Assembly: GCF_014203555.1 (NCBI RefSeq)
Contig: NZ_JACHJH010000004.1
Coordinates: 124,001 to 188,000, forward strand
Reading direction: 5' to 3'
Length of the DNA: 64,000 bases
Origin: Streptomyces olivoverticillatus
GTDB lineage: Bacteria; Actinomycetota; Actinomycetes; Streptomycetales; Streptomycetaceae
Part shown: positions 1-64,000 of the stretch, one piece after another
Layout: each line of letters starts with the position of its first letter
Numbering within the stretch: position 1 is the first letter of the stretch
Position numbers and translations under genes: made by a program
The notes under the pieces: generated by a model
What the model was told of the DNA's origin: nothing
Databases searched by the model: none
What the model saw: only the letters and a program-made list of their open reading frames with translations

Positions 1-882
1 TCCACCTTGTCGGCAATCATCACCGAGCCCCTGCCGGCGCCCCGGCGCTCGGGACCGCTCACGCCGGTGCTGCAGGCGCTGATGGCGAAGGAGCCGGAGC
101 ACCGGCCGACCGCCGACCAGGCGCGCGCAATGCTGGAGCAGGTGGCCGAGGGCAGGGCGCCGGCCCCCGCGCCGCCGGCCCCCGCACCTGAGCCGCCGCA
201 GGCCGCCGTCACCCCCACGCCGACGCAGGCCACCACCCACGCGCCACCGCCCGGGTTCGGCGCTGCCCCGCCCTTCCACCAGCCTTCCCCGCAACCTCCG
301 CAGACCGGCTTCCCCCCGCCCGAAGCGCCCGCCCGCCGACGGCGCCGCAGCCGCCCTCTCATCGCAGCGGCCGCCGCCCTCGTCGTGCTGGCCGGAGGCG
401 GCATCACGTACGCCTTGACCGGAAAGCAGGACGGAACGACCGGCGGCGAGGCGCAGGCGCCGTCCGGGGTCAGCTCCCCGGCGGGCGGCGGACGGCCGGG
501 CGGAGGCACGACCACCGGCGCGATCCCCCCGTCGTCCGCAAACCCCCACGGAACACCGTCGCGCTCGTCGGCCTCGCCGAAGGGCAAGCCCGGTGCCAGT
601 GCCACTGCCGTGTCGAAGAGTTGCAACGGCTGGAGCCACCAGGACCCGAAGCCGGGCGCCTACGGCTACCTGACCGGCGACTACCACCTGACGACGGGCC
701 CGTACGAGTCGTGCCCCGCCGTGACCCGGGCCAAGGCCGGCACCAAGCTCTGGTACCACTGCTCGGTCAACAACGCCTACGGCAACAAGTGGATTTACGT
801 CCGCATGGAGGGCACGAGCACCTCGGGCTGGATGTCCAGCGACAACCTCACCCGCCAGAGCGGGCAGGCCGTCCACTGTTAG
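1..882 (+). CDS. Ser/Thr protein kinase, C-terminal part (5' truncated)
   Basis: The reading frame is open from the window edge. It begins with the last helices of a Hanks-type kinase C-lobe (LTPVLQALMAKEPEHRPT, the 'KxPxxRPT' signature that closes these domains). A Pro/Ala-rich juxtamembrane linker follows, then one transmembrane helix at about bases 345-420 preceded by an RRRRR cluster, a Gly/Ser/Thr-rich stretch, and an extracellular domain of about 85 residues with four cysteines. The protein is therefore a membrane receptor kinase of PknB architecture with a small, probably disulfide-bonded sensor, not PASTA repeats. The N-terminal catalytic part lies outside the window, so activity cannot be judged. 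It converges on the next gene with 18 bp between stops. Confidence 0.85.
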   Translation, partial: STLSAIITEPLPAPRRSGPLTPVLQALMAKEPEHRPTADQARAMLEQVAEGRAPAPAPPAPAPEPPQAAVTPTPTQATTHAPPPGFGAAPPFHQPSPQPPQTGFPPPEAPARRRRRSRPLIAAAAALVVLAGGGITYALTGKQDGTTGGEAQAPSGVSSPAGGGRPGGGTTTGAIPPSSANPHGTPSRSSASPKGKPGASATAVSKSCNGWSHQDPKPGAYGYLTGDYHLTTGPYESCPAVTRAKAGTKLWYHCSVNNAYGNKWIYVRMEGTSTSGWMSSDNLTRQSGQAVHC

Positions 883-900
883 CCTCGGCGGCCCCGAGGG

Positions 901-2214
901 TCAGGACGACAGCTGCGCCCAGGCGTTCGGGCCCGCGTTGTACCAGTAGCGGTGGTCGGTGTTCAGGGCGACCGTGCGGAACGGGCGGCCGTGGTCGTCG
1001 ATGCGGGTGGTGCCCTGGCGGTCGCCGCTGCTCCATGCCAGCACCAGGTACCAGCTGACGTCCTGGCCGAGCGTCGAGGCGTCGATGTTCAGCACCTGCG
1101 GGTCGTTGACGGACACCTTGTACGGGAAGTCGGTCGAGCTCGTCGGCCTCTCGCCCTCCCTGCCGGGGACGGGCCGCGGTCGCGGTACGGCGTCGTCGAG
1201 GTCGACGGCGAACGACGCGGGGGCCAACGCGCCGCCGCAGCCCGAGCCCATGGTGTACGCGTTCCAGCGCGGTGCCTTGCGGGCGCCGTCCACGTGGACG
1301 TACAACGCGTGCAGCACCACGGGTCTGTTGTCCGTGCCCTGGACGGTCACCTGCATCCGCAGGTGACCCGCCGGTACGGCGTGCAGGGCCGCGGCCCAGC
1401 CGTCGGTCGCGTGCCGGGCGGGCGGCGGTGGGACCTTGCCGGGCTCCTGGTCCAGGGCGAACCACTGGTCGCAGGGGCTTTCCCAGTTGTCGGGCAGGAC
1501 GTTGACGGTGAACGGGTCGGCTGCGGCGGCGTCCGGGGAGCTGCCTGCCGCTGCCTTCTCCTCAGCAGCATGCGGGGAAGCCGCCCGGGATGCCGCCTGT
1601 GCCGATGGCGTCGGTGTCGCCGCGGGGGACGAGGACCGGCCGTCCGCGGTGACCGTGCCCGCCGCCTCTCTCAACGTGCCCTCATGCGACGCCGCCCGCG
1701 ACGCGCTGTGCCGCACGGCGGGAGATGCGGCACCGGAGTGCGAGCCTCCCAAGGACGAGACGGCGACGGCGGTGCCGGCGACCACGGTGGTGGCGACGGC
1801 CGCCGCGGCAGCGAGCAACAGCCGCCTGCGGCGCCCGGTCCCCGCCTCGGGTATCCGGACGGTGGTCGGCTCCACCACCGGGGGTGGCGCCGCTTCTCCG
1901 TCCGGCGCCGCCGCGGTCTCCGGTTCCACGGGGACCGGCCCGGTGTCCTCGGTGGCGCTCGCCGTCGCCCGGCGGCGCTCCGCGACCGCCAGGATCCACT
2001 GCCGGTGCAAGGCGACCAGTTCGTCGGCCGACGCCCCGCAGACCTTGGCGAACCTCTCCACCGGGGCGTAATCGGAGGGCACCGTCGCACCGTTGCAGTA
2101 GCGGTGCAGGGTCGAAGTGCTGGAGTGCAGGCGCTTGGCGAGCGTGCCGTAACTGCGTCCCGAACGCTCCTTGAGCTCGCGCATCAGTTCCGCGAACCGA
2201 TCGGTCTCCCGCAC
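901..2214 (-). CDS. Membrane-anchored XRE-type helix-turn-helix protein
   Basis: This 437-residue protein opens with a short XRE-like HTH (RSYGTLAKRLHSSTSTLHRY, about residues 15-35) and a helical region ending in an Arg-rich segment. A single hydrophobic helix follows at about residues 127-153, then a low-complexity Ser/Ala linker and a C-terminal domain of about 180 residues outside the membrane. Proteins with this layout are common in Streptomyces, but their ligand and targets are not known to me. I chose the GTG at 2214 because a GAGG-type ribosome site lies just upstream and the HTH starts soon after; an ATG at 2262 is in frame but adds sequence unlike the family. Confidence 0.75.
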   Translation of the reverse strand: MRETDRFAELMRELKERSGRSYGTLAKRLHSSTSTLHRYCNGATVPSDYAPVERFAKVCGASADELVALHRQWILAVAERRRATASATEDTGPVPVEPETAAAPDGEAAPPPVVEPTTVRIPEAGTGRRRRLLLAAAAAVATTVVAGTAVAVSSLGGSHSGAASPAVRHSASRAASHEGTLREAAGTVTADGRSSSPAATPTPSAQAASRAASPHAAEEKAAAGSSPDAAAADPFTVNVLPDNWESPCDQWFALDQEPGKVPPPPARHATDGWAAALHAVPAGHLRMQVTVQGTDNRPVVLHALYVHVDGARKAPRWNAYTMGSGCGGALAPASFAVDLDDAVPRPRPVPGREGERPTSSTDFPYKVSVNDPQVLNIDASTLGQDVSWYLVLAWSSGDRQGTTRIDDHGRPFRTVALNTDHRYWYNAGPNAWAQLSS

Positions 2215-2421
2215 TGTTCCACCCTCCCCCTCGCCCCGGAACCACGTTCCAGGCTCGACCATTCCCCCAGGTGAGAGGGGGCGGAACCGTTCCAGGGTTC
2301 CAACTTCCCCGGCACGGACCCCACTGGGACGAAACCGGCCGCACAGTTGCGCCGTCAGCCGGTCGGCCACGCCGACCGGACTCATCGCCCAGTGTGCGAT
2401 CCACCCGACGGGAAATTCCTC

Positions 2422-3066
2422 ATGTCCGCGCCGCGCACCCTCACTTCGCTCGCCGCCCTCGCCCTCGGCTCCGCCGCCTTGGTCGGCTGCGCCGGCCCGT
2501 CCCCCGCCTCATCCGGAGCCACTGCATCCGCACCGGCCGCGGAGCCCGCCGCGGCTCCCACCTCGGTCACGCAACCGACGGCCAAGCAGCCCGCGGCCAA
2601 GCACTCCCCGACGGCCCACCCGTCCCCGGCGAAGGGCGGCTCGTCTCAGGCGGGGATTGCCTACTGCCGGGCCTCGCAGCTCACCGTCACCGCCACTCCC
2701 GTGACTCGCCCGGAGAACCACCTGCTGATCACCGCCCGCAACAAGAGCGGCAAGCGCTGCAACCTGGGCATCATCGGCCTCGTCACCTTCGACGGAATGA
2801 ACGGGAAGAGCGGAAAGAACGAGAAGGTCCGCGCCGAAGCCCCCGGCGGCCTCGGAGGCGGTCCCACCATCCTGGAGCCCGGCTGGGCCGGCTACGAGGG
2901 CGTCGCCCTCGACCGTCAGGACGCCCCCGGCGACGGCACCCAGGCCACGGCCCTGGCCGTCGAGACCGAGGGCGGCGGTGTGATCAAGGTGCCTGTCGCG
3001 GTCCACGTCCACTCCCCGGCCGTCACCCCCTGGCGGGACTCGCCCGCCGACGCCCTCGCCGACTGA
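2422..3066 (+). CDS. DUF4232-type lipoprotein
   Basis: A signal peptide with lipobox LVGC (Cys at residue 23) predicts a lipid-anchored extracytoplasmic protein of 214 residues. After a Thr/Ser/Pro/Lys-rich spacer comes a DUF4232-like beta domain with the typical 'NHLLITARNKSGKRCNL' core and two cysteines. Function in the family is unknown. A second member of the same family lies at 53068-53706, so the organism keeps several paralogs. The start is an ATG 26 codons into the longer open frame, chosen because it begins the signal peptide. Confidence 0.8.
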   Translation: MSAPRTLTSLAALALGSAALVGCAGPSPASSGATASAPAAEPAAAPTSVTQPTAKQPAAKHSPTAHPSPAKGGSSQAGIAYCRASQLTVTATPVTRPENHLLITARNKSGKRCNLGIIGLVTFDGMNGKSGKNEKVRAEAPGGLGGGPTILEPGWAGYEGVALDRQDAPGDGTQATALAVETEGGGVIKVPVAVHVHSPAVTPWRDSPADALAD

Positions 3067-3105
3067 TCCCGGGCCGGTCCCGGCGCGAGGCCGCCGCTCC
3101 GGTGG

Positions 3106-3804
3106 TCACGCGTCTGCTGCCCAGGGGCCCATCAGGCCCTCTTCATAGGCGAGGACGACTGCCTGGGTGCGATTGCTCGCGCCCAGCTTGGTCAGCACGT
3201 TGCCCACGTGCGTTTTGACGGTCTCCAGGCTCACCTGCAGCTGTGTGGCGGCCTCTTGGTTGGACCGGCCCTTGGCCATGAGCCGCAGGATTTCCCTCTC
3301 GCGGCCGGTGAGCGCGGCCGCCCTGCCGGTGGGCGCGTGCCGCGGTACGGGCCTGGCGGCGGCCAGCCGGCGGACGGCGTCCGGGAACAGGAGGGAGTCG
3401 CCGGTGGCCACCAACCGGATGGCATGCGCGATCTGCTGGGACGGCGCCCGCTTCCGGATGAACCCGCTGGCGCCTGCCCGCAGGGCGTCGTAGACGTGTT
3501 CGTCGTTCTCGAAGGTGGTGATGACGATGACCTTCGGCGGGTCGGCCAGCGCGGAGCGCAGCCGCCGCGTGGCCTCGATGCCGTCGACGGACGGCATCCG
3601 CACGTCCATCAGCACGACGTCGGGGCGCAGCCGCTCCACCAGGGGAAGCACTTCGGCTCCGTCGGCGGCCTCGCCGACGACGTCCAGGTCGGGCTTGGCC
3701 GACAGCAGGGCCCGCAGTCCGGTGCGGGTGAGCTCGTCGTCGTCGACGATGAGGACGGTGACCGGCGGGTCGGGGTCGGGGGCGGTGCTGCCGCTCGCGT
3801 TCAT
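3106..3804 (-). CDS. NarL/LuxR-family response regulator
   Basis: The 232-residue protein has a receiver domain with the acidic cluster at residues 21-23, the phosphoacceptor Asp67 (VVLMDVRMP) and a conserved Lys near residue 117. It ends in a LuxR-type HTH (LTGREREILRLMAKGRSN... VKTHVGNVLTKL). Its ATG overlaps the TGA of the upstream histidine kinase gene by four bases (ATGA), so the two are translated together and form a cognate pair. Targets are not evident; no transporter gene follows in the same direction. Confidence 0.95.
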   Translation of the reverse strand: MNASGSTAPDPDPPVTVLIVDDDELTRTGLRALLSAKPDLDVVGEAADGAEVLPLVERLRPDVVLMDVRMPSVDGIEATRRLRSALADPPKVIVITTFENDEHVYDALRAGASGFIRKRAPSQQIAHAIRLVATGDSLLFPDAVRRLAAARPVPRHAPTGRAAALTGREREILRLMAKGRSNQEAATQLQVSLETVKTHVGNVLTKLGASNRTQAVVLAYEEGLMGPWAADA

Positions 3805-5039
3805 GGCGCCGACCGTAGCGGTATGCGTGCGGCGAGCCGCCAGTGCGTGCCGTGCTCGTCCGTGGGCCCCGAGGACACCTCGCCGCGCAGCAGCCGCACG
3901 CGCTCGCTGATCCCCGTCAGTCCGTGCCCGCGCTCCCTGCCCGGGCGGAAGGGCACCGTGGCGGCGAGCGGGTTGACGAGCTCGACCTCCAGCCAGCCGT
4001 CCCGAACGGCGACGCGCAGGGTGATGCCCGCCATGTCGCTGTGGCGCATGGCGTTGGTCAGGCCCTCTTGGACGATGCGGTAGGCCTCGCGGGACACGAC
4101 GGCCGGTATTCGGGTGAGGTCCCCCGCGGTCTCGACGTGCACCTGGGCGCCCGCCCCGCGGACCCGCTCGGTCAAGGGGCCCAGGTGGGCCAGGGTGCGC
4201 TGCGGTGTGGTGGGCGACTGCCCTTCCCGCAGGACGCCGAGCACGTGGTCGAGGTCGTCCATCGCCGTGCGGGACGTCTCCTCGATGCTGTTGAGGGCGC
4301 GTCGGGCCGCGTGTGGATCGCTGTCCATCAGCTCCGCTGCGACGGCGGCCTGGATGGTCGAGGCCGTCAGGGTGTGGCCTATCGAATCGTGCAGCTCCTG
4401 GGCCAGTCGATTGCGCTGGGCCAGCAGGTCCAACTGCTGCTCCGCGGCGGCCAGCCGCTCGGCGGCGCGGGGGCCGAGGAGGAGCGGGGCGAGCAGGCGC
4501 AGGACCGCGGCACCGCCGACGGCGGCGTATCCGGCGAGCGCCAGGCATCCGGCGGCTGCAGCCACCGTCCACAGCCCCGGCCATCCGGGCTCCACGGGGA
4601 CGGTCCAGCCGAAACTCGCCACCGGCCCACCACCGCTCAGCCAGAAGGTGGGGAGGATGAGGGCCGCGAAGACCGCGAGGCAGGCCACCGCGGTCACCGC
4701 CCCGCCCACCGCCATATGCGCCCCCAAGTACGCCGAGGTCCGCAGCCGGTCCGTCCAGGCAGGGGCCGGCGCTTCCGGCGGCTCGGAAAGACCGGTGGCC
4801 GCAAGGCCGTTGGCCAGCCGGATGCACCCGCGGCGCGCCGCACGAGGAGCGCCCATGGCCACGAGCACCGCGCACAGCGCGACGCAGAATCCCACGGTGC
4901 GCAGCGCCGTCGGCCACTTCGGCGAGGCCACGACGAGGGCCAGGGCCATCGGCGGCAGGCTCATGGCCGCGCCGATGCCCGCGTACACCCAACTCCGGTA
5001 CGCGGCCTGGCCGAAGAGCGGACGAATCACGGTGCTCAC
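3801..5039 (-). CDS. Sensor histidine kinase (HisKA_3 type)
   Basis: The 412-residue membrane kinase has about four hydrophobic segments in the first 190 residues. A HisKA_3 dimerisation domain follows with the phosphoacceptor His217 in ELHDSIGHTLT, then a HATPase domain with an N box (REAYRIVQEGLTNAMRHS) and a G box (GHGLTGISERV). This is the usual partner of NarL-type regulators, and the regulator gene overlaps its stop codon. There is no large extracellular sensor, so it probably senses a membrane-associated signal. Confidence 0.95.
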   Translation of the reverse strand: MSTVIRPLFGQAAYRSWVYAGIGAAMSLPPMALALVVASPKWPTALRTVGFCVALCAVLVAMGAPRAARRGCIRLANGLAATGLSEPPEAPAPAWTDRLRTSAYLGAHMAVGGAVTAVACLAVFAALILPTFWLSGGGPVASFGWTVPVEPGWPGLWTVAAAAGCLALAGYAAVGGAAVLRLLAPLLLGPRAAERLAAAEQQLDLLAQRNRLAQELHDSIGHTLTASTIQAAVAAELMDSDPHAARRALNSIEETSRTAMDDLDHVLGVLREGQSPTTPQRTLAHLGPLTERVRGAGAQVHVETAGDLTRIPAVVSREAYRIVQEGLTNAMRHSDMAGITLRVAVRDGWLEVELVNPLAATVPFRPGRERGHGLTGISERVRLLRGEVSSGPTDEHGTHWRLAARIPLRSAP

Positions 5040-5212
5040 GGCCTGAACAGTACCTTCAGGCTCCTCGGCGCACCTCCCCCGGAAGAGCGAGTACGGACTC
5101 CCTCTGCCAGGGGATTTTGCAATTCCCCCGTCACAGCGATGCGCAGGCGCCCCACCGGTTGAGAGCGTTCACGAAGGAAAAGCGACTCAATTCGCGGCCC
5201 TGAAAGGCAATC

Positions 5213-5938
5213 GTGAAATCGAAACCCGCGGCGCGTTCCGAAGCCCCAATCTCCATGGCCCCCAGAACCAGTGCCGCAAAAATCGGCGCGGCCCTGTGGA
5301 TCACCGCCGTCGTGCAGTTCCTCGTCGTCCAGCTGGCCGTGGAGGCCGGCTGGCGCACGCCCTACAGCTGGGCGGCCAACAACATCAGCGACCTCGGCAA
5401 TGTCCACTGCCAGACCTGGGACGTCTCCCGCCCCCGCTATGTGTGCTCGCCCCTGCACGCCGCCATGAACGCCTCGTTCATCGCCCACGGCGTCCTGCTG
5501 CTCGCCGGAACGCTGCTGGCCGGCGCCTGCTGGGGCCGCGGGCCGGTGTCGGTGAGCGCCAGGGTTCTGATGGTCGTCAACGCCGTGGGATGGGTCATCG
5601 TCGGCCTCGTGCCCGCGGACGTCGACGAGAACCTCCACGTACTGGGTGCGCTCTTCATCATGGGGCTGGGCAACATCGGGCTCGTCTGCACCGGATTCGT
5701 CCGCCGGGATTCGCTGTTCGGCGGGCAGCGCCGCACGACCCTCGCGCTCGCCGCGGCCGCGGTGATTGCGACGGTGATGTTCTTCGGTCAGCTCGATCCG
5801 GGAACGGGCCTGGGCGGCCTGGAGCGCATCGCGGCCTTCGCCCTGGACGGGTGGGCCCTCGTGATGGCCCTCGCTGTGTTCGGAGTGTTCCGGCGCCCCG
5901 TTCCGGAGGTACCCGGGAAGCCGGAAACCCCGTTCTAG
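5213..5938 (+). CDS. DUF998-family integral membrane protein
   Basis: This 241-residue protein has about six hydrophobic helices and the DUF998-like motif 'SWAANNISDLGN' after the first helix. The family has no established function. The GTG at 5213 has a GAAAGG ribosome site six bases upstream; an ATG at 5255 is a possible internal start, but the upstream residues are hydrophilic and plausible. The gene is divergent from the two-component operon and is followed by a strong bidirectional terminator. Confidence 0.75.
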   Translation: MKSKPAARSEAPISMAPRTSAAKIGAALWITAVVQFLVVQLAVEAGWRTPYSWAANNISDLGNVHCQTWDVSRPRYVCSPLHAAMNASFIAHGVLLLAGTLLAGACWGRGPVSVSARVLMVVNAVGWVIVGLVPADVDENLHVLGALFIMGLGNIGLVCTGFVRRDSLFGGQRRTTLALAAAAVIATVMFFGQLDPGTGLGGLERIAAFALDGWALVMALAVFGVFRRPVPEVPGKPETPF

Positions 5939-5970
5939 CGCGGATCCCGCTCCGGCGCGGATCCCGCTCC
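5938..5970. repeat. 17-bp tandem duplication
   Basis: The 16-base unit GCGCGGATCCCGCTCC occurs twice (5938-5953 and 5955-5970) with a one-base spacer, directly after the DUF998 stop codon and before the terminator. It is probably a small slippage duplication of no coding consequence. Confidence 0.7.
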
Positions 5971-5975
5971 AGTGC

Positions 5976-6006
5976 ACAAGCCCCAGGCGGACGGCCTGGG
6001 GCTTGT
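5976..6006. terminator. Bidirectional hairpin terminator
   Basis: A perfect 13-bp stem (ACAAGCCCCAGGC paired with GCCTGGGGCTTGT) has a five-base loop between the convergent DUF998 and DUF2795 genes. Streptomyces terminators commonly lack a U-tract, so the stem and its position are the evidence. Confidence 0.85.
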
Positions 6007-6014
6007 CGTGGTTC

Positions 6015-6209
6015 TCAACCCGTACCGAAGACGTCCTTCTGGACCTCGGTGGGGTTGTTGTAGGTGTCCTTGGAGTGGGCCTGCAGGCGTCTGACCACGT
6101 CGCTGCTCGCCTTGTTGTCCTCGGCGAGCCGGGCGAGGTCCTTGCCTCTCGCGGGGTAGTGGGCGCCCTTCAGGACCTGCTGCACATCGATCGGGTTCTC
6201 CTGAGCCAT
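6015..6209 (-). CDS. DUF2795-family small protein
   Basis: The 64-residue protein begins MAQENPIDVQQVLKGAHYP and matches the DUF2795 pattern: a helical domain with a 'L.GxxYPAxxxDLxxxAexnga' core. Its function is unknown; related proteins are frequent stand-alone genes in Actinobacteria. An AGAGGA ribosome site sits seven to eight bases before the ATG. Longer in-frame extensions upstream overlap the neighbouring regulator gene and are rejected. Confidence 0.85.
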   Translation of the reverse strand: MAQENPIDVQQVLKGAHYPARGKDLARLAEDNKASSDVVRRLQAHSKDTYNNPTEVQKDVFGTG

Positions 6210-6283
6210 AACGGATTCCTCTCGGTTTGTGCCGGTATGCCAGTATCCCGCAGTCCGATTCTGGCCGCCCCGGGCCCACCCCG

Positions 6284-7201
6284 CTACCCGGAGGCCTGCG
6301 ACCCCCGTCCCGTGCCCGTTTCCACGGCCGTTTCCGCCGCGGTCTCCGCCGTTTCTTCGGTCTCCAGATCCGCCAGGTCGAGCAGGGTCATCGCGTCGTG
6401 GTCGGGGGTTCCGGGCGGCGCCATGTAGATCACCATGCGCTGGCCGTCCGTGCGGTTGAGGGAGAGCACCTCGTGGGTGAGGGTCATCGTGCCGACGGAC
6501 GGGTGGTGGAAGGTCTTCGCACCATCGCCGATGCTCCGCACCTCGTACCGCTCCCACAGCCGGTTGAAGTCCGGGCTCTTCACCACCAGTTCGCCGATGA
6601 GCGCCGCCAGGTCCGGGGCGTCCGGATCGCTTCCCGCCACGGCGCGCAGCTGGGCGACGCAGCCCTTGGCCTTCTGCTCCCAGTCCGGCCACAGGTCGCG
6701 GGCGGCCGGGTGGAGGAAGGTGTAGCGAATCGTGTTGCGCTGCCGTGCGGGCCAGTTGGCCATGCCGTGCAGCAGGCGCATGCCGCCGGGGTTCGCGGCC
6801 AGCAGGTCGTTGGTGCGGCTGACGACGTACGCCGGATTGGGGCGGACCGTCTCCAGCAGCAGCTTCACGCTGGGGCGGACGGTGCGGGAGGGGCGCGGGC
6901 GCGGTTCGGGTGCGCGGCGGGCCGCCTGGGCCGCGAGTTCGCGCAGGTAGGTGCGCTCTTCGTCGTTCAACCGCAGTGCACTGGCCAGTGCTTCGACCAC
7001 GGCGGGGCTGGGGCGGGTCTCCTTTCCGCGCTCCAGGCGGGTGTAGTAGTCGATGCTCACGCCCGCGAGGGTGGCCAGTTCCTCGCGGCGCAGGCCGGGG
7101 GTCCGGCGCACTCCGGGGCCGGCCGGCAGCCCCACGTCGGCGGGGCGGACGCCGCTCCGGCGGGCCCGCAGGAATCGTCCCAGCTCGGTCTGGTCGGTCA
7201 T
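6284..7201 (-). CDS. XRE/MmyB-type transcriptional regulator
   Basis: The 305-residue protein has an N-terminal helix-turn-helix (LRREELATLAGVSIDYYTRL) and the MmyB-like ligand-binding domain that follows it in many Streptomyces regulators (HPAARDLWPDWEQKA, 'SPDFNRLWERYEV'). It ends in a Glu/Thr/Ala-rich tail. It is divergent from a drug-exporter-type MFS gene with 176 bp between starts, the classic layout for a local repressor of an efflux pump. A palindrome at 7220-7240 lies just upstream of its start. Confidence 0.9.
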   Translation of the reverse strand: MTDQTELGRFLRARRSGVRPADVGLPAGPGVRRTPGLRREELATLAGVSIDYYTRLERGKETRPSPAVVEALASALRLNDEERTYLRELAAQAARRAPEPRPRPSRTVRPSVKLLLETVRPNPAYVVSRTNDLLAANPGGMRLLHGMANWPARQRNTIRYTFLHPAARDLWPDWEQKAKGCVAQLRAVAGSDPDAPDLAALIGELVVKSPDFNRLWERYEVRSIGDGAKTFHHPSVGTMTLTHEVLSLNRTDGQRMVIYMAPPGTPDHDAMTLLDLADLETEETAETAAETAVETGTGRGSQASG

Positions 7202-7219
7202 GCGGTCAGTCTGCCAGCG

Positions 7220-7240
7220 GGCTGCCGGGGCCCGGCAGCC
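7220..7240. promoter_or_regulatory. Palindrome in the regulator/MFS divergent promoter
   Basis: GGCTGCCGGG and CCCGGCAGCC form perfect ten-base arms around one central base, 19 bp upstream of the regulator's ATG. The position fits an autoregulatory operator of the adjacent XRE protein, though a GC-rich palindrome of this kind can also be a simple hairpin. Confidence 0.4.
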
Positions 7241-7377
7241 GCGTGGGGGGCCCTGTCACACCCCCGCTCGCCACACCCCGGAAAAGCGCGGTCTGCCTTC
7301 TTCCCGCACGTCGGCCCAGTCTGGTGACCAGCGAACAGGCAACGACCCCCGCCACCTTGAGCGCCCCGGAGGACCAC

Positions 7378-8823
7378 ATGACCACGACCTTGAGCGAACG
7401 GCCGACTGCAGAACAGCCGACGGCAGAACGGCCGACTGCACCCCGCACCTCGCCCCCGGCCGCCGCAGCCGCAGCCGCACCCCGACAGGTGTCGTCCCGG
7501 GTGGTGCTCGGCGCGGCTCTCCTGGGCTTCTTCGTGATCGGCCTGGACGCCTCCGCCGTCAACGTCGCGCTGCCCGCGGTCGGACGGACGCTGGGCGGGA
7601 CCACCGCCGGGCTGCAGTGGATCGTCGACGCCTACACGCTGATGTTCGCGGCGCTGCTGCTGTCGGCGGGCGCGCTCTCGGACCGGATCGGGGCCAACCG
7701 GGCCTTCGCCGCCGGGCTGGTTGTCTTCACCGCGGCCTCCGTGGCCTGCGGCTTCGCTCCCTCGCTGGTTCCCCTGATCGGCGCCCGGCTGGTGCAGGGC
7801 GCCGCGGCGGCGGTCATGCTGCCCTCGTCGCTGGCGCTGGTCCGCCAGGCGTTCCCCGAGGCGGCCGAGCGGGCCCGGGCGATCGCGCTGTGGACGGTCG
7901 GCGGTGCCGTCTCGACGGCCGCCGGTCCGGTCGTCGGCGGGGCGCTGACCAGCTCGCTGGGCTGGCAGGCGATCTTCTTCCTCAATATCCCCGTCGGTCT
8001 GCTCACCCTCGCGGTCCTGGCCCGGGTGCCGAGCTCGCCGCGCCGGGCTGCCTCCATGGACCCGCTGGGCCAGCTGACGGCCGTGATCGCGCTGGGCGCC
8101 CTGACGTTCGGGGTGATCGAGGGCGGCGCCTCCGGCTTCGGCACGCCTTCGGCGATAGCCGGCCTGCTCGTCGCCGCCCTGGCTGCGGCCGCCTTCGTGG
8201 TGACCGAGATGCGCGTCGCCGACCCGATGGTGCCGCTCAACCTGTTCCGCTCCCGTACGGCCTCCGTCAGCCTGGCGATCGGCTTCGCGGTCAACGCGGC
8301 CTTCTACGGAACGGTCTTCGTGCTCAGCCTGTTCTTCCAGCAGGTGCTCGGCCAGTCGGCCGTGGCCGCCGGTCTGATGTTCCTGCCCATGACCGCGCTG
8401 GTCGCCGTGGCGAACGTCAGCTCGGCGAAGGCCGCGGCCCGCTTCGGCCCGCGGATGCCCATCACCGTCGGACAGCTGGTCTGCGCGCTCGGGCTGCTGG
8501 GCCTCCTCGGGGTGGACGCGAGCACCGACAAGCTGCTGATCGCGCTGATGCTCGTACCGCTCGGCATCGGCCTGGGCTTCGCGGTCCCGTCCCTGACCGC
8601 CGTGATGCTGGGCGACATCGACCCGGCCCGCGCGGGCATGGCCGGCGGTGTGCTCAACGCGGGACGCCAGACCGGCGGCGCCCTGGCCGTGGCGGTCTTC
8701 GGCGCCCTCGTCTCCGACCGCGCCTCCTTCGTCCCGGGCATGCACCTGAGCCTGCTGACCGCGGCCCTGCTGCTCCTGGTGACGACGGCCGCGGCCCTGG
8801 CCCTGCCCCGCGGGCGGCGGTGA
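7378..8823 (+). CDS. MFS drug-exporter (DHA2/EmrB-QacA type, 14 TM)
   Basis: The 481-residue protein has 14 hydrophobic segments. A motif-C-like region (VGGAVSTAAGPVVGGAL) and motif A (AGALSDRIGANRAF) are typical of proton-antiport drug exporters of the DHA2 family. The Ala/Pro/Thr-rich N-terminal 35 residues are cytoplasmic. The divergent MmyB-type regulator suggests inducible expression by the exported compound. The substrate cannot be predicted. Confidence 0.92.
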   Translation: MTTTLSERPTAEQPTAERPTAPRTSPPAAAAAAAPRQVSSRVVLGAALLGFFVIGLDASAVNVALPAVGRTLGGTTAGLQWIVDAYTLMFAALLLSAGALSDRIGANRAFAAGLVVFTAASVACGFAPSLVPLIGARLVQGAAAAVMLPSSLALVRQAFPEAAERARAIALWTVGGAVSTAAGPVVGGALTSSLGWQAIFFLNIPVGLLTLAVLARVPSSPRRAASMDPLGQLTAVIALGALTFGVIEGGASGFGTPSAIAGLLVAALAAAAFVVTEMRVADPMVPLNLFRSRTASVSLAIGFAVNAAFYGTVFVLSLFFQQVLGQSAVAAGLMFLPMTALVAVANVSSAKAAARFGPRMPITVGQLVCALGLLGLLGVDASTDKLLIALMLVPLGIGLGFAVPSLTAVMLGDIDPARAGMAGGVLNAGRQTGGALAVAVFGALVSDRASFVPGMHLSLLTAALLLLVTTAAALALPRGRR

Positions 8824-8938
8824 GGCGCCTCCGGCGCCCCAGCGTCCCCACCCATCCCCCAGCCCGCCTCCAGAGCCCCGATAGCCGCCCGGCTCAGGCT
8901 CGTCGGTCAAGTGGTGCACCTCGGCTGAAAGGGCACGC

Positions 8939-10513
8939 ATGAGCATCGTCGACGACAGTGAGGCGAATGTGCGGCGCCGTGTCGCGGAGCTTGCCGGGAT
9001 ACGGGAGAAGGTGCGGCGCGGGCCCGGCGCCCGGGCGACCGAGGCGCAGCTGGCCAAGGGCAAGCTGACGGTGCGGGAGCGGATCGGACTGCTCCTCGAC
9101 GAAGGGTCGTTCACGGAGATCGAGGGGCTGCGGCGGCACCGGGCCACCGGTTTCGGGCTGGAGGACAAGCGGCCGTACACGGACGGCGTGGTCACCGGCT
9201 GGGGCACCGTGTACGGGCGGACGGTCTTCGTCTACGCCCACGACTTCCGGATCTTCGGCGGGGCACTGGGCGAGGCCCACGCCTCGAAGATCCACAAGGT
9301 GATGGACCTGGCGGAGGCGGCGGGCGCCCCGCTTGTGGGGCTGTGCGACGGGGCCGGCGCCCGGATCCAGGAGGGGATCACGGCGCTCGCGGGCTACGGC
9401 GGGATCTTCCGCCGCAACGTGCGCAACTCGGGGGTGATCCCGCAGATCAGCGTGGTGCTGGGGCCGTGCGCGGGCGGCGCTGCCTACTCCCCGGCGCTGA
9501 CGGACTTCGTGTTCATGGTGCGGGGCACCGCGCAGATGTTCATCACGGGCCCGGACGTGGTGCAGGCGGTCACCGGCGAGGAGATCACGCACGAGGCGCT
9601 GGGCGGCGCGGACGCGCACGCCGGGGTGTCCGGGGTGGCGAGCGGCGCGTACGCCGACGAGGAGAGCTGCCTGGACGACGTCCGCTACCTGCTCTCCCTG
9701 CTGCCGTCCAACAACCGTGAACTCCCGCCCCACGAGCCCTCGTCCGACCCGGTGGACCGGCGCACCGAGCGGCTGCTGGACCTGGTGCCCGCCGACCCCT
9801 CCCGCGCCTACGACATGCGCCGGGTGCTCGAAGAGGTCGTCGACGACGGGGAGTTCTTCGAGATCCAGCCGGCCTGGGCGACCAATGTGATCTGCGCACT
9901 GACCCGGCTGGACGGGCACGTCGTGGGCGTCGTCGCCAACCAGCCCGCCTCACTGGCCGGAGTGCTGGACATCGATGCGGCCCAGAAGGCGAGCCGCTTC
10001 GTGCAGACCTGCGACGCGTTCAGCATTCCGCTGGTGACGCTGGTGGACGTGCCGGGCTTCCTGCCAGGGGTGGCGCAGGAGCACGGCGGCATCATCCGGC
10101 ACGGTGCCAAGCTGCTCTACGCCTACTGCGACGCGACCGTGCCGCGCGTGCAGCTCATCCTGCGCAAGGCCTACGGCGGCGCCTACATCGTGATGGACTC
10201 CCGGTCCATCGGCGCGGACGTCTCGCTGGCCTGGCCGACCAACGAGATCGCGGTGATGGGTGCCGAGGGCGCGGCCAATGTCATTTTCCGCCGGGAGATC
10301 GCGGCCGCCGAGGACCCCGGCGCGGTGCGGGCGCAGAAGGTCAAGGAGTACCGCAACGAGCTGATGCACCCGTACTACGCGGCCGAGCGGGGCCTGGTCG
10401 ACGACGTCATCGACCCGGCCGAGACCCGCTCCCGGCTGATCGGCGCGCTGGCGATGCTGCGGTCCAAGGACGCGCCGGTGCCCAGCCGCAAGCACGGCAA
10501 CCCGCCGCAGTGA
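8939..10513 (+). CDS. Acyl-CoA carboxylase beta (carboxyltransferase) subunit
   Basis: The 524-residue protein has the two crotonase-like halves of a biotin-dependent carboxyltransferase. These include the N-half oxyanion-hole region (GLCDGAGARIQEG, GPCAGGAAYSPAL) and the C-half (DVPGFLPGVAQEHGGIIRHGAKLLYAY, KAYGGAYIVMDS). It would transfer carboxylate from carboxybiotin to acetyl- or propionyl-CoA with an alpha and often an epsilon subunit, neither of which is encoded nearby. The sequence is of PccB/AccD type, and the acyl specificity cannot be fixed by eye. A GAAAGG ribosome site precedes the ATG. Confidence 0.95.
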   Translation: MSIVDDSEANVRRRVAELAGIREKVRRGPGARATEAQLAKGKLTVRERIGLLLDEGSFTEIEGLRRHRATGFGLEDKRPYTDGVVTGWGTVYGRTVFVYAHDFRIFGGALGEAHASKIHKVMDLAEAAGAPLVGLCDGAGARIQEGITALAGYGGIFRRNVRNSGVIPQISVVLGPCAGGAAYSPALTDFVFMVRGTAQMFITGPDVVQAVTGEEITHEALGGADAHAGVSGVASGAYADEESCLDDVRYLLSLLPSNNRELPPHEPSSDPVDRRTERLLDLVPADPSRAYDMRRVLEEVVDDGEFFEIQPAWATNVICALTRLDGHVVGVVANQPASLAGVLDIDAAQKASRFVQTCDAFSIPLVTLVDVPGFLPGVAQEHGGIIRHGAKLLYAYCDATVPRVQLILRKAYGGAYIVMDSRSIGADVSLAWPTNEIAVMGAEGAANVIFRREIAAAEDPGAVRAQKVKEYRNELMHPYYAAERGLVDDVIDPAETRSRLIGALAMLRSKDAPVPSRKHGNPPQ

Positions 10514-10523
10514 GCGCTGCCGC

Positions 10524-11210
10524 TCACTCCTCCTCGGAGGGCGGTTCCTCGTAGGGCGCTTCCTCGGCCAGCCGCTCGCCGATGTCGTCGGCCCACTCCT
10601 GGGCCCAGCGGCGCAGTCCGGCAATCTGGGTTTCGTCGAGCCCATAGTCGATGAACTCGCGGTCGTCCATCCATTCCGCTCCCTCCAGCCGTGCTCGGAG
10701 GTCCGCAAGGTCGAAGCCGCCCCACGCGTGCCGTTGCCCGTACTCCTCCAACTCGGTATGGGACCAACGCGCGGAGGCGGCATGGGCATCGATGAGATCT
10801 CGGGCTACACCCCGCTCGGCCAGGGCCACCATCTTCGCGGCGATGACATCCTCTACGGGCAGCACCGGACCGTACACGGTCTGCAAGGGCGCACCGCTCA
10901 TCGTCTGCTTGAGGATGTCGACCTCGCAGTCCTCGCAGGTGGCCGGGTCGGTCACCATGAAGCGAGCCGACAGCGCATCGAGTTCCAGCTGCGCGATGTG
11001 CCAGCCACGCGCTTCCAGCCCCGCTCGCAGGGACGAAGCGACGTCCGACAACTGCGCAGATGTGTCCGTAGCGACGTCCAGATCGCGGCTGACACGGTCA
11101 ACCAGGCCATGAGCTTGCACCGCATAGCCGCCGGTGAGCACGAGCGGATACGGAGTACCCACAGCGATCACGTCGGCAAGAAGCCGCCGATGCAACTCGG
11201 GGATCTTCAC
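10524..11210 (-). CDS. AbiEii-like nucleotidyltransferase (probable type IV toxin)
   Basis: The 228-residue protein carries the nucleotidyltransferase fold signature of AbiEii/AbiGii toxins: LTGGYAVQAHG (residues 25-35) followed by the acidic pair in SRDLDVAT (Asp43, Asp45). Later come a Lys and the 'RGVARDLIDAHA' helix that resembles the family's KDLYD motif. It ends in an acidic EEPPSEEE tail. The GTG start overlaps the TGA of the upstream small gene by four bases, so the pair is translationally coupled as in toxin-antitoxin operons. Known relatives cause abortive infection or growth arrest; here that is an inference from fold and gene order. Confidence 0.8.
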   Translation of the reverse strand: MKIPELHRRLLADVIAVGTPYPLVLTGGYAVQAHGLVDRVSRDLDVATDTSAQLSDVASSLRAGLEARGWHIAQLELDALSARFMVTDPATCEDCEVDILKQTMSGAPLQTVYGPVLPVEDVIAAKMVALAERGVARDLIDAHAASARWSHTELEEYGQRHAWGGFDLADLRARLEGAEWMDDREFIDYGLDETQIAGLRRWAQEWADDIGERLAEEAPYEEPPSEEE

Positions 11211-11557
11211 GCCGCCTTCTGCTTGCCGTGCGTGGAGAGCTCGGTGAAGGCGCCTTCCCAGACGTCCCGGATATCACGGCTGATCAGTGTCCGCAGCACC
11301 GGCCACAACATCACCAGCAGATCGCGGTTGAGGAACTGGATCAAATCATCGCGCTGTCCCTCGGCCATCACGATGCGGTACAGGCTCATTCGCAGCTTTG
11401 GATGGTCGAGGTCGAAACTGCACAGTCCCGACCAGCAGACGTGAAGCGGCAGATCGACAACGCCGTGGGCGGGGCCGTTGAGGTCCGCGAGAGAATCAGG
11501 GAGGCGTCGCGCAAACTTGGCGCGACGCAGCTCCCGATAGCTTGGCTCAGGCGACAT
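11207..11557 (-). CDS. Putative antitoxin/partner of the AbiEii-like protein
   Basis: This 116-residue protein (MSPEPSYRELRRAKFARRL...) has no recognisable domain. It lacks the winged-helix of classical AbiEi antitoxins but occupies the antitoxin position immediately upstream of, and overlapping, the nucleotidyltransferase gene. It is basic at the N terminus and amphipathic-helical elsewhere. An in-frame extension to 11662 exists, but its composition looks non-coding, so I start at the ATG at 11557. Calling it an antitoxin rests on gene order only. Confidence 0.6.
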   Translation of the reverse strand: MSPEPSYRELRRAKFARRLPDSLADLNGPAHGVVDLPLHVCWSGLCSFDLDHPKLRMSLYRIVMAEGQRDDLIQFLNRDLLVMLWPVLRTLISRDIRDVWEGAFTELSTHGKQKAA

Positions 11558-11588
11558 GCACCCGATTATTCCGCATGAGCCCCCAAAA

Positions 11589-12221
11589 TCAGTGCCCCGG
11601 CCATCCGTCCAGGTGACGGTGCACGGTGACCTCAGGCCGGGTCCCCTTGACTGTGGTAGCACCCGGCTTCGACAGCAGGGCCTTGACCTCCGCGGCCAGC
11701 GCGTCGGCCCGCTGCTTGAGCTGGGTGGCCGGGAGGCGGGAGGCGCCGAGGGCGTCCAGGCGGCGGTGGATGTCGTCGAGCTGCCGCTTGGTGTCCTGGG
11801 TGAGGGCGGCGGGGTGCGCGGTGGAGAGGACGAACTGGTAGGCGCCCGCCAGCGTCTGGCACCCGGTGCAGTGCTCGTTGACCGCGTGCCCCTCGTTCAC
11901 GGCGTTGAGGTGCACATGGTCGCCCGAGAGGGTCACGATCTGGAAGGACAGCGCCACCGAACGGCAGGCGTCGTCGGCGGTGCAGCCGACGGACTTGGCG
12001 TCGGCGTTGTTGCGCAGGCCGGCGCCCACGACGGTGCCGAACTGGTGGACGGTGAAGCTGTCGCGGTACTGGACGTGGTGCCGGTGGTCGGCGGTGGTGC
12101 GCACGCCGTCGCGGGCGACGACGACGGCCTCGGAGGCCTGGGCGGGGCCCGCGGTGGCGGCGGTGGCCACCCCGGCGGCCAGCAGGCCGATCCTCAGCAG
12201 ACAGCGGGACGTGGGGTTCAT
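11589..12221 (-). CDS. Secreted protein downstream of the peptide/M50 locus
   Basis: The 210-residue protein has a clear Sec signal peptide (hydrophobic stretch ending in AGPAQA-SEA, about residue 29). The mature domain contains a paired-Cys region (GCTADDAC) and a second pair (EHCTGC), followed by a predicted helical C-terminal third. No family name is recognised. It has a strong ribosome site (AGGAGG) and lies 163 bp downstream of the M50 gene in the same direction, so it may be the last gene of that transcription unit or have its own promoter. The cysteines suggest an extracellular disulfide-stabilised fold. Confidence 0.75.
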   Translation of the reverse strand: MNPTSRCLLRIGLLAAGVATAATAGPAQASEAVVVARDGVRTTADHRHHVQYRDSFTVHQFGTVVGAGLRNNADAKSVGCTADDACRSVALSFQIVTLSGDHVHLNAVNEGHAVNEHCTGCQTLAGAYQFVLSTAHPAALTQDTKRQLDDIHRRLDALGASRLPATQLKQRADALAAEVKALLSKPGATTVKGTRPEVTVHRHLDGWPGH

Positions 12222-12333
12222 GGGATTCCTCCTGTGAAATCTGTGACGGCTGTGAGCGCCGTAAGGCTGTGAATGCCGTAAAGGCGGTGAAGGGCCCGCG
12301 GTGGCGGCCGGTGCGCCGGCTCACCGCGAAGCG

Positions 12334-12365
12334 CGACGTGCGATCACTGACGACGTGCGATCACT
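12334..12365. repeat. 15-bp direct repeat upstream of the secreted-protein gene
   Basis: CGACGTGCGATCACT occurs at 12334-12348 and 12351-12365, two bases apart (period 17), just beyond the M50 stop codon. It could be a regulatory site for the secreted-protein gene or slippage debris. Confidence 0.5.
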
Positions 12366-12384
12366 TACACGGACAGGCTGGTGA

Positions 12385-14439
12385 TCACGGTGTCGGTTTG
12401 GCCGGCGGCAGGGTGGGCGCCGGGGAAGGCGGCGGCCCGGGGGCGGTCGCCGTGGGTGGGGGCGTGGAGGCCGCGGGCGGGGCGGGCGGCGAGGCGGGCG
12501 GCGCGGGCGTGGAGGCCGCGGGCGCCGGCTTGGAGGGCACGGCGGGCGGTACGGCCACGGGCGCGGGCACCGGGGCGGAGGGCTTGGGGGCCGCCGTGTG
12601 CCCGGCGCCGGGCGCCGTGGGCGCCGCGGTGGGTGCGGCGGAGGGCGGCGGGGAGGGCAGGCCGGGCTGGGCGGGCGGGGTGCGCCACGGCAGCGGCGTC
12701 GCGGCCGGGAGGGCGCCGTCGGGGACCGGGGAGCCCGGCTTGTGTCCTTGGGCCGGGTCGAGGCCGGGCAGCGCGGCGTGGTCCGGCACCTGGGGCGCCG
12801 GGTCCACGTTGGGCTGCAGGATCGGGGCGATCGGCGGCGCGGGCGGCAGCGGCTTGGGCGTGACGCCGCTGGTCCAGGCGAGCGCAAGGGTCGTCACCAC
12901 GCCGGTCACGGCCAGGACGAGCGCGATCCGCAGCCGCGGCCGCTCGGCCGTGGCCCGCAGGGCGTTGCGCCCGAGCCGACCGGTGAGCCGGATCGACAGG
13001 TACGTCATGCCCGCCAGCGGGAAGATCAGCATCATGCTGCCGAGCACACCGGCGAGCCCGCTGGCCACCGCTCCGTCGGCGAACGCCTCGTAGGTGCCGG
13101 CGAGTTGCCCGGTGAGCGAGCGGATGCCGGTGGCGACCAGGCGGGGCAGGTTCCACAGCGCGTAGCAGAGGTCGCCGACGAGCAGCGGGACCATGGTCAG
13201 CACCCAGGTGGTGACGATGACCCGCGTGGAGCGCTTGAGGTCGGCGACCGCGGGATCGGTGGGCCGCCAGGGCAGCATGGACAGCAGAATCGGTTTGATC
13301 TTGCCGTAGAGGTCCGGCACCCCGGCGAGGTCGCCGAGGATGAAGTAGCCGTCCAGGCGGACGGCGGGCATCAGCTGTTCGAGGACCTCGAAGTGGCCGA
13401 GGTAGACGGCGCTGAGCAGGAAGGGCTGTCCGGTGGCGAAGTAGGCGCCGGTCAGGAGCAGCATGAAGACGACGTTGAAGTAGACGCCGCCGAGGTCGGT
13501 GCGGATGCGGCCGGCGCGGCCGATCCGGTAGACGTCGGTGACGTCGGTGTACATGGACGGCCAGATCAGGAAGAGGCCGCAGCCGATGCAGCCGGGATGC
13601 GCCCCGCCGTATCTGCACGCCGAGGCGTGCCCGAACTCGTGGAAGACCAGCGAGGCCACGGTCAGCGCGAACACGGCGAGCAGCAGCAACGGCTGGTCCA
13701 GCACGTGCAGTACGGGCGTCATCGCGCCGTAGAAGCCGAACAGCCAGGTGTCCATGGCGACGGCGAGCAGCAGGACGAGCACCACGACCGCCGGCCGGTG
13801 CAGCCAGGCCAGCGAGCGCGCGATGACGGCCACCTTGCGCTCGTTGAAGACGACGCGGTGGCCCTTGAGGCTGAGCAGCAGGTCGGAGCGGGGTCCGTCG
13901 ACCTCGTCGTCCTCCTGCCCGTCGGGCACGGTGACGCCGAGCGGGTCGAGCTTGTGCTCCACCAGGTAGGCAACGTTCTCGGCGCTGACCTCGCGGCCGA
14001 ATCCGGCGCTGACCTCGCGGGCGACGGCGGCCATGTCGCGGACGCCGTCGATGGCGGACGCGGTCAGGTGGAGCAGCCGGGAGAGCTGCACCACCTGACC
14101 GTCGCCGCGCCGGGCGATGTACTTGGGCTCGGTGAACCCCGAGCCCTGGTACTCGCCGTGCAGCCGCAGTCCCGCGCTGAGCCGTGGGACGAGGGCCCCG
14201 GCGGGCTGTGACTGCGGTACGGGCTGCCGTACCACCGGCAGCTCCAGGGTCTCGGCATCCCCCTCCCCGTACATCTCCGGGAACGAGACGTACGGGAATC
14301 CGCCGGGCCCCGGCACCGGGGCGCCCGTGCCGCCCCCTGTCCGGACGTCTGGGTCCGCCCCGGTGCCGACCATGACGGTCGCGGTGTCGCCCCTGCGATG
14401 GCGGCTGCGGCCGGCCTCGTGGTCTCCGACCACCGTCAT
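12385..14439 (-). CDS. Membrane M50-type zinc metallopeptidase with PqqD-like domain
   Basis: The 684-residue protein has four parts. A low-complexity N-terminus (about 1-90) comes first. A domain of about 70 residues follows (about 100-170; VVQLSRLLHLTASAIDG... VAYLVEHKLDPLG) that resembles PqqD-like peptide-recognition domains. A multi-spanning membrane core carries the site-2-protease motif HEFGH (residues 267-271) and the second metal motif MPAVRLDGYF (357-366). A Pro/Ala-rich tail of about 170 residues closes it. It is predicted to cleave a peptide in or near the membrane. The gene sits directly downstream of two precursor-like peptide genes in the same direction, and a strong GGGGAGGA ribosome site precedes the ATG. 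The HEXXH and LDG motifs are intact. Confidence 0.85.
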   Translation of the reverse strand: MTVVGDHEAGRSRHRRGDTATVMVGTGADPDVRTGGGTGAPVPGPGGFPYVSFPEMYGEGDAETLELPVVRQPVPQSQPAGALVPRLSAGLRLHGEYQGSGFTEPKYIARRGDGQVVQLSRLLHLTASAIDGVRDMAAVAREVSAGFGREVSAENVAYLVEHKLDPLGVTVPDGQEDDEVDGPRSDLLLSLKGHRVVFNERKVAVIARSLAWLHRPAVVVLVLLLAVAMDTWLFGFYGAMTPVLHVLDQPLLLLAVFALTVASLVFHEFGHASACRYGGAHPGCIGCGLFLIWPSMYTDVTDVYRIGRAGRIRTDLGGVYFNVVFMLLLTGAYFATGQPFLLSAVYLGHFEVLEQLMPAVRLDGYFILGDLAGVPDLYGKIKPILLSMLPWRPTDPAVADLKRSTRVIVTTWVLTMVPLLVGDLCYALWNLPRLVATGIRSLTGQLAGTYEAFADGAVASGLAGVLGSMMLIFPLAGMTYLSIRLTGRLGRNALRATAERPRLRIALVLAVTGVVTTLALAWTSGVTPKPLPPAPPIAPILQPNVDPAPQVPDHAALPGLDPAQGHKPGSPVPDGALPAATPLPWRTPPAQPGLPSPPPSAAPTAAPTAPGAGHTAAPKPSAPVPAPVAVPPAVPSKPAPAASTPAPPASPPAPPAASTPPPTATAPGPPPSPAPTLPPAKPTP

Positions 14440-14480
14440 CTGCTTCCTCCCCCTCGGCGAACCGTCCCCTGTTTCCCCCC

Positions 14481-14519
14481 TCGGCGGACCGCGCCCTTCC
14501 CCCTGGCCCGGTCCGCCGA
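14481..14519 (-). terminator. Hairpin between peptide 1 and the M50 gene (possible attenuator)
   Basis: Ten-base arms TCGGCGGACC and GGTCCGCCGA enclose a 19-base loop between the second peptide gene and the metallopeptidase. Partial terminators at this place are common in peptide operons, where they keep precursor transcripts in excess over processing enzymes. Confidence 0.5.
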
Positions 14520-14563
14520 CCGCGTGGGCCGTGCTGTGACGCCCCCTGCCGGGCGCCGGGGTG

Positions 14564-14782
14564 TTACTGCTTGATGCTGATCGCCTGGGTGGCCTCGGAC
14601 TGCGCGACGGCGAAGGGGGAGTCGGTGTTGGCGGCCAGCGACTCGTTGTGGGCGGAGACGTGGGCGACGTGCTTGGTGACGTTCGTCGTCCGGGTGAAGC
14701 TGAACTTCAGCTTCCCCAGCGCCTCGCGACCGGGCAGCAGCTCGGCGGACTCGGCTTCGAGCTCGTTCGGGTTCATGCTCAT
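14564..14782 (-). CDS. Precursor-like peptide 1 (72 aa)
   Basis: This small acidic-then-basic peptide begins MSMNPNELEAESAELLPGRE. Its first two thirds are nearly identical to peptide 2, including ELLPGREALG and KLKFSFTRTT. The C-terminal 24 residues diverge and alternate small or aliphatic with polar residues (SPFAVAQSEATQAISIKQ), ending in Gln. A conserved leader plus variable tail, tandem duplication and an adjacent M50/PqqD-like protein suggest a ribosomally made, processed peptide. It contains no Cys and few Ser/Thr for lanthionine chemistry. An AAAGG ribosome site lies seven bases before the ATG. Confidence 0.8.
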   Translation of the reverse strand: MSMNPNELEAESAELLPGREALGKLKFSFTRTTNVTKHVAHVSAHNESLAANTDSPFAVAQSEATQAISIKQ

Positions 14783-14819
14783 GGCAGTGCCTTTCAACTC
14801 GGCGGAACGGAAGAGACGG

Positions 14820-14839
14820 GGCGCGGCGAGTGCCGCGCC
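14820..14839 (-). terminator. Hairpin between the two peptide genes
   Basis: GGCGCGGC and GCCGCGCC (8 bp, four-base loop GAGT) lie between the stop of peptide 2 and the start of peptide 1. It may modulate read-through or stabilise the 5' transcript; it is short and GC-only. Confidence 0.4.
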
Positions 14840-14850
14840 GCGAGGGCTGG

Positions 14851-15066
14851 TTACTGCTGGATGGCGATCGACTGGGAGGCCTGCGACTGCGCGACGGCCT
14901 CCGGCGAGCAGATGTTGGCCGCGGCCGACTCGTTGTGGGCGGAGACGTGGGCGACATGCTTGGTGACGTTCGTCGTCCGGGTGAAGCTGAACTTCAGCTT
15001 CCCCAGCGCCTCGCGGCCGGGCAGCAGTTCGGCGGACTCGGCCTCGAGCTCGTTGACGTCGAGCAT
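14851..15066 (-). CDS. Precursor-like peptide 2 (71 aa)
   Basis: This paralog of the downstream peptide is the first gene of the unit. The stretch from NELEAESAELLPGREALG through VAHVSAHNES is identical between the two. The tail differs (AAANICSPEAVAQSQASQ, then SIAIQQ) and contains a single Cys. A strong GGAGGGGG ribosome site precedes the ATG. The near-identical leader and faster-changing tail fit a leader/core peptide organisation. Confidence 0.8.
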   Translation of the reverse strand: MLDVNELEAESAELLPGREALGKLKFSFTRTTNVTKHVAHVSAHNESAAANICSPEAVAQSQASQSIAIQQ

Positions 15067-15135
15067 GGTGGTTCCCCCTCCGGGAAGGTGGTGCACGGTG
15101 TGCGCATTCGGGTACGGGCAGGACCCCCCGGCCCG

Positions 15136-15176
15136 CGTCCGATGCGGTCGGACGAGCTGTCCAACGAGATTGGACA
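15136..15176. promoter_or_regulatory. Two tandem inverted repeats, probable XRE operators
   Basis: CGTCCGA-N5-TCGGACG (15136-15154) and TGTCCAA-N5-TTGGACA (15158-15176) are both perfect seven-base inverted repeats with the same five-base spacer. Their centres are 22 bp apart, about two helical turns. They lie in the 217-bp divergent region between the XRE regulator and the peptide genes, about 70 bp upstream of the peptide start. A dimeric HTH protein binding side by side on one face of the DNA is the natural reading. Confidence 0.75.
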
Positions 15177-15283
15177 CTAGCGGCGTTCGTCGGCACCGCG
15201 CAAGCGGTTCGGTCCACCGCCCGCCGTAGAATCGTTTCCACCCGAGCAGGCCCGAGCCAGCCGAGAGCAGGAAGCGACCGTCA

Positions 15284-15667
15284 GTGGCCAACGCACTGCA
15301 GCAGATCATGAGACAGCGACTGGACCGGCAGGGGTGGTCCTACGGGGACGTCGCTCGCAGAGGCGGCATCCCCCGCTCGACCGTGCACCACCTGGCCACC
15401 ACGGACCGCCTGGTGCGCATGCCCCAGCCCGGCACGCTCGAAGGGCTGGCCAAGGGCCTGGAGCTGCCGCTGGACACCGTGCGCCGGGCCGCGGCCGAGG
15501 CCTGCGGGATCCACCTCTACCCGGCGGCCGAGGAAGCGCCCGAGAGCCACCCCGATCCGGAGGTGGACCTGCTGATCGCCAGTGTGCAGCGGCTCTCCGC
15601 GGACGACCGCAGGCATGTGGCCGCCCTGGTCGAATCCCTGCTCGAACGAGGCCCGAAAGCCGAATGA
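15284..15667 (+). CDS. XRE-family regulator divergent from the peptide genes
   Basis: The 127-residue protein has an N-terminal HTH (WSYGDVARRGGIPRSTVHHL) and a short helical C-terminal part for dimerisation. The GTG at 15284 has an AGGAAG ribosome site. Its divergent position across two matching inverted repeats marks it as the likely regulator of the peptide/M50 unit. Confidence 0.88.
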   Translation: MANALQQIMRQRLDRQGWSYGDVARRGGIPRSTVHHLATTDRLVRMPQPGTLEGLAKGLELPLDTVRRAAAEACGIHLYPAAEEAPESHPDPEVDLLIASVQRLSADDRRHVAALVESLLERGPKAE

Positions 15668-15821
15668 ACTGACGTATCCGGTACGGAAATTCCGTCCCGG
15701 ACGCCCCCGGCGCCACCCCCGGTTCCCGAAACGATCCAATCCCGCGAATATTCCCGATCCGCGCGTAGATCAAGCCTCTCCCGGGCTATCGTCTCGACCT
15801 GCCCGAAGCCAGGGGGAATGT

Positions 15822-16088
15822 GTGCTCGTTGTCAGTGGTGGGTCGACGTCCAACGCCGTGGTGCGCGGTCGCTGCGGGGAATCCGTGGTGCTGCTCTCCG
15901 GCGAGCTGCCCCACGTGCTCACCGATCGAAGCGTCGCCGAACTGCTCGACCTCGCGGCGGCCGTGCTGACCGGCGAGGAAATGGCCATGTTCCGCGACTG
16001 CCTGCGTGAACTGCGCAGCGGCGGGGGCCTGGGCCTGCGCCGCATCGAGGTCGGCGGGGCGGTCCTCACGGTGTACTACGAGGGCTGA
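15822..16088 (+). CDS. Hypothetical 88-aa protein
   Basis: This small acidic protein (VLVVSGGSTSNAVVRGRCGE... VGGAVLTVYYEG) has no recognised domain. It has alternating beta-strand-like segments and a central helix (RSVAELLDLAAAVLTGEEMAMF). The GTG start follows an AGGGGG ribosome site with five-base spacing. Longer in-frame extensions back to 15582 run into the upstream regulator gene and are rejected. Confidence 0.6.
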   Translation: MLVVSGGSTSNAVVRGRCGESVVLLSGELPHVLTDRSVAELLDLAAAVLTGEEMAMFRDCLRELRSGGGLGLRRIEVGGAVLTVYYEG

Positions 16089-16323
16089 CCGCCCCGGCCG
16101 GAGCCGAATTCGCCGGGATTCCACGGCGTTTGCTTCCGCGCACCCCTCCCGCCGAACCGAGCACAGCGAAGCTCGGACGCATATTCGATCGTTCACCTGA
16201 CGGAGTGAGATTAACCGGCTTCACAGTGCACCGGCATTCCTCCGAAAATGACAGGCGGACGTGTCTGAAGTCCTCTTTGCGCAATTCGGCGTCCGGTACA
16301 CACCGGGTATGGAGGTTCGCGAT

Positions 16324-17097
16324 ATGGAAGGCAAAATCGCTCTCGTCACCGGGGCCGCCGGTGGAATCGGCGAGGCGGTGGTCCGCTCGCTGGGTGAGCG
16401 GGAGGTGACCGTCGCCGCGGTCGACAAGGACGAGGCGCGGCTGCGGGCGACGGTGGCAAAGCTCACCGCCGACGGCTTCCACGTGGAGGCGTTCCCCGCC
16501 GACGTCACCAACAGCATCGACGTGGACGCGGTGGTCGACGACGTCGAGCGGCGGCTCGGCCCGCTGGACTACCTGGTCAACGCAGCCGGTGTGCTGCGGC
16601 TGTCCGAAGCCCGCAAACTCACCGACGAGGACTGGGCGTTCACCTTCGCCGTCAACACCACCGGCGTCTTCTTCGTCTCGCGCGCCGTCGTCAACCGCAT
16701 GGTGCCGCGCGGGCACGGGGCCCTGGTGACGGTGGCGTCCAACGCGGCCGGCACGGCGCGCGTGGAGATGGCGGCGTACGCGGCGTCCAAGGCGGCGGCG
16801 ACGATGTTCACCAAGTGCCTCGGGCTGGAAGTGGCCAAGTACGGCATCCGCTGCAACCTCGTCGCGCCGGGCTCGACGGAGACGCCGATGCTCAGCTCGA
16901 TGTGGAAGGACGCGGAGGGCGCCCGCAAGGCATCCATCGAGGGCGTCGCCAGCGCCTACCGGGTCGGCATACCCCTGCAGCGGCTGGCCCGGCCGGAGAA
17001 CGTGGCGCAGGCGGTCGTCTTCCTGCTGTCCGACCAGGCGTCCCACATCACCATGCACGACCTGACGGTGGACGGGGGCGCGGCGCTCGGGGTCTGA
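16324..17097 (+). CDS. dhbA: DhbA/EntA-type 2,3-dihydro-2,3-dihydroxybenzoate dehydrogenase
   Basis: The 257-residue SDR has the Rossmann motif TGAAGGIG, NAAG, and the catalytic Tyr/Lys in YAASK. The C-terminal part (NLVAPGSTETPML, SHITMHDLTVDGGAALGV) closely follows the DhbA/EntA family, which oxidises 2,3-dihydro-2,3-dihydroxybenzoate with NAD+ to the catechol 2,3-DHB for siderophores. None of the partner genes (isochorismate synthase, isochorismatase, DHB-AMP ligase) is in the window. The start at 16324 is supported by GGAGG at 16311-16315; upstream ATGs lack a good site. Confidence 0.8.
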   Translation: MEGKIALVTGAAGGIGEAVVRSLGEREVTVAAVDKDEARLRATVAKLTADGFHVEAFPADVTNSIDVDAVVDDVERRLGPLDYLVNAAGVLRLSEARKLTDEDWAFTFAVNTTGVFFVSRAVVNRMVPRGHGALVTVASNAAGTARVEMAAYAASKAAATMFTKCLGLEVAKYGIRCNLVAPGSTETPMLSSMWKDAEGARKASIEGVASAYRVGIPLQRLARPENVAQAVVFLLSDQASHITMHDLTVDGGAALGV

Positions 17098-17165
17098 CCG
17101 CGGGGACGGCGCGCAAGGGCCCCGCGCCTCACCCGGATGCTGTTGGCGAATTCGGGACTTGATCA

Positions 17166-17199
17166 CTTCGTCCCGCCGGGTTCATCCGGCGGGACGAAG
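17166..17199. terminator. Strong hairpin after the dehydrogenase gene
   Basis: A perfect 14-bp stem (CTTCGTCCCGCCGG / CCGGCGGGACGAAG) with a six-base loop lies 69 bp after the stop. It works as a terminator on sequence grounds; it also marks one edge of the transposase remnant that follows. Confidence 0.75.
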
Positions 17200-17409
17200 C
17201 GCTGCCAGGCGGGAGGTCCGGGTGTGGGCCTGGGGCCCGTCCGCGGTCCAGGCATCGAACCGGGTGAGGTTGATCGCGGCTGCGGTGAACCGGGGTTGGA
17301 GCCGGGTCTTACGGCGTTGTCGGCTATGAAAACCGGGGCGCGCTGCCCTGACCGTTCGGCTGGTGATCGCTGTCCGGCAGAACCCGCCGTGGCCTTCGTC
17401 CTGGCGCAT
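17182..17409 (-). pseudogene. Transposase C-terminal remnant (IS5/IS1182-like)
   Basis: On the minus strand, about bases 17180-17310 read KTRLQPRFTAAAINLTRFDA and then THTRTSRL-like residues. This recalls the 'GLAKTHLQHVxTAAAxNLxRL...RTSRFAxL' end of IS5/IS1182-type transposases. The preceding residues (SRTVRA) fit the same region but are scrambled, and no catalytic DDE part remains. The 352-bp gap 17098-17449 holds only this remnant, the hairpin at 17166-17199 and the cupin promoter. Confidence 0.6.
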
Positions 17410-17449
17410 GACGTACGTTTCGGCGTGATCAACATTTCAGGAGTAAGCG

Positions 17450-17947
17450 ATGTCTCTCTTCATCCCCGACTTCGACGAAACCGTCGTCGTACGCGCTGCT
17501 GACGCCGAATTGACAGGCGTGGGCGGTCCGGTGACGAACCAGCTGCTCGTCGACAGCCCCGCCACGGGTGGCGCGCTCTCCAGCATGCGTGTCACTCTCG
17601 GCAAGGGCGCGAACGGCGCTCGTCCGCATCACCACGGCAAGTCCGCCGAGATGTTCTATGTCCTCGATGGCACCGCCCAGCTACTGTCGGGCGATCAAGT
17701 AGTCACCGCGGAGCGCGGAGACGTGGTCGTCGTACCGCCTGGCATGCAGCATGCTTTTGCCGCCGCGCCCGGTGAGATTGCGGACATGCTCGTCATCATC
17801 ACGCCCGGGGTAGAGCGCTTCGAGTACTTCCGCCATCTTGAGCGCATCCGCTACGGCAAGGTGCCGCCGGAGAGCCTTCTCGAAGTCCAGGAACTGTACG
17901 ACTCCTACTTCGGGACCAGCGCGGTCTGGGACGCCGCACGCGGATAG
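17450..17947 (+). CDS. Cupin-domain protein
   Basis: The 165-residue protein has one conserved cupin barrel with the metal-binding motif RPHHHGKSAEMFYVLDG (two His and a Glu) and the second motif PPGMQHAF. A C-terminal helical extension of about 45 residues follows. Such single-domain cupins include small dioxygenases, isomerases and sugar-binding proteins; the substrate cannot be assigned. An AGGAGTAAGCG ribosome site lies before the ATG. Confidence 0.85.
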   Translation: MSLFIPDFDETVVVRAADAELTGVGGPVTNQLLVDSPATGGALSSMRVTLGKGANGARPHHHGKSAEMFYVLDGTAQLLSGDQVVTAERGDVVVVPPGMQHAFAAAPGEIADMLVIITPGVERFEYFRHLERIRYGKVPPESLLEVQELYDSYFGTSAVWDAARG

Positions 17948-17975
17948 GCCTGGTCGGCGCACTCCTGAATGTCAC

Positions 17976-18003
17976 GCCTGAGTACGGATCAACGCACTCA
18001 GGC
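17976..18003. terminator. Weak hairpin between convergent genes
   Basis: GCCTGAGT / ACTCAGGC (8 bp, 12-base loop) lies between the convergent cupin and NmrA-like genes. Confidence 0.5.
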
Positions 18004-18012
18004 TCAGACGCT

Positions 18013-18846
18013 TCATTGGAAGGCGTGGGCGTTCTCTGAAGCCCACTGCTGAAACGGGCGGGCCGGCGTTCCGGTGACCTGTGAAACCGTGTCGCGCACC
18101 ATCAGCAACTCGTCGTTCACGTCTCCGCCCGTGACGTCGAGCACCGCGTCCGCGGCCTCGGCCCCGAAGACCGCGGCCATCTGCGCGTGGGCCTCCTGGC
18201 GGCTGATCTCGGCGAAGGGAATCTCCCGGCCCAGGGTTGCCGCGATGGCCTCGACCTGCTGCCGAGCGGTCACCGGCTCTGGACCGGTCAAGGCATACGT
18301 GTGCCCCTGGTGGCCGGGCTCGGTAAGTGCCACCCGTGCCACCGACGCGATGTCCGCAGGGTGGATGGTTGGCAGTGCAGTGTCCGCGTACGGCGCCCGG
18401 ACGGTCTCGTGGCCACGGATGGAAGCCGCCCACATGAGGGCGTTCGAGGCGAACTGCGTCGGCCGCAGGATCGTCCAGGCCATGCCGCTTGCCTTGAGCA
18501 GTTGCTCCACCGCCAGGTTCTCGCCGGCAGGGCCGAGGCGGGGGTGGGTCTGGACGGTGATTGACGACACCAGCACGACGTGCTCCACACCCGCCTGCCG
18601 GGCAACTTCGAGGATGTCGGCGTCCGGCCCCAGGCGCGACACAAGAAACAGCGAGCGCACCCCGTCCAGCGCGGGCTTCAACGACGCCGGCTTCGCGAAG
18701 TCGCCCTCCACGGCCTCGACTCCTTCGGGGAAGACGGCCCGTGCGGCATCACGGGTGAGCCCCCTGAGCGGACCGACCCCGCGTGCGTGCAGTTCCTCCA
18801 GCAGGGCCCTGCCTATGTTTCCGGTGGCTCCGGTCACGAGGATCAC
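18013..18846 (-). CDS. NmrA-like NAD(P)-binding protein (atypical SDR)
   Basis: The 277-residue protein has the N-terminal Rossmann motif MILVTGATGNIGRALLEEL and the NmrA/HSCARG-like layout (VVLVSSI, 'WTILRPTQFASN', 'IHPADIASVARVAL'). Members act as NAD(P)H sensors or as quinone and other oxidoreductases. The classical Tyr-x-x-x-Lys dyad is absent, as is usual for this branch. It stands alone on the minus strand; the 216 bp upstream show no obvious operator. Confidence 0.88.
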   Translation of the reverse strand: MILVTGATGNIGRALLEELHARGVGPLRGLTRDAARAVFPEGVEAVEGDFAKPASLKPALDGVRSLFLVSRLGPDADILEVARQAGVEHVVLVSSITVQTHPRLGPAGENLAVEQLLKASGMAWTILRPTQFASNALMWAASIRGHETVRAPYADTALPTIHPADIASVARVALTEPGHQGHTYALTGPEPVTARQQVEAIAATLGREIPFAEISRQEAHAQMAAVFGAEAADAVLDVTGGDVNDELLMVRDTVSQVTGTPARPFQQWASENAHAFQ

Positions 18847-19062
18847 GAGCTGTCTCCCGTCGTCAGATGATCAACCAGACGCCACGGTAGAACCTCAATC
18901 ACGCTTCAGGTCAAGGAACCCCTTGGCCATTCGCGCTGCTGGGCACGTTCATCTGTACTCGGCTGGGCACGACTGTTCACGTGTGCGCCGACACCGGGCC
19001 CCGGATTCACCAGACAGCGTCCTCACCCGGACCGGGGCCCCTTCACGTCGTCCGCGCGAGCG

Positions 19063-19824
19063 TCAGGCGGTGGCGCCGCCGTCGACCACCATGTCGTGGC
19101 CGACCACGAAGCTCGAGTCGTCCGAGGCCAGCCACGCCACCGCGTTGGCGATCTCCTGGGTCTCGCCGACCCGCCCGATCGGCACCACGGAGCGGACCCG
19201 CGCGTCCCGGTCCTCGGTGCTCTCGCCCGGCCGGTAGGACATGGGGGTGTTGGTGCCGCCGGGGCTCACCGCGTTGATCCGCACGCCCTCGGCGATGTAC
19301 TCGCGGGCGGCGGTGCGGGTCAGGATGGACACCGCGCCCTTGGAGGCGGCGTACGCGCCCATGCCCGGACGGCGGCCGTGGAAGCCGATGTTGGAGGCGG
19401 AGTTGACGATGACGCCGCCGCCGTGCCGGCGCATGTGCTCGATCTCGTACTTCATGGACAGCCACACACCGGTGGTGTTGACCGCGAAGACGGCGGCCCA
19501 GACCGCTTCGTCCAGCTCGGAGCTGGGGCCGGGCTTGCCGCCGATCCCGGCGTTGTTGAAGGCGATGTGCAATCCGCCGTGGCGCTCGACGGTCGTGGCG
19601 ACCATCCTCGCCACGTCCTCGGAACGGGTGACGTCGGCGACGACCGCCGAGCCGTGACCGCCCTCGGCCTCGATGAGCTTGACGGTCTCGTCGAGCTCGC
19701 CCTGGCTCGGCCCCACGACGGCGACGGTGGCACCGCCCCGGGCGAACGTGAGCGCGGTCTGGCGGCCGATGTTGGAGCCGCCCCCCGTGACCAGGGCGAC
19801 CTTCCCGGCGAAGCGAGCAGTCAT
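19063..19824 (-). CDS. SDR-family oxidoreductase
   Basis: The 253-residue classical SDR has TGGGSNIGR cofactor motif, NNAG, catalytic Ser (SASNIG) and YAASK, and a complete substrate-lid region (SPGGTNTPMSYRPG) ending in DGGATA. It is the last gene of a four-gene minus-strand unit with the MFS, flavin oxidase and AtaL-like genes, 67 bp after the MFS stop, with an AAGGAG site. It is a close paralog of the truncated SDR at 23776-24471. Confidence 0.92.
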   Translation of the reverse strand: MTARFAGKVALVTGGGSNIGRQTALTFARGGATVAVVGPSQGELDETVKLIEAEGGHGSAVVADVTRSEDVARMVATTVERHGGLHIAFNNAGIGGKPGPSSELDEAVWAAVFAVNTTGVWLSMKYEIEHMRRHGGGVIVNSASNIGFHGRRPGMGAYAASKGAVSILTRTAAREYIAEGVRINAVSPGGTNTPMSYRPGESTEDRDARVRSVVPIGRVGETQEIANAVAWLASDDSSFVVGHDMVVDGGATA

Positions 19825-19891
19825 GTGCGGTTCTCTCCTTGATGGATGCGTTCTGGTGCGACGGACGAGCCCTGGGGCCCATCCGCCGCGG

Positions 19892-21340
19892 TTAGTTGCC
19901 CGGTGTGGCGGCGGGCACGGCGGCCCGCTCCTGGGGCCGGGCGGGTTCGCTGCGCGCCGAGGGTCCGGGTCGCCCCAGGACCACGGCGGCCACCACGGCG
20001 CTCACGGCGAACGCGGCGGCCGCGATGGCCAGGGCGAAGCCGTAGCCGCCGCTGGTGGCGGCGTCCGCCGCCCGCCCGCCGGCGCGCAGCGACACCGTGT
20101 GCGAGGTCGCCAGCGACACCAGCACCGCCAGGCCCACGGTCGGGCCGATCTCCATGGCGGTGTTGACCACCCCGCCCGCCAGCCCGGCCCGGTGGTCCTC
20201 CACCCCGTCGAGGGCGACGACCGTGGAGCCGGAGAAGACGCACGCGATGCCGACGGGGAAGACCACCAGCCCGGCCAGCATGGTGCCCGCGTACGCGCTG
20301 TCCGCCTCCAGCTGGGCGATCAGCAGCAGTCCGGCGGCCGCCACCAGCAGGCCGCCCGCCGTGACGACCCGCGCGCCCAGCCGCTGGATCAGCCGCCCGG
20401 CGAACACCCCGGCGGCCAACTGCGCGGCGCTGAACGGCAGGAAGGCGGCCGAGGTCAGCAGCGGGGAGGCGTCCCGCACCTCCTGGAAGTACAGCGACAG
20501 CATGAAGAAGATCGTGGACATGCCGGCCGAGCCGAGCAAGATGGCCCACAGGGCCGTGGCCCGCCGGCGCGGCGCCAGGAAGCGCAGCGGCACCAGCGGA
20601 TCGGCCACCTTCAGCTCCACCACCGCGAAGGCGGCCAGCAGCGCCAGACCCACCAGCACCGGCAGCCACACCACCGGCTCCGCCCAGGACTTCTCGCCCG
20701 CCTGCACCAGGCCGTAGCTGGCCGCGGTCAGCCCGGCCGTGACCAGCACCGCGCCCGGCACGTCCAGCCGCACCCGCACCGGGTCCGGGCCGGGCGGCAG
20801 CAGTCGGGGCGCGGCCGCCACGGCGAGCGCCGAGACGACGGCCGGCACCACGAACGTCCACCGCCACGACACCCAGGTGGACACCGCCCCGGACATCAGC
20901 ATCCCCGAGGTGGCCCCGAACCCGGCCAGCCCGCCCCACACGGCCAGCGCCCTCGCGTGCCGGGCCTCTTCCGGGTAGAGGGAGCGCACCAGGGACATGG
21001 CGGACGGGGCCGCCAGCGCCGCCCCGACGCCCTGCACGAAGCGGCCCGCCAGCAGCGTGTACGCGCCGGGGGCGAGCGCCGAGGCGGCGGAGGCGATCCC
21101 GAAGACCGTGACCCCGATCACCAGCAGCCGGCGCCGCCCCAGCAGGTCGGCCATCCGGCCGCCCAGCAGCAGCAGACCGCTGAAGCTGAGCCCGTAGGCG
21201 GCGCTGACCAGGGTCAGCTGGGCGCCCGACAGCCCCAGGTCATGCTGGATCGCCGGGAGCGCGGGCGACAGCATCGTGATGCCGAGGATCAGTACGACCT
21301 GGACTGTGCCCAGGAGGGCGAAACCGCGCCCGGAGGACAT
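19892..21340 (-). CDS. MFS transporter (DHA2-type exporter)
   Basis: The 482-residue protein has about 14 hydrophobic segments, motif A GGRMADLLGRRRLL, and 'FVQGVGAALAAPSAMSLV'. It is typical of antibiotic and metabolite exporters. The ATG at 21340 has an AAGGG site; the longer open frame upstream runs through the flavin oxidase gene in another frame and is spurious. Its place between oxidase and SDR genes suggests it exports the product, or handles the substrate, of that unit. Confidence 0.92.
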   Translation of the reverse strand: MSSGRGFALLGTVQVVLILGITMLSPALPAIQHDLGLSGAQLTLVSAAYGLSFSGLLLLGGRMADLLGRRRLLVIGVTVFGIASAASALAPGAYTLLAGRFVQGVGAALAAPSAMSLVRSLYPEEARHARALAVWGGLAGFGATSGMLMSGAVSTWVSWRWTFVVPAVVSALAVAAAPRLLPPGPDPVRVRLDVPGAVLVTAGLTAASYGLVQAGEKSWAEPVVWLPVLVGLALLAAFAVVELKVADPLVPLRFLAPRRRATALWAILLGSAGMSTIFFMLSLYFQEVRDASPLLTSAAFLPFSAAQLAAGVFAGRLIQRLGARVVTAGGLLVAAAGLLLIAQLEADSAYAGTMLAGLVVFPVGIACVFSGSTVVALDGVEDHRAGLAGGVVNTAMEIGPTVGLAVLVSLATSHTVSLRAGGRAADAATSGGYGFALAIAAAAFAVSAVVAAVVLGRPGPSARSEPARPQERAAVPAATPGN

Positions 21341-21378
21341 AGGGCCCTTCCCCTCTACTCGACGTGCGTGCGAATGGC

Positions 21379-23034
21379 CTACGGCAGCTGGATCGACTGC
21401 GCGTGCCGGAAGACGTTCTTCGGGTCCCACTGGGCCTTGACCGTCTGGAGCCTGCGGTAGCCGCCCTTGAAGTACAGCTCGTACCAGGGCACTCCGGAAC
21501 CGTTCCACTGGCTGGAGTTCAGGTCGCCGTCGGCGTAGTTGATGAAGCAGCCGTCGTTGACGTCGCCCGGCTTGGGCACGCCGCCGGTCGCGGCGTAGAC
21601 CTCCTGGTAGAACTCCCGGATCCAGGACAGGTGCCGGTCGTCGTCCGAGGCGTTCTGCCAGAAGCTGATGTAGTGCAGCTTGATGACGGAGTCGCGCTGC
21701 GGCACCGCGGTGTCCCCCGGGGCCACCGTGTTGATCTTCCCGCCGTAGGAAGTGATCATCACGATCGAGGCCGGGCCGTCGAAGTCGTCGCGCGTGAGGT
21801 GCTTGTAGAACGCCTTGAGCTGGGCGTCCGGGAAACCCTTGCGCATGTAGGCCGACTTGGCCTTGAAACGGGTCGTGGTGTCCGGCGCGGTGAAACCGGG
21901 CCAGTACGCGACGGCGTGCAGCCAGGAGATCGTCCGGCGGTCGTCCACCCGGTAGTCCACGCCGCTGCCCTTGTTGACCGCGGCGAGGAAGTCGTCGAGC
22001 AGCCGCGAGGCGTCCGGGGCGGCCGCGTCGATCTGGGTCGTCATGGAGAACGAACCGGCCGACTTGTGGGTCGGCTTGAGCTGGCTGAACAGGCCCGCGT
22101 ACGGCGAGTCCGCGGCGCTGTTGTCCTGGCACCACTGCCCGTAGTTGCGCAGGACGGTGCTGAAGGCGGCCTCCGTCATCTTGTCCCAGGACCAGGTGAC
22201 GGTGGAGACGATCACCTCCGACGGCGGCTGCGGGAGCAGCTTGCCCGGGTCGGTGCCCAAGGCGCCCGGGGTGCGCATCCAGTACTTGGTGATCACTCCG
22301 AAGTTGCCGCCGCCCGCCCCGGTGTGCGCCCACAGCAGCTCGCGGTTGGGGTCGGAGTCCTCCCGGGTGGCGGTGATCTTCTTGGCGGTGCCGGACTTGT
22401 CGACGACCACCAGCTCGATGCCGTAGAGGTGGTCGACGGTGAGCCCGTGCAGCCGGGACAGCGCGCCGTAGCCGCCGCCCACGATGTGCCCGCCGGCGCC
22501 CACGGTCGGGCAGGTGCCGCCGGGTATGGTCACGCCCCAGCCCTTGTAGAGCCTGCGGTAGACGTCGCCGAGGCGGGCGCCGGGCTCGATGGCGAAGGCG
22601 CGCCGCCCCGGGTCGTAGGAGACCTTGTCCATGCACGACATGTCGATGACGATGCGGACGTCATCGCTGGTGACGAAGTCCTCGTAGCAGTGCCCGCCGC
22701 TGCGCACGGCGATCTGCTTGCCCGCGCTCACCGCCTCCTGGACGGCCGCCACGACCTGCTCGGCGGAGCCGACGAGGCGTACGGAGTCGGGGGTGCCCAC
22801 CCAGCGCCGGTTGGTGCCCCAGACCAGGTCGGAGTAGCGGCGGTCGGCGGGCTTGACGGTGACCGGTCCGAACGCGGCGGACGTGGTGCTGTCGGTGCCG
22901 CTCTCGGCCGCACCCGCGGCCGCGGCCGGGGAGACGCCGGGCAGGGTCGCTGCCGTGCCGAGCACCGTCACGGTCGTACCCGCAGCGGCGGTGCTCGCGA
23001 GGAATCTTCTTCGGGAGTAGCGGTTGTCGCGCAT
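21379..23034 (-). CDS. Secreted FAD-linked oxidase (BBE type, bicovalent flavin)
   Basis: The 551-residue protein has a Tat signal (SRRRFLAS) and a PCMH-type FAD domain. His115 in RSGGHCYE and Cys175 in PGGTCPTVGAGGH are both present, the pair that anchors FAD bicovalently in berberine-bridge-enzyme-like oxidases such as AknOx and GilR. It ends with a BBE motif region (CFINYADGDLNSSQW...). Bacterial relatives oxidise sugars or polyketide glycosides. The ATG at 23034 is preferred because GAGG from the upstream stop region (TGAGGTGA) sits eight bases before it; a GTG at 23043 is possible. It is coupled to the AtaL-like gene. Confidence 0.92.
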   Translation of the reverse strand: MRDNRYSRRRFLASTAAAGTTVTVLGTAATLPGVSPAAAAGAAESGTDSTTSAAFGPVTVKPADRRYSDLVWGTNRRWVGTPDSVRLVGSAEQVVAAVQEAVSAGKQIAVRSGGHCYEDFVTSDDVRIVIDMSCMDKVSYDPGRRAFAIEPGARLGDVYRRLYKGWGVTIPGGTCPTVGAGGHIVGGGYGALSRLHGLTVDHLYGIELVVVDKSGTAKKITATREDSDPNRELLWAHTGAGGGNFGVITKYWMRTPGALGTDPGKLLPQPPSEVIVSTVTWSWDKMTEAAFSTVLRNYGQWCQDNSAADSPYAGLFSQLKPTHKSAGSFSMTTQIDAAAPDASRLLDDFLAAVNKGSGVDYRVDDRRTISWLHAVAYWPGFTAPDTTTRFKAKSAYMRKGFPDAQLKAFYKHLTRDDFDGPASIVMITSYGGKINTVAPGDTAVPQRDSVIKLHYISFWQNASDDDRHLSWIREFYQEVYAATGGVPKPGDVNDGCFINYADGDLNSSQWNGSGVPWYELYFKGGYRRLQTVKAQWDPKNVFRHAQSIQLP

Positions 23035-23044
23035 GCCGGTCACC

Positions 23045-23527
23045 TCAGTTCGTCAGGGCGTCGAACTCGCTGACGGCGTTGCGGCGCAGCACAGCGGTCA
23101 TCGCATCCAGAGTCGCCGCGAAGTCCGCGTCGAGTTCGTGAAGGTAGGAGTTGTTGCCGAGGACGGCGGAGGACGGCGCCTCGGTGAGCGTGATGCTGAG
23201 GGTGAGGGTGAGATTGCCGTTCTCGTCCTCGCCGATCTGGTTGGTGATGACCGCCAGATCGGACTGGTCGACGTGGCGGAAGGTGATCCGGCCCGCGGAC
23301 TGGTCGGGGGTGACCCGCTGGACGAGGACCTGATCGCCGCGCCTGGCCTCGCGCAGGAATCCATCGCTGTAGCGCTCGATGATCCGGCACTCGCTGATGG
23401 CCGGGACATAGCCGACCGGGCTTTCCGCCTTGTGCAGAAGGACCCGCCACAGCTGGCCACGAGTGGTGGCCGGCTTTCCGTTCTCCGCGGCGTCGTTCAC
23501 CTGACGGGTCCACGAAAGCGTAATCAT
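23045..23527 (-). CDS. AtaL-like (DUF1857, SRPBCC) protein
   Basis: The 160-residue protein matches the AtaL-like/DUF1857 pattern: TRGQLWRVLLHKAESPVGYVP, 'CRIIERYSDGFLRE', then a beta-rich half. These START-like folds bind hydrophobic ligands; some act as cyclases or aromatases in polyketide pathways. It is the first gene of the minus-strand oxidase/MFS/SDR unit, with a GGAGA ribosome site. Its presence hints that the unit acts on an aromatic or polyketide-like substrate. Confidence 0.85.
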   Translation of the reverse strand: MITLSWTRQVNDAAENGKPATTRGQLWRVLLHKAESPVGYVPAISECRIIERYSDGFLREARRGDQVLVQRVTPDQSAGRITFRHVDQSDLAVITNQIGEDENGNLTLTLSITLTEAPSSAVLGNNSYLHELDADFAATLDAMTAVLRRNAVSEFDALTN

Positions 23528-23775
23528 TGCTCTCCGTCTCTCACGCTCTGGGTAACTCCTCGTCGATACCGGCGCGATGAATTCTGTGCGGGCGTTTGCG
23601 GCCGCCCAAGCGGGGTGGGGGTACTCCGTCAGGTACGACCTGTCCCGTCGCCTGTTGTCCGGCTACCTGACGTACTGCACCGAATCGGCCTGACCTGTGC
23701 ACCGGATCCGGCCGATGATGCCGGTGTTGGTATCCGACAAGCCGGGACCGGTGACAGCAGGAACGGGAGAGGCAG

Positions 23776-24471
23776 ATGTCCAAACGCTTCGAAGGCAAGG
23801 TCGTCCTGGTCACGGGGGGCGGCGAGGGAATCGGCCGGGCGGCCGCCTTCGCTTTCGCACGGGAGGGCGCCACCGTCGTTGTCGCCGGCCGTCACCCCGA
23901 GATGCTCCACGACACGGTGGAGCAGATAACCGCACTGGGCGGCAAGGCCACTTGCGGTATCGAGGGCGATGTTTCCCACCATGGCAAGCAGGACGCGGAG
24001 CGGATCGTGCAGACCGTGGTCAAGCACCACGGCAGGCTCGACGTGGCGTTCAACAATGTGACCGAACTCGGGCCGAACCAGCCCGTCGCCGAGATTGCCG
24101 AAGCCGTCTGGGGCGAGACCCTGGCGGCCAATCTCACGGGCGTCTGGCTGTCGATGAAGCACGAGATCGCACACATGGAGAAGAACGGCGGCGGCGTGAT
24201 CGTGAACACCGCCAGCAACATCGGCAGTCAGGGCATGCTGCCGGGCCTGGGCGCGTATGCCGCGTCCAAGGCGGCGGTCAGCACGCTCACCCAGACCGCG
24301 GCGCGCGAATACATCGACAAGGGCATACGGATCAATGCGATCAGCCCCTGCCCGCTGGGCCGCGGGGCGAAGGTCGAGGAGATAGCCGAGACCGTGCTGT
24401 GGCTCGCCTCCGACGAAGCCTCCTATGTGGTCGGCCACGATCTCGTCCTGGACCGCAAGGCCGCGCTCTGA
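23776..24471 (+). CDS. SDR-like protein with a shortened substrate loop
   Basis: The 231-residue SDR has the TGGGEGIGR motif, Ser (TASNIG) and YAASK, but NNAG reads NNVT. The segment that normally follows 'SPGG.TPM' is deleted to SPCPLGRGAKVEEI, about 23 residues shorter than its paralog at 19063-19824. The usual final DGG is DRK. It may have altered substrate access or be a decaying copy. It is followed 80 bp later by the FAD monooxygenase in the same direction and is divergent from the AtaL-like operon. Confidence 0.85.
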   Translation: MSKRFEGKVVLVTGGGEGIGRAAAFAFAREGATVVVAGRHPEMLHDTVEQITALGGKATCGIEGDVSHHGKQDAERIVQTVVKHHGRLDVAFNNVTELGPNQPVAEIAEAVWGETLAANLTGVWLSMKHEIAHMEKNGGGVIVNTASNIGSQGMLPGLGAYAASKAAVSTLTQTAAREYIDKGIRINAISPCPLGRGAKVEEIAETVLWLASDEASYVVGHDLVLDRKAAL

Positions 24472-24551
24472 CCGCGCGCCGCGGCGGGAATACCTGAAAC
24501 CGAGCGACCTCAGCGAACCGAGCGAACCGAGAGAGGACAGCGAGAGACGAC

Positions 24552-25730
24552 ATGGCCAAGATCCTCATCGCCGGAGGCGGCATCGGCGGCCTTGCCGCGG
24601 CGATCTCCCTTGCCCGCCGCGGCCACCAGGTGACCGTCCTGGAGCGCAGCGACGTCTTCGGGGAGGTCGGCGCGGGCATCCAGCTGGGCCCCAATGCCTT
24701 CCACGCCCTCGGCCGGCTCGGGGTGCGCGAGGCGGCGCTCGCCACGGCCGTCCTCATCGACGAGCTGCGGTTCATGGACGGCACCACCGGCGAGCGGGTG
24801 GCGGCCATGCCGCTGACGGGCGCCTACCGCGAGCGCTTCGGCAACCCGTACGCGGTGGTGCACCGCGGCGACCTCTTCCAGTCGCTGCTCGACGCCTGCC
24901 GCAAGGACCCCGCCGTCACCCTGCTGGGCGGGCAGTCCGTGGTGCGCTACGAGCAGGACGAGACCTCGGTGACCGTGGAGACCGAGGCCGGGCGCCGCTT
25001 CACCGGCGAGGCCCTGATCGGGGCCGACGGCATCCGCTCGGCGGTGCGCCGCCAGCTCGTCGACGACGGCGAGCCGCGGGTGTCCGGGCACACCATCTAC
25101 CGCTCGGTGATCCCGATGGCGGAGGTGCCCGAGGACCTGCGCTGGAACTGCGTGACCCTGTGGGCCGGGCCCAAGTGGCACTTCGTGCACTACCCGATCG
25201 CCAGCAGGAAGTTCCTCAACCTCGCGGCGACCCGCGACGACGCCGCCACCGACCCGGTGGCCGGACTGCCGGTGGAAACCGACCGCGTGATCGCCGAGTT
25301 CCCGGCGCTGGGCAACGCCGCCCAGCAGCTGCTGGAGCTGGGCCGCGACTGGCGGGCCTGGGTGCTGTGCGACCGCGACCCGGTGGCGGGCTGGACCGAC
25401 GGCCGGGTGGCGCTGCTGGGCGACGCGGCCCACCCGATGCTCCAGTACGCGGCGCAGGGCGCCTGCATGGCGCTGGAGGACGCGGTGCTCCTCGGCGACC
25501 TGCTGGACGGCGCGGACGGCGAGGGCGGCGAACTGGCCCGGCGGCTGGAGAAGTACAACGCCGAGCGGCGCGAACGGACCGCGCGGACGCAGCTGGTGGC
25601 GCGGGAGATGGGCCGGCAGCTCTACCACCCGGCGGGCGAGGAGGCCAAGGCGCGCAACGAGATGCTGGCCTCGCTCTCGGACGAGGACCTGTACGAGAAG
25701 GTCGACTGGCTGCACGCCGGCGTGCGCTGA
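24552..25730 (+). CDS. FAD-dependent aromatic monooxygenase (3-hydroxybenzoate 6-hydroxylase/salicylate hydroxylase type)
   Basis: The 392-residue group A flavoprotein has GGGIGGLAAA at the N terminus, the GADGIRSAVR (DG) motif and LLGDAAHPMLQYAAQGACMALEDA (GD motif). Its wording is typical of salicylate and 3-hydroxybenzoate hydroxylases. It would hydroxylate an aromatic acid or phenol with NADH/NADPH and O2. Genes for ring cleavage of gentisate are absent. The pairing with an SDR and the facing oxidase operon fits tailoring of an aromatic product as well as catabolism. Confidence 0.9.
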   Translation: MAKILIAGGGIGGLAAAISLARRGHQVTVLERSDVFGEVGAGIQLGPNAFHALGRLGVREAALATAVLIDELRFMDGTTGERVAAMPLTGAYRERFGNPYAVVHRGDLFQSLLDACRKDPAVTLLGGQSVVRYEQDETSVTVETEAGRRFTGEALIGADGIRSAVRRQLVDDGEPRVSGHTIYRSVIPMAEVPEDLRWNCVTLWAGPKWHFVHYPIASRKFLNLAATRDDAATDPVAGLPVETDRVIAEFPALGNAAQQLLELGRDWRAWVLCDRDPVAGWTDGRVALLGDAAHPMLQYAAQGACMALEDAVLLGDLLDGADGEGGELARRLEKYNAERRERTARTQLVAREMGRQLYHPAGEEAKARNEMLASLSDEDLYEKVDWLHAGVR

Positions 25731-25756
25731 CGCAGACCGCGGAGCCTGCCCGCACG

Positions 25757-25790
25757 AGGAGCCGCCCCGGGGATTCCCGGGGCGGCTCCT
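25757..25790. terminator. Bidirectional hairpin terminator
   Basis: A 15-bp perfect stem (AGGAGCCGCCCCGGG / CCCGGGGCGGCTCCT) with loop GATT lies between the convergent monooxygenase and rodlin genes. Confidence 0.9.
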
Positions 25791-25814
25791 GCTGTGCGTT
25801 CTACAAGCTCACTG

Positions 25815-26216
25815 CTACAGGCTGTCGTTGCCCGATCCGTTGCCCGACAGGATCGCGACGTCGTCGAGGATGTGCGACAGCGGGTCGTCGCCGTCGTTGA
25901 TGACCGAGTTCTCGGTGCACTGCTGCTGCTGCTGCGAGGACAGGATCGGGATGTCCTGGAGGCCGACGCCGAGCACGCCGATGAGGGACTGGACGCCCAG
26001 CTTGCCGATGGCGATGCACGGCTTGTTGAGCGAGCCGTTGATCAGCCCCATCTGCGGGCTCATATAGCCGCCGGTCCAGGTGTTCCCGTACATCTGAGAA
26101 GCGCCGTTCGCGTTGTAGACGTCCCTGCCGTCGCCGCTCATCGCCATGGCGGGTGCGGCGGTGCTCCCCAGTGCGGAGACCGCCAGCGCGGCCGTGGCCA
26201 CAACTTTCTTGATCAC
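25815..26216 (-). CDS. Rodlin
   Basis: The 133-residue secreted protein has a signal peptide (to about AMA-MSG) and the rodlin pattern: MSPQMGLINGSLNKPCIAIG, paired with 'QQCTENS' and 'DPLSHILDDVAILSGNG'. It contains two conserved cysteines. Rodlins assemble with chaplins into the paired-rod layer on aerial hyphae and spores. The QQQQQ run before the second Cys is longer than in the RdlA/RdlB sequences I recall. It is closely related to the second rodlin just upstream; both read leftward, so they are a tandem, not divergent, pair. Confidence 0.92.
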   Translation of the reverse strand: MIKKVVATAALAVSALGSTAAPAMAMSGDGRDVYNANGASQMYGNTWTGGYMSPQMGLINGSLNKPCIAIGKLGVQSLIGVLGVGLQDIPILSSQQQQQCTENSVINDGDDPLSHILDDVAILSGNGSGNDSL

Positions 26217-26281
26217 GTGTATTCCTTCGCTCCGGATCGCAGAATGAGAAGAACTACCTTCCTAACCGGAGCCGACGGCCG

Positions 26282-26292
26282 AGGTTATGTGG
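26282..26292 (-). promoter_or_regulatory. Rodlin upstream element CCACATAACCT
   Basis: Reading leftward, CCACATAACCT lies about 66 bp before the first rodlin start. The same 11 bases form the -10 region of the BldC-like gene promoter at 27306-27316. TAACCT is a plausible -10; no good -35 is visible here, so it may depend on an activator or alternative sigma factor. Confidence 0.45.
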
Positions 26293-26416
26293 CTTCATGC
26301 GTTCGGCCCACTGCGCGGGGCTATCAGAATAATTACCGGCAAACAGAATCCCCCTGCGACGGGTCCCGCACACCCGCCACAGGGGGAACTTCCCGGATTG
26401 CTCGTCCGATACGGTC

Positions 26417-26812
26417 CTAGTGGCCGTTGCCCGATCCGTTGCCCGACAGGATCGGGATCTCGTCGACGAGGTGCGACAGCGGGTCGTCGCCGTCGTTGAT
26501 CGTCGAGTTGTCCGCGCACTGCTGCTGCTGCTGCGAGGACAGGATCGGCACATCCTGGAGGCCGACGTTGACCGCGCCGATGAGCGACTGGACGCCAATC
26601 TTTCCGATCGCGACGCACGGCTTGTTCAGCGTGCCCTGGATCAGGCTCATCTGCGGGCTTTCCTTGCCACCCGTCACAGTGTTGCCGTAACCGGTCTTCG
26701 CGCCATTGGCGTTGGCGACATCCCGGTCGTCCCCGATGGCCATCGCAGGGGTGGCGATGGCGCCGACGGCGGACGCCGTCATGGCGGCCGTGGCAAGTAC
26801 CTTCTTGAGCAC
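26417..26812 (-). CDS. Rodlin (second copy)
   Basis: The 131-residue secreted rodlin has the same layout: signal peptide ending ATPAMA, ESPQMSLIQGTLNKPC, QQQQQCADNS, DPLSHLVDEIPILSGNGSG. The GTG at 26812 has AAAGG seven bases upstream; the longer in-frame start at 26875 would bury the signal peptide. A 200-bp gap separates it from the first rodlin, which has its own promoter. Confidence 0.92.
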   Translation of the reverse strand: MLKKVLATAAMTASAVGAIATPAMAIGDDRDVANANGAKTGYGNTVTGGKESPQMSLIQGTLNKPCVAIGKIGVQSLIGAVNVGLQDVPILSSQQQQQCADNSTINDGDDPLSHLVDEIPILSGNGSGNGH

Positions 26813-26936
26813 GTCTATGCCTTTCGATCGAGTAGCGCCCCCACTGAGAAAGCAATCTGAATAACTCCGGGCCATTCGGGAGGTTCCGGGGTTTCACTCA
26901 TTCGCGTCAAGTGGTACCGCTGTCGGTCGGCCGGAA

Positions 26937-27248
26937 TTAACGGGCGCGCCGCCGATAGGAAAAAATGCTGGTCAGCGTGACGTAGCGGTACTGCCCGCCA
27001 CGCTCGCTGCACAGCTCGCCGCGCTCGATCAGGTGCGCAACGGTCCACGGCGAGACCCCCAGCAGGGAGGCCGCGGTCCGCACCGGGACGCTCAGCCCCT
27101 CGAAGACCGCGGGCACCCCGCCGTCCCCGTCCGCGCGGCCGGGCACCGCACTGTCGTCGGCCGTGTGGTCATCGGCCGCGTAGAAGTCGTGTGCGGCGTA
27201 GTAGTCGATTGCGGCAGCAGCGGGTCGTGCCATGTCGACGCACACCAT
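26937..27248 (-). CDS. BldC/excisionase-like small HTH protein
   Basis: The 103-residue protein has a disordered, Asp/Ala/Tyr-rich N-terminal half. A MerR-type/HTH_17 domain follows (VRTAASLLGVSPWTVAHLIERGEL, then a basic end). It is comparable to BldC-like DNA-binding proteins. The exact start is uncertain: ATG 27248 abuts a GAGGGG run, and ATG 27233 lies about 14 bases further on. Its position next to two rodlin genes suggests, but does not prove, a role in aerial-hyphae expression. Confidence 0.65.
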   Translation of the reverse strand: MVCVDMARPAAAAIDYYAAHDFYAADDHTADDSAVPGRADGDGGVPAVFEGLSVPVRTAASLLGVSPWTVAHLIERGELCSERGGQYRYVTLTSIFSYRRRAR

Positions 27249-27305
27249 CCCCTCGGTCCACGGCGCATTTACGTACTCGCCGCCAGGCTAGTCAGCTCAG
27301 CGGGA

Positions 27306-27333
27306 AGGTTATGTGGGTCCTAACCGGGCGTCA
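27306..27333 (-). promoter_or_regulatory. Vegetative-type promoter for the BldC-like gene
   Basis: Leftward TTGACG (27333-27328), 17-bp spacer, TAACCT (27311-27306) is a good HrdB-type -35/-10 pair about 58 bp upstream of the HTH gene. Confidence 0.65.
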
Positions 27334-27495
27334 AGTATGGTTTTTTTGGCCTGATGCTCACTCAGATACCAACCCACGCCGGGGATCGTGGCCGGATCGT
27401 TCCCGAGGCCACCCCGTCCGGGCCGTGACTTACCTGCTGACCGGCCTAGTTGGTATCGGAGGAAGGTCGCCCGCCCACTTGCCGGGCGTCAAGTA
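27324..27495. repeat. 14-bp direct repeats in the tetR upstream region
   Basis: CCGGGCGTCAAGTA occurs at 27324-27337 and again at 27482-27495. Between them GATACCAAC (27365-27373) and GTTGGTATC (27449-27457) form a distant inverted pair. The second repeat ends 47 bp before the tetR start. They could be binding sites of the TetR product, now broken by a frameshift. Confidence 0.45.
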
Positions 27496-27542
27496 AGATC
27501 CGCTGGGCGGCCGGTTCACGACGACAGTTAAGGAGTGAGCCC

Positions 27543-28143
27543 ATGGGCAGCAGCACGCCACAGGCACGCAAGAGCGACACCCGCGAGCGCATCCAGCAGA
27601 CGGCCCTCGGCCTCTTCGTCTCCCGGGGGTACGAGAAGACCTCGCTGCGGGAGATCGCCGAGGAGCTCGGGGTCACCAAGGCCGCGCTGTACTACCACTT
27701 CAAGACCAAGGAGGACATCCTCGGCGCCCTCTCCGAGCAGCTCGGCAGGCCCGTCGACGAGCTCGTCTCGTGGGGCGAGGCACAGCCCCCCCACCCTGGA
27801 GACCAAGCGCGAGCTGCTGAGCCGCTACAGCGAGGCGCTGCGCGATGCCGCCCCGATCTACCGCATCATGCAGGAGAACCAGGCGACGCTGCGGAACCTG
27901 AGTATCGGCCGGGCCCAGCGCGAGCGCGTCAACGCCGTCTCCCGGCTCCTGCACGCGGGAGACGGCGCACTGGACACCCAGGTCCGCTACGCGAGCGCGC
28001 TGCTGACCGTCCACTACGGCGCGCTGACCCTGGAGACGCTGCAGGGCGACGCGGAGAGCAAACGGCGCGCCCTGCTCGCGGTGGCCCTGGAGATCCTGGA
28101 GACGGCCGACCGCGACGCCTCAGCGGTGCCCGCCGCCGGCTGA
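27543..28143 (+). pseudogene. TetR-family regulator interrupted by a frameshift
   Basis: The N-terminal HTH ([20 protein letters not shown], then [15 protein letters not shown]) is in one frame from ATG 27543, which has an AAGGAG site. The ligand-binding part ([20 protein letters not shown] through [14 protein letters not shown]) is in the next frame. The switch occurs at a run of seven C at 27786-27792; with six C the two halves join smoothly as ...[13 protein letters not shown]. As written, translation continues in the wrong frame to 28232 with a nonsense tail. The cause could be a real mutation, phase-variable slippage or a sequencing error. It faces the deoxysugar genes. Confidence 0.8.
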
Positions 28144-29091
28144 CGCCCGGATGGCGCCCAGCAGTACGGCCTCCGCCCGGACGTCACGGCCCGGAGCCGA
28201 CCCGGCCCGTACCGCCCCGGCGAAGGCGGTGAGAGCGTTCACCGCCTGGTCGTCGGGGTCCAGCCGCAGTTCCTCGGCGCCCGAGGCAGTCTCGACGCGC
28301 ACCAAGGGGTGGTGGTCGGCGGGCGGAGTGAAGACCCGTTCCACGGTGATCCGGCCTTCGCTGCCGTGCAGTTCGTAGGCGTTGCGGTAGGCGTGTTCCA
28401 TGCCAAACGTGAGCTGTGCAGTCACACCGCCCGGCGCGCGCAGCAGTGCCGCGCCGGCGGTGTCGACCTCGCGCCCGGCGCCCGTGGTCAGGTGTGCGCC
28501 CACCACCTCCAAGGCGTCGCCCAGGAAGTGCACGGCCGCGCGCACCGGGTAGATGCCCACGTCCCACAGGGCGCCCCCGCCAAGCTCCCGGCTGAGCCGG
28601 ATGTTGCCCTCGGCCGGCGCCGGCACGGTGAAGGCCGCGTGGAAGGCCCGCAGCTCGCCGATCGCGCCGTCGCGCACCAGGTTCCGTACGACCGTGTGCT
28701 GCGAGTGGTGCACGAACAGCACGTTCTCCACCAGCACCAGGCCGCGCTCCCGCGCGAGGTCCAGCAGCTCGGCCGTACGGGCCGGGTCGCAGGTCAGGGG
28801 CTTCTCCGCCAGCACGTGCCGACCGGCCAGCAGCGCCTTTTCGACCCACTCGGCGTGCAGGGCGGCGGGCAGCGGCACGTACACGGCGTCGACGTCGTCG
28901 CGCTCCAGGAGGCCCTCGTAGCCCTCGACGGGGGCAGCGCCGAACCGGGCCGCGGCCTCCTTCGCCTTGCGGCCGTCGCGGCTGGCGACGGCCGTGATCG
29001 CGACGCCCTCCGCCTGCGCCATGGCCGGGAGCATCCGGCGCAGCGCGAACTCCGCGCAGCCGAGGACGCCGAAGCGCAGGGGTGGTGTCAT
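28120..29091 (-). CDS. Gfo/Idh/MocA oxidoreductase, probable NDP-hexose 3-ketoreductase
   Basis: The 323-residue protein has a Rossmann N-terminus ([14 protein letters not shown]), the EKPL motif ([10 protein letters not shown]) and the C-terminal Gfo/Idh sheet ([13 protein letters not shown]). Fused by a four-base overlap to an NDP-hexose 2,3-dehydratase gene, it is best read as the 3-ketoreductase that follows that enzyme in 2-deoxysugar biosynthesis. The 3' end runs into the end of the opposing tetR pseudogene by 24 bp. Stereochemistry cannot be told from sequence. Confidence 0.88.
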
Positions 29092-30509
29092 GACCGGGCC
29101 TCCGTGGCGTTGAGGCAGGCCAGCAGGGTGCGGGCCTGGACGTTGACGTAGTGGCCGTGGCGGACCAGCGAGGTGAGCTGGCCCGGGGTGACCCAGGCAT
29201 AGCCCTCGGGCGCCTCCTGCGGCGCGTCCGCCTCGCCGGCCTCGACGATCAGATAGCGGCTCTCGGCGTTGAGGAAGCGCCCGCCCTCCTCGGAGTGGAC
29301 CGCCTCGTACCGGATCTTCCCCGGGGCGGCGTCCAGCACCAGGTCCAGGAACGGCGGCCGGTCGCCGGGGACGAGGTGGGCGTAGTTGCCGGGGGTGTAC
29401 TGCACGGTGGGGCCGAGCTCCACGGTGTCGAGGAAGCCGCCCTCGACCCGGGCGTGGGCGAGCACGTGCGGCACCCCGCCGAAGGTGCGGGTCACGAAGG
29501 CCGTCACGCCCAGCCCCACCGGCTCGAACAGCGGCTGCGTCCAGTGGGCCACCTCCCGGCTGCCCGCCTGCACGGAGACGGCCACGACCCGGAAGTAACG
29601 CCCGTCCTCGTGCTCGATGGCGCTCTCGCCGCACCGCCAGCCCGGCAGGTCCCGCAGCGGCACGCGCTCGGCGCTCACCTCGTGCCGGGAGCGCTCGGCG
29701 GTGAACCAGGACAGCAGGCCCGTGTCGGAGTGCAGGGCGGCGCCGTGCGGGTCGGCGAAGGGCAGACAGGACAGGACCGTGCGCGAGTCCATGTTGACGA
29801 CGTTGTCCTGCCTCAGCAGCTCGCCGATCTGGCCGAGGGTGAGCCATCGGAAGTCGTCGTGCACCTCGACCTCGCCGACCGCCTCGACGATCATGTTGCG
29901 GTTCGACTTCCGGTAGAACCAGGAGCCGTGTTCGGACTGCAGCGCGTCGGCCAGCACCCGGCCCGCGCCCGGCCGGACGAAGTGCTCGATGTACTTCACG
30001 TCGGCGCCCCGGTGGACCTTGGTGTAGTTGCTCCGGGTGGCTTGCACGGTCGGCGAGAGCTGGAGCAGCTTGCGGTTGCCGGGCTCCATCTTGGCCTGCA
30101 TCAGGAAGTGCAGGACCCCGTCGAACTCCTTGGCCAGGATGCCGAGGATGCCCACCTCGGGCTGTTTGATGACGGGCTGGTGCCAGGCCTCGCAGGGCGG
30201 CGGGGCGCCGGTGACGCGCAGCCCCTCGACGGTGAAGAACCGCCCGCTGCGGTGGACCAGGTTCCCGGTGTCCTCCGCGAAGGACCAGCCCTCCAGGGCG
30301 GCGAACGGGATGCGGTCCACCCGGAAGGCGTGGGCGCGGCCGCGGCCGGCGAGCCACGCCGCGAAGTCCGCGGTGCGCAGCCGGGCGCCGTCGGTGACGG
30401 TGCCCTCCACGGCCGCTGCCGATACGGCGAGACGGGCCGCGAGCGCGGCGTCCCTGCGCGGTCGCAGCGGCGCCCCGGCGGTGGGCGGACGGGCGGTGAC
30501 GGACACCAT
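29088..30509 (-). CDS. NDP-hexose 2,3-dehydratase
   Basis: The 473-residue protein is built of two similar halves, each with the family's 'PTVQATRSNY / PTVQYTPGNY' motif, 'GSWFYRKSNRNMIVE', and 'WLTLGQIGELL.. DNVVNMDSRT'. It matches the OleV/TylX3-type dehydratases that remove the C2 hydroxyl of NDP-4-keto-6-deoxyglucose. The ATG at 30509 has a GAGGGAG site. Other deoxysugar genes (glucose-1-phosphate thymidylyltransferase, 4,6-dehydratase, glycosyltransferase) are not in the window. Confidence 0.92.
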   Translation of the reverse strand: MVSVTARPPTAGAPLRPRRDAALAARLAVSAAAVEGTVTDGARLRTADFAAWLAGRGRAHAFRVDRIPFAALEGWSFAEDTGNLVHRSGRFFTVEGLRVTGAPPPCEAWHQPVIKQPEVGILGILAKEFDGVLHFLMQAKMEPGNRKLLQLSPTVQATRSNYTKVHRGADVKYIEHFVRPGAGRVLADALQSEHGSWFYRKSNRNMIVEAVGEVEVHDDFRWLTLGQIGELLRQDNVVNMDSRTVLSCLPFADPHGAALHSDTGLLSWFTAERSRHEVSAERVPLRDLPGWRCGESAIEHEDGRYFRVVAVSVQAGSREVAHWTQPLFEPVGLGVTAFVTRTFGGVPHVLAHARVEGGFLDTVELGPTVQYTPGNYAHLVPGDRPPFLDLVLDAAPGKIRYEAVHSEEGGRFLNAESRYLIVEAGEADAPQEAPEGYAWVTPGQLTSLVRHGHYVNVQARTLLACLNATEARS

Positions 30510-30573
30510 GTGCTCGACTCCCTCATACCTCGGCACCCTCGGCACCGCGAGGGCCTCAGTCAAAAAACCGGCT

Positions 30574-30595
30574 CGCTCGTGTGTCAACACGAGCG
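30574..30595. promoter_or_regulatory. Inverted repeat upstream of the 2,3-dehydratase
   Basis: CGCTCGTGT-GTCA-ACACGAGCG, nine-base perfect arms, lies about 65 bp before the dehydratase start. Its size and symmetry suit a TetR-family operator for the deoxysugar genes. Confidence 0.55.
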
Positions 30596-30700
30596 CCGCT
30601 CTCTAGGGCTTTCCCCAGTGAGCCTGGGCGAGGACGTTCGAAGGCCGCTCGCAGGCGGATCGCGGGCAGGTGGCAGTCCCGAAGATGCGTCCGAAAACCG

Positions 30701-30729
30701 CCGTCAACGCCCCGGGGAGCCGTTGACGG
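30701..30729. promoter_or_regulatory. Inverted repeat CCGTCAACG-N11-CGTTGACGG
   Basis: Perfect nine-base arms each contain TTGACG on the outward strand. It could be a terminator for the receptor gene, which ends at 30844, or a regulatory site for the dehydratase promoter. Confidence 0.45.
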
Positions 30730-30843
30730 GAGCAAATTCCATACCGCAAGGACGGTTTGATCTTCGCACAGCAGTCCGCCTGGGCATGGATGTGCCAGGG
30801 AACCGACGCAGAAGGGAGGTACAGAAGGAAGGGGAAGCGCAGG

Positions 30844-31563
30844 TCAGGCGACGCCGGCGGGGGCGGCGCCGAGCTCTTCGGCCTCATCCGCCTCGGAGGC
30901 GTCCAGCGCGCTCTTGCGCATCCGCTCCACCTCGGCCAGGGCGCGGGCGCCGCGACCGGGGGCCATGTCCAGGCGGGCCAGCACCGAGGGCACGGCGATG
31001 CTGGGCATCAGGTGCTCGTAGAGCACGGTGGCCCGGCGCTCCAGGTCGACCCGGTTGGAGACCGCCTGGGACATGGTGTTGATGCCCGCGTAGGCACCGA
31101 CGATCAGCTCGGCGGTGTCCGCCGGGACGACGTGCGGGAGCACCTCGCCGCGCTCCTTGCCCTCGGTGAGGATGCGCGTGTGCAATTCGGTCCACCCGTG
31201 GAACGGACTGCTGCGGTTGAGGTTGGTGGAGCCGTGGTCGAGCGTGAGCCGGACGCTGCCGCGCAGCAGTGCGTCGTCGAGCAGCCGGTGGGCGAAGATC
31301 ATGCCCATGTCGACCAGCTCCTGCATCTTGGAGGAGCTGGTCGGAGCCGCCGGCTGCACGGTGTCGGGCATCTGCGCGTCGATCACGGCGAGCGCCAGCT
31401 CTTCCTTGGAGGCGAAGTGGAAGTACAACGCCCCCTTGGTGACCTCGGCCCGCGCCAGGATCTCCGTGATGGTGGCGGCGTCGTAGCCCCGCTCGTCGAA
31501 CACCACCGCGGCCGCTTCCAGAATGGACTGGCGAGTCCTGATCGCACGGTCCTGCTTTGCCAC
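30844..31563 (-). CDS. Gamma-butyrolactone receptor-type TetR regulator (ScbR/ArpA family)
   Basis: The 239-residue protein has the characteristic receptor N-terminus (KQDRAIRTRQSILEAAAVVF, EILARAEVTKGALYFHF). The longer ligand domain carries a Trp/His-containing core (SSPFHGWTELHTRIL), as in ScbR, ArpA and BarA. Such proteins repress until a butyrolactone autoregulator binds. The GTG at 31563 follows GGAGGC with six-base spacing. An AfsA-type synthase gene two genes away supports a complete autoregulator circuit. Confidence 0.88.
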   Translation of the reverse strand: MAKQDRAIRTRQSILEAAAVVFDERGYDAATITEILARAEVTKGALYFHFASKEELALAVIDAQMPDTVQPAAPTSSSKMQELVDMGMIFAHRLLDDALLRGSVRLTLDHGSTNLNRSSPFHGWTELHTRILTEGKERGEVLPHVVPADTAELIVGAYAGINTMSQAVSNRVDLERRATVLYEHLMPSIAVPSVLARLDMAPGRGARALAEVERMRKSALDASEADEAEELGAAPAGVA

Positions 31564-31658
31564 GGTCTGCCTCCGGATCACATAGGTCGCCTCACCGCAT
31601 CCCGGCGGGCGAGGGCGACACGCCGCCGCCTTGATGCCGTGCCGCTGTCGCCCCCGAA

Positions 31659-31694
31659 ATCAAACCGGCGAGTACGTATCCTATCAAGACCGGC
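31659..31694. promoter_or_regulatory. Repeated ACCGGC elements upstream of the receptor gene
   Basis: ATCAAACCGGC (31659-31669) and ATCAAGACCGGC (31683-31694) lie about 100-130 bp upstream of the receptor start. Autoregulatory elements bound by butyrolactone receptors are AT-flanked sites built around ACCGG-type cores, so these are candidates. Confidence 0.35.
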
Positions 31695-31712
31695 AAAGCA
31701 ATCTGGCGCAAT

Positions 31713-32483
31713 TCATACCACGGTAAAGCCTCCGTCCACGGGCACGGTCTGGCCCGTGACAAAGGACGCGCGGTCGCTCAGCAGCCAGGCCGCCGCCTCC
31801 GCGATCTCCTCCGGCTCCGCGGTGCGCGGCTGCGGTGTGGCCTGGTGCAGCATCTCCTCGATGCCCGGGTTGTTGTCGAACCACTCGGAGACGACCTCGG
31901 TGCGCGTGGTACCCGGCGCAACGGAGTTGACCCGGATCCCGGCCGCCGCGTACTCGGCGGCTGCCGCCTTGGTCAGCCCGACGACCGCGTGCTTGGACGC
32001 CACGTAGGGCGCCGCGACCGGGGTCGCCAGCAGGGCGGCGACGCTGCTGTTGTTCACGATCGCACCGCCGCCCGTCTCCAGCATGGCCGCGATCTCGTCG
32101 CGCAGGCAGTTCCAGACGCCGCGCACGTTGACGTCCATGATCTGGTCGTACAGCTCGTCGTCCATCTCGTGCAGCGGGGTGCGCCCCTGGCCCCAACCGG
32201 CGTTGTTGAAGGCGCCGTCCAGCCGCCCGAACGTCTCGACGGCGACGGCGACGGCCTGCCGGGTGTCCTCGCGGCGGACCATGTCCGCCACCACGTACTC
32301 CGCCTCGGCGCCCTTGTCGCGCAGCTCCGCCACCAGCTCGCGCAGCCGCTCCTCGCGCCGCGCGGCGAGTACGACCTTGGCTCCCTCGCGCGCGAACACC
32401 CGGGCGGCGGCCGCACCTATGCCGCTGCTGGCACCCGTGATCAGTACAACCTTGCCCTGCAGAATCCCGCACTCAACGGTCAT
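31713..32483 (-). CDS. SDR-family oxidoreductase in the butyrolactone locus
   Basis: The 256-residue SDR has TGASSGIGAA, NNAG, catalytic Ser (NNSSVAA) and YVASK, and ends VDGGFTVV. The ATG at 32483 is favoured by a GGGGAGAG site; an upstream ATG at 32501 sits inside that site. Reductases near afsA/scbA genes reduce the keto group of A-factor-type lactones, so this is a candidate 6-ketoreductase, but general SDR activity cannot be excluded. Confidence 0.85.
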   Translation of the reverse strand: MTVECGILQGKVVLITGASSGIGAAAARVFAREGAKVVLAARREERLRELVAELRDKGAEAEYVVADMVRREDTRQAVAVAVETFGRLDGAFNNAGWGQGRTPLHEMDDELYDQIMDVNVRGVWNCLRDEIAAMLETGGGAIVNNSSVAALLATPVAAPYVASKHAVVGLTKAAAAEYAAAGIRVNSVAPGTTRTEVVSEWFDNNPGIEEMLHQATPQPRTAEPEEIAEAAAWLLSDRASFVTGQTVPVDGGFTVV

Positions 32484-32581
32484 CTTCGTAACTCTCCCCA
32501 TGAGTTGGCAGCACTGGCCGCATCGGCAGCACCGGCTGCAGTGATTGCATTAACCGCGTTGGCGGCATTGTTGGTGGGCTG

Positions 32582-33292
32582 TCAGCTCTGGTCAGCCGAC
32601 GCCCACACCGTCCCCGCCACGGCCTCCTCGTCGACGCGACGCAGCAGCGCCTCGTCGATCTCCGACAGCGAGCCGGCCAGGTGCCGCACGCCCGCGGCAC
32701 GCATCGCCTCGCGCTGGAAGCCGTGCGGGAATCCGGAGGGGTGGCCGATGAAGGCCACGCCCAGGTCACGGGCGGCCTCGGCGACCCGGGCCACGTCGTC
32801 GACGAAGAGCGCCTCGTCGGGGCGGAGCCCGAAGACATCCTCGGTGATCTCCGCGACGCCCGGCCGGAAGTCATTGGTGCACACATAGCCGGGACCGTCG
32901 AAGAGGTCCGCGTGCTCGCCCAGGAACCGGGTGAAGTGCGAGGCGTCCAGGCCGCCGTAGCAGACCGTGCGCAGCCCGAGAGCGCGCAGCCGGTGCAGCA
33001 GCTCCACCGCGCCGTCGAGCAGTCGGACCGGGTCGCGGCGCAGATGGGCGGCGCGCTCCTCGAAGTAGGTCTCCAGCACCTGCTGCGGCGTCCAGTCCAC
33101 GCCCGCCGCCTCGCCGAGCGCCTTTGCGGCGATGAGCTGCGGCTGGGAAAAGACCGCCCGTTCGATGTCGGCGGTGTACCGGCCGCCCCGGCTGGTCACG
33201 AAGTGGTGGATCACCGGGCTGAACGTGTCATTGAGAAGAACGCCGTCGATATTGACGGCTGCCAGCCGTATGCGGCGCAGCTGCCCGGCCAC
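32582..33292 (-). CDS. HAD-like hydrolase homolog with Asn at the nucleophile position
   Basis: The 236-residue protein has HAD motif IV (ALFVDDV) and the general HAD layout. Motif I reads NIDGV (Asn14-x-Asp16), where phosphatases have DxDGT. The nucleophile Asp is thus replaced by Asn. A phosphatase step exists in A-factor-type pathways, and the gene is divergent from the synthase gene. The GTG at 33292 follows GGAGGT with good spacing; the longer frame to 33421 is unlikely. Confidence 0.8.
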   Translation of the reverse strand: MAGQLRRIRLAAVNIDGVLLNDTFSPVIHHFVTSRGGRYTADIERAVFSQPQLIAAKALGEAAGVDWTPQQVLETYFEERAAHLRRDPVRLLDGAVELLHRLRALGLRTVCYGGLDASHFTRFLGEHADLFDGPGYVCTNDFRPGVAEITEDVFGLRPDEALFVDDVARVAEAARDLGVAFIGHPSGFPHGFQREAMRAAGVRHLAGSLSEIDEALLRRVDEEAVAGTVWASADQS

Positions 33293-33513
33293 TTGGACCT
33301 CCACTGTCGGGGTTAACGACGGAATGTTCTCCCGGTACGGACCAACTGCGAGAGGTGAGTCACATCCGAGCCGATTGGCCGTCAACCAGCTTGTACCTTG
33401 GCCATGAAGGGCGTTGACCACGGGAACGGTAACACTCTCGGAATATCGGGTTAGTCCGCATCTTAACTATGAGCGCCAACCTGCCGGGCCGCTCAGTGAC
33501 CTGAGGGGGAAAC

Positions 33514-34482
33514 ATGTCCGGGGCCGCCTCCGCTCCCTCGCCCTTAGTACCCGCCTTACCCCGGCTGACCACCACCGTTCCCCGCGAGTACGTCCACCGG
33601 GCCGCGGTCGCCGAAGTTCTGCTGACCGGCTGGCGCAGACAGGCAGAGGATCGATTCCGGGTCACTGCGCAATGGCCTCGCGGCCACAGCTTCTTCACCC
33701 CCCTTCAGGGCTTACGCCACGATCCGATGCTGGTGGCCGAGACCGTACGGCAGATCGGATCTCTTCTGGCCCATGCGGAATTCGACGTACCGCTGGGCTA
33801 TCAGTTCCTTATGTGGCACTTGGACTACTCGGTCGTCGCGGAACGGCTCGTCCTCGGCGACGCCCCCGCCGAGCTCGAACTCGACGTGGTCTGCTCCCAC
33901 GTCCGGCGCCGCGGCGGAATGCTGGCCGCGATGCGCTACGAGGTCGTCATACGCCGCGACGGCGAGGTCGCCGCGACCGGCAGCGCCTCCTACACCTGCA
34001 CCTCGCCGGAGGTCTACAGGCGGCTGCGCGGCCCGCTGCCACCCGGCCCGCCGGCCCCGCTCGGCGCCCCGGTGCCGCCCCGGGCGGTCGGCCGCCTCTC
34101 CCCCTTCGACGTGGTCCTCTCCGCGGAGGCCGAGGGCGGCCCCGGCCGCTGGCTGATCCGCGCCGACCAGCGGCACCCGATCCTCTTCGACCATCCCGTC
34201 GACCACATCCCCGGCATGGTGCTGCTGGAGGCCGCCCGGCAGGCGGCATGCGCCCTCGCGCCGTACCCGGCGATCTCCCCCACCGCCCTCACGGGCACCT
34301 TCCGCCGCTACGCCGAGCTCACCAGCCCCTGCCGCATAGAGGCCGAGCGCGACGAAGAGGACGCCTCGGGCTCCTGGGTCACCCGCGTCAACGGCCACCA
34401 GGACGGCGAACTGCTCTTCACCTGTTCGGTGACGGCCCTGGGCCACACCGCCTCCCCTGCCGACCCGTCCGGGTACTGCTGA
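33514..34482 (+). CDS. AfsA/ScbA-type gamma-butyrolactone synthase, three TTA codons
   Basis: The 322-residue protein has the two tandem hot-dog-like AfsA repeats (RRAAVAEVLLTGW, HPILFDHPVDHIPGMVLLEAARQA). This family condenses dihydroxyacetone phosphate with a beta-keto acyl-ACP in butyrolactone autoregulator synthesis. TTA leucine codons occur at 33544, 33556 and 33712, so translation should depend on the bldA tRNA. Few other TTA codons were noticed in the window. It is divergent from the HAD-like gene across 221 bp. Confidence 0.92.
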   Translation: MSGAASAPSPLVPALPRLTTTVPREYVHRAAVAEVLLTGWRRQAEDRFRVTAQWPRGHSFFTPLQGLRHDPMLVAETVRQIGSLLAHAEFDVPLGYQFLMWHLDYSVVAERLVLGDAPAELELDVVCSHVRRRGGMLAAMRYEVVIRRDGEVAATGSASYTCTSPEVYRRLRGPLPPGPPAPLGAPVPPRAVGRLSPFDVVLSAEAEGGPGRWLIRADQRHPILFDHPVDHIPGMVLLEAARQAACALAPYPAISPTALTGTFRRYAELTSPCRIEAERDEEDASGSWVTRVNGHQDGELLFTCSVTALGHTASPADPSGYC

Positions 34483-34578
34483 CGCGATTGCTCCGCCGCT
34501 GCCCCGTCCCCTCGATTAGGGTTCGTGGCTGCGAGTCGTCGAGCCGCCCCGCCACCGAGCCGAGGGAGCGCCCGCGGG

Positions 34579-35646
34579 ATGAGTCTCAGCCTCACCGGAA
34601 CCGCGTTCTTCGCACTGCTCATCGCGGCCTGTGTACTGGCCGTCGTGGCCGCGCTGCTGCTCTGGCCCAAGATCCCGGGGCCGCGTCCGGTGCGCTGGCT
34701 GGGCCGGATCGCGCTGATCGGGCTGTGCCAGGCGACCGCGATCTGCGTCGTCGCGGTGTGGATCAACAGCAGCTACGGTCTCTACGCCTCCTGGAGCGAC
34801 CTGTTCGGGCGGACCGGTGACACGGGCCCGGTCGCGATGCCCGGACCGCCCGCCCAGCGCGCGAAGTTCACCCGGGGGGACAACGGCATAAGGGAGACGT
34901 ACTTCCGCGGGTCCCGCTCCAAGCTCTCCGGCCAGGTGATGGTCTGGACCCCGCCGCAGTACGACGAACCCGCCTACCGCCACACCGCCTTCCCCGTGGT
35001 CCTGCTGCTGCACGGCGTGCCCGGCTCGCCGCAGTCGTGGATGGAGCAGGGCAAGATGCCGGGGGCCTACGAGCGGCTGCTCAAGGCGGGCGGCACCCGC
35101 CCCTTCATCCTGGCCGTCCCCATCATCAACCCCGGCGGGGTGGACACAGACTGCTCCGACGTCCGCGACCGCAAGGTGGCCACCTGGCTCGCCTCGGACG
35201 TCCCCGAGCTCGTCCGCAGCCACTTCCGCACCGGGCGGGCGCCGCACTCCTGGGGGGTGCTCGGCATCTCCACGGGCGGCTTCTGCGCAGTGAAGCTGCC
35301 CTTGCAGTACCCCAAGGTCTTCGGCGCGGGCGTCGGCCTGGACCCGGACCCCCTCGACGGGACCGGGAGCACGCTCAGCGACCCCGAGCTGCGCAGACGC
35401 AACAGCCCGACGCGGCTGGTGCGGGATTCCAAGGCCGACGTCGGGCTGTTCCTCGCCACGTCCCGCCAGGACCGGGTCAGCCCGCCGCGCTACATCGAGG
35501 AATTCCAGCGGGAGGCGGCGGGCAGCAGGGTCCGGCTCAAGACGATGCTGCTGGCCACGGGCGGGCACAACTACGGCACATGGATCACGCTGTATCCGGC
35601 GGCCTTCGGCTGGCTGGGCGAGGAGTTGGGCGAAGGGCCGGGGTGA
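34579..35646 (+). CDS. Membrane-anchored esterase (antigen 85/esterase D fold)
   Basis: The 355-residue protein has two N-terminal membrane helices followed by an extracytoplasmic alpha/beta-hydrolase domain. The nucleophile is Ser231 in GISTGG and the catalytic His lies in GGHNYGTW. The region 'NSSYGLYASWSDLFGR' after the second helix is shared with the convergent paralog. Relatives include mycolyltransferase-like esterases; the substrate is unknown. The ATG at 34579 has a GAGGGAG site. Confidence 0.85.
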   Translation: MSLSLTGTAFFALLIAACVLAVVAALLLWPKIPGPRPVRWLGRIALIGLCQATAICVVAVWINSSYGLYASWSDLFGRTGDTGPVAMPGPPAQRAKFTRGDNGIRETYFRGSRSKLSGQVMVWTPPQYDEPAYRHTAFPVVLLLHGVPGSPQSWMEQGKMPGAYERLLKAGGTRPFILAVPIINPGGVDTDCSDVRDRKVATWLASDVPELVRSHFRTGRAPHSWGVLGISTGGFCAVKLPLQYPKVFGAGVGLDPDPLDGTGSTLSDPELRRRNSPTRLVRDSKADVGLFLATSRQDRVSPPRYIEEFQREAAGSRVRLKTMLLATGGHNYGTWITLYPAAFGWLGEELGEGPG

Positions 35647-35659
35647 TCAGCGGGGGTGA

Positions 35660-36976
35660 TCAGCCGTCCTGGCCGTCGTCCCCGGAATTCTGCTTTTCCT
35701 CCTCGGCCTTCTTCTGCTCCTCGGCCTTTTTCTGCTCGTCGGCTTTCTTCTGCTCGTCGGCCTTTTTCTGGTCCTCGGCCGGCTTGGACGTGTCCTGCTT
35801 GTCCTGGGTGTCCTGCGGGAAGGTGAGCTGCTGGCTCATCCACTCCAGCACCGGGCCGATTTCCCGGCGCCAGGTGGTGAAGTGGTGACTGCCTTCCGGA
35901 AGAATGATCGAGGAGGCGGTCATGGGCTGCTTGACGGCCTTGAGGAATTTCTCCGTCTCGCCGTAGTTCTTCTCGCCCTTCTTGCTGCTGGTCACCAGCA
36001 CCGAAACCCTCGGCACGGGCATGTTCTGCAGCCGCCAGATCAGATCGTGCTCGTGCTGCTTCTGCTTGGCGTCCGGGCCGGAGCCGAAGAGATTGCCGGT
36101 GGTCAGGTCGTTGCCCACCTTGTAGTCGCCGGAGAGGGCCGCCGCCGCGGGGTAGACGTTCGGCTCGCGCATCGCCAGCTGCAGGGCGCAGGTGCCGCCC
36201 GAGGAGTAGCCGAGGACGCCCCAGGCGCTCGGGTCGTGGCCGACGCGGTAGGTGCTCCTGAGCGCGTCGGGCAGGTCCTTGGCGAAGAAGGTCTCCGCCT
36301 GCGGCCCGTCGGGCACGTCCACGCACTCGGTGTCGCGCGGCGGCGCGATCGTCGGCCGGACCATCACGATGATCGTCGGCTGCATCTTGTTCTCCGAGAG
36401 CAGCTTCCCCGCCGTCTGCGGCACCTGGAGGTGCTGGGCGAGGTTCATGATGCCGCCGGGGTACCCGCTGATGACCACCATCACGGGGAAGCGGTGGCGC
36501 TCGTACTGCTTCTGGAAGTACTGCGGCGGGAGATAGACGAATGCCGGGTTGATGGCCCGGGAGCGCTGGCCGATGATGCGGACGGACTGGACCTTGCCCT
36601 CCTTGTCGGCCGGGCCCCGGGGAATTCCGCCGACCTTGTCGAGCCCCTGCGGCCCTGCGGGCTGCACCAGCCCGTCCTTCGTCGCCCCGACCGTGGCGTA
36701 CGGCCCGCTGCTGCCGATCTCGTTCACATTGACCGGCGCCTTGTCGACCCGGCCGAACAGCTGGTTCCAGGTTCCGTAGAACTCGAAGCTGGAATTCACC
36801 GCCAGGGCCAGCGCCGCGATGATCGACAGCTGGGTCGCCGCGATGGAGCCCAGCCTGCCCAGCACCGGCAGCCAGCCGCGCCCGGCCAGGCGCGGCCAAA
36901 CCCATACCGTGAGTCCCACGCACAACACGGCGGCAAAAACCACCGTGTACAAGAGTGACCGGCTGGTCAGGCCCAT
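35660..36976 (-). CDS. Membrane-anchored esterase with Lys/Glu/Gln-rich repeat tail
   Basis: The 438-residue paralog of the preceding esterase has the same two-helix membrane anchor and 'NSSFEFYGTWNQLFGR'. The nucleophile Ser is in GYSSGG (near residue 258) and the His in GSHHFTTW. It differs in a highly charged tail with about four copies of KKADEQ/KKAEEQ. The two genes converge with 13 bp between stops, an inverted duplication. Confidence 0.85.
   Translation of the reverse strand: MGLTSRSLLYTVVFAAVLCVGLTVWVWPRLAGRGWLPVLGRLGSIAATQLSIIAALALAVNSSFEFYGTWNQLFGRVDKAPVNVNEIGSSGPYATVGATKDGLVQPAGPQGLDKVGGIPRGPADKEGKVQSVRIIGQRSRAINPAFVYLPPQYFQKQYERHRFPVMVVISGYPGGIMNLAQHLQVPQTAGKLLSENKMQPTIIVMVRPTIAPPRDTECVDVPDGPQAETFFAKDLPDALRSTYRVGHDPSAWGVLGYSSGGTCALQLAMREPNVYPAAAALSGDYKVGNDLTTGNLFGSGPDAKQKQHEHDLIWRLQNMPVPRVSVLVTSSKKGEKNYGETEKFLKAVKQPMTASSIILPEGSHHFTTWRREIGPVLEWMSQQLTFPQDTQDKQDTSKPAEDQKKADEQKKADEQKKAEEQKKAEEEKQNSGDDGQDG
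35702..35780 (-). repeat. 21-bp tandem repeats coding (K)KADEQK
   Basis: About four 21-base units in the 3' part of the esterase gene encode the KADEQKK-type heptads, a likely coiled or extended charged tail prone to copy-number change. Confidence 0.7.
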
Positions 36977-37279
36977 GTGCCTCTCAACTCCCTGCCCCCG
37001 TGGTGGGTACTCGTGTTCGGTCCGGTAAAGCTCACCGGTAAAGAGGCGGGAACACGCGGACAGGGTTGCCCGGCAGCCGTTTATTGGGCTGCTCTTGTCC
37101 TGCCCGTGCCCTGCGCTTCTCCAGGCGTTACGGGCATGGAAACGGATGTCGGTAACGCACGGCCGACGGCAAGGTGGAGGCTGGCCGAACGTCCCCTTCC
37201 GCTGGATGGTGGGAGGACGGCCTCCTCACTGGGGGATCCGACCGGCGGTGGCCGGGGGAGGCCGGCGGAGGTGAGCGGC
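36977..37279. other. Divergent intergenic region, no gene seen
   Basis: These 303 bp between the esterase and carotenoid oxygenase starts hold two copies of CCGGTAAAG (near 37025 and 37040) and no recognisable gene. The promoters of both flanking genes must lie here. Confidence 0.5.
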
Positions 37280-38653
37280 ATGACCGACCGGCGTGCGTAC
37301 GACCGCACCGACCACACCAACCCCTTTCTCAGCGGCCTCTTCGCGCCCGTCCACGACGAGGTCACCGCGCTCGACCTGCCCGTCACCGGCCACCTTCCCT
37401 CCCGCCTGCGCGGCCGCTACCTGCGCAACGGCCCCAACCCCCTGCACGTGGAGGACATCTCGGCGTACCACTGGTTCGGCGGCGAGGGCATGATCCACGG
37501 TGTCCGGCTGCGCGACGGCCGCGCCGAGTGGTACCGCAACCGCTGGGTGCGCAGCGACGCCGTCGCCGGGCGGCTGGGCGAGAAGCTGCTGCACGGGCCG
37601 CGCCACCTGGGCATGGACTTCGCGCCCAACACCCATGTGCAGTTCTTCGCCGGGCACTACCTGGCGCTCGTCGAAGGCGGCTCGCTTCCCTACGAGCTCG
37701 ATCCCGAGCTGTTCACCGTCGGCCCCTTCGACTTCCACGGCACACTGCCCGGCGGTCTGTCCGCGCACACGGTCCTCGACCCGCACAGCGGCGAGCTGCA
37801 CGCCGTCTCGTACTGCTGGGCCTGGCCGTACGTGCAGTACGTCGTCGCGGGCACCGATGGCTGTGTGCGCCGGCACGTCGACATCCCCGTGCGGGGGCGG
37901 CCGATGATGCACGACTTCTCGCTCACCGAGCACTACGTGCTGCTGTACGACCTGCCGGTCGTCTTCACCGGCCGCACCGGCGACGGCTTCCCCTACGCCT
38001 GGGATCCCGGGCGGCCCGCCCGGCTGGGGGTGCTGCCGCGCGAGGGCGGTGCGCAGGAGGTGCGCTGGCTGGACATCGACCCCTGTTTCGTCTTCCACCC
38101 CATGAACGCCTACGAGCACGGCGGCCGCTTCATCACCGTCCATCTCGTCCGCTACGAGCGCCTCTTCGACGGCGAACGGCCCGGCCCCGACGACCACCCC
38201 GCCCACTTGGAGCGCTGGACCGTCGACCTGGCCGCCGGAACGGTCCGGCGGCAGCAGCTGGACGACCGGCCGGTGGAGTTCCCGCGCACCGATCCGCGGC
38301 GGCTGACCGGGCCGCACCGCTACGGCTACGCGATGCGGGCCCGCGAGCACGCGGGGGACGAGGGCGCTTACGGCGCCGGGCTCGTCAAGTACGACCTGGA
38401 GCGCGGCACGAGCACGGAGTTCGCCGTGGGGCCGGGCGGTGACGTGGGGGAGGGCGTCTTCGTCCCGGCGGGACCGGGCGCGGGGGAGGACGAGGGGTGG
38501 GTACTGGCCTTCGCCTACGACCCGTTGCGCGAGGCGACGGACCTGCTGGTGCTGGCGGCCCAGGACTTCGGGGGCGAGCCGGTGGCCCGGGTGCACCTTC
38601 CGGTGCGGGTGCCGCTGGGATTCCACGGAAACTGGATTCCGGACCTTCCCTGA
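37280..38653 (+). CDS. Carotenoid cleavage oxygenase family protein
   Basis: The 457-residue protein is a seven-bladed propeller of the RPE65/lignostilbene-dioxygenase family. Its four iron-binding His candidates lie in LSAHTVLD, MMHDFSLTEHY, FHPMNAYEH and GFHGNWIPD. It begins with LRGRYLRNGPNPLH. It would cleave a double bond of a carotenoid or stilbene with O2 and Fe(II). No carotenoid biosynthesis gene is in the window. The ATG follows GGAGGTG. Confidence 0.93.
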   Translation: MTDRRAYDRTDHTNPFLSGLFAPVHDEVTALDLPVTGHLPSRLRGRYLRNGPNPLHVEDISAYHWFGGEGMIHGVRLRDGRAEWYRNRWVRSDAVAGRLGEKLLHGPRHLGMDFAPNTHVQFFAGHYLALVEGGSLPYELDPELFTVGPFDFHGTLPGGLSAHTVLDPHSGELHAVSYCWAWPYVQYVVAGTDGCVRRHVDIPVRGRPMMHDFSLTEHYVLLYDLPVVFTGRTGDGFPYAWDPGRPARLGVLPREGGAQEVRWLDIDPCFVFHPMNAYEHGGRFITVHLVRYERLFDGERPGPDDHPAHLERWTVDLAAGTVRRQQLDDRPVEFPRTDPRRLTGPHRYGYAMRAREHAGDEGAYGAGLVKYDLERGTSTEFAVGPGGDVGEGVFVPAGPGAGEDEGWVLAFAYDPLREATDLLVLAAQDFGGEPVARVHLPVRVPLGFHGNWIPDLP

Positions 38654-38783
38654 GACGCGCCTGGGTGTGAACGTACTGGACAGGACTTGACAGCTATAGC
38701 CTTACGTAGCGTCAGGCCCGGGGACTTTTCCCCGCACCACGGACATTTCACTCGCACCCGAGATACATGAAGGACCTCTCCCC

Positions 38784-39890
38784 ATGGGCATTCGGAGTCT
38801 GCTGCGGAACGCGTTCGGCCGGTCCAGGACAGCCACCGGGCGCGACGAACCAGGCCTGCCACAGCAGAATGCGGGGCCCGACGGCACCGCCGAACCGGCC
38901 AAGGCCGCCGTGACCGTCCCCGCCCAGCCGACCCCCGGCAGCGAGGAGCGCATCGGCGAGCGCATCCCCGACCCCGGCCCGCTCGGCCCCATCCCCTCAC
39001 CCCCCTCGCCGCGCCCCGAACCGGTCCCTGAGCCCGAGCCGGCACCGACACCGATGCCCAAGCCCAAGCCGGTCCCCGAGCCGGAGCCGGTCCCCGAGCC
39101 GGGCCCCGACCCCGTCCCCGAGCCCGCCCCGGGCCCGGACCCGGAGCCCGCACCGGCCATGGCCGCCCCCGCCCCGGCCGTCAGCCTGGAGAAGGTGCAG
39201 GGGAGCGCCCCGGCGCTGGTGAGCCTGTACAAGTCGGCGGGCGCCTCGCTGGCCAAGCAGGGCCTGGCCGGGCAGCGCGCCGCCGTCTACCTGGTGCTCG
39301 ACCGCTCCGGCTCGATGCGCCCGTACTACAAGGACGGCACGGTCCAGCACCTGGCCGAGCAGGCCCTGGGCCTCGCGGCCAACCTCGACGACGACGGCGT
39401 CGTCCCCGTCGTCTTCTTCTCCACCGACGTCGACGGCACCGCCGAACTCGGCCTCGACGCCTATGAAGGACGCATCCAGGAGCTCCACGAGTCCTACGGG
39501 CACATGGGGCGCACCAATTACCACTGGGCCATCAACGCCGTCGTCGACCACTACAAGAACTCCGGCGCCACCGACCCCGCCTTCGTCATCTTCCAGACCG
39601 ACGGCGCCCCCTACAGCAAGCCCGCCGCCGAAAAGGCGCTCTGCGAGGCCGCCAAGCTGCCGATCTTCTGGCAGTTCGTCGGCTTCGGCGACCCGGAGGG
39701 CAAGGGCTTCGACTTCCTCCGCAAGCTCGACGAGCTGCCCGTCCCGGACAAGCGGGTCGTCGACAACGCGGGCTTCTTCCACGCCGGCAAGGAGCCGCGG
39801 CTGCTCGCCGACGAGGAGCTCTACAAGGAACTCATGGTCGAGTTCCCCGAGTGGCTCGCCGAGGCCCGCGCCGCCGGGATCGTCGACTAG
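38784..39890 (+). CDS. VWA-domain protein (TerY/tellurium-resistance-like)
   Basis: The 368-residue protein starts with a Pro/Glu-rich disordered half (PEPEPVPEP-type repeats, about residues 70-130). A VWA domain follows with the MIDAS motif DRSGSM, the Thr in GRTNYHWAI and an Asp in FQTDGAP. The wording (YKDGTVQHLAEQALGLA, EFPEWLAEARAAG) is that of TerF/TerY-type 'toxic cation/stress' VWA proteins. No other ter genes are adjacent. Confidence 0.88.
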   Translation: MGIRSLLRNAFGRSRTATGRDEPGLPQQNAGPDGTAEPAKAAVTVPAQPTPGSEERIGERIPDPGPLGPIPSPPSPRPEPVPEPEPAPTPMPKPKPVPEPEPVPEPGPDPVPEPAPGPDPEPAPAMAAPAPAVSLEKVQGSAPALVSLYKSAGASLAKQGLAGQRAAVYLVLDRSGSMRPYYKDGTVQHLAEQALGLAANLDDDGVVPVVFFSTDVDGTAELGLDAYEGRIQELHESYGHMGRTNYHWAINAVVDHYKNSGATDPAFVIFQTDGAPYSKPAAEKALCEAAKLPIFWQFVGFGDPEGKGFDFLRKLDELPVPDKRVVDNAGFFHAGKEPRLLADEELYKELMVEFPEWLAEARAAGIVD

Positions 39891-39914
39891 CGCAGCCGCC
39901 CCGCCGAACCACAC

Positions 39915-39951
39915 CGAAGAGGCCGCCCCGATGCCCGGGGCGGCCTCTTCG
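39915..39951. terminator. Hairpin terminator after the VWA gene
   Basis: A 16-bp perfect stem (CGAAGAGGCCGCCCCG / CGGGGCGGCCTCTTCG) with a five-base loop lies 24 bp after the stop codon. Confidence 0.9.
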
Positions 39952-40059
39952 CCGTCCACCCTCGCCCGCCTGTACGGAGTTGGCGCAGGCGTCCAGATGC
40001 AACTCTGCGTAATCGAGCGGCGGGTGATCAGGTCGCGTCTGAGTGGGCATCGTTAAGAC

Positions 40060-40296
40060 GTGAGCAACGACATTCCCCCCTCGGTACCCGCTGTTCCCAG
40101 GCTCGGCAGCTATGCCGTCGACACCCGCACCGGCCGCCTCGGCCAAGTCATGGACCACCACGCCGGTTACGTACAGCTACGACCGCCGCGGGGCGGCCTG
40201 GAGTGGAACTGCCCGCCCGAGCACGCCCGCCCCGCGGCCGAGGCGCAGGCGGCAGAGGAGGCGGAGACGGAGGCCGCGAGCGGGTGGCGGCCGTGA
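40060..40296 (+). CDS. Small hypothetical protein (78 aa)
   Basis: A GTG-initiated protein (MSNDIPPSVPAVPRLGSYAV) has a small beta domain around DTRTGRLGQVMDHHAGYVQL and an Ala/Glu-rich tail. It is common in Streptomyces as the first of a coupled pair with the next gene. No function is known to me. The ribosome site is weak. Confidence 0.65.
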   Translation: MSNDIPPSVPAVPRLGSYAVDTRTGRLGQVMDHHAGYVQLRPPRGGLEWNCPPEHARPAAEAQAAEEAETEAASGWRP

Positions 40297-40529
40297 CCGC
40301 ACGGACCGTCTTCCTCTTCGGCACCTGGACGCTGCAGCCGGACAAGGAGCCCGACGCGGAGCCGATCACCTACGCCATGAAGTGCGCGGTGTGCGGGGAG
40401 ACCTCACCTACCTGGGAGGACTACGGAGTCGCGCAGAACTGGACGTTCACCCACGCCGGGCGCAATCCCACGCACCACACCTACCGCGAAGTGATCATCA
40501 GACCCTGGCGGGCGTGGATGCGGCGGTGA
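40293..40529 (+). CDS. Small hypothetical protein with Cys-x2-Cys (78 aa)
   Basis: It overlaps the preceding stop by GTGA. The 78-residue protein reads FLFGTWTLQPDKEPDAEP, MKCAVCGETS, NWTFTHAGRNPTHHTYRE, IIRPWRAWMRR. It contains a single CxxC plus several His, suggesting a small metal-binding fold. It resembles a widespread Streptomyces DUF family, but I cannot name it with certainty. Confidence 0.7.
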   Translation: MTARTVFLFGTWTLQPDKEPDAEPITYAMKCAVCGETSPTWEDYGVAQNWTFTHAGRNPTHHTYREVIIRPWRAWMRR

Positions 40530-40648
40530 ACATGAGGGCGCAGACATTGACGAGGCCGTCATAAAAGCAGCGCGGTTCCCCCCTTGGCCCTCGGATACGC
40601 TAAAGGTGCACGTAACCCATAGCGAACGCGACCAGGGAGCAGCCGGAA

Positions 40649-42391
40649 ATGGCTCGACACCTCATCACCAGCGCCCTTCCCTACATCAACGGGATCAAGC
40701 ACCTGGGCAACATGGTGGGGTCCATGCTCCCGGCCGACGTCTACGCCCGCTACCTGCGCCAGACCGGTCGCGAGACGCTGTTCATCTGCGCCACCGACGA
40801 GCACGGCACGCCCGCCGAACTGGGCGCCAAGGAGCTCGGCCTGCCCGTCGACGCCTTCTGCTCCCAGCAGCACGACGCGCAGAAGGCCATCTACGACGGC
40901 TTCGCGCTCTCCTTCGACTACTTCGGCCGCAGCTCCTCGCCCGAGAACCGCGACATCACCCAGCACTTCGCGCGGCAGCTGCAGAAGAACGGGTTCATCG
41001 AGGAGCGGTCCATCCGCCAGGTGTACTCGCTCGCCGACGGCCGCTTCCTGCCCGACCGCTACATCGTGGGCACCTGCCCGCACTGCGCCTACGACAAGGC
41101 GCGCGGCGACCAGTGCGAGAACTGCACCCGCGTGCTCGACCCGACGGACCTGATCGACGCCCGCTCGGCGATCAGCGGCAGCAGCGAGCTGGAGGTCCGC
41201 GAGACCAAGCACCTCTTCCTGCTCCAGTCGAAGCTGCAGGGCGAGGTCGAGGCGTGGATCGACGAGCACGGCAAGGACTGGCCGATCCTGGCCTCCTCCA
41301 TCGCCCGCAAGTGGCTGACCGAGGGCCTCAACGACCGGGCCATCACCCGCGACCTCGACTGGGGCGTGCCCGTCCCCGCCGACACCTGGCCGGAGCTGGC
41401 GGCCGAGGGCAAGGTCTTCTACGTGTGGTTCGACGCCCCCGTGGAGTACATCGGCGCGACCAAGGAGTGGGCCGACCAGGACCCGGAGAACCGCGACTGG
41501 AAGTCCTGGTGGTACGAGGCCGACGACGTCCGCTACACGCAGTTCATGGGCAAGGACAACGTCCCCTTCCACACGGTGATGTTCCCGGCCACCCAGCTCG
41601 GCACCCGTGAGCCGTGGAAGAAGGTCGACTACGTCAAGGCCTTCAACTGGCTCAACTACTATGGCGGCAAGTTCTCCACCTCCCAGAAGCGCGGCGTCTT
41701 CACGCACGACGCGCTGGAGATCCTGCCCGCCGACTACTGGCGCTACTTCATGATGGCCAACGCCCCCGAGTCGGACGACACGTCCTTCACCTGGGAGCTG
41801 TTCTCCGCCACGGTCAACAAGGACCTCGCCGACGTCCTCGGCAACTTCGTCAACCGCGTGCTGTCCTTCTCCCGCAAGCGGTTCGGCGACGAGGTCCCGG
41901 CCGGCAGCGAGGCGGGCGCGGCGGAGACCGAGCTGGGCCACCAGGTCGCGCAGCTGCTCGCGGAGTACGAGCGGCACATGGAGGAGATGCAGTTCCGCAA
42001 GGCCGCGCAGGCGCTGCGCGCGCTGTGGAGCGCGGGCAACTCCTACCTGGAGACCAAGGCCCCCTGGCTGGAGATCAAGACCGACCCGGAGGCCGCCGCG
42101 CTGACGCTGCGCACGGCGATGAACCTCATCCACCTCTACTCGATCGTCTCCGAGCCGTTCATCCCCGCCTCGGCCGCGGCCATGCGCGGTGCCTTCGCGC
42201 TGGCCGACACGGCATCCGACCGGAAGCGTGCGACCTGGGTGACGGCCGACGAGGCTGCCTCGCTGTCCTTCATCCCGGCGGGCACGGCCTTCACCGTGCC
42301 GCCGGTGCTCTTCGCGAAGATCACCGAAGAGGACCTGGCCGCGTACCGCGAGCGCTTCGGCGCCGACGCCGCCGAGGCCGACCAGGCCTGA
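40649..42391 (+). CDS. metG: Methionyl-tRNA synthetase
   Basis: The 580-residue class I synthetase has the HIGH-equivalent KHLGN (residues 17-21) and the KMSKS-equivalent KFSTS (about residue 340). Its zinc-knuckle insertion carries CPHC...CENC. An anticodon-binding helical domain follows and there is no C-terminal EMAP-like extension. It charges tRNA-Met and initiator tRNA. A GGGAGCAGCC ribosome region precedes the ATG. Confidence 0.97.
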
Positions 42392-42401
42392 CCGCCGCAT
42401 G

Positions 42402-42441
42402 AGCGAAGGGCCCGGAACCAGACGGTTCCGGGCCCTTCGCT
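42402..42441. terminator. metG terminator
   Basis: An 18-bp perfect stem (AGCGAAGGGCCCGGAACC with its complement) and four-base loop AGAC lie 10 bp after metG. Confidence 0.92.
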
Positions 42442-42499
42442 TGTGCGCGTTGATCGTTCGGCAATCGTTCGTTCAGCCCGCACGGACAGGCTCTGTCCT

Positions 42500-42868
42500 G
42501 TGTTTCAGAAGTGCATCACCGTAAACGTATCCGCCGCCGACGAGATCGGGCGGCACCGGATCGTCCGGCAATTGCGCACCCTGCCCGGCGTCAGCGTCGT
42601 CAGGGAGCAGCCGGCGGTCGACATCCTGCTGATGGGGCGGCACGACCGGGACGCCCCGGCCGAGCTGCGCCGCCTGGCCCGTGCGGGCCGGGCACCCCTG
42701 GTGGTCGTCGCCGACGACCTGGGGGAGACGGAGCTGATGGCCGTCTCCGAGTACGGCGTGCAGTGCGTGCTGTGGTCCCACCGGCTGACCCCGGGCCGCC
42801 TGCAGCGGGCCGTGCACAACGCGGCGGGCTGCTGCCCGAGAACGCCGCTGTCCTTGGCGCTCGTGTGA
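42500..42868 (+). CDS. Receiver-like hypothetical protein (122 aa)
   Basis: A GTG-start protein (VFQKCITVNVSAADEIGRHR) shows an alternating alpha/beta pattern like the first half of a LuxR-family regulator: VDILLMGRHDRDAP, PLVVVADDLGETELMAVSEYG. It lacks a phosphoacceptor Asp in the usual place and has no HTH. It may be an atypical or truncated regulator. The start is uncertain (ATG-like alternatives upstream fall in the metG terminator). Confidence 0.5.
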   Translation: MFQKCITVNVSAADEIGRHRIVRQLRTLPGVSVVREQPAVDILLMGRHDRDAPAELRRLARAGRAPLVVVADDLGETELMAVSEYGVQCVLWSHRLTPGRLQRAVHNAAGCCPRTPLSLALV

Positions 42869-42895
42869 GGGCGGCGGCCGGGCTCCTGCGCGTAC

Positions 42896-42933
42896 GCGTG
42901 AGGGCCGGGACCTCACGGTCCCGGCCCTCACGC
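42896..42933. terminator. Bidirectional terminator between the receiver-like gene and aspS
   Basis: A 17-bp perfect stem (GCGTGAGGGCCGGGACC and its complement) has loop TCAC and lies between convergent genes. Confidence 0.92.
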
Positions 42934-42949
42934 TCGTGCGCCTAGCGGA

Positions 42950-44737
42950 TCACTTCGTCGGCTTGTACGGCGTCGGCTTGGCCGGGCCCTTGTAGATGCT
43001 CAGGTGGAGCTCCTTGAGGCGGGCGTCGTCGACCTCGCTCGGGGCGCCCATCAGGAGGTCCTGGGCGTTGCCGTTGAGCGGGAAGGCGATGGTCTCGCGG
43101 ATGTTGGGCTCGTCGGCCAGCAGCATCACGATGCGGTCGACGCCCGGCGCGATGCCGCCGTGCGGCGGGGCGCCGAACTTGAAGGCGCGCAGCATGCCGC
43201 CGAACTCCTTCTCGACCTCTTCCTTCGAGTAACCGGCGATCTCGAAGGCCCTGTACATGACCTCGGGCTCGTGGTTACGGATGGCGCCGGAGGACAGCTC
43301 GGTGCCGTTGCAGACGATGTCGTACTGCCAGGCGAGGATGTCCAGCGGGTCCATGGTGTTCAGGGCCTCGAGGCCGCCCTGGGGCATGGAGAAGGGGTTG
43401 TGGGAGAACTCGATCTTGCCGGTCTCCTCGTCCTTCTCGAACATCGGGAAGTCGACGATCCAGCAGAAGCGGAAGACGTTCTCCTCGAAGTGGCCGGCGC
43501 GCTTGGCGGCCTCGACGCGGACCGCGCCCATGATCTTGGAGACCTCGTCGAACTCGCCCGCGCCGAAGAAGACGGCGTGGCCGGGGACCAGGCCCAGGGC
43601 CTCGGTGAGGGCCTTGACGTCCTCGTCGGTGAGGAACTTCGCGATCGGGCCGGACAGTTCGCCGCCCTCGGCCACGCGCACCCAGGCCAGGCCCTTGGCG
43701 CCCTGCTCGACCGCGTACTCGCCCAGGCCGTCGAAGAACTTGCGGGACTGGCCGGCGGTGTCCGGCACGGCCAGCGCGCGCACGTGCTTGCCCGCGAAGG
43801 CCTTGAAGCCGCTGTCCGCGAAGACGCCGGAGACGTCCACGAGCTCCAGCTGGGCGCGCAGGTCCGGCTTGTCGGAGCCGTACTTGAGCATCGCCTCGCG
43901 GAAGGGGATGCGCGGGAACGGGGAGGTGACGTGGCGGCCGTTGCCGAACTCCTCGAAGAGGTCGGTCATGACCTTCTCGATGACCTGGAAGACGTCCTCC
44001 TGCTCGACGAAGGACATCTCCATGTCGAGCTGGTAGAACTCGCCCGGCGAGCGGTCGGCGCGGGCGTCCTCGTCGCGGAAGCAGGGCGCGATCTGGAAGT
44101 AGCGGTCGAAGCCGGCGATCATCAGCAGCTGCTTGAACTGCTGCGGCGCCTGCGGCAGGGCGTAGAACTTGCCCGCGTGCAGACGGGAGGGCACCAGGAA
44201 GTCGCGCGCGCCCTCGGGGGAGGTGGCGGACAGGATCGGGGTGGCCAGCTCGTTGAAGCCGAGGGCGGTCATCTTCTGGCGCAGCGCGGAGATGACGGCC
44301 GAGCGCAGCATGATGTTGCGGTGCATGCGCTCGCGGCGCAGGTCGAGGAAGCGGTACTCGAGCCGGCGCTCCTCGTTCACACCGTCGTCGGCGTTGATCG
44401 TGAAGGGGATCTGCTCGGCGGTGCCCAGCACCTCGACCTCGGTGACCTCGATCTCGATCTCACCGGTGGGCAGGTCGGGGTTGACGTTCTCCGAGCCGCG
44501 GCTCATGACCTTGCCGTCCACGCGGACGACGGTCTCCTTGGTGAGGTGGCTCAGCGCCTCGTTGGCCGGGGTGCCGGGCCGGGCGACCAGCTGGACCAGA
44601 CCGTGGTGGTCGCGCAGGTCGATGAAGAGGATGCCGCCCAGGTCGCGACGATTGTGCAGCCAGCCACTCAGTCGCACGTCGGTGTCGACGTCAGCCGCAC
44701 GGAGCTCGCCGCAGGTGTGGGACCGGTACCGATGCAT
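42950..44737 (-). CDS. aspS: Aspartyl-tRNA synthetase
   Basis: The 595-residue class IIb synthetase has an N-terminal OB fold ([26 protein letters not shown]) and the catalytic core with class II motif 2 ([19 protein letters not shown]) and motif 3 ([13 protein letters not shown]). The bacterial GAD insertion domain lies between. It may be a non-discriminating enzyme if GatCAB is present, which sequence alone does not decide. Confidence 0.97.
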
Positions 44738-44900
44738 CGTTCATCCAAGTCGTGGTCGAGGGCGGTGGTCGCAAGTGGCCGCTGCAGAAGATCGCCGGCC
44801 CGGTTTGGCGTACGGCCGGCGTGCATACAGCACCAGGCAAGGGTACTGCCCCACCCGGCATCAGTGGTCTCCGCCGGACAGACCTGCATAAAGTGGGGCA

Positions 44901-47030
44901 ATGCACACCGAGCATGTGCTGGCCGCCCTGGCGACGGGCGTGTGGACCTGGGACAACGCCAGCGGCACGGTCACCCTCGACGCCGAGGCCCGGCGGCTGC
45001 TGGGCCTGCCCGAGCACGCGGAGACGACCGAGAGCTCCGTCCGCGCCCGGTTCCACGCGGTCGACTGGCTGGAATTCCGCGGTGTGCTCGCCCTCTCCGC
45101 CTCCGAGGGCACGCTCGGCGAGCTGCGGATGCGCGTGGTGGACGAGGCGGGCGAGGAGCTGCGGACCGTACGCCTGCGTACCAAGCCGGCCGGGGCCGAG
45201 GGCCACCTCATGGTCGGCACCGTCGAAGAGGCCCCCGAGGCGCTGGTGGAGGGCACCTCGATCACCCGGCTGCCCGTCGTGGCCGACTGGCACCGCAATC
45301 GCGAGGCGTTCCTGCTGGACGCCGGCCGGGCGCTGGCCGAGGCGCGCTCGACGGCCGAGGTGCTGAGGGTGGCGGCCAGGCTGTCGATGCCGGGGTTCGA
45401 GCCCTCGGGGCTGGCCGTCTTCGTCGCGGAGGCGGGCCGGGTGCGGGTCATCGGCCACCACGGCTACGGCCCCGGCGAGGCGGACCCCTTCCTCGACCAG
45501 CCGCTGGACGCCGCCTATCCGGCCGCCGAGGTCATCCGGACCGGCCGCGCGGTCTACCTGCCCCAGCCCGAGGAGTACCGGCGCCGCTTCCCCGAGGCCT
45601 ACCGGCGGGTGGCCCACTTCGGCCGCACCTCCTGGGCATTCCTGCCGCTGATCAACGCCGGCCGGACCATCGGCGCCTGGATGGCCGGTTTCAGCGTCCC
45701 GGTCTCCTTCACCCCCGACGAGCGCTCGGTGCTCACCACCGTGGCCCGGATGCTCGCCCAGGCGCTGGGCCGCGCCAGCGTCCACGAGTCGGAGCGCGAG
45801 CTGAGCGTGGGGCTCCAGCGCACGATGATGCCGACCGTCCGCCCGGACATCCCCGGACTGTCGGTGGCCGCCCGCTACGTGCCCACCGGCGGCGGGCTGC
45901 AGGTCGGCGGCGACTGGTACGACATGATCCCGCTGCCCACCGGGAAGCTGGCCCTGGTCATCGGCGACGTCCAGGGCCACGACGTACGGGCCGCCGGACT
46001 GATGGGACAGCTGCGGATCGCACTGCGCGCGTACGCCTCCGAGGGGCACCACCCGGACGCGGTTCTCTCCCGCGCCTCCCGCTTCCTGGCGGGCATCAAC
46101 GGGGACGGCGACGAAGGCTCCGAGCAGCGCTTCGCCACCTGCCTCTACATCGAGGTCTGCCCCGGCAGCGGGCTGCTGGTCATTGCTCGTGCCGGGCACC
46201 CGGACCCGGCGATCCGGCTGGCCGACGGCACCATGCTCGTCCGCTCCACCGCGGGCGGACTGCCGCTGGGCATCGTGCCCGACGCCGACTACCCCACCAC
46301 CCGCCTCGTCCTGGAGCCCGGCGAGACGATGCTGGTCTGCACCGACGGCCTGATCGAGACCGGCGGCCACGACCTGGAGACCGGCTGGGAGCGGCTGCGC
46401 CGGATCGTCGAGGAGCACCCGCTCGACGCGGTGGACGGCAGCCTGGAGAAGCTCGCCGACGTGCTCGTCCAGGCCGTGCACGGCCCTCCCTCGCACTACA
46501 CGACCGGACCGCTGATCGACCGGCGCGAGGACGACATCGCCCTGCTGCTGCTGCGCCGCGAGGCCCCGGCCGCGGCGGTCACCGGCGCCCCGCCGGTGCC
46601 GCATCCGGTGCGCCGGACGGTGATGACCGTCGCGCAGGCCGAGCCCGAGCGGATCGCACTGGCCCGGCAGCAGCTGCGGGACCTCCTGCACGACTGGCCG
46701 GACGCGGGCCAGAGGGACTCGGCGGTGCTGATGGTCTCCGAGATGGTCACCAACGTGCTCGTGCACACCGACGGGGACGCCCGGCTGGTCGCGAAGATAT
46801 CCGGCGAGCCGGGCACCCGCTGTCTGCGCGTGGACGTCTCCGACGGCAGCGACGAGCTGCCGCACCTCCGCCACCCCGGCGAGATGGCGTCCTCCGGGCG
46901 CGGCCTGGTGCTCATGGAGCTGCTGGCCGGGAGGTGGGGCGTGGACCCGGAGGGCGAGGGCAAGAACATCTGGTTCGAGCTCTACGAGTCGGCCTCCCAC
47001 GCGGAAGCGGCGCAGGCGGGCGCCCCATAA
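44901..47030 (+). CDS. SpoIIE-type PP2C phosphatase with GAF and anti-sigma-kinase domains
   Basis: The 709-residue cytoplasmic protein has a PAS-like N-terminus (about 1-110) and a GAF domain (about 135-295). A PP2C/SpoIIE phosphatase follows (about 305-545), with GGDWYD, IGDVQGHD and RREDDIALLLL metal motifs. The C-terminal HATPase resembles RsbW-type anti-sigma kinases (SEMVTNVLVHT, SGRGLVLMELLA). It would sense a small molecule and toggle a sigma-factor partner-switching module. It is divergent from aspS across 163 bp. Confidence 0.92.
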   Translation: MHTEHVLAALATGVWTWDNASGTVTLDAEARRLLGLPEHAETTESSVRARFHAVDWLEFRGVLALSASEGTLGELRMRVVDEAGEELRTVRLRTKPAGAEGHLMVGTVEEAPEALVEGTSITRLPVVADWHRNREAFLLDAGRALAEARSTAEVLRVAARLSMPGFEPSGLAVFVAEAGRVRVIGHHGYGPGEADPFLDQPLDAAYPAAEVIRTGRAVYLPQPEEYRRRFPEAYRRVAHFGRTSWAFLPLINAGRTIGAWMAGFSVPVSFTPDERSVLTTVARMLAQALGRASVHESERELSVGLQRTMMPTVRPDIPGLSVAARYVPTGGGLQVGGDWYDMIPLPTGKLALVIGDVQGHDVRAAGLMGQLRIALRAYASEGHHPDAVLSRASRFLAGINGDGDEGSEQRFATCLYIEVCPGSGLLVIARAGHPDPAIRLADGTMLVRSTAGGLPLGIVPDADYPTTRLVLEPGETMLVCTDGLIETGGHDLETGWERLRRIVEEHPLDAVDGSLEKLADVLVQAVHGPPSHYTTGPLIDRREDDIALLLLRREAPAAAVTGAPPVPHPVRRTVMTVAQAEPERIALARQQLRDLLHDWPDAGQRDSAVLMVSEMVTNVLVHTDGDARLVAKISGEPGTRCLRVDVSDGSDELPHLRHPGEMASSGRGLVLMELLAGRWGVDPEGEGKNIWFELYESASHAEAAQAGAP

Positions 47031-47080
47031 GGGGCGCGGGGAACTGCGCGACCAGCCCCCACCGGCCCGCAGCGGCAGGA
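47020..47080 (+). repeat. Streptomyces-type interspersed GC-rich repeat at the gene end
   Basis: The stop codon lies in the hairpin GCGCCCC-ATAA-GGGGCGC (47020-47037), which leads into GGGGCGCGGGGAACTGCGCG and the following CCAGCCCCCACC. From memory, this wording recurs many times per Streptomyces genome downstream of genes; it may act as a terminator or mRNA stabiliser. Confidence 0.55.
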
Positions 47081-47100
47081 CCACACCTCCAGCGGAGCGC

Positions 47101-48051
47101 TCAGGCGTCGGCCGGAATCCGTCCCAGGCGGCCCGCCTGGAAGTCGTCGAAGGCCTGGGCGAGCTCGGCGTGCGTGTTCATCACGAACGGGCCGTAGTGC
47201 TCCATCGGCTCGCGGATCGGCGCTCCGCCGAGCAGCACGACCTCGAAGTCCGGGCTGCGGGACTCCTGAGTGGCGTCCGCCCGGAGGGTCAGCGACTCGC
47301 CGTCGCCGAAGACCACGGTCTGCCCCGTGCGGAACGGCCGCCCCTCGCCGCCCGCGGTGCCGCGCCCGGCGAGCGCGTAGGCCAGGGCGTTGAAGTCGGA
47401 GCGCCAGGGGAGGGTGAGCTCCGCACCGGGGCTGAGGGACACGTGCATCATCGTGATGGGCGTGTGGGTGATCCCCGGGCCGCGGTGCCCGTCGATCTCT
47501 CCGGCGATCAGCCGGAGCAGGGCGCCGCCGTCGGCCGAGGTGAGCAGCTTGACCTTGCCGCCGCCGATGTCCTGGTAGCGGGGGGCCATCATCTTGTCCT
47601 TGGCAGGCAGGTTCACCCACAGCTGCAGACCGTGGAAGAGCCCGCCGCTGACGACGAGCGCCTCCGGGGGCGCCTCGATGTGCAGCAGTCCGGACCCGGC
47701 GGTCATCCACTGGGTGTCCCCGCCGTTGATCGTGCCGCCGCCCCCGTGCGAGTCACGGTGCACGAAGGTGCCGTCGATCAGATAGGTGACGGTCTCGAAG
47801 CCGCGGTGCGGGTGCCAGGGGGTGCCCTTGGGCTCGCCCGGGGCGTACTCCACCTCGCCCATCTGGTCCATCATGATGAACGGGTCGAGGTAGCGGTAGT
47901 TGATCCCCGCGAAGGCCCGGCGGACCGGGAAGCCCTCGCCCTCGAAGCCGCTCGGCGCGGTGCCGACGTGCAGCACCGGGCGCTGCCGGGCATCCGCGGC
48001 GGCGGCCACGCGTGGCAGGTTCAGCGGGTTTTCGACGGTCACAGCAGGCAT
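47101..48051 (-). CDS. Pirin-family protein
   Basis: The 316-residue bicupin has the pirin N-terminal metal site (TPWHPHRGFETVTYLIDGTF with two His, then a His and a Glu, LLHIEAPPE). A pirin C-terminal domain follows, ending with 'IREPMEHYGPFVMNT'. Bacterial pirins can have quercetinase activity or bind regulators. The gene is convergent with the phosphatase. Confidence 0.95.
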   Translation of the reverse strand: MPAVTVENPLNLPRVAAAADARQRPVLHVGTAPSGFEGEGFPVRRAFAGINYRYLDPFIMMDQMGEVEYAPGEPKGTPWHPHRGFETVTYLIDGTFVHRDSHGGGGTINGGDTQWMTAGSGLLHIEAPPEALVVSGGLFHGLQLWVNLPAKDKMMAPRYQDIGGGKVKLLTSADGGALLRLIAGEIDGHRGPGITHTPITMMHVSLSPGAELTLPWRSDFNALAYALAGRGTAGGEGRPFRTGQTVVFGDGESLTLRADATQESRSPDFEVVLLGGAPIREPMEHYGPFVMNTHAELAQAFDDFQAGRLGRIPADA

Positions 48052-48193
48052 GACGGCCTCCTCGGGGTGTCTGCTGCCTCCAATTTAGTTGAAGGGTGAA
48101 CAACCAGCAAGGCCGCTTTCATTCCCGCTTCATTCCCGTTCCCTTCCCATCACGCGTGTGGGGGCGCCCCGGCCGATCGTGGACACTTGATCA

Positions 48194-49135
48194 ATGCGCC
48201 TGAAAGCCACCGGTGCCGGTCCCGCCGGGTACACCGCCCTCGTCGCCGTCGTGCTGGCCCTGGCCGTCGCCGGACTGCTGGTGGCGGGCCGGGGGCTGGA
48301 CAGTGACGGGCTGCTCGCCGACGGCGACGCCTCCGGCCACTACAAGGAGCCGGCGCGGGCCGGCGACGCGGCGGCCGACGCCATGCGGTCGGTGGTGCAC
48401 TCGGCACCGCCCAAGCCCCTGGAGGCCGCGCAGACGGACGCCGCCGCCGGCACCCGCACCGACGGGCTGACCCCGTCCAAGCCGCTGGTGGCGTCCGACA
48501 TGCCCTCCTCGCCGGCGGTGGGGCCGCTGTTCTACACCGGTCAGGGCGAGGTGGGGCACGGCTGCACGGCGAGCGTCGTGCACAGCGACCGGGGCGATCT
48601 GATCGCCACCGCCGCGCACTGCGTGCACCAGGGCGGCTTCCGCACGGACATCACCTTCGTGCCCGGCTACCACGACGGGGTGGCGCCCTACGGGGTGTGG
48701 GTGCCCACGGCGGTCGACATCGACCCCGCCTGGGCCGAGGACCGCGACCCGGATCACGACGTGGCGTTCCTGCGCGTGCGCCCCGTGGACGGCTCCGGGC
48801 CCATCGAGCGCGTCACGGGCGCGGAGCGGATCCGCTTCGGGGCGCCGGCACGGCAGCCGGTGCGCGTCCTGGGCTACCCCAGCGGGGCCGAGCGGACGGT
48901 GGGCTGCCAGAACTCCACCGTGGCCGAGAGCGCCACACAGCTGCGCTTCGACTGCGCGGGCCTGCCGAACGGCACGAGCGGCAGCCCGTTCCTGGCCGAC
49001 GTCGACGCCACCACGGGCCTGGGCACGCTCGTGGGCGTGCTCGGAGGCAAGGACGAGGGCGGCGACGACGAGACGTCGTACGCCGCGTACTTCGGCGCGG
49101 CGGCCGAGCACCTGTACCGGCGCGCCACGGGCTGA
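48194..49135 (+). CDS. Secreted trypsin-like serine protease
   Basis: The 313-residue protein has an N-terminal signal/anchor helix (about 13-33), a Pro/Ala linker and a chymotrypsin-fold domain. The catalytic triad is His (ATAAHC), Asp (DPDHDVAFLRV) and Ser (GLPNGTSGSPF). Two pairs of Cys (GHGC/AAHC and VGC/DCAG) probably form disulfides. It is divergent from the pirin gene. Confidence 0.92.
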   Translation: MRLKATGAGPAGYTALVAVVLALAVAGLLVAGRGLDSDGLLADGDASGHYKEPARAGDAAADAMRSVVHSAPPKPLEAAQTDAAAGTRTDGLTPSKPLVASDMPSSPAVGPLFYTGQGEVGHGCTASVVHSDRGDLIATAAHCVHQGGFRTDITFVPGYHDGVAPYGVWVPTAVDIDPAWAEDRDPDHDVAFLRVRPVDGSGPIERVTGAERIRFGAPARQPVRVLGYPSGAERTVGCQNSTVAESATQLRFDCAGLPNGTSGSPFLADVDATTGLGTLVGVLGGKDEGGDDETSYAAYFGAAAEHLYRRATG

Positions 49136-49155
49136 GCCGGACGCGCCACGGCATT

Positions 49156-49179
49156 TAGCCGTCTAGCCGTCTAGCCGTC
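49156..49179. repeat. Three 8-bp tandem repeats TAGCCGTC
   Basis: Three perfect copies lie between the protease stop and the SseB gene stop. Confidence 0.7.
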
Positions 49180-49195
49180 TGCGAAGCAATGGCGT

Positions 49196-49648
49196 CTAGC
49201 CATACATCCGCCGCATCGCGAAGTCCACCATCTGCTCCACCGACTTCGCGTCGAAGACCATCCGGTGATCCCCCTCCATGTCGAGGACGAAGCCGTACCC
49301 CGTCGGCAGCAGGTCGAGCACCTCCGCGCCGGTGATCACGAAGTACTTCGACTCCTTGCCCGCGTACCGCCGCAGCTCCTTGAGCGAGCTGAACATCGGG
49401 ATCACCGGCTGCTGGGTGTTGTGCAGGGCCAGGAAGCCCGGGTTCTCACCGCGCGGGCAGTAGACCTTGGAGCCGGAGAAGACCGTCTGGAAGTCCTCGG
49501 CGGACATCGAACCCGTGGTGAAGGCCCGTACCGCGTCGGCCAGTGACGGGGGCGACGGCTCGGGGTAGAGCGGCTGTTCGCCGTAGCCGCCGGGCTGCTG
49601 CGGGGGCGCGTAGCCCTGCTGTGCCGCGTTCTGGTCGTAGCCGTACAT
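49196..49648 (-). CDS. SseB-family protein
   Basis: The 150-residue protein has a Gln/Pro/Gly/Tyr-rich N-terminal third and an SseB-like domain ([23 protein letters not shown]). The C-terminal part ([23 protein letters not shown]) is conserved in streptomycete paralogs. The role is unknown; SseB-like proteins in Streptomyces are scattered, unlike the enterobacterial enhancer. Confidence 0.8.
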
Positions 49649-49698
49649 GCCCAGAAGAGTAACGAGTCACAGTTGGGCGATCAGGTCTTGCTTCTTAT

Positions 49699-49735
49699 TA
49701 CCGGCCGGTAGCATCATGGAGCTTACTGACCGGTA
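49699..49735. promoter_or_regulatory. Two palindromic operator candidates upstream of the acyl-CoA dehydrogenase
   Basis: TACCGGCCGGTA (49699-49710, perfect) and TACTGACCGGTA (49724-49735, near-perfect) are centred 25 bp apart, 45-80 bp before the start. They suit a TetR-family regulator of fatty-acid degradation; the regulator is not encoded nearby. Confidence 0.6.
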
Positions 49736-49778
49736 CGCACAGAGGATCGCCCTCCCGTCACCTACGGAGCCGTCTGTC

Positions 49779-51605
49779 ATGGGCCACTACAAGTCGAATC
49801 TCCGCGACATCGAGTTCAACCTCTTCGAGGTTCTCGGTCGCGACAAGCTGTACGGCACCGGCCCGTTCGGTGAAATGGACGTCGAGACGGCGAAGAGCGT
49901 GCTGTCGGAGATCGCCCGCCTCTCGGAGAACGAGCTGGCCGCCTCCTTCGTCGACGCCGACCGCAACCCGCCGGTCTTCGACCCGGAGACCAACACCGCT
50001 CCCGTCCCGGAGTCCTTCAAGAAGAGCTACCAGGCGTACATGGACGCCGAGTGGTGGCGCCTGGGCATCCCGGAGGGCATCGGCGGCACCACCACGCCGC
50101 GCTCGCTGCTGTGGGGCTTCGCCGAGACGATCCTGGGCTCCAACCCGGCGATCTGGATGTACTCCTCCGGCCCCGCCTTCGCGGGCGTGCTCTACGCCGA
50201 GGGCACCGACGAGCAGAAGAAGATCGCCAAGCTCGCGGTGGACAAGCAGTGGGGCTCCACCATGGTCCTCACCGAGCCCGACGCCGGCTCGGACGTGGGC
50301 GCCGGCCGCACCAAGGCCGTCAAGCAGGAGGACGGCTCCTGGCACATCGAGGGCGTGAAGCGCTTCATCACCTCGGGTGAGCACGACATGGCGGAGAACA
50401 TCTTCCACTACGTCCTCGCCCGCCCCGAGGGCCACGGCCCGGGCACCAAGGGCCTCTCCCTCTTCCTCGTGCCGAAGTTCGAGTTCGACTTCGAGACCGG
50501 CGAGCTGGGCGCGCGCAACGGCGTCTACGCCACCAACGTCGAGCACAAGATGGGCCTGAAGGCCTCCAACACGTGCGAGATGACCTTCGGCGACAAGCAC
50601 CCCGCCAAGGGCTGGCTCATCGGCGAGAAGCACGACGGCATCCGCCAGATGTTCATGATCATCGAGTTCGCGCGGATGATGGTCGGCACGAAGGCGATCG
50701 CCACCCTCTCCACGGGCTACCTCAACGCCCTGGAGTACGCCAAGGAGCGTGTGCAGGGTCCGGACCTGGCCGCCTTCACGGACAAGTCCGCGCCCAAGGT
50801 CACCATCACGCACCACCCCGACGTGCGCCGCTCGCTGATGACGCAGAAGGCGTACGCCGAGGGCATGCGCGCCCTGGTCCTCTACACGGCCGCGATCCAG
50901 GACGAGATCCTGGTCAAGGAGGCCGCGGACGAGGACGCCAAGGCCCTGCACGGCCTCAACGACCTGCTGCTGCCCATCGTCAAGGGCTACGGCTCGGAGA
51001 AGTCCTACGAGCAGCTGGCCCAGTCGCTGCAGATCTTCGGCGGCTCCGGCTACCTGCAGGAGTACCCGATCGAGCAGTACATCCGGGACTCCAAGATCGA
51101 CACCCTCTACGAGGGCACCACCGCCATCCAGGGCCAGGACTTCTTCTTCCGGAAGATCGTCCGCGACCAGGGCCAGGCGCTGACCACCCTCTCCGAGGAG
51201 ATCAAGAAGTTCCTGGCCGAGGCCGCGGGCGGCGAGGAGCTGGCCGAGGCCCGCGAGCAGCTGGCGAAGGCCGCGGTCGACCTGGAGGGGATCGTCGGCG
51301 CGATGCTGACCGACCTCGCCGCGACCGAGAAGGACGTCAAGTCCATCTACAAGGTGGGCCTGAACACCACCCGCCTGCTGATGGCCTCCGGTGACGTCGT
51401 CGTCGGCTACCTGCTCCTCAAGGGCGCGGCCGTGGCCGCCGAGAAGCTGCCGACCGCCTCCGCCAAGGACAAGGCCTTCTACGCGGGCAAGGTCGCGGCG
51501 GCGAAGTTCTTCGCCCACACGGTCCTGCCGGCCCTGGCCGTCGAGCGCGCCCTCGCCGAGAGCGTCGACCAGTCCCTGATGGAGCTGGACGAGGCCGCCT
51601 TCTAA
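49779..51605 (+). CDS. Acyl-CoA dehydrogenase (FadE5-type)
   Basis: The 608-residue protein starts [19 protein letters not shown] and ends [10 protein letters not shown]. It has the acyl-CoA dehydrogenase motifs [19 protein letters not shown] and [10 protein letters not shown]-like ([16 protein letters not shown]), and a C-terminal helical extension. Its length and wording closely follow mycobacterial FadE5, which oxidises a broad range of medium and long acyl-CoAs. It should feed beta-oxidation. The ATG at 49779 has a GGAG site; longer frames upstream run through the operator region. Confidence 0.93.
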
Positions 51606-51638
51606 GGCCTCTCCCGCTTTAAGCAACCACCGTCTGAC

Positions 51639-51680
51639 GGGCAAGAGCCGGGCACCGAAAGGACCGCCCGGCTCTTGCCC
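51639..51680. terminator. Acyl-CoA dehydrogenase terminator
   Basis: A 15-bp perfect stem (GGGCAAGAGCCGGGC / GCCCGGCTCTTGCCC) with a 12-base loop lies 34 bp after the stop and 20 bp before the next gene. Confidence 0.8.
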
Positions 51681-51699
51681 TGATCTCTATCCTGAGGCC

Positions 51700-52995
51700 A
51701 TGAGCTCTGCGCACCGCTTCGACCGCGGCCACACCGACGACCTGATGACCTTCCTCGCGGCCAGCCCTTCGCCGTACCACGCGGTGGCGGAGGCCGCCGA
51801 GCGGCTGGAGAAGGCGGGCTTCCGCCAGGTCGCGGAGACGGACGCCTGGGACGCCTCGGCGGGCGGCAAGTACGTCCTGCGCGGCGGCGCGATCATCGCC
51901 TGGTTCGTACCGGAGGAGGCGAGCGCCGCCACCCCGTTCAGGATCGTCGGCGCCCACACCGACTCCCCCAACCTGCGCGTCAAGCCGCTGCCGGACACCG
52001 GCGCCCAGGGCTGGCGGCAGGTGGCCGTCGAGATCTACGGCGGCACGCTGCTCAACACCTGGCTCGACCGCGACCTCGGCCTGTCCGGCCGGATCACCCT
52101 GCGGGACGGCTCGCACCGCCTGGTCAACGTCGACCGGCCGCTGCTGCGCGTGCCGCAGCTGGCCATCCACCTCGACCGCGGGGTCAACGCGGACGGGCTC
52201 AAGCTGGACAAGCAGCGCCACATGACGCCGATCTGGGGCCTGGGCGAGGTCGGCGAGGGCGATCTGATCAGCTTCGTCGCCGAGGAGACCGGCGTCGACG
52301 CCGCGGAGATCGGCGGCTGGGACCTGATGGTGCACAGCGTGGAGGCGCCCGCCTACCTGGGGCGCGACCAGGAGCTGCTGGCGGGACCGCGCATGGACAA
52401 CCTGCTGTCGGTGCACGCCGGTGTCGCGGCCCTGATCGCGGCGTCCCGGCCGGGCGCCGCGCTCACGTCCATCCCGGTGCTCGCCGCCTTCGACCACGAG
52501 GAAAACGGCAGCCAGTCCGACACCGGCGCCGAAGGCCCGCTGCTCGGCAACGTCCTGGAGCGCTCGGTCTTCGCCCGCGGCGGTTCGTACGAGGACAAGG
52601 CCCGCGCCTTCGCCGGGACTGTCTGCCTGTCCTCCGACACCGGCCATGCCGTGCACCCCAACTACTCCGAGCGCCACGAGCCGGGCCACCACCCGATGCC
52701 CAACGGCGGGCCGATCCTCAAGGTCAACGTCAACCAGCGCTACGCGACCGACGGCAGCGGCCGGGCCGTCTTCGCCGCCGCGTGCGAGCGCGCGGGCGTG
52801 CCGTGGCAGCACTTCGTCTCGAACAACTCGATGCCCTGCGGCACCACGATCGGTCCCATCACCGCCGCCCGGCACGGCATCACCACCGTGGACATAGGCG
52901 TCGCGATCCTCTCCATGCACTCCGCGCGCGAGCTGTGCGGTGCGGACGACCCGCATCTGCTGGCCTCCGCACTGACCGCCTTCCTGGAGGGATAG
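51700..52995 (+). CDS. M18-family aminopeptidase
   Basis: The 431-residue protein has the M18 dinuclear zinc motifs: GAHTDSPNLRV (His, Asp), FDHEENGSQSDTGAEGP (Glu-Glu), SSDTGHAVHPNY and ILSMHSARELCG. It is a cytosolic tetrahedral aminopeptidase of aspartyl-aminopeptidase/ApeB type, removing N-terminal residues from peptides. Confidence 0.95.
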   Translation: MSSAHRFDRGHTDDLMTFLAASPSPYHAVAEAAERLEKAGFRQVAETDAWDASAGGKYVLRGGAIIAWFVPEEASAATPFRIVGAHTDSPNLRVKPLPDTGAQGWRQVAVEIYGGTLLNTWLDRDLGLSGRITLRDGSHRLVNVDRPLLRVPQLAIHLDRGVNADGLKLDKQRHMTPIWGLGEVGEGDLISFVAEETGVDAAEIGGWDLMVHSVEAPAYLGRDQELLAGPRMDNLLSVHAGVAALIAASRPGAALTSIPVLAAFDHEENGSQSDTGAEGPLLGNVLERSVFARGGSYEDKARAFAGTVCLSSDTGHAVHPNYSERHEPGHHPMPNGGPILKVNVNQRYATDGSGRAVFAAACERAGVPWQHFVSNNSMPCGTTIGPITAARHGITTVDIGVAILSMHSARELCGADDPHLLASALTAFLEG

Positions 52996-53067
52996 GGTGC
53001 CGCCACACCGCCCGTACGGCAGCACCGCAGCATCCGAACCGTCGAACGTCCCACCGGGGGAAGCACC

Positions 53068-53706
53068 ATGACCATCCGCACCCTGCGGATCACCGCCGCC
53101 GCCTTCACCGCCGCGGCCGCCCTCACCCTCACCGCCTGCGGCAGCAGCAGCGATAGCAAGAAGGACGACAAGGCCGCGGCGGCCGACCCGCAGGCGTCCG
53201 ACGCGACGAGCGACCAGGGCAGCGATGCCGGGGCCGACGGCGACGAGGGCGGCAGCGACACCGAGGGCAGCTCCGCCAAGGCCGGCGCCTGCACCCCGGC
53301 AGCCGTCAAGTTCGAGGCGCGGGCCGTGAAGTCGCCGGTCAACCACGTGCTGCTGGTGGCGACCAACACCTCCAAGTCCCCCTGCACGGCCTACGGCTTC
53401 CCCTTCCTCCGCTTCGACGAGGACCAGGCCAGCTCCGGCGTGACCGAGGAGAGCAAGCCCCAGGGCAAGATCACCCTCGCGCCCGGCAAGTCCGCCTACG
53501 CCGGGGTGCTGGCCTCCGCCGCCGACGGCTCGGGCGGCAAGGGCCACGAGGCCAAGAAGCTCGCGGTCACCTGGCAGAACCCGGACGGCAACCCCATCGA
53601 GGGCGGCCCGTCCCAGGCCGACGTGCCGGGCGGCTCCCTGCACGTGGACGACTCCGCCAAGACCACGTACTGGCTGGACAGCGAGGCCGCGGCCCTGAAG
53701 TGGTAG
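53068..53706 (+). CDS. DUF4232-type lipoprotein (second copy)
   Basis: The 212-residue lipoprotein has lipobox LTAC (Cys24), an acidic spacer (DEGGSDTEGSS) and a DUF4232-like domain (CTPAAVKFEARAVKSPVNHVLLV, then CTAYGFPFLRFDED). It is a paralog of 2422-3066. A GGGGGAA ribosome region precedes the ATG. Confidence 0.85.
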   Translation: MTIRTLRITAAAFTAAAALTLTACGSSSDSKKDDKAAAADPQASDATSDQGSDAGADGDEGGSDTEGSSAKAGACTPAAVKFEARAVKSPVNHVLLVATNTSKSPCTAYGFPFLRFDEDQASSGVTEESKPQGKITLAPGKSAYAGVLASAADGSGGKGHEAKKLAVTWQNPDGNPIEGGPSQADVPGGSLHVDDSAKTTYWLDSEAAALKW

Positions 53707-53786
53707 CCCGCCGCCGGTGATTGGCCGTACCGCGCGGGGGTACCCGCCCGGTACGGACGGCCCATCACACGGGAAGGTGTTCTGCC

Positions 53787-54011
53787 ATGGGCATGGGATG
53801 GTGCATAGGCCTGATCGCCGCGGGCGCGATCCTCACCTTCGCGGTGGACTGGCGCATCGACGGCATGAACGTCCACCTCGCGGGCCTGATCCTGATGGCG
53901 GTCGGCACCCTGGGCCTGAGCGCCTACGTCAGCGTGCTCAGGCGCCGTAGGGTGCAGCCGCCGCCCCCGGCGGCCCCCGTCGTGGAAGAGGACCACCGGT
54001 TCGTACCCTGA
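53787..54011 (+). CDS. DUF6458-like small membrane protein (74 aa)
   Basis: It has two hydrophobic helices (WCIGLIAAGAILTFAVDW and VHLAGLILMAVGTLGLSAYV) joined by a short loop, then a basic RRRRV and acidic tail. The pattern matches small DUF6458-like membrane proteins. GGAAGG nine bases before the ATG decides this start over an upstream in-frame ATG at 53721. Confidence 0.75.
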   Translation: MGMGWCIGLIAAGAILTFAVDWRIDGMNVHLAGLILMAVGTLGLSAYVSVLRRRRVQPPPPAAPVVEEDHRFVP

Positions 54012-54027
54012 CCGGCGGGGCGGCGCC

Positions 54028-55830
54028 TCAGCCGTCGAGGCCCGCCAGCACCAGCGGCAGCCGCCCGGCGGCGCCGGGCACGATGCGCACCGGGACGCCC
54101 CAGTCCTGCTGGTGGACGTGGCAGGCAGGGTATTCGTTGGCGGGGTCGTCGTCGCAGGACGCGGCCATCGCGGAGACGTGCAGCACGCCTTCGGCCACCC
54201 CGTCCGCCAGGGTCAGCGCACGGCTGAGGTCCGTGCCCTGGCCCGAGCCGTCCGCGAGCAGCTCCGGCGGCGTGGAGCTCACCAGCAGCCGCGTCGACGG
54301 CCCGTAGCGGGTGTCCAGCTTCTGCCCCGACGGCGCCTGGAAGACGATGTCCAGCAGCAGCGTGCCCGGCGCGATCTCCGTCGCCTCGCGCTGCGTGCGG
54401 TGCGCCACCGCCTCCACGCGCACGGCCTCCTCCGGCAGCCGCAGCCGCGTCAGCCGGTGCCGGGCCGACTCGACGACCACGATGTCGTCACCTGCCAGCA
54501 CGGCGTCCGAGGGCTCGCGCAGATCCGTCGCGAGCGTGCTCACCTGTCCGGTGGCCGGGTCGTAGCGGCGCAGCGCGTGGTTGTAGGTGTCGCAGACGGC
54601 CACCGAGCCGTCCGGGAGCACGGTGACGCCCAGCGGGTGCTGGAAGAGCGCCTGCCCGGCGTCCCCGTCGCGGTGCCCGAAGTCGAAGAGGCCGGTGCCG
54701 ACGGCGGTGCGGACCGCGTAGCCGTCCTCGGTCCGCTCGACCCAGCGCAGGGCCGAGGTCTCGGAGTCGGCGATCCACAGACGCTCGCCGGCCGCGGCCA
54801 GCCCGGAGGGCTGGGCGAACCAGGCCTCGGCCGCGGCCCCGTCCACCAGGCCCTCGTTGGTGGTGCCGGCCGCGACCGCGACGGTCCGGGCGGCCGGGTC
54901 GTACGTCCACAGCTGGTGGACGCCGGCCATGGCGATCCACACCCGGTCGTCGAAGAAGGCCACGTCCCAGGGGGAGGACAGCTCCACCTCGCGGGCGGGT
55001 CCGGAGGTGGGCGCCCCCTGCATCCACTGCAGGCCGGTGCCCGCGACGGTCTCGACGGCGCCCGTCTCCGGGTCGTACGCGCGCAGCGCGTGGTTGACGG
55101 TGTCGGCGACGATCACCCGGCCGTCCGGCAGCAGCGCGAGGCCCTGCGGCTCGCTGAAGCGCGGGGGGCTGTCGGTGAAGCCGCGCTCGCCGGTGCCGAT
55201 GCGGCGCACGACGCTCTCGCCGTCGGCGGCCAGCTCGACCAGCTGGTGCCGGGTGGAGTCGGAGACCAGGAAGGTGCCGGACGGCAGTTGCACGGCCTTG
55301 CCGGGGAAGCGCAGATCGGTGGCGACGGGCTCCGGCGGCACGTACGGTCCGTCGCCGCGGCGCAGCGTGCCCTTCGCCGCGTGCTCGGCCTCCAGCTCCT
55401 CGACGAGCTTGGCGAGCGCGTGCGCATGCCCCTCGCCGGCGTGCTGGGCGACGACGTATCCCTCGGGGTCGATGACGACGAGGGTGGGCCAGGCGCGGAC
55501 CGCGTACTGCTTCCACGTGGCGAGCTCGGGGTCGTCGAGGACGGGGTGGTGGACCCCGTAGCGCTCGACGGCGTCGACAACGGCCTGGTGATCGGCCTCG
55601 TGCACGAACTTCGGGGAATGCACGCCGATGATCACAACGGTGTCGCGGTGCGCCTCCTCCAGCTCCCGCAGCTCGTCGAGGACGTGCAGGCAGTTCACAC
55701 AGCAGAAGGTCCAAAAATCCAGGATGACAATGCGTCCTCGCAGGTCAGCGAGGGAGAGGTCAGTGCCGCCGGTGTTGAGCCAGCCGCCCTTGCCGATGAG
55801 TTCGGGGGCGCGGACGCGTACGTGAGCCAT
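54028..55830 (-). CDS. Thioredoxin-fold/NHL-repeat protein
   Basis: The 600-residue protein has an N-terminal thioredoxin-like domain (ILDFWTFCCVNCLHVLDEL; the active site is CCVNC, i.e. CxxC). A beta-propeller of NHL repeats follows (FSEPQGLALLPDGRVIVADT; GVTVLPDGSVAVCDTYNHAL). The C-terminal extension has two Cys. Such NHLRC2-like proteins have an unclear redox role. The start at 55830 matches the family's N-terminus (RAPELIGKGGWLNTGG); GTG/TTG codons at 55845 and 55842 have better ribosome-site spacing and remain possible. Confidence 0.88.
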   Translation of the reverse strand: MAHVRVRAPELIGKGGWLNTGGTDLSLADLRGRIVILDFWTFCCVNCLHVLDELRELEEAHRDTVVIIGVHSPKFVHEADHQAVVDAVERYGVHHPVLDDPELATWKQYAVRAWPTLVVIDPEGYVVAQHAGEGHAHALAKLVEELEAEHAAKGTLRRGDGPYVPPEPVATDLRFPGKAVQLPSGTFLVSDSTRHQLVELAADGESVVRRIGTGERGFTDSPPRFSEPQGLALLPDGRVIVADTVNHALRAYDPETGAVETVAGTGLQWMQGAPTSGPAREVELSSPWDVAFFDDRVWIAMAGVHQLWTYDPAARTVAVAAGTTNEGLVDGAAAEAWFAQPSGLAAAGERLWIADSETSALRWVERTEDGYAVRTAVGTGLFDFGHRDGDAGQALFQHPLGVTVLPDGSVAVCDTYNHALRRYDPATGQVSTLATDLREPSDAVLAGDDIVVVESARHRLTRLRLPEEAVRVEAVAHRTQREATEIAPGTLLLDIVFQAPSGQKLDTRYGPSTRLLVSSTPPELLADGSGQGTDLSRALTLADGVAEGVLHVSAMAASCDDDPANEYPACHVHQQDWGVPVRIVPGAAGRLPLVLAGLDG

Positions 55831-55885
55831 GCCCGCATGCAACACCACCTCCCCCCGCGGCTATTCCTCGGTCCACCGAGTGGAC

Positions 55886-56665
55886 CTACCGTCCCAGCAC
55901 TCGGTCCCGCAGGGCCGGGAAGTCCTTGCGGGTCTTGGCCACCCGGCCGAGGTCGAGCTCCACCGTGAGCACCTCCTCGTCCGCCCCCGCCTCCGCCAGG
56001 ACCTCGCCCCAGGGGTCCACGACGATGCTGTGACCCGCCTGTTCGACGCCCGCGTGGGTGCCGGCGGTGCCGCAGGCCAGGACGTAGGCCTGGTTCTCCA
56101 CGGCGCGGGCGCGGGCGAAGAGCGTCCAGTGGTCGCGGCGCTTCGCGGGCCAGCCCGCGGGGACGACGAAGACCTCGGTGCCCTGGTCGACCAGGGCGCG
56201 GAAGAGCTCGGGGAAGCGCAGGTCGTAGCAGGTGGCCAGGCCCAGCGTCGTCTCCGGCAGCCGTACGGTGACCGCTTCGGAGCCCGCGCTCATCATGACG
56301 GCCTCGCCCTTGTCGAAGCCGAAGCGGTGGATCTTGCGGTAGGTGCGCACGAGATCGCCCGAGGGCGAGAAGACCAGGGAGGTGTTGTAGAGCGGGCCCT
56401 CGGGGTCCCGTTCGCAGATCGAGCCGGCGTGCAGCCAGACGCCCGCGTCCCGCGCGGCGTCCGACATGGCCTCGGCCGTGGGTCCGTCCAGCGTCTCCGC
56501 CTCGGCGGCGAAGGACTCGTAGGCGAAGGCCCCGACCGGCCAGAGCTCGGGCAGCACCACCAGATCGCTGCCGCGCTGTGCGCGCACGAGCTCCGCGACG
56601 CGGGCACGGCGGGCGGCCACGGGCTCTTCGGGGTCCACTGCCGTCTGGATCAACGAGGCGCGCAC
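55886..56665 (-). CDS. Carbon-nitrogen hydrolase (nitrilase superfamily)
   Basis: The 259-residue protein has the Glu-Lys-Cys triad of nitrilase-family amidases: Glu in LVVLPELWPVG, Lys in RTYRKIHRFGF and Cys in LATCYDLRFPEL. It belongs to the small omega-amidase-like branch (2-oxoglutaramate or formamide-type substrates). The GTG at 56665 begins the canonical first strand (VRASLIQTAV); upstream extension has no similarity. Confidence 0.9.
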   Translation of the reverse strand: MRASLIQTAVDPEEPVAARRARVAELVRAQRGSDLVVLPELWPVGAFAYESFAAEAETLDGPTAEAMSDAARDAGVWLHAGSICERDPEGPLYNTSLVFSPSGDLVRTYRKIHRFGFDKGEAVMMSAGSEAVTVRLPETTLGLATCYDLRFPELFRALVDQGTEVFVVPAGWPAKRRDHWTLFARARAVENQAYVLACGTAGTHAGVEQAGHSIVVDPWGEVLAEAGADEEVLTVELDLGRVAKTRKDFPALRDRVLGR

Positions 56666-56810
56666 GGTACCACCACTCTCAGCTTTGCTCGGGTGTTTCC
56701 TCGGGTGAAAACTCTGCCGGGCCGACCCTGCGCAGCGTAACTTAACTGCAGAGAACCCAGACAGCACTTGCCACGCACCCGTTGCCCAGCGCCGCCCGAG
56801 GGATCCGCCC

Positions 56811-57641
56811 GTGACAGTCCACCCCAGCCTCCAGCCCGTCATCGACGCCTGGACCCATTCCATCGAAGCGATCAACGAGTTGGTGAAACCGCTCGCCGAG
56901 AGCGACTGGAACCGCGCCACGGAGTGTCCGGGCTGGTCCGTACGCGATGTGGTCTCGCACGTCATCGGCGTCGAGTGCGAAATGCTGGGCGAGCCACGGC
57001 CGATCCACACGCTGCCGCGCGATCTCTACCACGTCACCGACGAGTTCACGCGCTACATCGAGGTGCAGGTCGACGTGCGGCGCTGTCACACGGCGCTGGA
57101 GATGACGGCGGAGCTGGACTACACGATCCTCAGGCGCTGCCGGCAGCTGCGCAACGAGACGCGCTCCCCGCGGGCCACGGTCCGCTGGCCGCTGGGCAGC
57201 GGCAGCGAGCAAACCCTCGAACGGGCCCTGACTGTACGGGCGTTCGATGTGTGGGTGCACGAGCAGGATCTGCGCCGGGCCCTGGGAATGCCGGGGAACC
57301 TGGATTCGCCTGCGGCCGTCGTCGCCCGGGACTTCCTGCTGCGCGCGCTGCCCCGGGTGGTGGCCAAGGACGCGGGGGCGTGGCCGGGTTCGACGGTCGT
57401 CTTCGACGTCGGCGGGCCGCTGGAGTTCATGCGCACGGTCCGGGTCGACGCGCAGGGCAAGGCCACGATCGACGGCAGCATCTCGCTGGGCCCGACGGTG
57501 ACCTTCGCGACGGACTGGGAGACCTACGCCCGGCTGGCCTGCGGCCGGGTCCGCCCGGAGGCGGTGGCGGACCGGATCAAGGCGGGCGGCGACGCGGAGC
57601 TCGCGGCCGCGGTCCTCGGCAATTTCTCGGTCACCCCCTGA
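56811..57641 (+). CDS. Mycothiol-dependent maleylpyruvate isomerase-like protein (DinB/MDMPI)
   Basis: The 276-residue protein has the MDMPI N-terminal four-helix bundle with zinc-ligand candidates (WSVRDVVSHVIGVE; VWVHEQDLRRALG) and a C-terminal SCP2-like sheet. These enzymes use mycothiol for isomerisation, conjugation or detoxification. Its last 11 bases overlap the end of the convergent MFS gene. Confidence 0.88.
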   Translation: MTVHPSLQPVIDAWTHSIEAINELVKPLAESDWNRATECPGWSVRDVVSHVIGVECEMLGEPRPIHTLPRDLYHVTDEFTRYIEVQVDVRRCHTALEMTAELDYTILRRCRQLRNETRSPRATVRWPLGSGSEQTLERALTVRAFDVWVHEQDLRRALGMPGNLDSPAAVVARDFLLRALPRVVAKDAGAWPGSTVVFDVGGPLEFMRTVRVDAQGKATIDGSISLGPTVTFATDWETYARLACGRVRPEAVADRIKAGGDAELAAAVLGNFSVTP

Positions 57642-58956
57642 GCCCTCCCGGCTCCCCGACCGGCACGTGCACGGTCTCCACGCGCGAGGCCACGATCCGC
57701 TCCCGCTCCCGCCGGCTCGCCCGGCCGCGCAACCGCAGGACCTGCCACAGCCCCAGCGCCTGGAGCACGAACACCGAGGCGAACGCGGCCTTGTAGTCGT
57801 CCCCGGTCGCGTCCAGCAGGACGCCGACGGCCAGCAGCGTGGTGATGGAGGCGGTGAAGCCGCCCATGTTGACGATGCCGGAGGCGGTGCCCTGCCGCTC
57901 CGGCGGATTGGCGGGCCGGGCGAAGTCGAAGCCGATCATCGAGGCGGGGCCGCAGGCGCCGAGCACCGCGCACAGCAGGACCAGCAGCCACATCGGCGCG
58001 TGCGCGCCGGGCCAGACCAGCACCGCCGCCCACAGCAGCGCGGTCGCCGCGACCGTGCCCAGCGCCAGCGGCAGCCGGGCTGCGTGGTGGCGGCTGATGA
58101 CCTGCCCGTAGACCAGCCCCACGGCCATGTTGACCAGGACCACCAGCGTCAGCAGTGAACCGGCCGTGCCGCGCGAGAGCCCCTCGGCCTCCACCAGGAA
58201 CGGCATCCCCCACAGCAGCAGGAACACCATGGCGGGGAACTGGGTGGTGAAGTGCACCCACAGCCCCATCCGGGTGCCCGGCTCCCGCCAGGTCCGCGCG
58301 ATCTGCTGCCGCACGAAGCCCTTGCCCTTGTGCGCCACGGGCGTCGGGGCACGGCCCTCGGGGTGGTCCCGCAGGAAGAACAGCATCAGTACGAGGACGA
58401 CCGCTCCGGCGCCCGCGCTGCCCGCGAAGGTGGCCGTCCAGCCCTCGCTGTGCAGCAGCCGGGCCAGCACCAGCGTCGAGACCAGGTTTCCCGCCATCCC
58501 GAACAGCGCCGCGACCTGCGCGATCATCGGCCCGGTCCGGGCGGGGAACCAGCGCGCCCCCAGCCGCAGCACGCTGATGAACGTCATCGCGTCGCCGCAG
58601 CCCAGCAGCGCGCGGCAGGCGAGCGCGGCGGCGTAGGAGTGCGAGAGGGCGAAGCCGAGCTGCCCTCCGGTGAAGAGAACGATGCCCAGCGCGAGCACCT
58701 TCTTGGTGCCCAGCCGGTCGACCATCAGGCCGACGGGTATCTGCATGCCCGCGTAGACGAGCAGTTGGAGTATGGAGAAGCCGGCCAGGGCCGAGGCGTT
58801 GATGTGGAACCGCTCGGCCGCGTCGATCCCGGCCACGCCCAGGCTCGTGCGGAAGATGATGGCGACGAAGTACACCGCGACGCCGATGCCCCACACGGCG
58901 ACGGCGCGCCGTCCGCCGGGAGGGTCGTCGGGCAGCGCCGCGGCGCTGCGGCTCAT
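57631..58956 (-). CDS. MFS transporter (12 TM, NarK/anion-porter-like)
   Basis: The 441-residue protein has about 12 hydrophobic segments, 'VGLMVDRLGTKKVLALG' motif A and 'RFHINASALAGFSILQLLVYAG'. It resembles the anion:cation symporter/nitrate-type branch of MFS more than drug exporters. Its start overlaps the stop of the GntR gene (ATGA), so the two form one operon; the regulator probably senses the imported compound. Confidence 0.9.
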   Translation of the reverse strand: MSRSAAALPDDPPGGRRAVAVWGIGVAVYFVAIIFRTSLGVAGIDAAERFHINASALAGFSILQLLVYAGMQIPVGLMVDRLGTKKVLALGIVLFTGGQLGFALSHSYAAALACRALLGCGDAMTFISVLRLGARWFPARTGPMIAQVAALFGMAGNLVSTLVLARLLHSEGWTATFAGSAGAGAVVLVLMLFFLRDHPEGRAPTPVAHKGKGFVRQQIARTWREPGTRMGLWVHFTTQFPAMVFLLLWGMPFLVEAEGLSRGTAGSLLTLVVLVNMAVGLVYGQVISRHHAARLPLALGTVAATALLWAAVLVWPGAHAPMWLLVLLCAVLGACGPASMIGFDFARPANPPERQGTASGIVNMGGFTASITTLLAVGVLLDATGDDYKAAFASVFVLQALGLWQVLRLRGRASRRERERIVASRVETVHVPVGEPGGLRG

Positions 58957-59615
58957 CGGACCTCACCCCGCGCCAGGTGCCGCACCCAGCCGACGTGCCG
59001 GTCGATGACGCGGACGGCCTCCTGGGCGTCCCCCGCGCGCAGGGCTTCGAGGATCTCGGTGTGTTCGGTGTGGTTCTTGGTGATCCGGTCGGGGTGGGCG
59101 TGCATCAGGGCCACGCCCATCCGCAACTGCCGGTCGCGCAGCTGGTCGTAGAGGCGGGAGAGGATCTGGTTCCCGGCGCTGCGCACGATCTCCGCGTGGA
59201 AGGCGCGGTCGCTGACGGAGACGGCGGCCAGGTCTCCGGCGGCGGCCTGGCGGCGCATGGCGTCGAGGAGTTCCTCCAGCCGTGCGATCAGGCCCTCGGG
59301 GGCGGGCACGGCCTTGGCGGCCGCGTGCTTCTCCACCAGCAGCCGGGTCTCCACCACGTCTGCGATCTCCTGGGCGGACACCGCCAGCACGAGCGCCCCC
59401 TTCTTGGGGTAGAGCTTGAGCAGCCCCTCCCCCTCCAGCCGCAGCAGCGCCTCTCGTACCGGTGTCCGGGAGACGCCTACGGCCTCGGCCAGATCGCCTT
59501 CGGTCAGCAGCGTCCCGCCCTCGTAACGCCGGTGCAGTACGGCGTCCTTGACGTGCGCGTACACCCTCTCGGCGGCTGGGGGTCGTCTGGTCTGGACAGC
59601 GGGAGAGGGTGCCAT
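58953..59615 (-). CDS. GntR-family (FCD) regulator
   Basis: The 220-residue protein has an N-terminal winged helix (GDLAEAVGVSRTPVREALLRLEGEGLL) and an FCD ligand domain with metal-binding His/Asp (FHAEIVRSAGN, NHTEHTEILEAL). Such regulators sense organic acids or amino acids. A TATGCT -10 (59622-59627) lies six bases before the ATG with no ribosome site, so the mRNA is probably leaderless. It is operonic with the MFS gene. Confidence 0.88.
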   Translation of the reverse strand: MAPSPAVQTRRPPAAERVYAHVKDAVLHRRYEGGTLLTEGDLAEAVGVSRTPVREALLRLEGEGLLKLYPKKGALVLAVSAQEIADVVETRLLVEKHAAAKAVPAPEGLIARLEELLDAMRRQAAAGDLAAVSVSDRAFHAEIVRSAGNQILSRLYDQLRDRQLRMGVALMHAHPDRITKNHTEHTEILEALRAGDAQEAVRVIDRHVGWVRHLARGEVR

Positions 59616-59621
59616 GCGCAC

Positions 59622-59627
59622 AGCATA
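59622..59627 (-). promoter_or_regulatory. -10 element for a leaderless gntR transcript
   Basis: TATGCT on the minus strand ends six bases before the ATG at 59615, placing the transcription start at the start codon. No clear -35 is seen. Confidence 0.5.
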
Positions 59628-59697
59628 GATACAACATGGGTGCGTGAGCAGTCCCGGTCCGCCATTCGGACCACGCGAGGGGGGACGCGGGCGGCCG

Positions 59698-60507
59698 TCA
59701 GACCCCCGCCCAGCCGTCCGCCGGAGTGATGAAGACGAATCGCAGGTCCGGGCGTTGTATGGGCAGCAGCACATGGGTGGTCACCCTGATCTCGGCGTTG
59801 CCGTGGTACGGCAGGCGCAGCCGGAAGTCGTGGCCGTCGCGGTGCTCGACCACGTCGTACTCCTCGGCCCAGATGCGGCGGCAGTCGGCGTCGGCTTCGA
59901 GGATGTCGCGGACCAGGGTGCGCAGTTCCTCGTTGCCGGGGTTGCTGTTGGAGGCGACGCGGAGCATGGCGAGGTAGATGCGGGCGCAGCTGTCCTCCCA
60001 GTCGAGCATCTGCTCGCGGGCCTCGGGGTGCAGCAGGGCCCAGCGCATGAGGTTGGGCTGGGGGCGGGTGACCCAGGGAAACCATTCGCCCATCAGGGAA
60101 TTGGCCGCGACGACATTCCAGGCGACGTCGGAGAGATAGGCGGGATAGGAGACCTGCTGTTCCAGCAGGGCTTTCACGCCTCTGGGCAGATCGGACCGGT
60201 CGCGGCCGGATTCGGGCGGGCGGCGGCCGCAGACGGCGAGAAAGAGCGTGAGGGTCTCCGCCTCGCTCAGCCGGAGCGCCTGGGCGACCCGCAGCAGAAA
60301 GCTTTCGGAGAAGTCCTGGCGGCGGCCCGCCTCCAGCGCCCGGTACCAGCCCTCGCTCACCCCGGTCATCCGGGCCACGTGCTTCTGGGAGAGCCGGCGC
60401 CCCGGGCGGGGAAAGACTCCCCGCAGCTCGGGGAGGGTCCGGGCGTCGACGCGCGCGCGCCAGCCGCGGAGCAGGCGGCTGATGGATTCGCCGTCCACCC
60501 GGTCCAC
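59698..60507 (-). CDS. XRE/MmyB-type regulator
   Basis: The 269-residue protein has an HTH (LSQKHVARMTGVSEGWYRAL) and the MmyB-like ligand domain (SDVAWNVVAANSLMGEWFP; HPEAREQMLDWE; ADCRRIWAEEYDV). The GTG at 60507 is preferred because GGAGG lies five bases upstream; alternative starts at 60519 and 60528 would fall in a palindrome. Its role is unknown; no divergent target gene adjoins. Confidence 0.82.
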   Translation of the reverse strand: MDRVDGESISRLLRGWRARVDARTLPELRGVFPRPGRRLSQKHVARMTGVSEGWYRALEAGRRQDFSESFLLRVAQALRLSEAETLTLFLAVCGRRPPESGRDRSDLPRGVKALLEQQVSYPAYLSDVAWNVVAANSLMGEWFPWVTRPQPNLMRWALLHPEAREQMLDWEDSCARIYLAMLRVASNSNPGNEELRTLVRDILEADADCRRIWAEEYDVVEHRDGHDFRLRLPYHGNAEIRVTTHVLLPIQRPDLRFVFITPADGWAGV

Positions 60508-60521
60508 CGCAGCCTCCATTT

Positions 60522-60540
60522 CCGACACTGCAAGTGTCGG
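60522..60540. promoter_or_regulatory. Palindrome at the XRE gene promoter
   Basis: CCGACACT-GCA-AGTGTCGG, eight-base arms, is centred about 25 bp before the GTG start and next to TTGACC and a TAAGAT -10-like element. It is probably an autoregulatory operator. Confidence 0.55.
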
Positions 60541-60620
60541 TCAATCTTAAGTAATTTGCTTAGCACGGGCCATTTGGCACCCGACCAGGGGTGCTTTCTG
60601 CCCGAGGCCGCTCCGTACAC

Positions 60621-60693
60621 GGACAGAGGGCCCGGACGACTGCTCTCTCCTCGCTGGAGGGGGGTGAGGAGAGAGCGTCCGGGCCCTCTGTCC
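60621..60693. terminator. Long terminator after the E2 gene
   Basis: An outer 18-bp stem (GGACAGAGGGCCCGGACG / complement ending at 60693) continues through a small bulge into an inner stem of about 10 bp (GCTCTCTCCTC / GAGGAGAGAGC). It is one of the longest hairpins in the window and lies 43 bp after the operon's last stop codon. Confidence 0.9.
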
Positions 60694-60735
60694 TGTTGTA
60701 CTTCCGAACGTCGTACGTCGGCGGCTATTCGCCCG

Positions 60736-62184
60736 TCACGCCCAGGTAATGAGGCGCTTGGGGTTTTCCAGGACGGCCGCGATGTCGGCGATCACCTTCG
60801 AGCCGAGCTCGCCGTCGACGAGCCGGTGGTCGAACGAGAGTGCCAGGGTGGTGACATGGCGCGGCTTGACCTTGCCCTTGTGCACCCACGGCTGGAGCTT
60901 GACCGCACCGAAGGCGAGGATCGCGGACTCGCCCGGGTTGAGGATGGGCGTGCCGGTGTCGACGCCGAAGACGCCGACGTTGGTGATGGTGACCGTGCCG
61001 CCGGACATCGCCGCCGGGGTGGTCCTGCCCTCGCGCGCCGTCGCCACCAGCTCGCCCAGCGCCTGCGAGAGCTCGGGCAGGGTCTTGGTGTGCGCGTCCT
61101 TGATGTTCGGGACGATCAGGCCGCGCGGGGTGGCGGCGGCGATGCCCAGGTTCACGTAGTGCTTGAGAACGATCTCCTGGTTCTCCTCGTCCCAGGCGGC
61201 GTTGATCTCGGGGTTCCGCTTGATGGCGACGAGGAGCGCCTTGGCGACGATCAGCAGCGGGTTGACGCGCAGTCCGGCCATGTCCGGGTCGGACTTGAGC
61301 TGCTGGACGAGCTTCATGGTGCGCGTGACGTCGACGGTGATGAACTCCGTGACGTGCGGCGCGGTGAAGGCGCTGTGGACCATCGCCTGGGCGGTGGCCT
61401 TGCGGACGCCCTTGACGGGGATGCGGGTCTCGCGGCCCTCGGGGGCGGCCTGTGCGACGGCGGCCGGCGCCTCCTCGGCGACGGGCTGCGCCGTGGCGCT
61501 CACGGCCGCGTGCACGTCGTCGCGGGTGACGACCCCGCCGGGGCCGGTCGGGGTGACCGCGGCCAGGTCGATGCCCAGGCTCTTGGCGAGCTTGCGCACC
61601 GGCGGCTTGGCCAGCGGACGGGCGCCGCCGGCTGCCTCCACGGCGGCCGGGGCCGCGGGCTGCGCGGGGACGGCCGGTGCCGCGTGTCCGTTCAGCTCCG
61701 CCTGGACGGCGGCCGCTACGGAGGAGCGGTCGGCGTCCGGACGCGCCTTGCGGGGGCGGCGCTTGGTGGAGGAGGGGGCGGCTCCGTAGCCGACGAGCAC
61801 GGCCTGGCGGCCCTGCGGCTCCTCGTCCTCGGCGGGGAGGGCGGGGGCGGCGGACACGGTGCTCTCGGCGTGGGCGGCCGTCGCGGCGGGGGCCTCCTCC
61901 GCGGGCCCCGCACCGGGCTGGGTGTCCACGGAGATGATCACCTGGCCGACGTCGACCGTGGTGCCCTCGGGGAAGCGCAGCTCGTGCACCACCCCGTCGA
62001 AGGGGACGGGGAGTTCGACGGCCGCCTTGGCGGTCTCGACCTCGCAGACCACCTGGCCGTCGGTGACGGTGTCGCCGACGCCGACGTACCACTTGAGGAT
62101 CTCGGCCTCGGTGAGGCCCTCGCCGACGTCCGGCATCTTGAACTCGCGGAAGCGCTGACCGGCGTTCGCGGTGCTTGCAGTCAT
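60736..62184 (-). CDS. 2-Oxoacid dehydrogenase E2 (dihydrolipoyl acyltransferase)
   Basis: The 482-residue protein has one lipoyl domain with the modified Lys in VETAKAAVELP. An Ala/Pro linker follows, then an E3/E1-binding domain (PPVRKLAKSLGIDLAAVTPT) and a catalytic domain ending in the DHRLVDG motif. With the E1 subunits upstream it forms a branched-chain 2-oxoacid or pyruvate dehydrogenase complex; two-gene E1 and this order favour branched-chain type. The ATG at 62184 lies 10 bases after GGAG; a GTG at 62190 is also possible. Confidence 0.95.
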   Translation of the reverse strand: MTASTANAGQRFREFKMPDVGEGLTEAEILKWYVGVGDTVTDGQVVCEVETAKAAVELPVPFDGVVHELRFPEGTTVDVGQVIISVDTQPGAGPAEEAPAATAAHAESTVSAAPALPAEDEEPQGRQAVLVGYGAAPSSTKRRPRKARPDADRSSVAAAVQAELNGHAAPAVPAQPAAPAAVEAAGGARPLAKPPVRKLAKSLGIDLAAVTPTGPGGVVTRDDVHAAVSATAQPVAEEAPAAVAQAAPEGRETRIPVKGVRKATAQAMVHSAFTAPHVTEFITVDVTRTMKLVQQLKSDPDMAGLRVNPLLIVAKALLVAIKRNPEINAAWDEENQEIVLKHYVNLGIAAATPRGLIVPNIKDAHTKTLPELSQALGELVATAREGRTTPAAMSGGTVTITNVGVFGVDTGTPILNPGESAILAFGAVKLQPWVHKGKVKPRHVTTLALSFDHRLVDGELGSKVIADIAAVLENPKRLITWA

Positions 62185-62205
62185 GGTCACGACTCTCCTA
62201 GGGCC

Positions 62206-63186
62206 CTAGTACGCCAGCGCGCGGTCGACGGAATCGAGCACCCGGTCCAGGCCGGGCAGGTACTCGTCCTCGAGCCGGGACGGCGGGTACGGGGCGTGGT
62301 AGCCGCCGACCCGCAGGACGGGGGCTTCCAGCTGGTAGAAGCAGCGCTCGGTGATCCGGGCGGCGATCTCCGCACCGGCGCCGAAGAAGACGGGCGCCTC
62401 GTGGACGACGACCAGGCGGCCGGTCTTCTCCACGGAGGCCTGGATCGCGTCGAAGTCGATCGGCGAGACGGACCGCAGGTCCAGCACCTCGAGGGACTTG
62501 CCCTCCTCCTCGGCCGCCGCGGCGGCCTCCAGACAGGTCTTGACCATCGGCCCGTAGGCGACCAGCGTCAGGTCGGTGCCGGAGCGGACCGTGCGGGCGG
62601 CGTGCAGGGGGCCGGGGATCGCGGCCGTGTCCAGCTCCGAGCGGTCGTGGTAGCGGCGCTTGGGCTCGAAGTAGATGACCGGGTCGTCGCTCTGGATGGC
62701 CTGCTGCATCATCCAGTAGGCGTCGGCGGCGTTGGACGGGGTGACCACCTTCAGGCCCGCCACGTGCGCGAACAGCGACTCGGGCGACTCGCTGTGGTGC
62801 TCGACCGCGCCGATCGCGCCGCCGTAGGGGATGCGGATGACGACCGGCAGCTTGATCTTGCCGAGTGCGCGGGCGTGCATCTTCGCCAGCTGGGTGACGA
62901 TCTGGTCGTAGGCGGGGAAGACGAAACCGTCGAACTGGATCTCCACGACCGGGCGGTAGCCGCGCAGGGCCAGGCCGATCGCGGTGCCCACGATGCCGGA
63001 CTCGGCGAGCGGGGTGTCGATGACGCGGTCCTCGCCGAAGTCCTTCTGCAGGCCGTCGGTGACCCGGAAGACGCCGCCGAGCTTGCCGACGTCCTCACCC
63101 ATGATCACGACCTTGGGGTCGTTCTCCAGGGCGGTGCGCAGCGAGGCGTTGATCGCCTTGACGATGGAGAGCTTCTCTACGGCCAT
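62206..63186 (-). CDS. 2-Oxoacid dehydrogenase E1 beta subunit
   Basis: The 326-residue transketolase-like subunit has GEDVGKLGGVFRVT, TPLAESGIVGTAIGLALRG and 'RIPYGGAIGAVEHHSESPES'. It pairs with the E1 alpha subunit to decarboxylate the 2-oxoacid on TPP. Its ATG overlaps the alpha-gene stop by one base (TGATG). It is followed 21 bp later by the E2 gene. Confidence 0.96.
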   Translation of the reverse strand: MAVEKLSIVKAINASLRTALENDPKVVIMGEDVGKLGGVFRVTDGLQKDFGEDRVIDTPLAESGIVGTAIGLALRGYRPVVEIQFDGFVFPAYDQIVTQLAKMHARALGKIKLPVVIRIPYGGAIGAVEHHSESPESLFAHVAGLKVVTPSNAADAYWMMQQAIQSDDPVIYFEPKRRYHDRSELDTAAIPGPLHAARTVRSGTDLTLVAYGPMVKTCLEAAAAAEEEGKSLEVLDLRSVSPIDFDAIQASVEKTGRLVVVHEAPVFFGAGAEIAARITERCFYQLEAPVLRVGGYHAPYPPSRLEDEYLPGLDRVLDSVDRALAY

Positions 63187-64000
63187 CAGTTGCTCTCCTC
63201 AGCGAAAGACGCCTGGTAGGCGGCGAATTGTGCACGCTCTTCGTCGACCAGGGCGTGGCCGTCGGCGTAGATGTTGTCGAAGATCGCCATGTCGTCGGGG
63301 TCCGGCATGGTCCGGACGGCGTCGCGCACCCGCTTGGCGAGGGCGTCGGCCTCCTCCTCCAGGGCGGTGAAGAACGCCTCGTCGGCGTGGCCCTCGCGCT
63401 CCAGATGGGCGCGCAGCCGCAGGATCGGGTCCTTGGCCTCCCACAGCTCGCGCTCCTCGTCCCGGCGGTACTTCGTCGGGTCGTCCGAGGTGGTGTGGGC
63501 GCCCATGCGGTAGGTGAAGGCCTCGATGAGCATCGGGCCCTCGCCGGAGCGGGCGCGCTCCAGCGCGGCCTTGGTGACGGCCAGCACGGCCAGCACGTCG
63601 TTGCCGTCCACCCGGACGCCGGGGAAGCCGTAGCCCTGGGCGCGCTGGTAGAGCGGGACGCGGGTCTGCCGCTCGGTGGGCTCGGAGATCGCCCACTGGT
63701 TGTTCTGGCAGAAGAAGACCACCGGCGCGTTGTAGACCGCCGCGAAGGTGAAGGCCTCCGCCACGTCGCCCTGGCTGGAGGCGCCGTCGCCGAAGTAGGC
63801 GATCACGGCCGAGTCCGCGCCGTCCTTGGCCACGCCCATGGCGTAGCCGGTGGCGTGCAGCGCCTGCGAGCCGATGACGATGGTGTAGAGGTGGAAGTTG
63901 TTCTCGTTGGGGTCCCAGCCGCCGTGGTTCACGCCGCGGAACATGCCCAGCAGGTTGGTGGGGTCGACCCCGCGGCACCAGGCGACGCCGTGCTCGCGGT
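63186..64000 (-). CDS. 2-Oxoacid dehydrogenase E1 alpha subunit (5' truncated by window)
   Basis: The reading frame is open to the right edge (…EHGVAWCRGVDPTNLLGMFRG). It carries the TPP-binding motif GDGASSQGDVAEAFTFAAVYNAPVVFFCQNN in split form: GDG and NN about 27 residues apart. It also has the phosphorylation-loop-like region RMGAHTTSDDPTKYR. In Streptomyces the branched-chain complex supplies isobutyryl- and methylbutyryl-CoA starters for fatty acids and polyketides. The N-terminal part and any regulator are outside the window. Confidence 0.95.
   Translation of the reverse strand, partial: REHGVAWCRGVDPTNLLGMFRGVNHGGWDPNENNFHLYTIVIGSQALHATGYAMGVAKDGADSAVIAYFGDGASSQGDVAEAFTFAAVYNAPVVFFCQNNQWAISEPTERQTRVPLYQRAQGYGFPGVRVDGNDVLAVLAVTKAALERARSGEGPMLIEAFTYRMGAHTTSDDPTKYRRDEERELWEAKDPILRLRAHLEREGHADEAFFTALEEEADALAKRVRDAVRTMPDPDDMAIFDNIYADGHALVDEERAQFAAYQASFAEESN

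Follow-up and report, generated by a model that had tools for sequence, protein, structure and literature searches.

We have identified in Streptomyces olivoverticillatus a locus that belongs to a conserved gene system with relatives throughout the actinobacteria, a conclusion well supported by gene linkage and sequence conservation. It encodes two short precursor peptides next to a membrane metallopeptidase of the M50 type and a secreted protein. The best reading, to which we give an even chance, is an RRE-guided export and assembly system: a leader-guided site-2-type protease would free unmodified β-arch peptides, and these would assemble outside the cell with a partner protein that shares their motif.

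The window, i.e., the whole 64,000-nucleotide stretch of DNA analysed, holds every part that the first-pass annotation had placed at this locus (Table 1). Both tandem peptides of 71 and 72 residues were found, precursor-like and with a common leader, as were the downstream multi-spanning metallopeptidase with HEFGH and LDGY motifs, the secreted protein with four Cys after its signal peptide (assigned by eye) and the divergent XRE gene. Spurious open reading frames are ruled out by conservation: the peptide was matched in 10 of 100 genomes searched, its own genome among them, and in 79 named loci, and we therefore regard the peptides as real genes. The gene for a conserved protein of ~88 residues sits just beyond range 11589-15667 and had been overlooked.

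Table 1 Features of the locus, in window coordinates
Feature	Position	Strand	Basis or remark
Secreted partner protein, 210 aa: signal peptide, β-strand repeats with two Cys pairs, helical hairpin	11589..12221	-	
Predicted β-arch repeat 2 of secreted protein, aligned without gaps to peptide tail; strands formed by residues 104-115 and 122-134	11820..11912	-	
Predicted β-arch repeat 1 of secreted protein; strands formed by residues 66-77 and 87-99	11925..12026	-	sequence and model
RRE-fused M50 (site-2-type) membrane metallopeptidase, 684 aa, Pro-rich C-terminal tail	12385..14439	-	
LDGY motif, M50 residues 362-365	13345..13356	-	homologue alignment
HEFGH zinc-binding motif, M50 residues 267-271	13627..13641	-	homologue alignment
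PqqD/RRE-like winged-helix domain, M50 residues 85-174, strands-helices E-E-E-H-H-H	13918..14187	-	homologue sequences, model, PDB matches 6jx3, 5v1v, 5v1u, 5wgg, 4v1v
Precursor peptide 2, 72 aa, leader as in peptide 1	14564..14782	-	sequence, homologues
Tail of precursor peptide 2, residues 40-72	14567-14665	-	
Precursor peptide 1, 71 aa, leader ELEAESAELLPGREALG	14851..15066	-	sequence, homologues
Tail of precursor peptide 1, residues 39-71	14854-14952	-	
Operator 2, inverted repeat GTCCGATGCGGTCGGAC	15137..15153	.	
Operator 1, inverted repeat GTCCAACGAGATTGGAC	15159..15175	.	
Divergent XRE-family regulator, 127 aa	15284..15667	+	Pfam HTH_3, HTH_31
Conserved small protein, ~88 aa, without Pfam match	15822..16088	+	upstream in 73/76 assessable loci

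Linkage was counted over the 79 named loci carrying the peptide, and only assessable loci enter each denominator. The M50 gene lies downstream of the peptide in 74/76 loci and the secreted gene in 65/66, while at least two peptides are encoded in 65 of the 79. Among 394 genomes of the class, the M50 is carried by 39 of the 40 peptide-positive genomes (two peptide matches being marginal) and by all 34 genomes positive for the secreted gene. Peptides were found in 27 of 32 distant loci, in 26 of them together with a match to the M50 model, and the system also occurs beyond the class, in 11 genomes. The co-occurrence of peptide and M50 for which the first-pass annotation had suggested a search is thus conserved, and peptides are not widespread without the protease, an adjacent M50 being missing in only 2/76 loci. 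Peptides without a nearby M50 do exist (loci L085 and L101) and tell against the best reading.

In 60 relatives, leader residues 12-21 (AELLPGREAL) are invariant, and the alignment separates the tail from the leader. Alternate tail residues are nearly invariant (0.13/0.32 bits), whereas the neighbouring positions are free (1.99/2.41 bits), and all 60 sequences end in Gln. The tails had been described as diverging and ending in Gln; the second part stands, but with every second residue nearly fixed the divergence is not a simple one. Ala, Asn, Ser and Gln abound on the conserved face, and its face-specific alternation is compatible with stacked β-arches, although it is no proof of them. A short precursor with a conserved leader and a separate core has the layout of a RiPP, here with a tail that lacks hypervariability: the notion of a variable or diversified core was not borne out, one face being held at 0.1-0.3 bits. 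The peptides have no transmembrane segment (by eye) and match no Pfam, NCBIfam or PADLOC family; searches of Pfam, NCBIfam and PDB sequences with the peptides and the Cys-pair domain yielded scattered weak matches only.

The protease appears intact. HExGH is present in all 98 aligned rows of M50 homologues, LDGY, FDGY or ADGY occurs in the homologue rows among those listed, bar one cut by its contig, and the LDGY motif is invariant in a second alignment (n=38). The structure model shows many long helices, from which a multi-spanning membrane character is predicted, in addition to the HExxH and DG motifs; its overall quality is weak (pTM 0.51), which counts against the best reading. The sole PDB match of the whole protein was the metalloprotease MJ0392 (E 8.3). 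The N-terminal domain is modelled as three strands and three helices (EEE-HHH), and the PDB structures closest to it are lasso RREs with bound leader, namely 6jx3 (Z 7.5, 80 residues, 21% identity) and 5v1v/5v1u (Z 7.2), ahead of 5wgg and 4v1v. The leader-bound RREs span Z 7.5-6.0, below the value of 8 under which, according to the tool, a match may reflect a common arrangement; a portion of GdmN reaches 6.8. By Foldseek, the best RRE match had only E 0.5. The N-domains of 6/12 M50 members matched NCBIfam RiPP_bind_ApyI (best 5.6e-5) and those of 2/12 matched Pfam PqqD (best 0.0063); the strongest Pfam match of any member is a different winged helix, PKMT_2nd (0.002), and the window's own domain, scanned alone, matched no Pfam or NCBIfam model. 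In contrast with the structural result, none of the 14 matches of the domain profile to PDB sequences up to E 10 is an RRE. The PqqD resemblance, first seen by eye, therefore holds at the fold level of the model, where the structural PDB matches assign an RRE/PqqD-like fold to the domain. Judged from gene linkage and leader conservation, this domain would bind the peptide leader.

The secreted protein carries two motifs related to the peptide tail, with Cys-Cys in place of Ser-Ser/Ala. The gapless register between tail and partner beats 1000/1000 whole-profile shuffles, alternation-preserving ones included, and with the tail alone it beats 1000 and 999 of 1000. Peptide-partner pairs from cognate lineages reach scores of 22.6 and 23.9, compared with 14.6 and 7.8 for cross-lineage pairs. 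The pattern used in this test accepts no residue other than Ala or Pro at the lineage-marker position, and the difference between lineages may go back to one change on the tree. Profile-profile comparison of peptide and partner gave low probabilities (14% and 9%, E 0.002-0.004), which weighs against the best reading. The partner model has a pLDDT of 91.4 and its strands fall on the motif halves; the second strand is conserved on both faces (0.29 vs 0.40 bits) and is thus not purely ladder-like. The fold search with Foldseek returned nothing significant for the partner; among the weak matches are many β-solenoids, mostly at rmsd 14-20 Å, and CsgA appears only at Z 2.6. The lack of a match is no proof of a new fold. 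In distant genera, M50 and partner are fused, with a single frame in 10/20 class loci, an arrangement that suits assembly better than immunity. The constraint on one tail face and the kinship to motifs of a secreted protein point to a structural or assembly role of the tail, rather than to a modified natural product. That tails and secreted protein are related in this way had escaped the first-pass annotation.

According to the best reading, the RRE/PqqD-like domain would hold the invariant leader in the cytoplasm, and the M50, as a site-2-type intramembrane peptidase, would sever it from the tail at a presumed junction of the two and move the tail outward; a modifying enzyme would be unnecessary. 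The tail would form a single β-arch (strand 39-51, turn, strand 57-71). Outside the cell, freed arches would stack homotypically on the secreted protein which, since it holds two Cys-paired copies of the arch, would serve as template, cap or anchor for a β-solenoid or fibril. The template would be joined to the protease in the distant genera, and the XRE regulator on its double operator would govern the operon. Curli-type functional amyloid similarly combines a subunit, CsgA, with a nucleator, CsgB. The likeness is one of working only, and consists of a β-arch subunit, a conserved face of Asn, Gln, Ser and Ala and another secreted protein whose repeats are related; no sequence relation was seen, RRE-M50 delivery and Cys pairs in the partner are peculiar to the system described here, and its fibres are only predicted. 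Chaplins and rodlins are likewise reported to be secreted Streptomyces proteins tied to surface amyloid (PMC3079736, PMC5314377), but neither the peptides nor the partner reach the cut-off of any Pfam family, and the present system also occurs beyond the class.

An unlikely alternative is a secreted bioactive peptide (antimicrobial or signal) matured and exported by the RRE-M50 protein, perhaps with a transporter; the partner, acting as immunity protein, carrier or receptor, would then capture the peptide by mimicking its motif, and no polymer would form. The gene linkage data fit this account equally, and tandem paralogues are common in bacteriocin loci. Related RRE-M50 loci have the same leader type with other tail types next to the M50, which look like diversified products. 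A MacB-like permease gene upstream in 23/56 loci and an ABC ATPase gene in 17/56 also favour it over the best reading; however, these genes lie 3-5 kb off, past the XRE gene, and in under half of the loci. Moreover, the constrained tail face barely varies, contrary to what is expected of arms-race peptides, and the fusion of partner and protease again argues for assembly.

A classical RiPP on the pattern of daptides or epipeptides is improbable; here the M50 would cut a tail already modified by an enzyme whose gene lies in another part of the genome or on the margin of certain loci. The neighbour survey covered recurring clusters in 56 full-length loci, with ten recurring neighbour genes scanned against Pfam. 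Cassette genes aside, nothing recurs in more than 25/56 loci, and this figure is reached by a thiolase gene outside the cassette. Two further genes outside it, a methyltransferase-type gene (CMAS) ~6.7 kb upstream in 21/56 loci and a FAD monooxygenase-type gene ~3.4 kb downstream in 17/56, would suit a modified peptide. Among the recurring neighbours, no conserved modifying enzyme was found beside the precursors, and the clustering and single Pfam scan agree with the first-pass annotation that cyclodehydratase, radical-SAM and LanM genes are missing. According to PMC10036551, daptide clusters were found through RRE-site-2-protease fusions with several short ORFs, and the likeness extends to an N-terminal RRE on an intramembrane protease, several short precursors and a short Pro-containing leader motif (MpaP/MpaA). 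A relationship between the M50 and the daptide protease shows in a match to NF041824 at 77.4 bits over residues 106-377, but this is far below the equivalog cut-off of 300, and this score and the C-terminal Gln in place of an invariant Thr rule out daptide membership. The leader also differs (ELLPGREAL here, ELExMEAP in daptides), the recurring neighbours lack daptide modifying genes, and the partner here carries the peptide's own motif. Epipeptides (YydF/EpeX) also pair an intramembrane M50 with a short peptide, which EpeP/YydH/LiaK processes and perhaps exports, as PMC10885120 describes; membership is ruled out by 37.2 bits against the NF058609 cut-off of 225, and here the tail is conserved and radical-SAM genes are missing among the recurring neighbours. 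The same paper describes the pearlin proteases TglG and TmoG as membrane M50s acting on ribosomal scaffold peptides, but these release single modified C-terminal amino acids, and no peptide aminoacyl-tRNA ligase was seen here in the list of recurring neighbours, from which the pearlins were judged.

The two operator repeats start 22 bp apart. Of the 63 distinct divergent XRE-peptide gaps, 59 contain operator-type sites and 58 contain at least two of them, in keeping with the matching operators reported at first pass; the operator 1 sequence or its complement was counted 58 times in these 63 gaps, and the pattern totals 145 in 1.9 Mb of loci, gaps included. Regulated intramembrane proteolysis is the role with which M50 proteins are chiefly associated. 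That a site-2 protease pathway controlling XRE uses the peptides as its substrates or sensors, so that they are not precursors of an exported product, is very improbable despite this role and the conserved double operator of the divergent XRE gene, as the gene is non-adjacent in 20/78 assessable loci, its model has no match in 20 class loci (L134-L153), and the peptides appear to lack a transmembrane segment. An RRNPP-type peptide pheromone is rejected: the XRE protein is 127 residues long, and Pfam matches it to DNA-binding types and, weakly, to one HEAT family (E 0.065), a list that we read as containing no TPR.

Other identities were also discarded. With one peptide as query, 98 pattern matches in viral_contigs included no relative, which speaks against a phage origin; a mobile origin was rejected with one plasmid record matched and no tRNA in the window. 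As for a defence system, PADLOC returned nothing up to E 0.1 for the peptides, the M50, the partner and the 88-aa protein, and two weak matches, mad1 and capH, for the XRE protein. A literature search of mostly subscription-free papers, peptide letter strings included, found no description of the system, which is not proof of absence.

RREs and RRE-fused site-2 proteases are known to serve modified peptides in natural-product pathways. Here, the client of an RRE-M50 front end appears to be a conserved motif, in loci where no modifying enzyme is conserved, and a relative of this motif adjoins it, secreted or fused to the protease. If the export and assembly reading is true, it would add a further delivery route for extracellular β-structured polymers in Gram-positive bacteria and give a function to gene families labelled ‘hypothetical protein’ (in the one annotated record inspected). 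For genome mining it advises caution, since an RRE with short ORFs need not signal a modified natural product. More tentatively, and at less than even confidence, we propose a phylum-wide actinobacterial route in which an RRE-tagged site-2 protease would free unmodified one-rung β-arch peptides; these would polymerise on a template of like fold, multi-rung and stapled by cysteines, either secreted or protease-fused, with the other-tail loci of the same leader being sister routes for other building blocks. If so, RiPP-style leader recognition would have been turned to structural use.

All genes reported by the first-pass annotation (two peptides, M50 protease, secreted protein and XRE regulator) were found where it had placed them. 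Peptide 1 (71 aa), peptide 2 (72 aa), the M50 protease (684 aa) and the secreted protein (210 aa), hereafter the partner, follow in this order on the minus strand, with the XRE gene oriented divergently from this operon. A conserved gene for a protein of about 88 aa, without match in a Pfam search, lies beyond it and is doubled in some of the fetched loci (L033, L035, L036, L040, L042, L054 and L056). On the other side, an AbiEii-type gene and its overlapping neighbour, the latter without match in the Pfam search, form a candidate toxin-antitoxin pair; in locus L013, a protein with a start similar to that of the AbiEii-region protein also adjoins the cassette. The source assembly comprises 5.5 Mb in 16 contigs, and the closest named relatives are from Streptomyces. 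In the annotation of one Streptomyces plasmid, 'hypothetical protein' is the name given to the peptide and also to the next two genes (M50 and secreted protein, by position and length).

The peptide was present in 10 of 100 genomes from three genera, its own genome counted. A scan of an 84,980-genome collection yielded 200 pattern matches and 95 confirmed stretches, the best 80 of which (79 loci) were used; linkage was counted only in loci whose contig reaches far enough. The co-occurrence of peptide and M50 suspected at first pass is conserved, the M50 gene lying within 2 kb downstream in 74/76 assessable loci (exceptions, L085 and L101). The secreted gene was found within 5.5 kb of the peptide in 65/66 loci with enough contig, the 88-aa gene within 4.5 kb upstream in 73/76 and a divergent XRE gene within 1.5 kb in 58/78 assessable loci, and 65/79 loci encode two or more peptides. 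Loci L083 and L084, both from one genome, look like one locus copied, and L019, L021 and L023 hold additional peptide copies distant from M50, in genomes with a fuller cassette elsewhere. The matching operators noticed earlier at the XRE gene also hold up: of 63 distinct gaps between a divergent XRE gene and the peptide, 59 contain inverted repeats, 58 of them at least two, and the four gaps lacking them are in L020, L021 and L023. The first operator site, GTCCAATCTCGTTGGAC or its complement, was counted 58 times in these 63 gaps.

The protease carries HExGH in 98/98 aligned rows and, save for one row truncated by its contig, a DGY motif in those printed. Below cut-off, the whole protein matched daptide_HExxH (77 bits, residues 106-377) and RiPP_HExxH_LiaK (37 bits). 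Among 12 N-terminal domains scanned alone, six matched RiPP_bind_ApyI of NCBIfam (best E 5.6e-5), two Pfam PqqD (0.0063) and two PKMT_2nd, another winged helix (0.002); no Pfam or NCBIfam model matched the domain from the window itself, and a profile search of PDB sequences with the N-domain returned no RRE (PqqD-like RiPP recognition element). The N-domain structure, modelled from 38 sequences, is predicted as EEE-HHH; local pLDDT is 83-90 in its first strand and its helices and falls to 53-74 across residues 11-40, and the model as a whole was poor (mean pLDDT 71, pTM 0.51). Lasso-peptide RREs took Foldseek ranks 1 and 2 at non-significant E-values (0.5 and 0.8; probability 0.92 and 0.82). 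When 270 chains were re-aligned, the leader-bound lasso RREs 6jx3 (Z 7.5), 5v1v and 5v1u (Z 7.2) were best; next came part of GdmN (6.8) and two further entries, 5wgg for a sactipeptide (6.7) and 4v1v for a heterocyclase (6.0). We take the PqqD resemblance, originally seen by eye, as confirmed at the level of fold, and infer that the N-domain binds the peptide leader.

In the tails of 60 peptides (from 76 non-redundant rows of 137 distinct), mean entropy is 0.13 bits at residues 39, 41 ... 51 against 1.99 at those between them, and 0.32 bits at residues 57, 59 ... 71 against 2.41 at those between them. Judged from sequence, this alternation fits two β-strands with one fixed face. The near-invariance of alternate residues does not fit a diversified RiPP core.

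The partner holds two copies of a related motif, the second of which aligns without gaps to 29 residues of the tail: V-x-A-x-N-x-S-x-A-x-N-x-x-S-x-x-[AS] in the peptide reads L-x-A-x-N-x-G-x-A-x-N-x-x-C-x-x-C in the partner, the Ser-x-x-Ser/Ala position being Cys-x-x-Cys. With whole profiles, the best gapless register beats 1000/1000 shuffles, alternation-preserving ones included, in the Streptomyces and class sets, and with tail-only profiles 1000 and 999 of 1000. HH-suite recovers the same register with a probability of just 14% and 9%, and a class-wide peptide profile matched partner repeat 2 in seven Cys-pair domains. A systematic lineage set comprised 124 Streptomyces-type and 45 distant peptide motifs, with 45 and 28 partner motifs; peptides and partners scored 22.6 and 23.9 within lineages versus 14.6 and 7.8 across them, and controls with anchors kept and the remainder shuffled scored 2.6 and 6.7. 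Proline occupies the third position in 45/45 peptides and 28/28 partners of the distant set, versus 0/124 and 0/45 in the Streptomyces-type set. A model of the partner built from 45 sequences has high confidence (pLDDT 91.4, pTM 0.87), and its strands at residues 104-115 and 122-134 fall on the motif halves. Fold searches with it by Foldseek and re-alignment gave nothing significant: many of the weak matches are to what we take to be β-solenoids (SufB/D, ice-binding proteins, serine acetyltransferase, bactofilin and CsgA), mostly with an rmsd of 14-20 Å in Foldseek, and a SufBCD chain topped the re-alignment (Z 4.0). Both faces of the partner's second strand are conserved, which counts against a simple ladder.

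Among 394 genomes of the class Actinomycetes, 40 matched the peptide (E up to 0.001; G205 and G280 marginal, 5e-4 and 1e-3), 58 the M50 (E up to 1e-40) and 34 the secreted domain. M50 accompanied 39 of the 40 peptides and all 34 secreted domains, and 33 genomes had both peptide and secreted domain; the Fisher p-values are tiny, but the genomes are related and not independent evidence. In G157, the sole peptide genome without M50, the match lies less than 900 bases from the contig start. A broader secreted-protein profile matched 16/396 genomes of the phylum (15 genera), 11 of them outside the class. Thirty-two distant places, 20 taken from the search of the class and 12 from that of the phylum, were fetched and searched for other cassette parts. 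In 27 of them we identified peptides whose leader resembles LPDREAM or LPDKEV and whose tail carries the motif described above, with M50 in 26 of the 27; L141, L153 and L173 are cut by the contig end, and L135 and L175 lack the peptide. These peptides are encoded by three or four separate genes, each about 70-95 aa long, or by one longer gene with two motif matches (236 aa in L138, 502 aa in L143). Of the 20 class loci, 10 (L134, L136, L137, L138, L143 and L145-L149) have M50 and the Cys-pair domain in one frame. The long precursor adjoins a fused M50 in L136, L138, L143 and L145, with low-complexity linkers between its two motif copies.

Of the 58 genomes with M50, 19 gave no match to the peptide type described so far (type A), and among these the Cys-pair profile of the class search matched only in the fragmentary G181. 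We fetched 20 more M50 places, 16 of them outside this type (L184-L199). Short ORFs matching a leader-only profile of type A occurred at 17 of these 20 places (E up to 0.06), the exceptions being L184-L186. Loci L188-L199 combine an ELLP[DE]R leader with a mostly different tail (PVNSPGSNN ... NQW); their tails are rich in Asn, Ser, Ile and Gln, and the peptides adjoin RRE-M50 genes, all in a single actinobacterial family. A second RRE-M50 locus of the genome from which the window comes, L184, lies on another contig; its two upstream peptides have the leader VLPERTVM or VLPARTVL and a Cys-bearing tail that differs, by eye, from type A. L185, L186 and L187 contain similar sets. The tails of the type-A, L188-L199 and L184-like loci differ, and therefore at least three kinds of tail are served by the combination of leader and RRE-M50.

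Among the 56 loci that span 20 kb or more, a simple gene finder, which misses some genes, gave 24 gene clusters found in at least 8 loci, headed by the cassette genes (M50 54, XRE 50, peptide 46, 88-aa gene 36, secreted gene 32); no other cluster exceeded 25 of the 56. Ten recurrent neighbours were scanned against Pfam. We read them as a neighbourhood common to related species; the FAD monooxygenase-type enzyme or the ABC genes may have a role, and the MacB-like permease and ABC ATPase are possibly either shared neighbourhood only or an exporter.

Features of the window and of related loci, with recurrent neighbours from the Pfam scan
Feature	Position or loci	Strand	Details
Conserved small protein, about 88 aa	15822-16088	+	Just beyond the first-pass range; motif GESVVLLSGELP
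AbiEii-type nucleotidyltransferase and overlapping partner gene	10524-11210 and 11207-11662	both -	PF08843, E 4.8e-12; adjoins cassette
Second RRE-M50 locus	L184 6015-8398 (G000:C3, outside window)		
Cys-pair domains matched by peptide profile	L136, L145, L146, L149, L175, L176, L180		13-18 bits
Bax-inhibitor-like protein	25/56 loci		
Thiolase	25/56 loci		
Neighbour gene without Pfam match	24/56 loci		
Disulphide-type oxidoreductase	23/56 loci		
MacB-like permease	23/56 loci		About 3-5 kb upstream of peptides in part of L025-L103
GDSL lipase	23/56 loci		
CMAS-type methyltransferase	21/56 loci		
FAD monooxygenase type	17/56 loci		
ABC ATPase	17/56 loci		About 3-5 kb upstream of peptides in part of L025-L103
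Short-chain dehydrogenase	8/56 loci		

Daptide loci are defined by RRE-fused site-2 proteases and several short precursors, from which MpaP is held to remove the leader (PMC10036551); EpeP is considered to cleave and export (PMC10885120). By analogy with MpaP and EpeP, the M50 would bind the peptide leader, cut and release the tail. A bioactive peptide trapped by the secreted protein seems unlikely, a modified RiPP is less probable still, and regulatory proteolysis is the least credible of these readings. The conservation of the β-arch tail, and its kinship with the motif of the partner, whether secreted or fused, suggest that tails would assemble homotypically outside the cell with that partner. 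To leader-guided release by M50 and homotypic extracellular assembly of β-arch tails we give an even chance; its literal form, a polymer with template and rungs, is more tentative.
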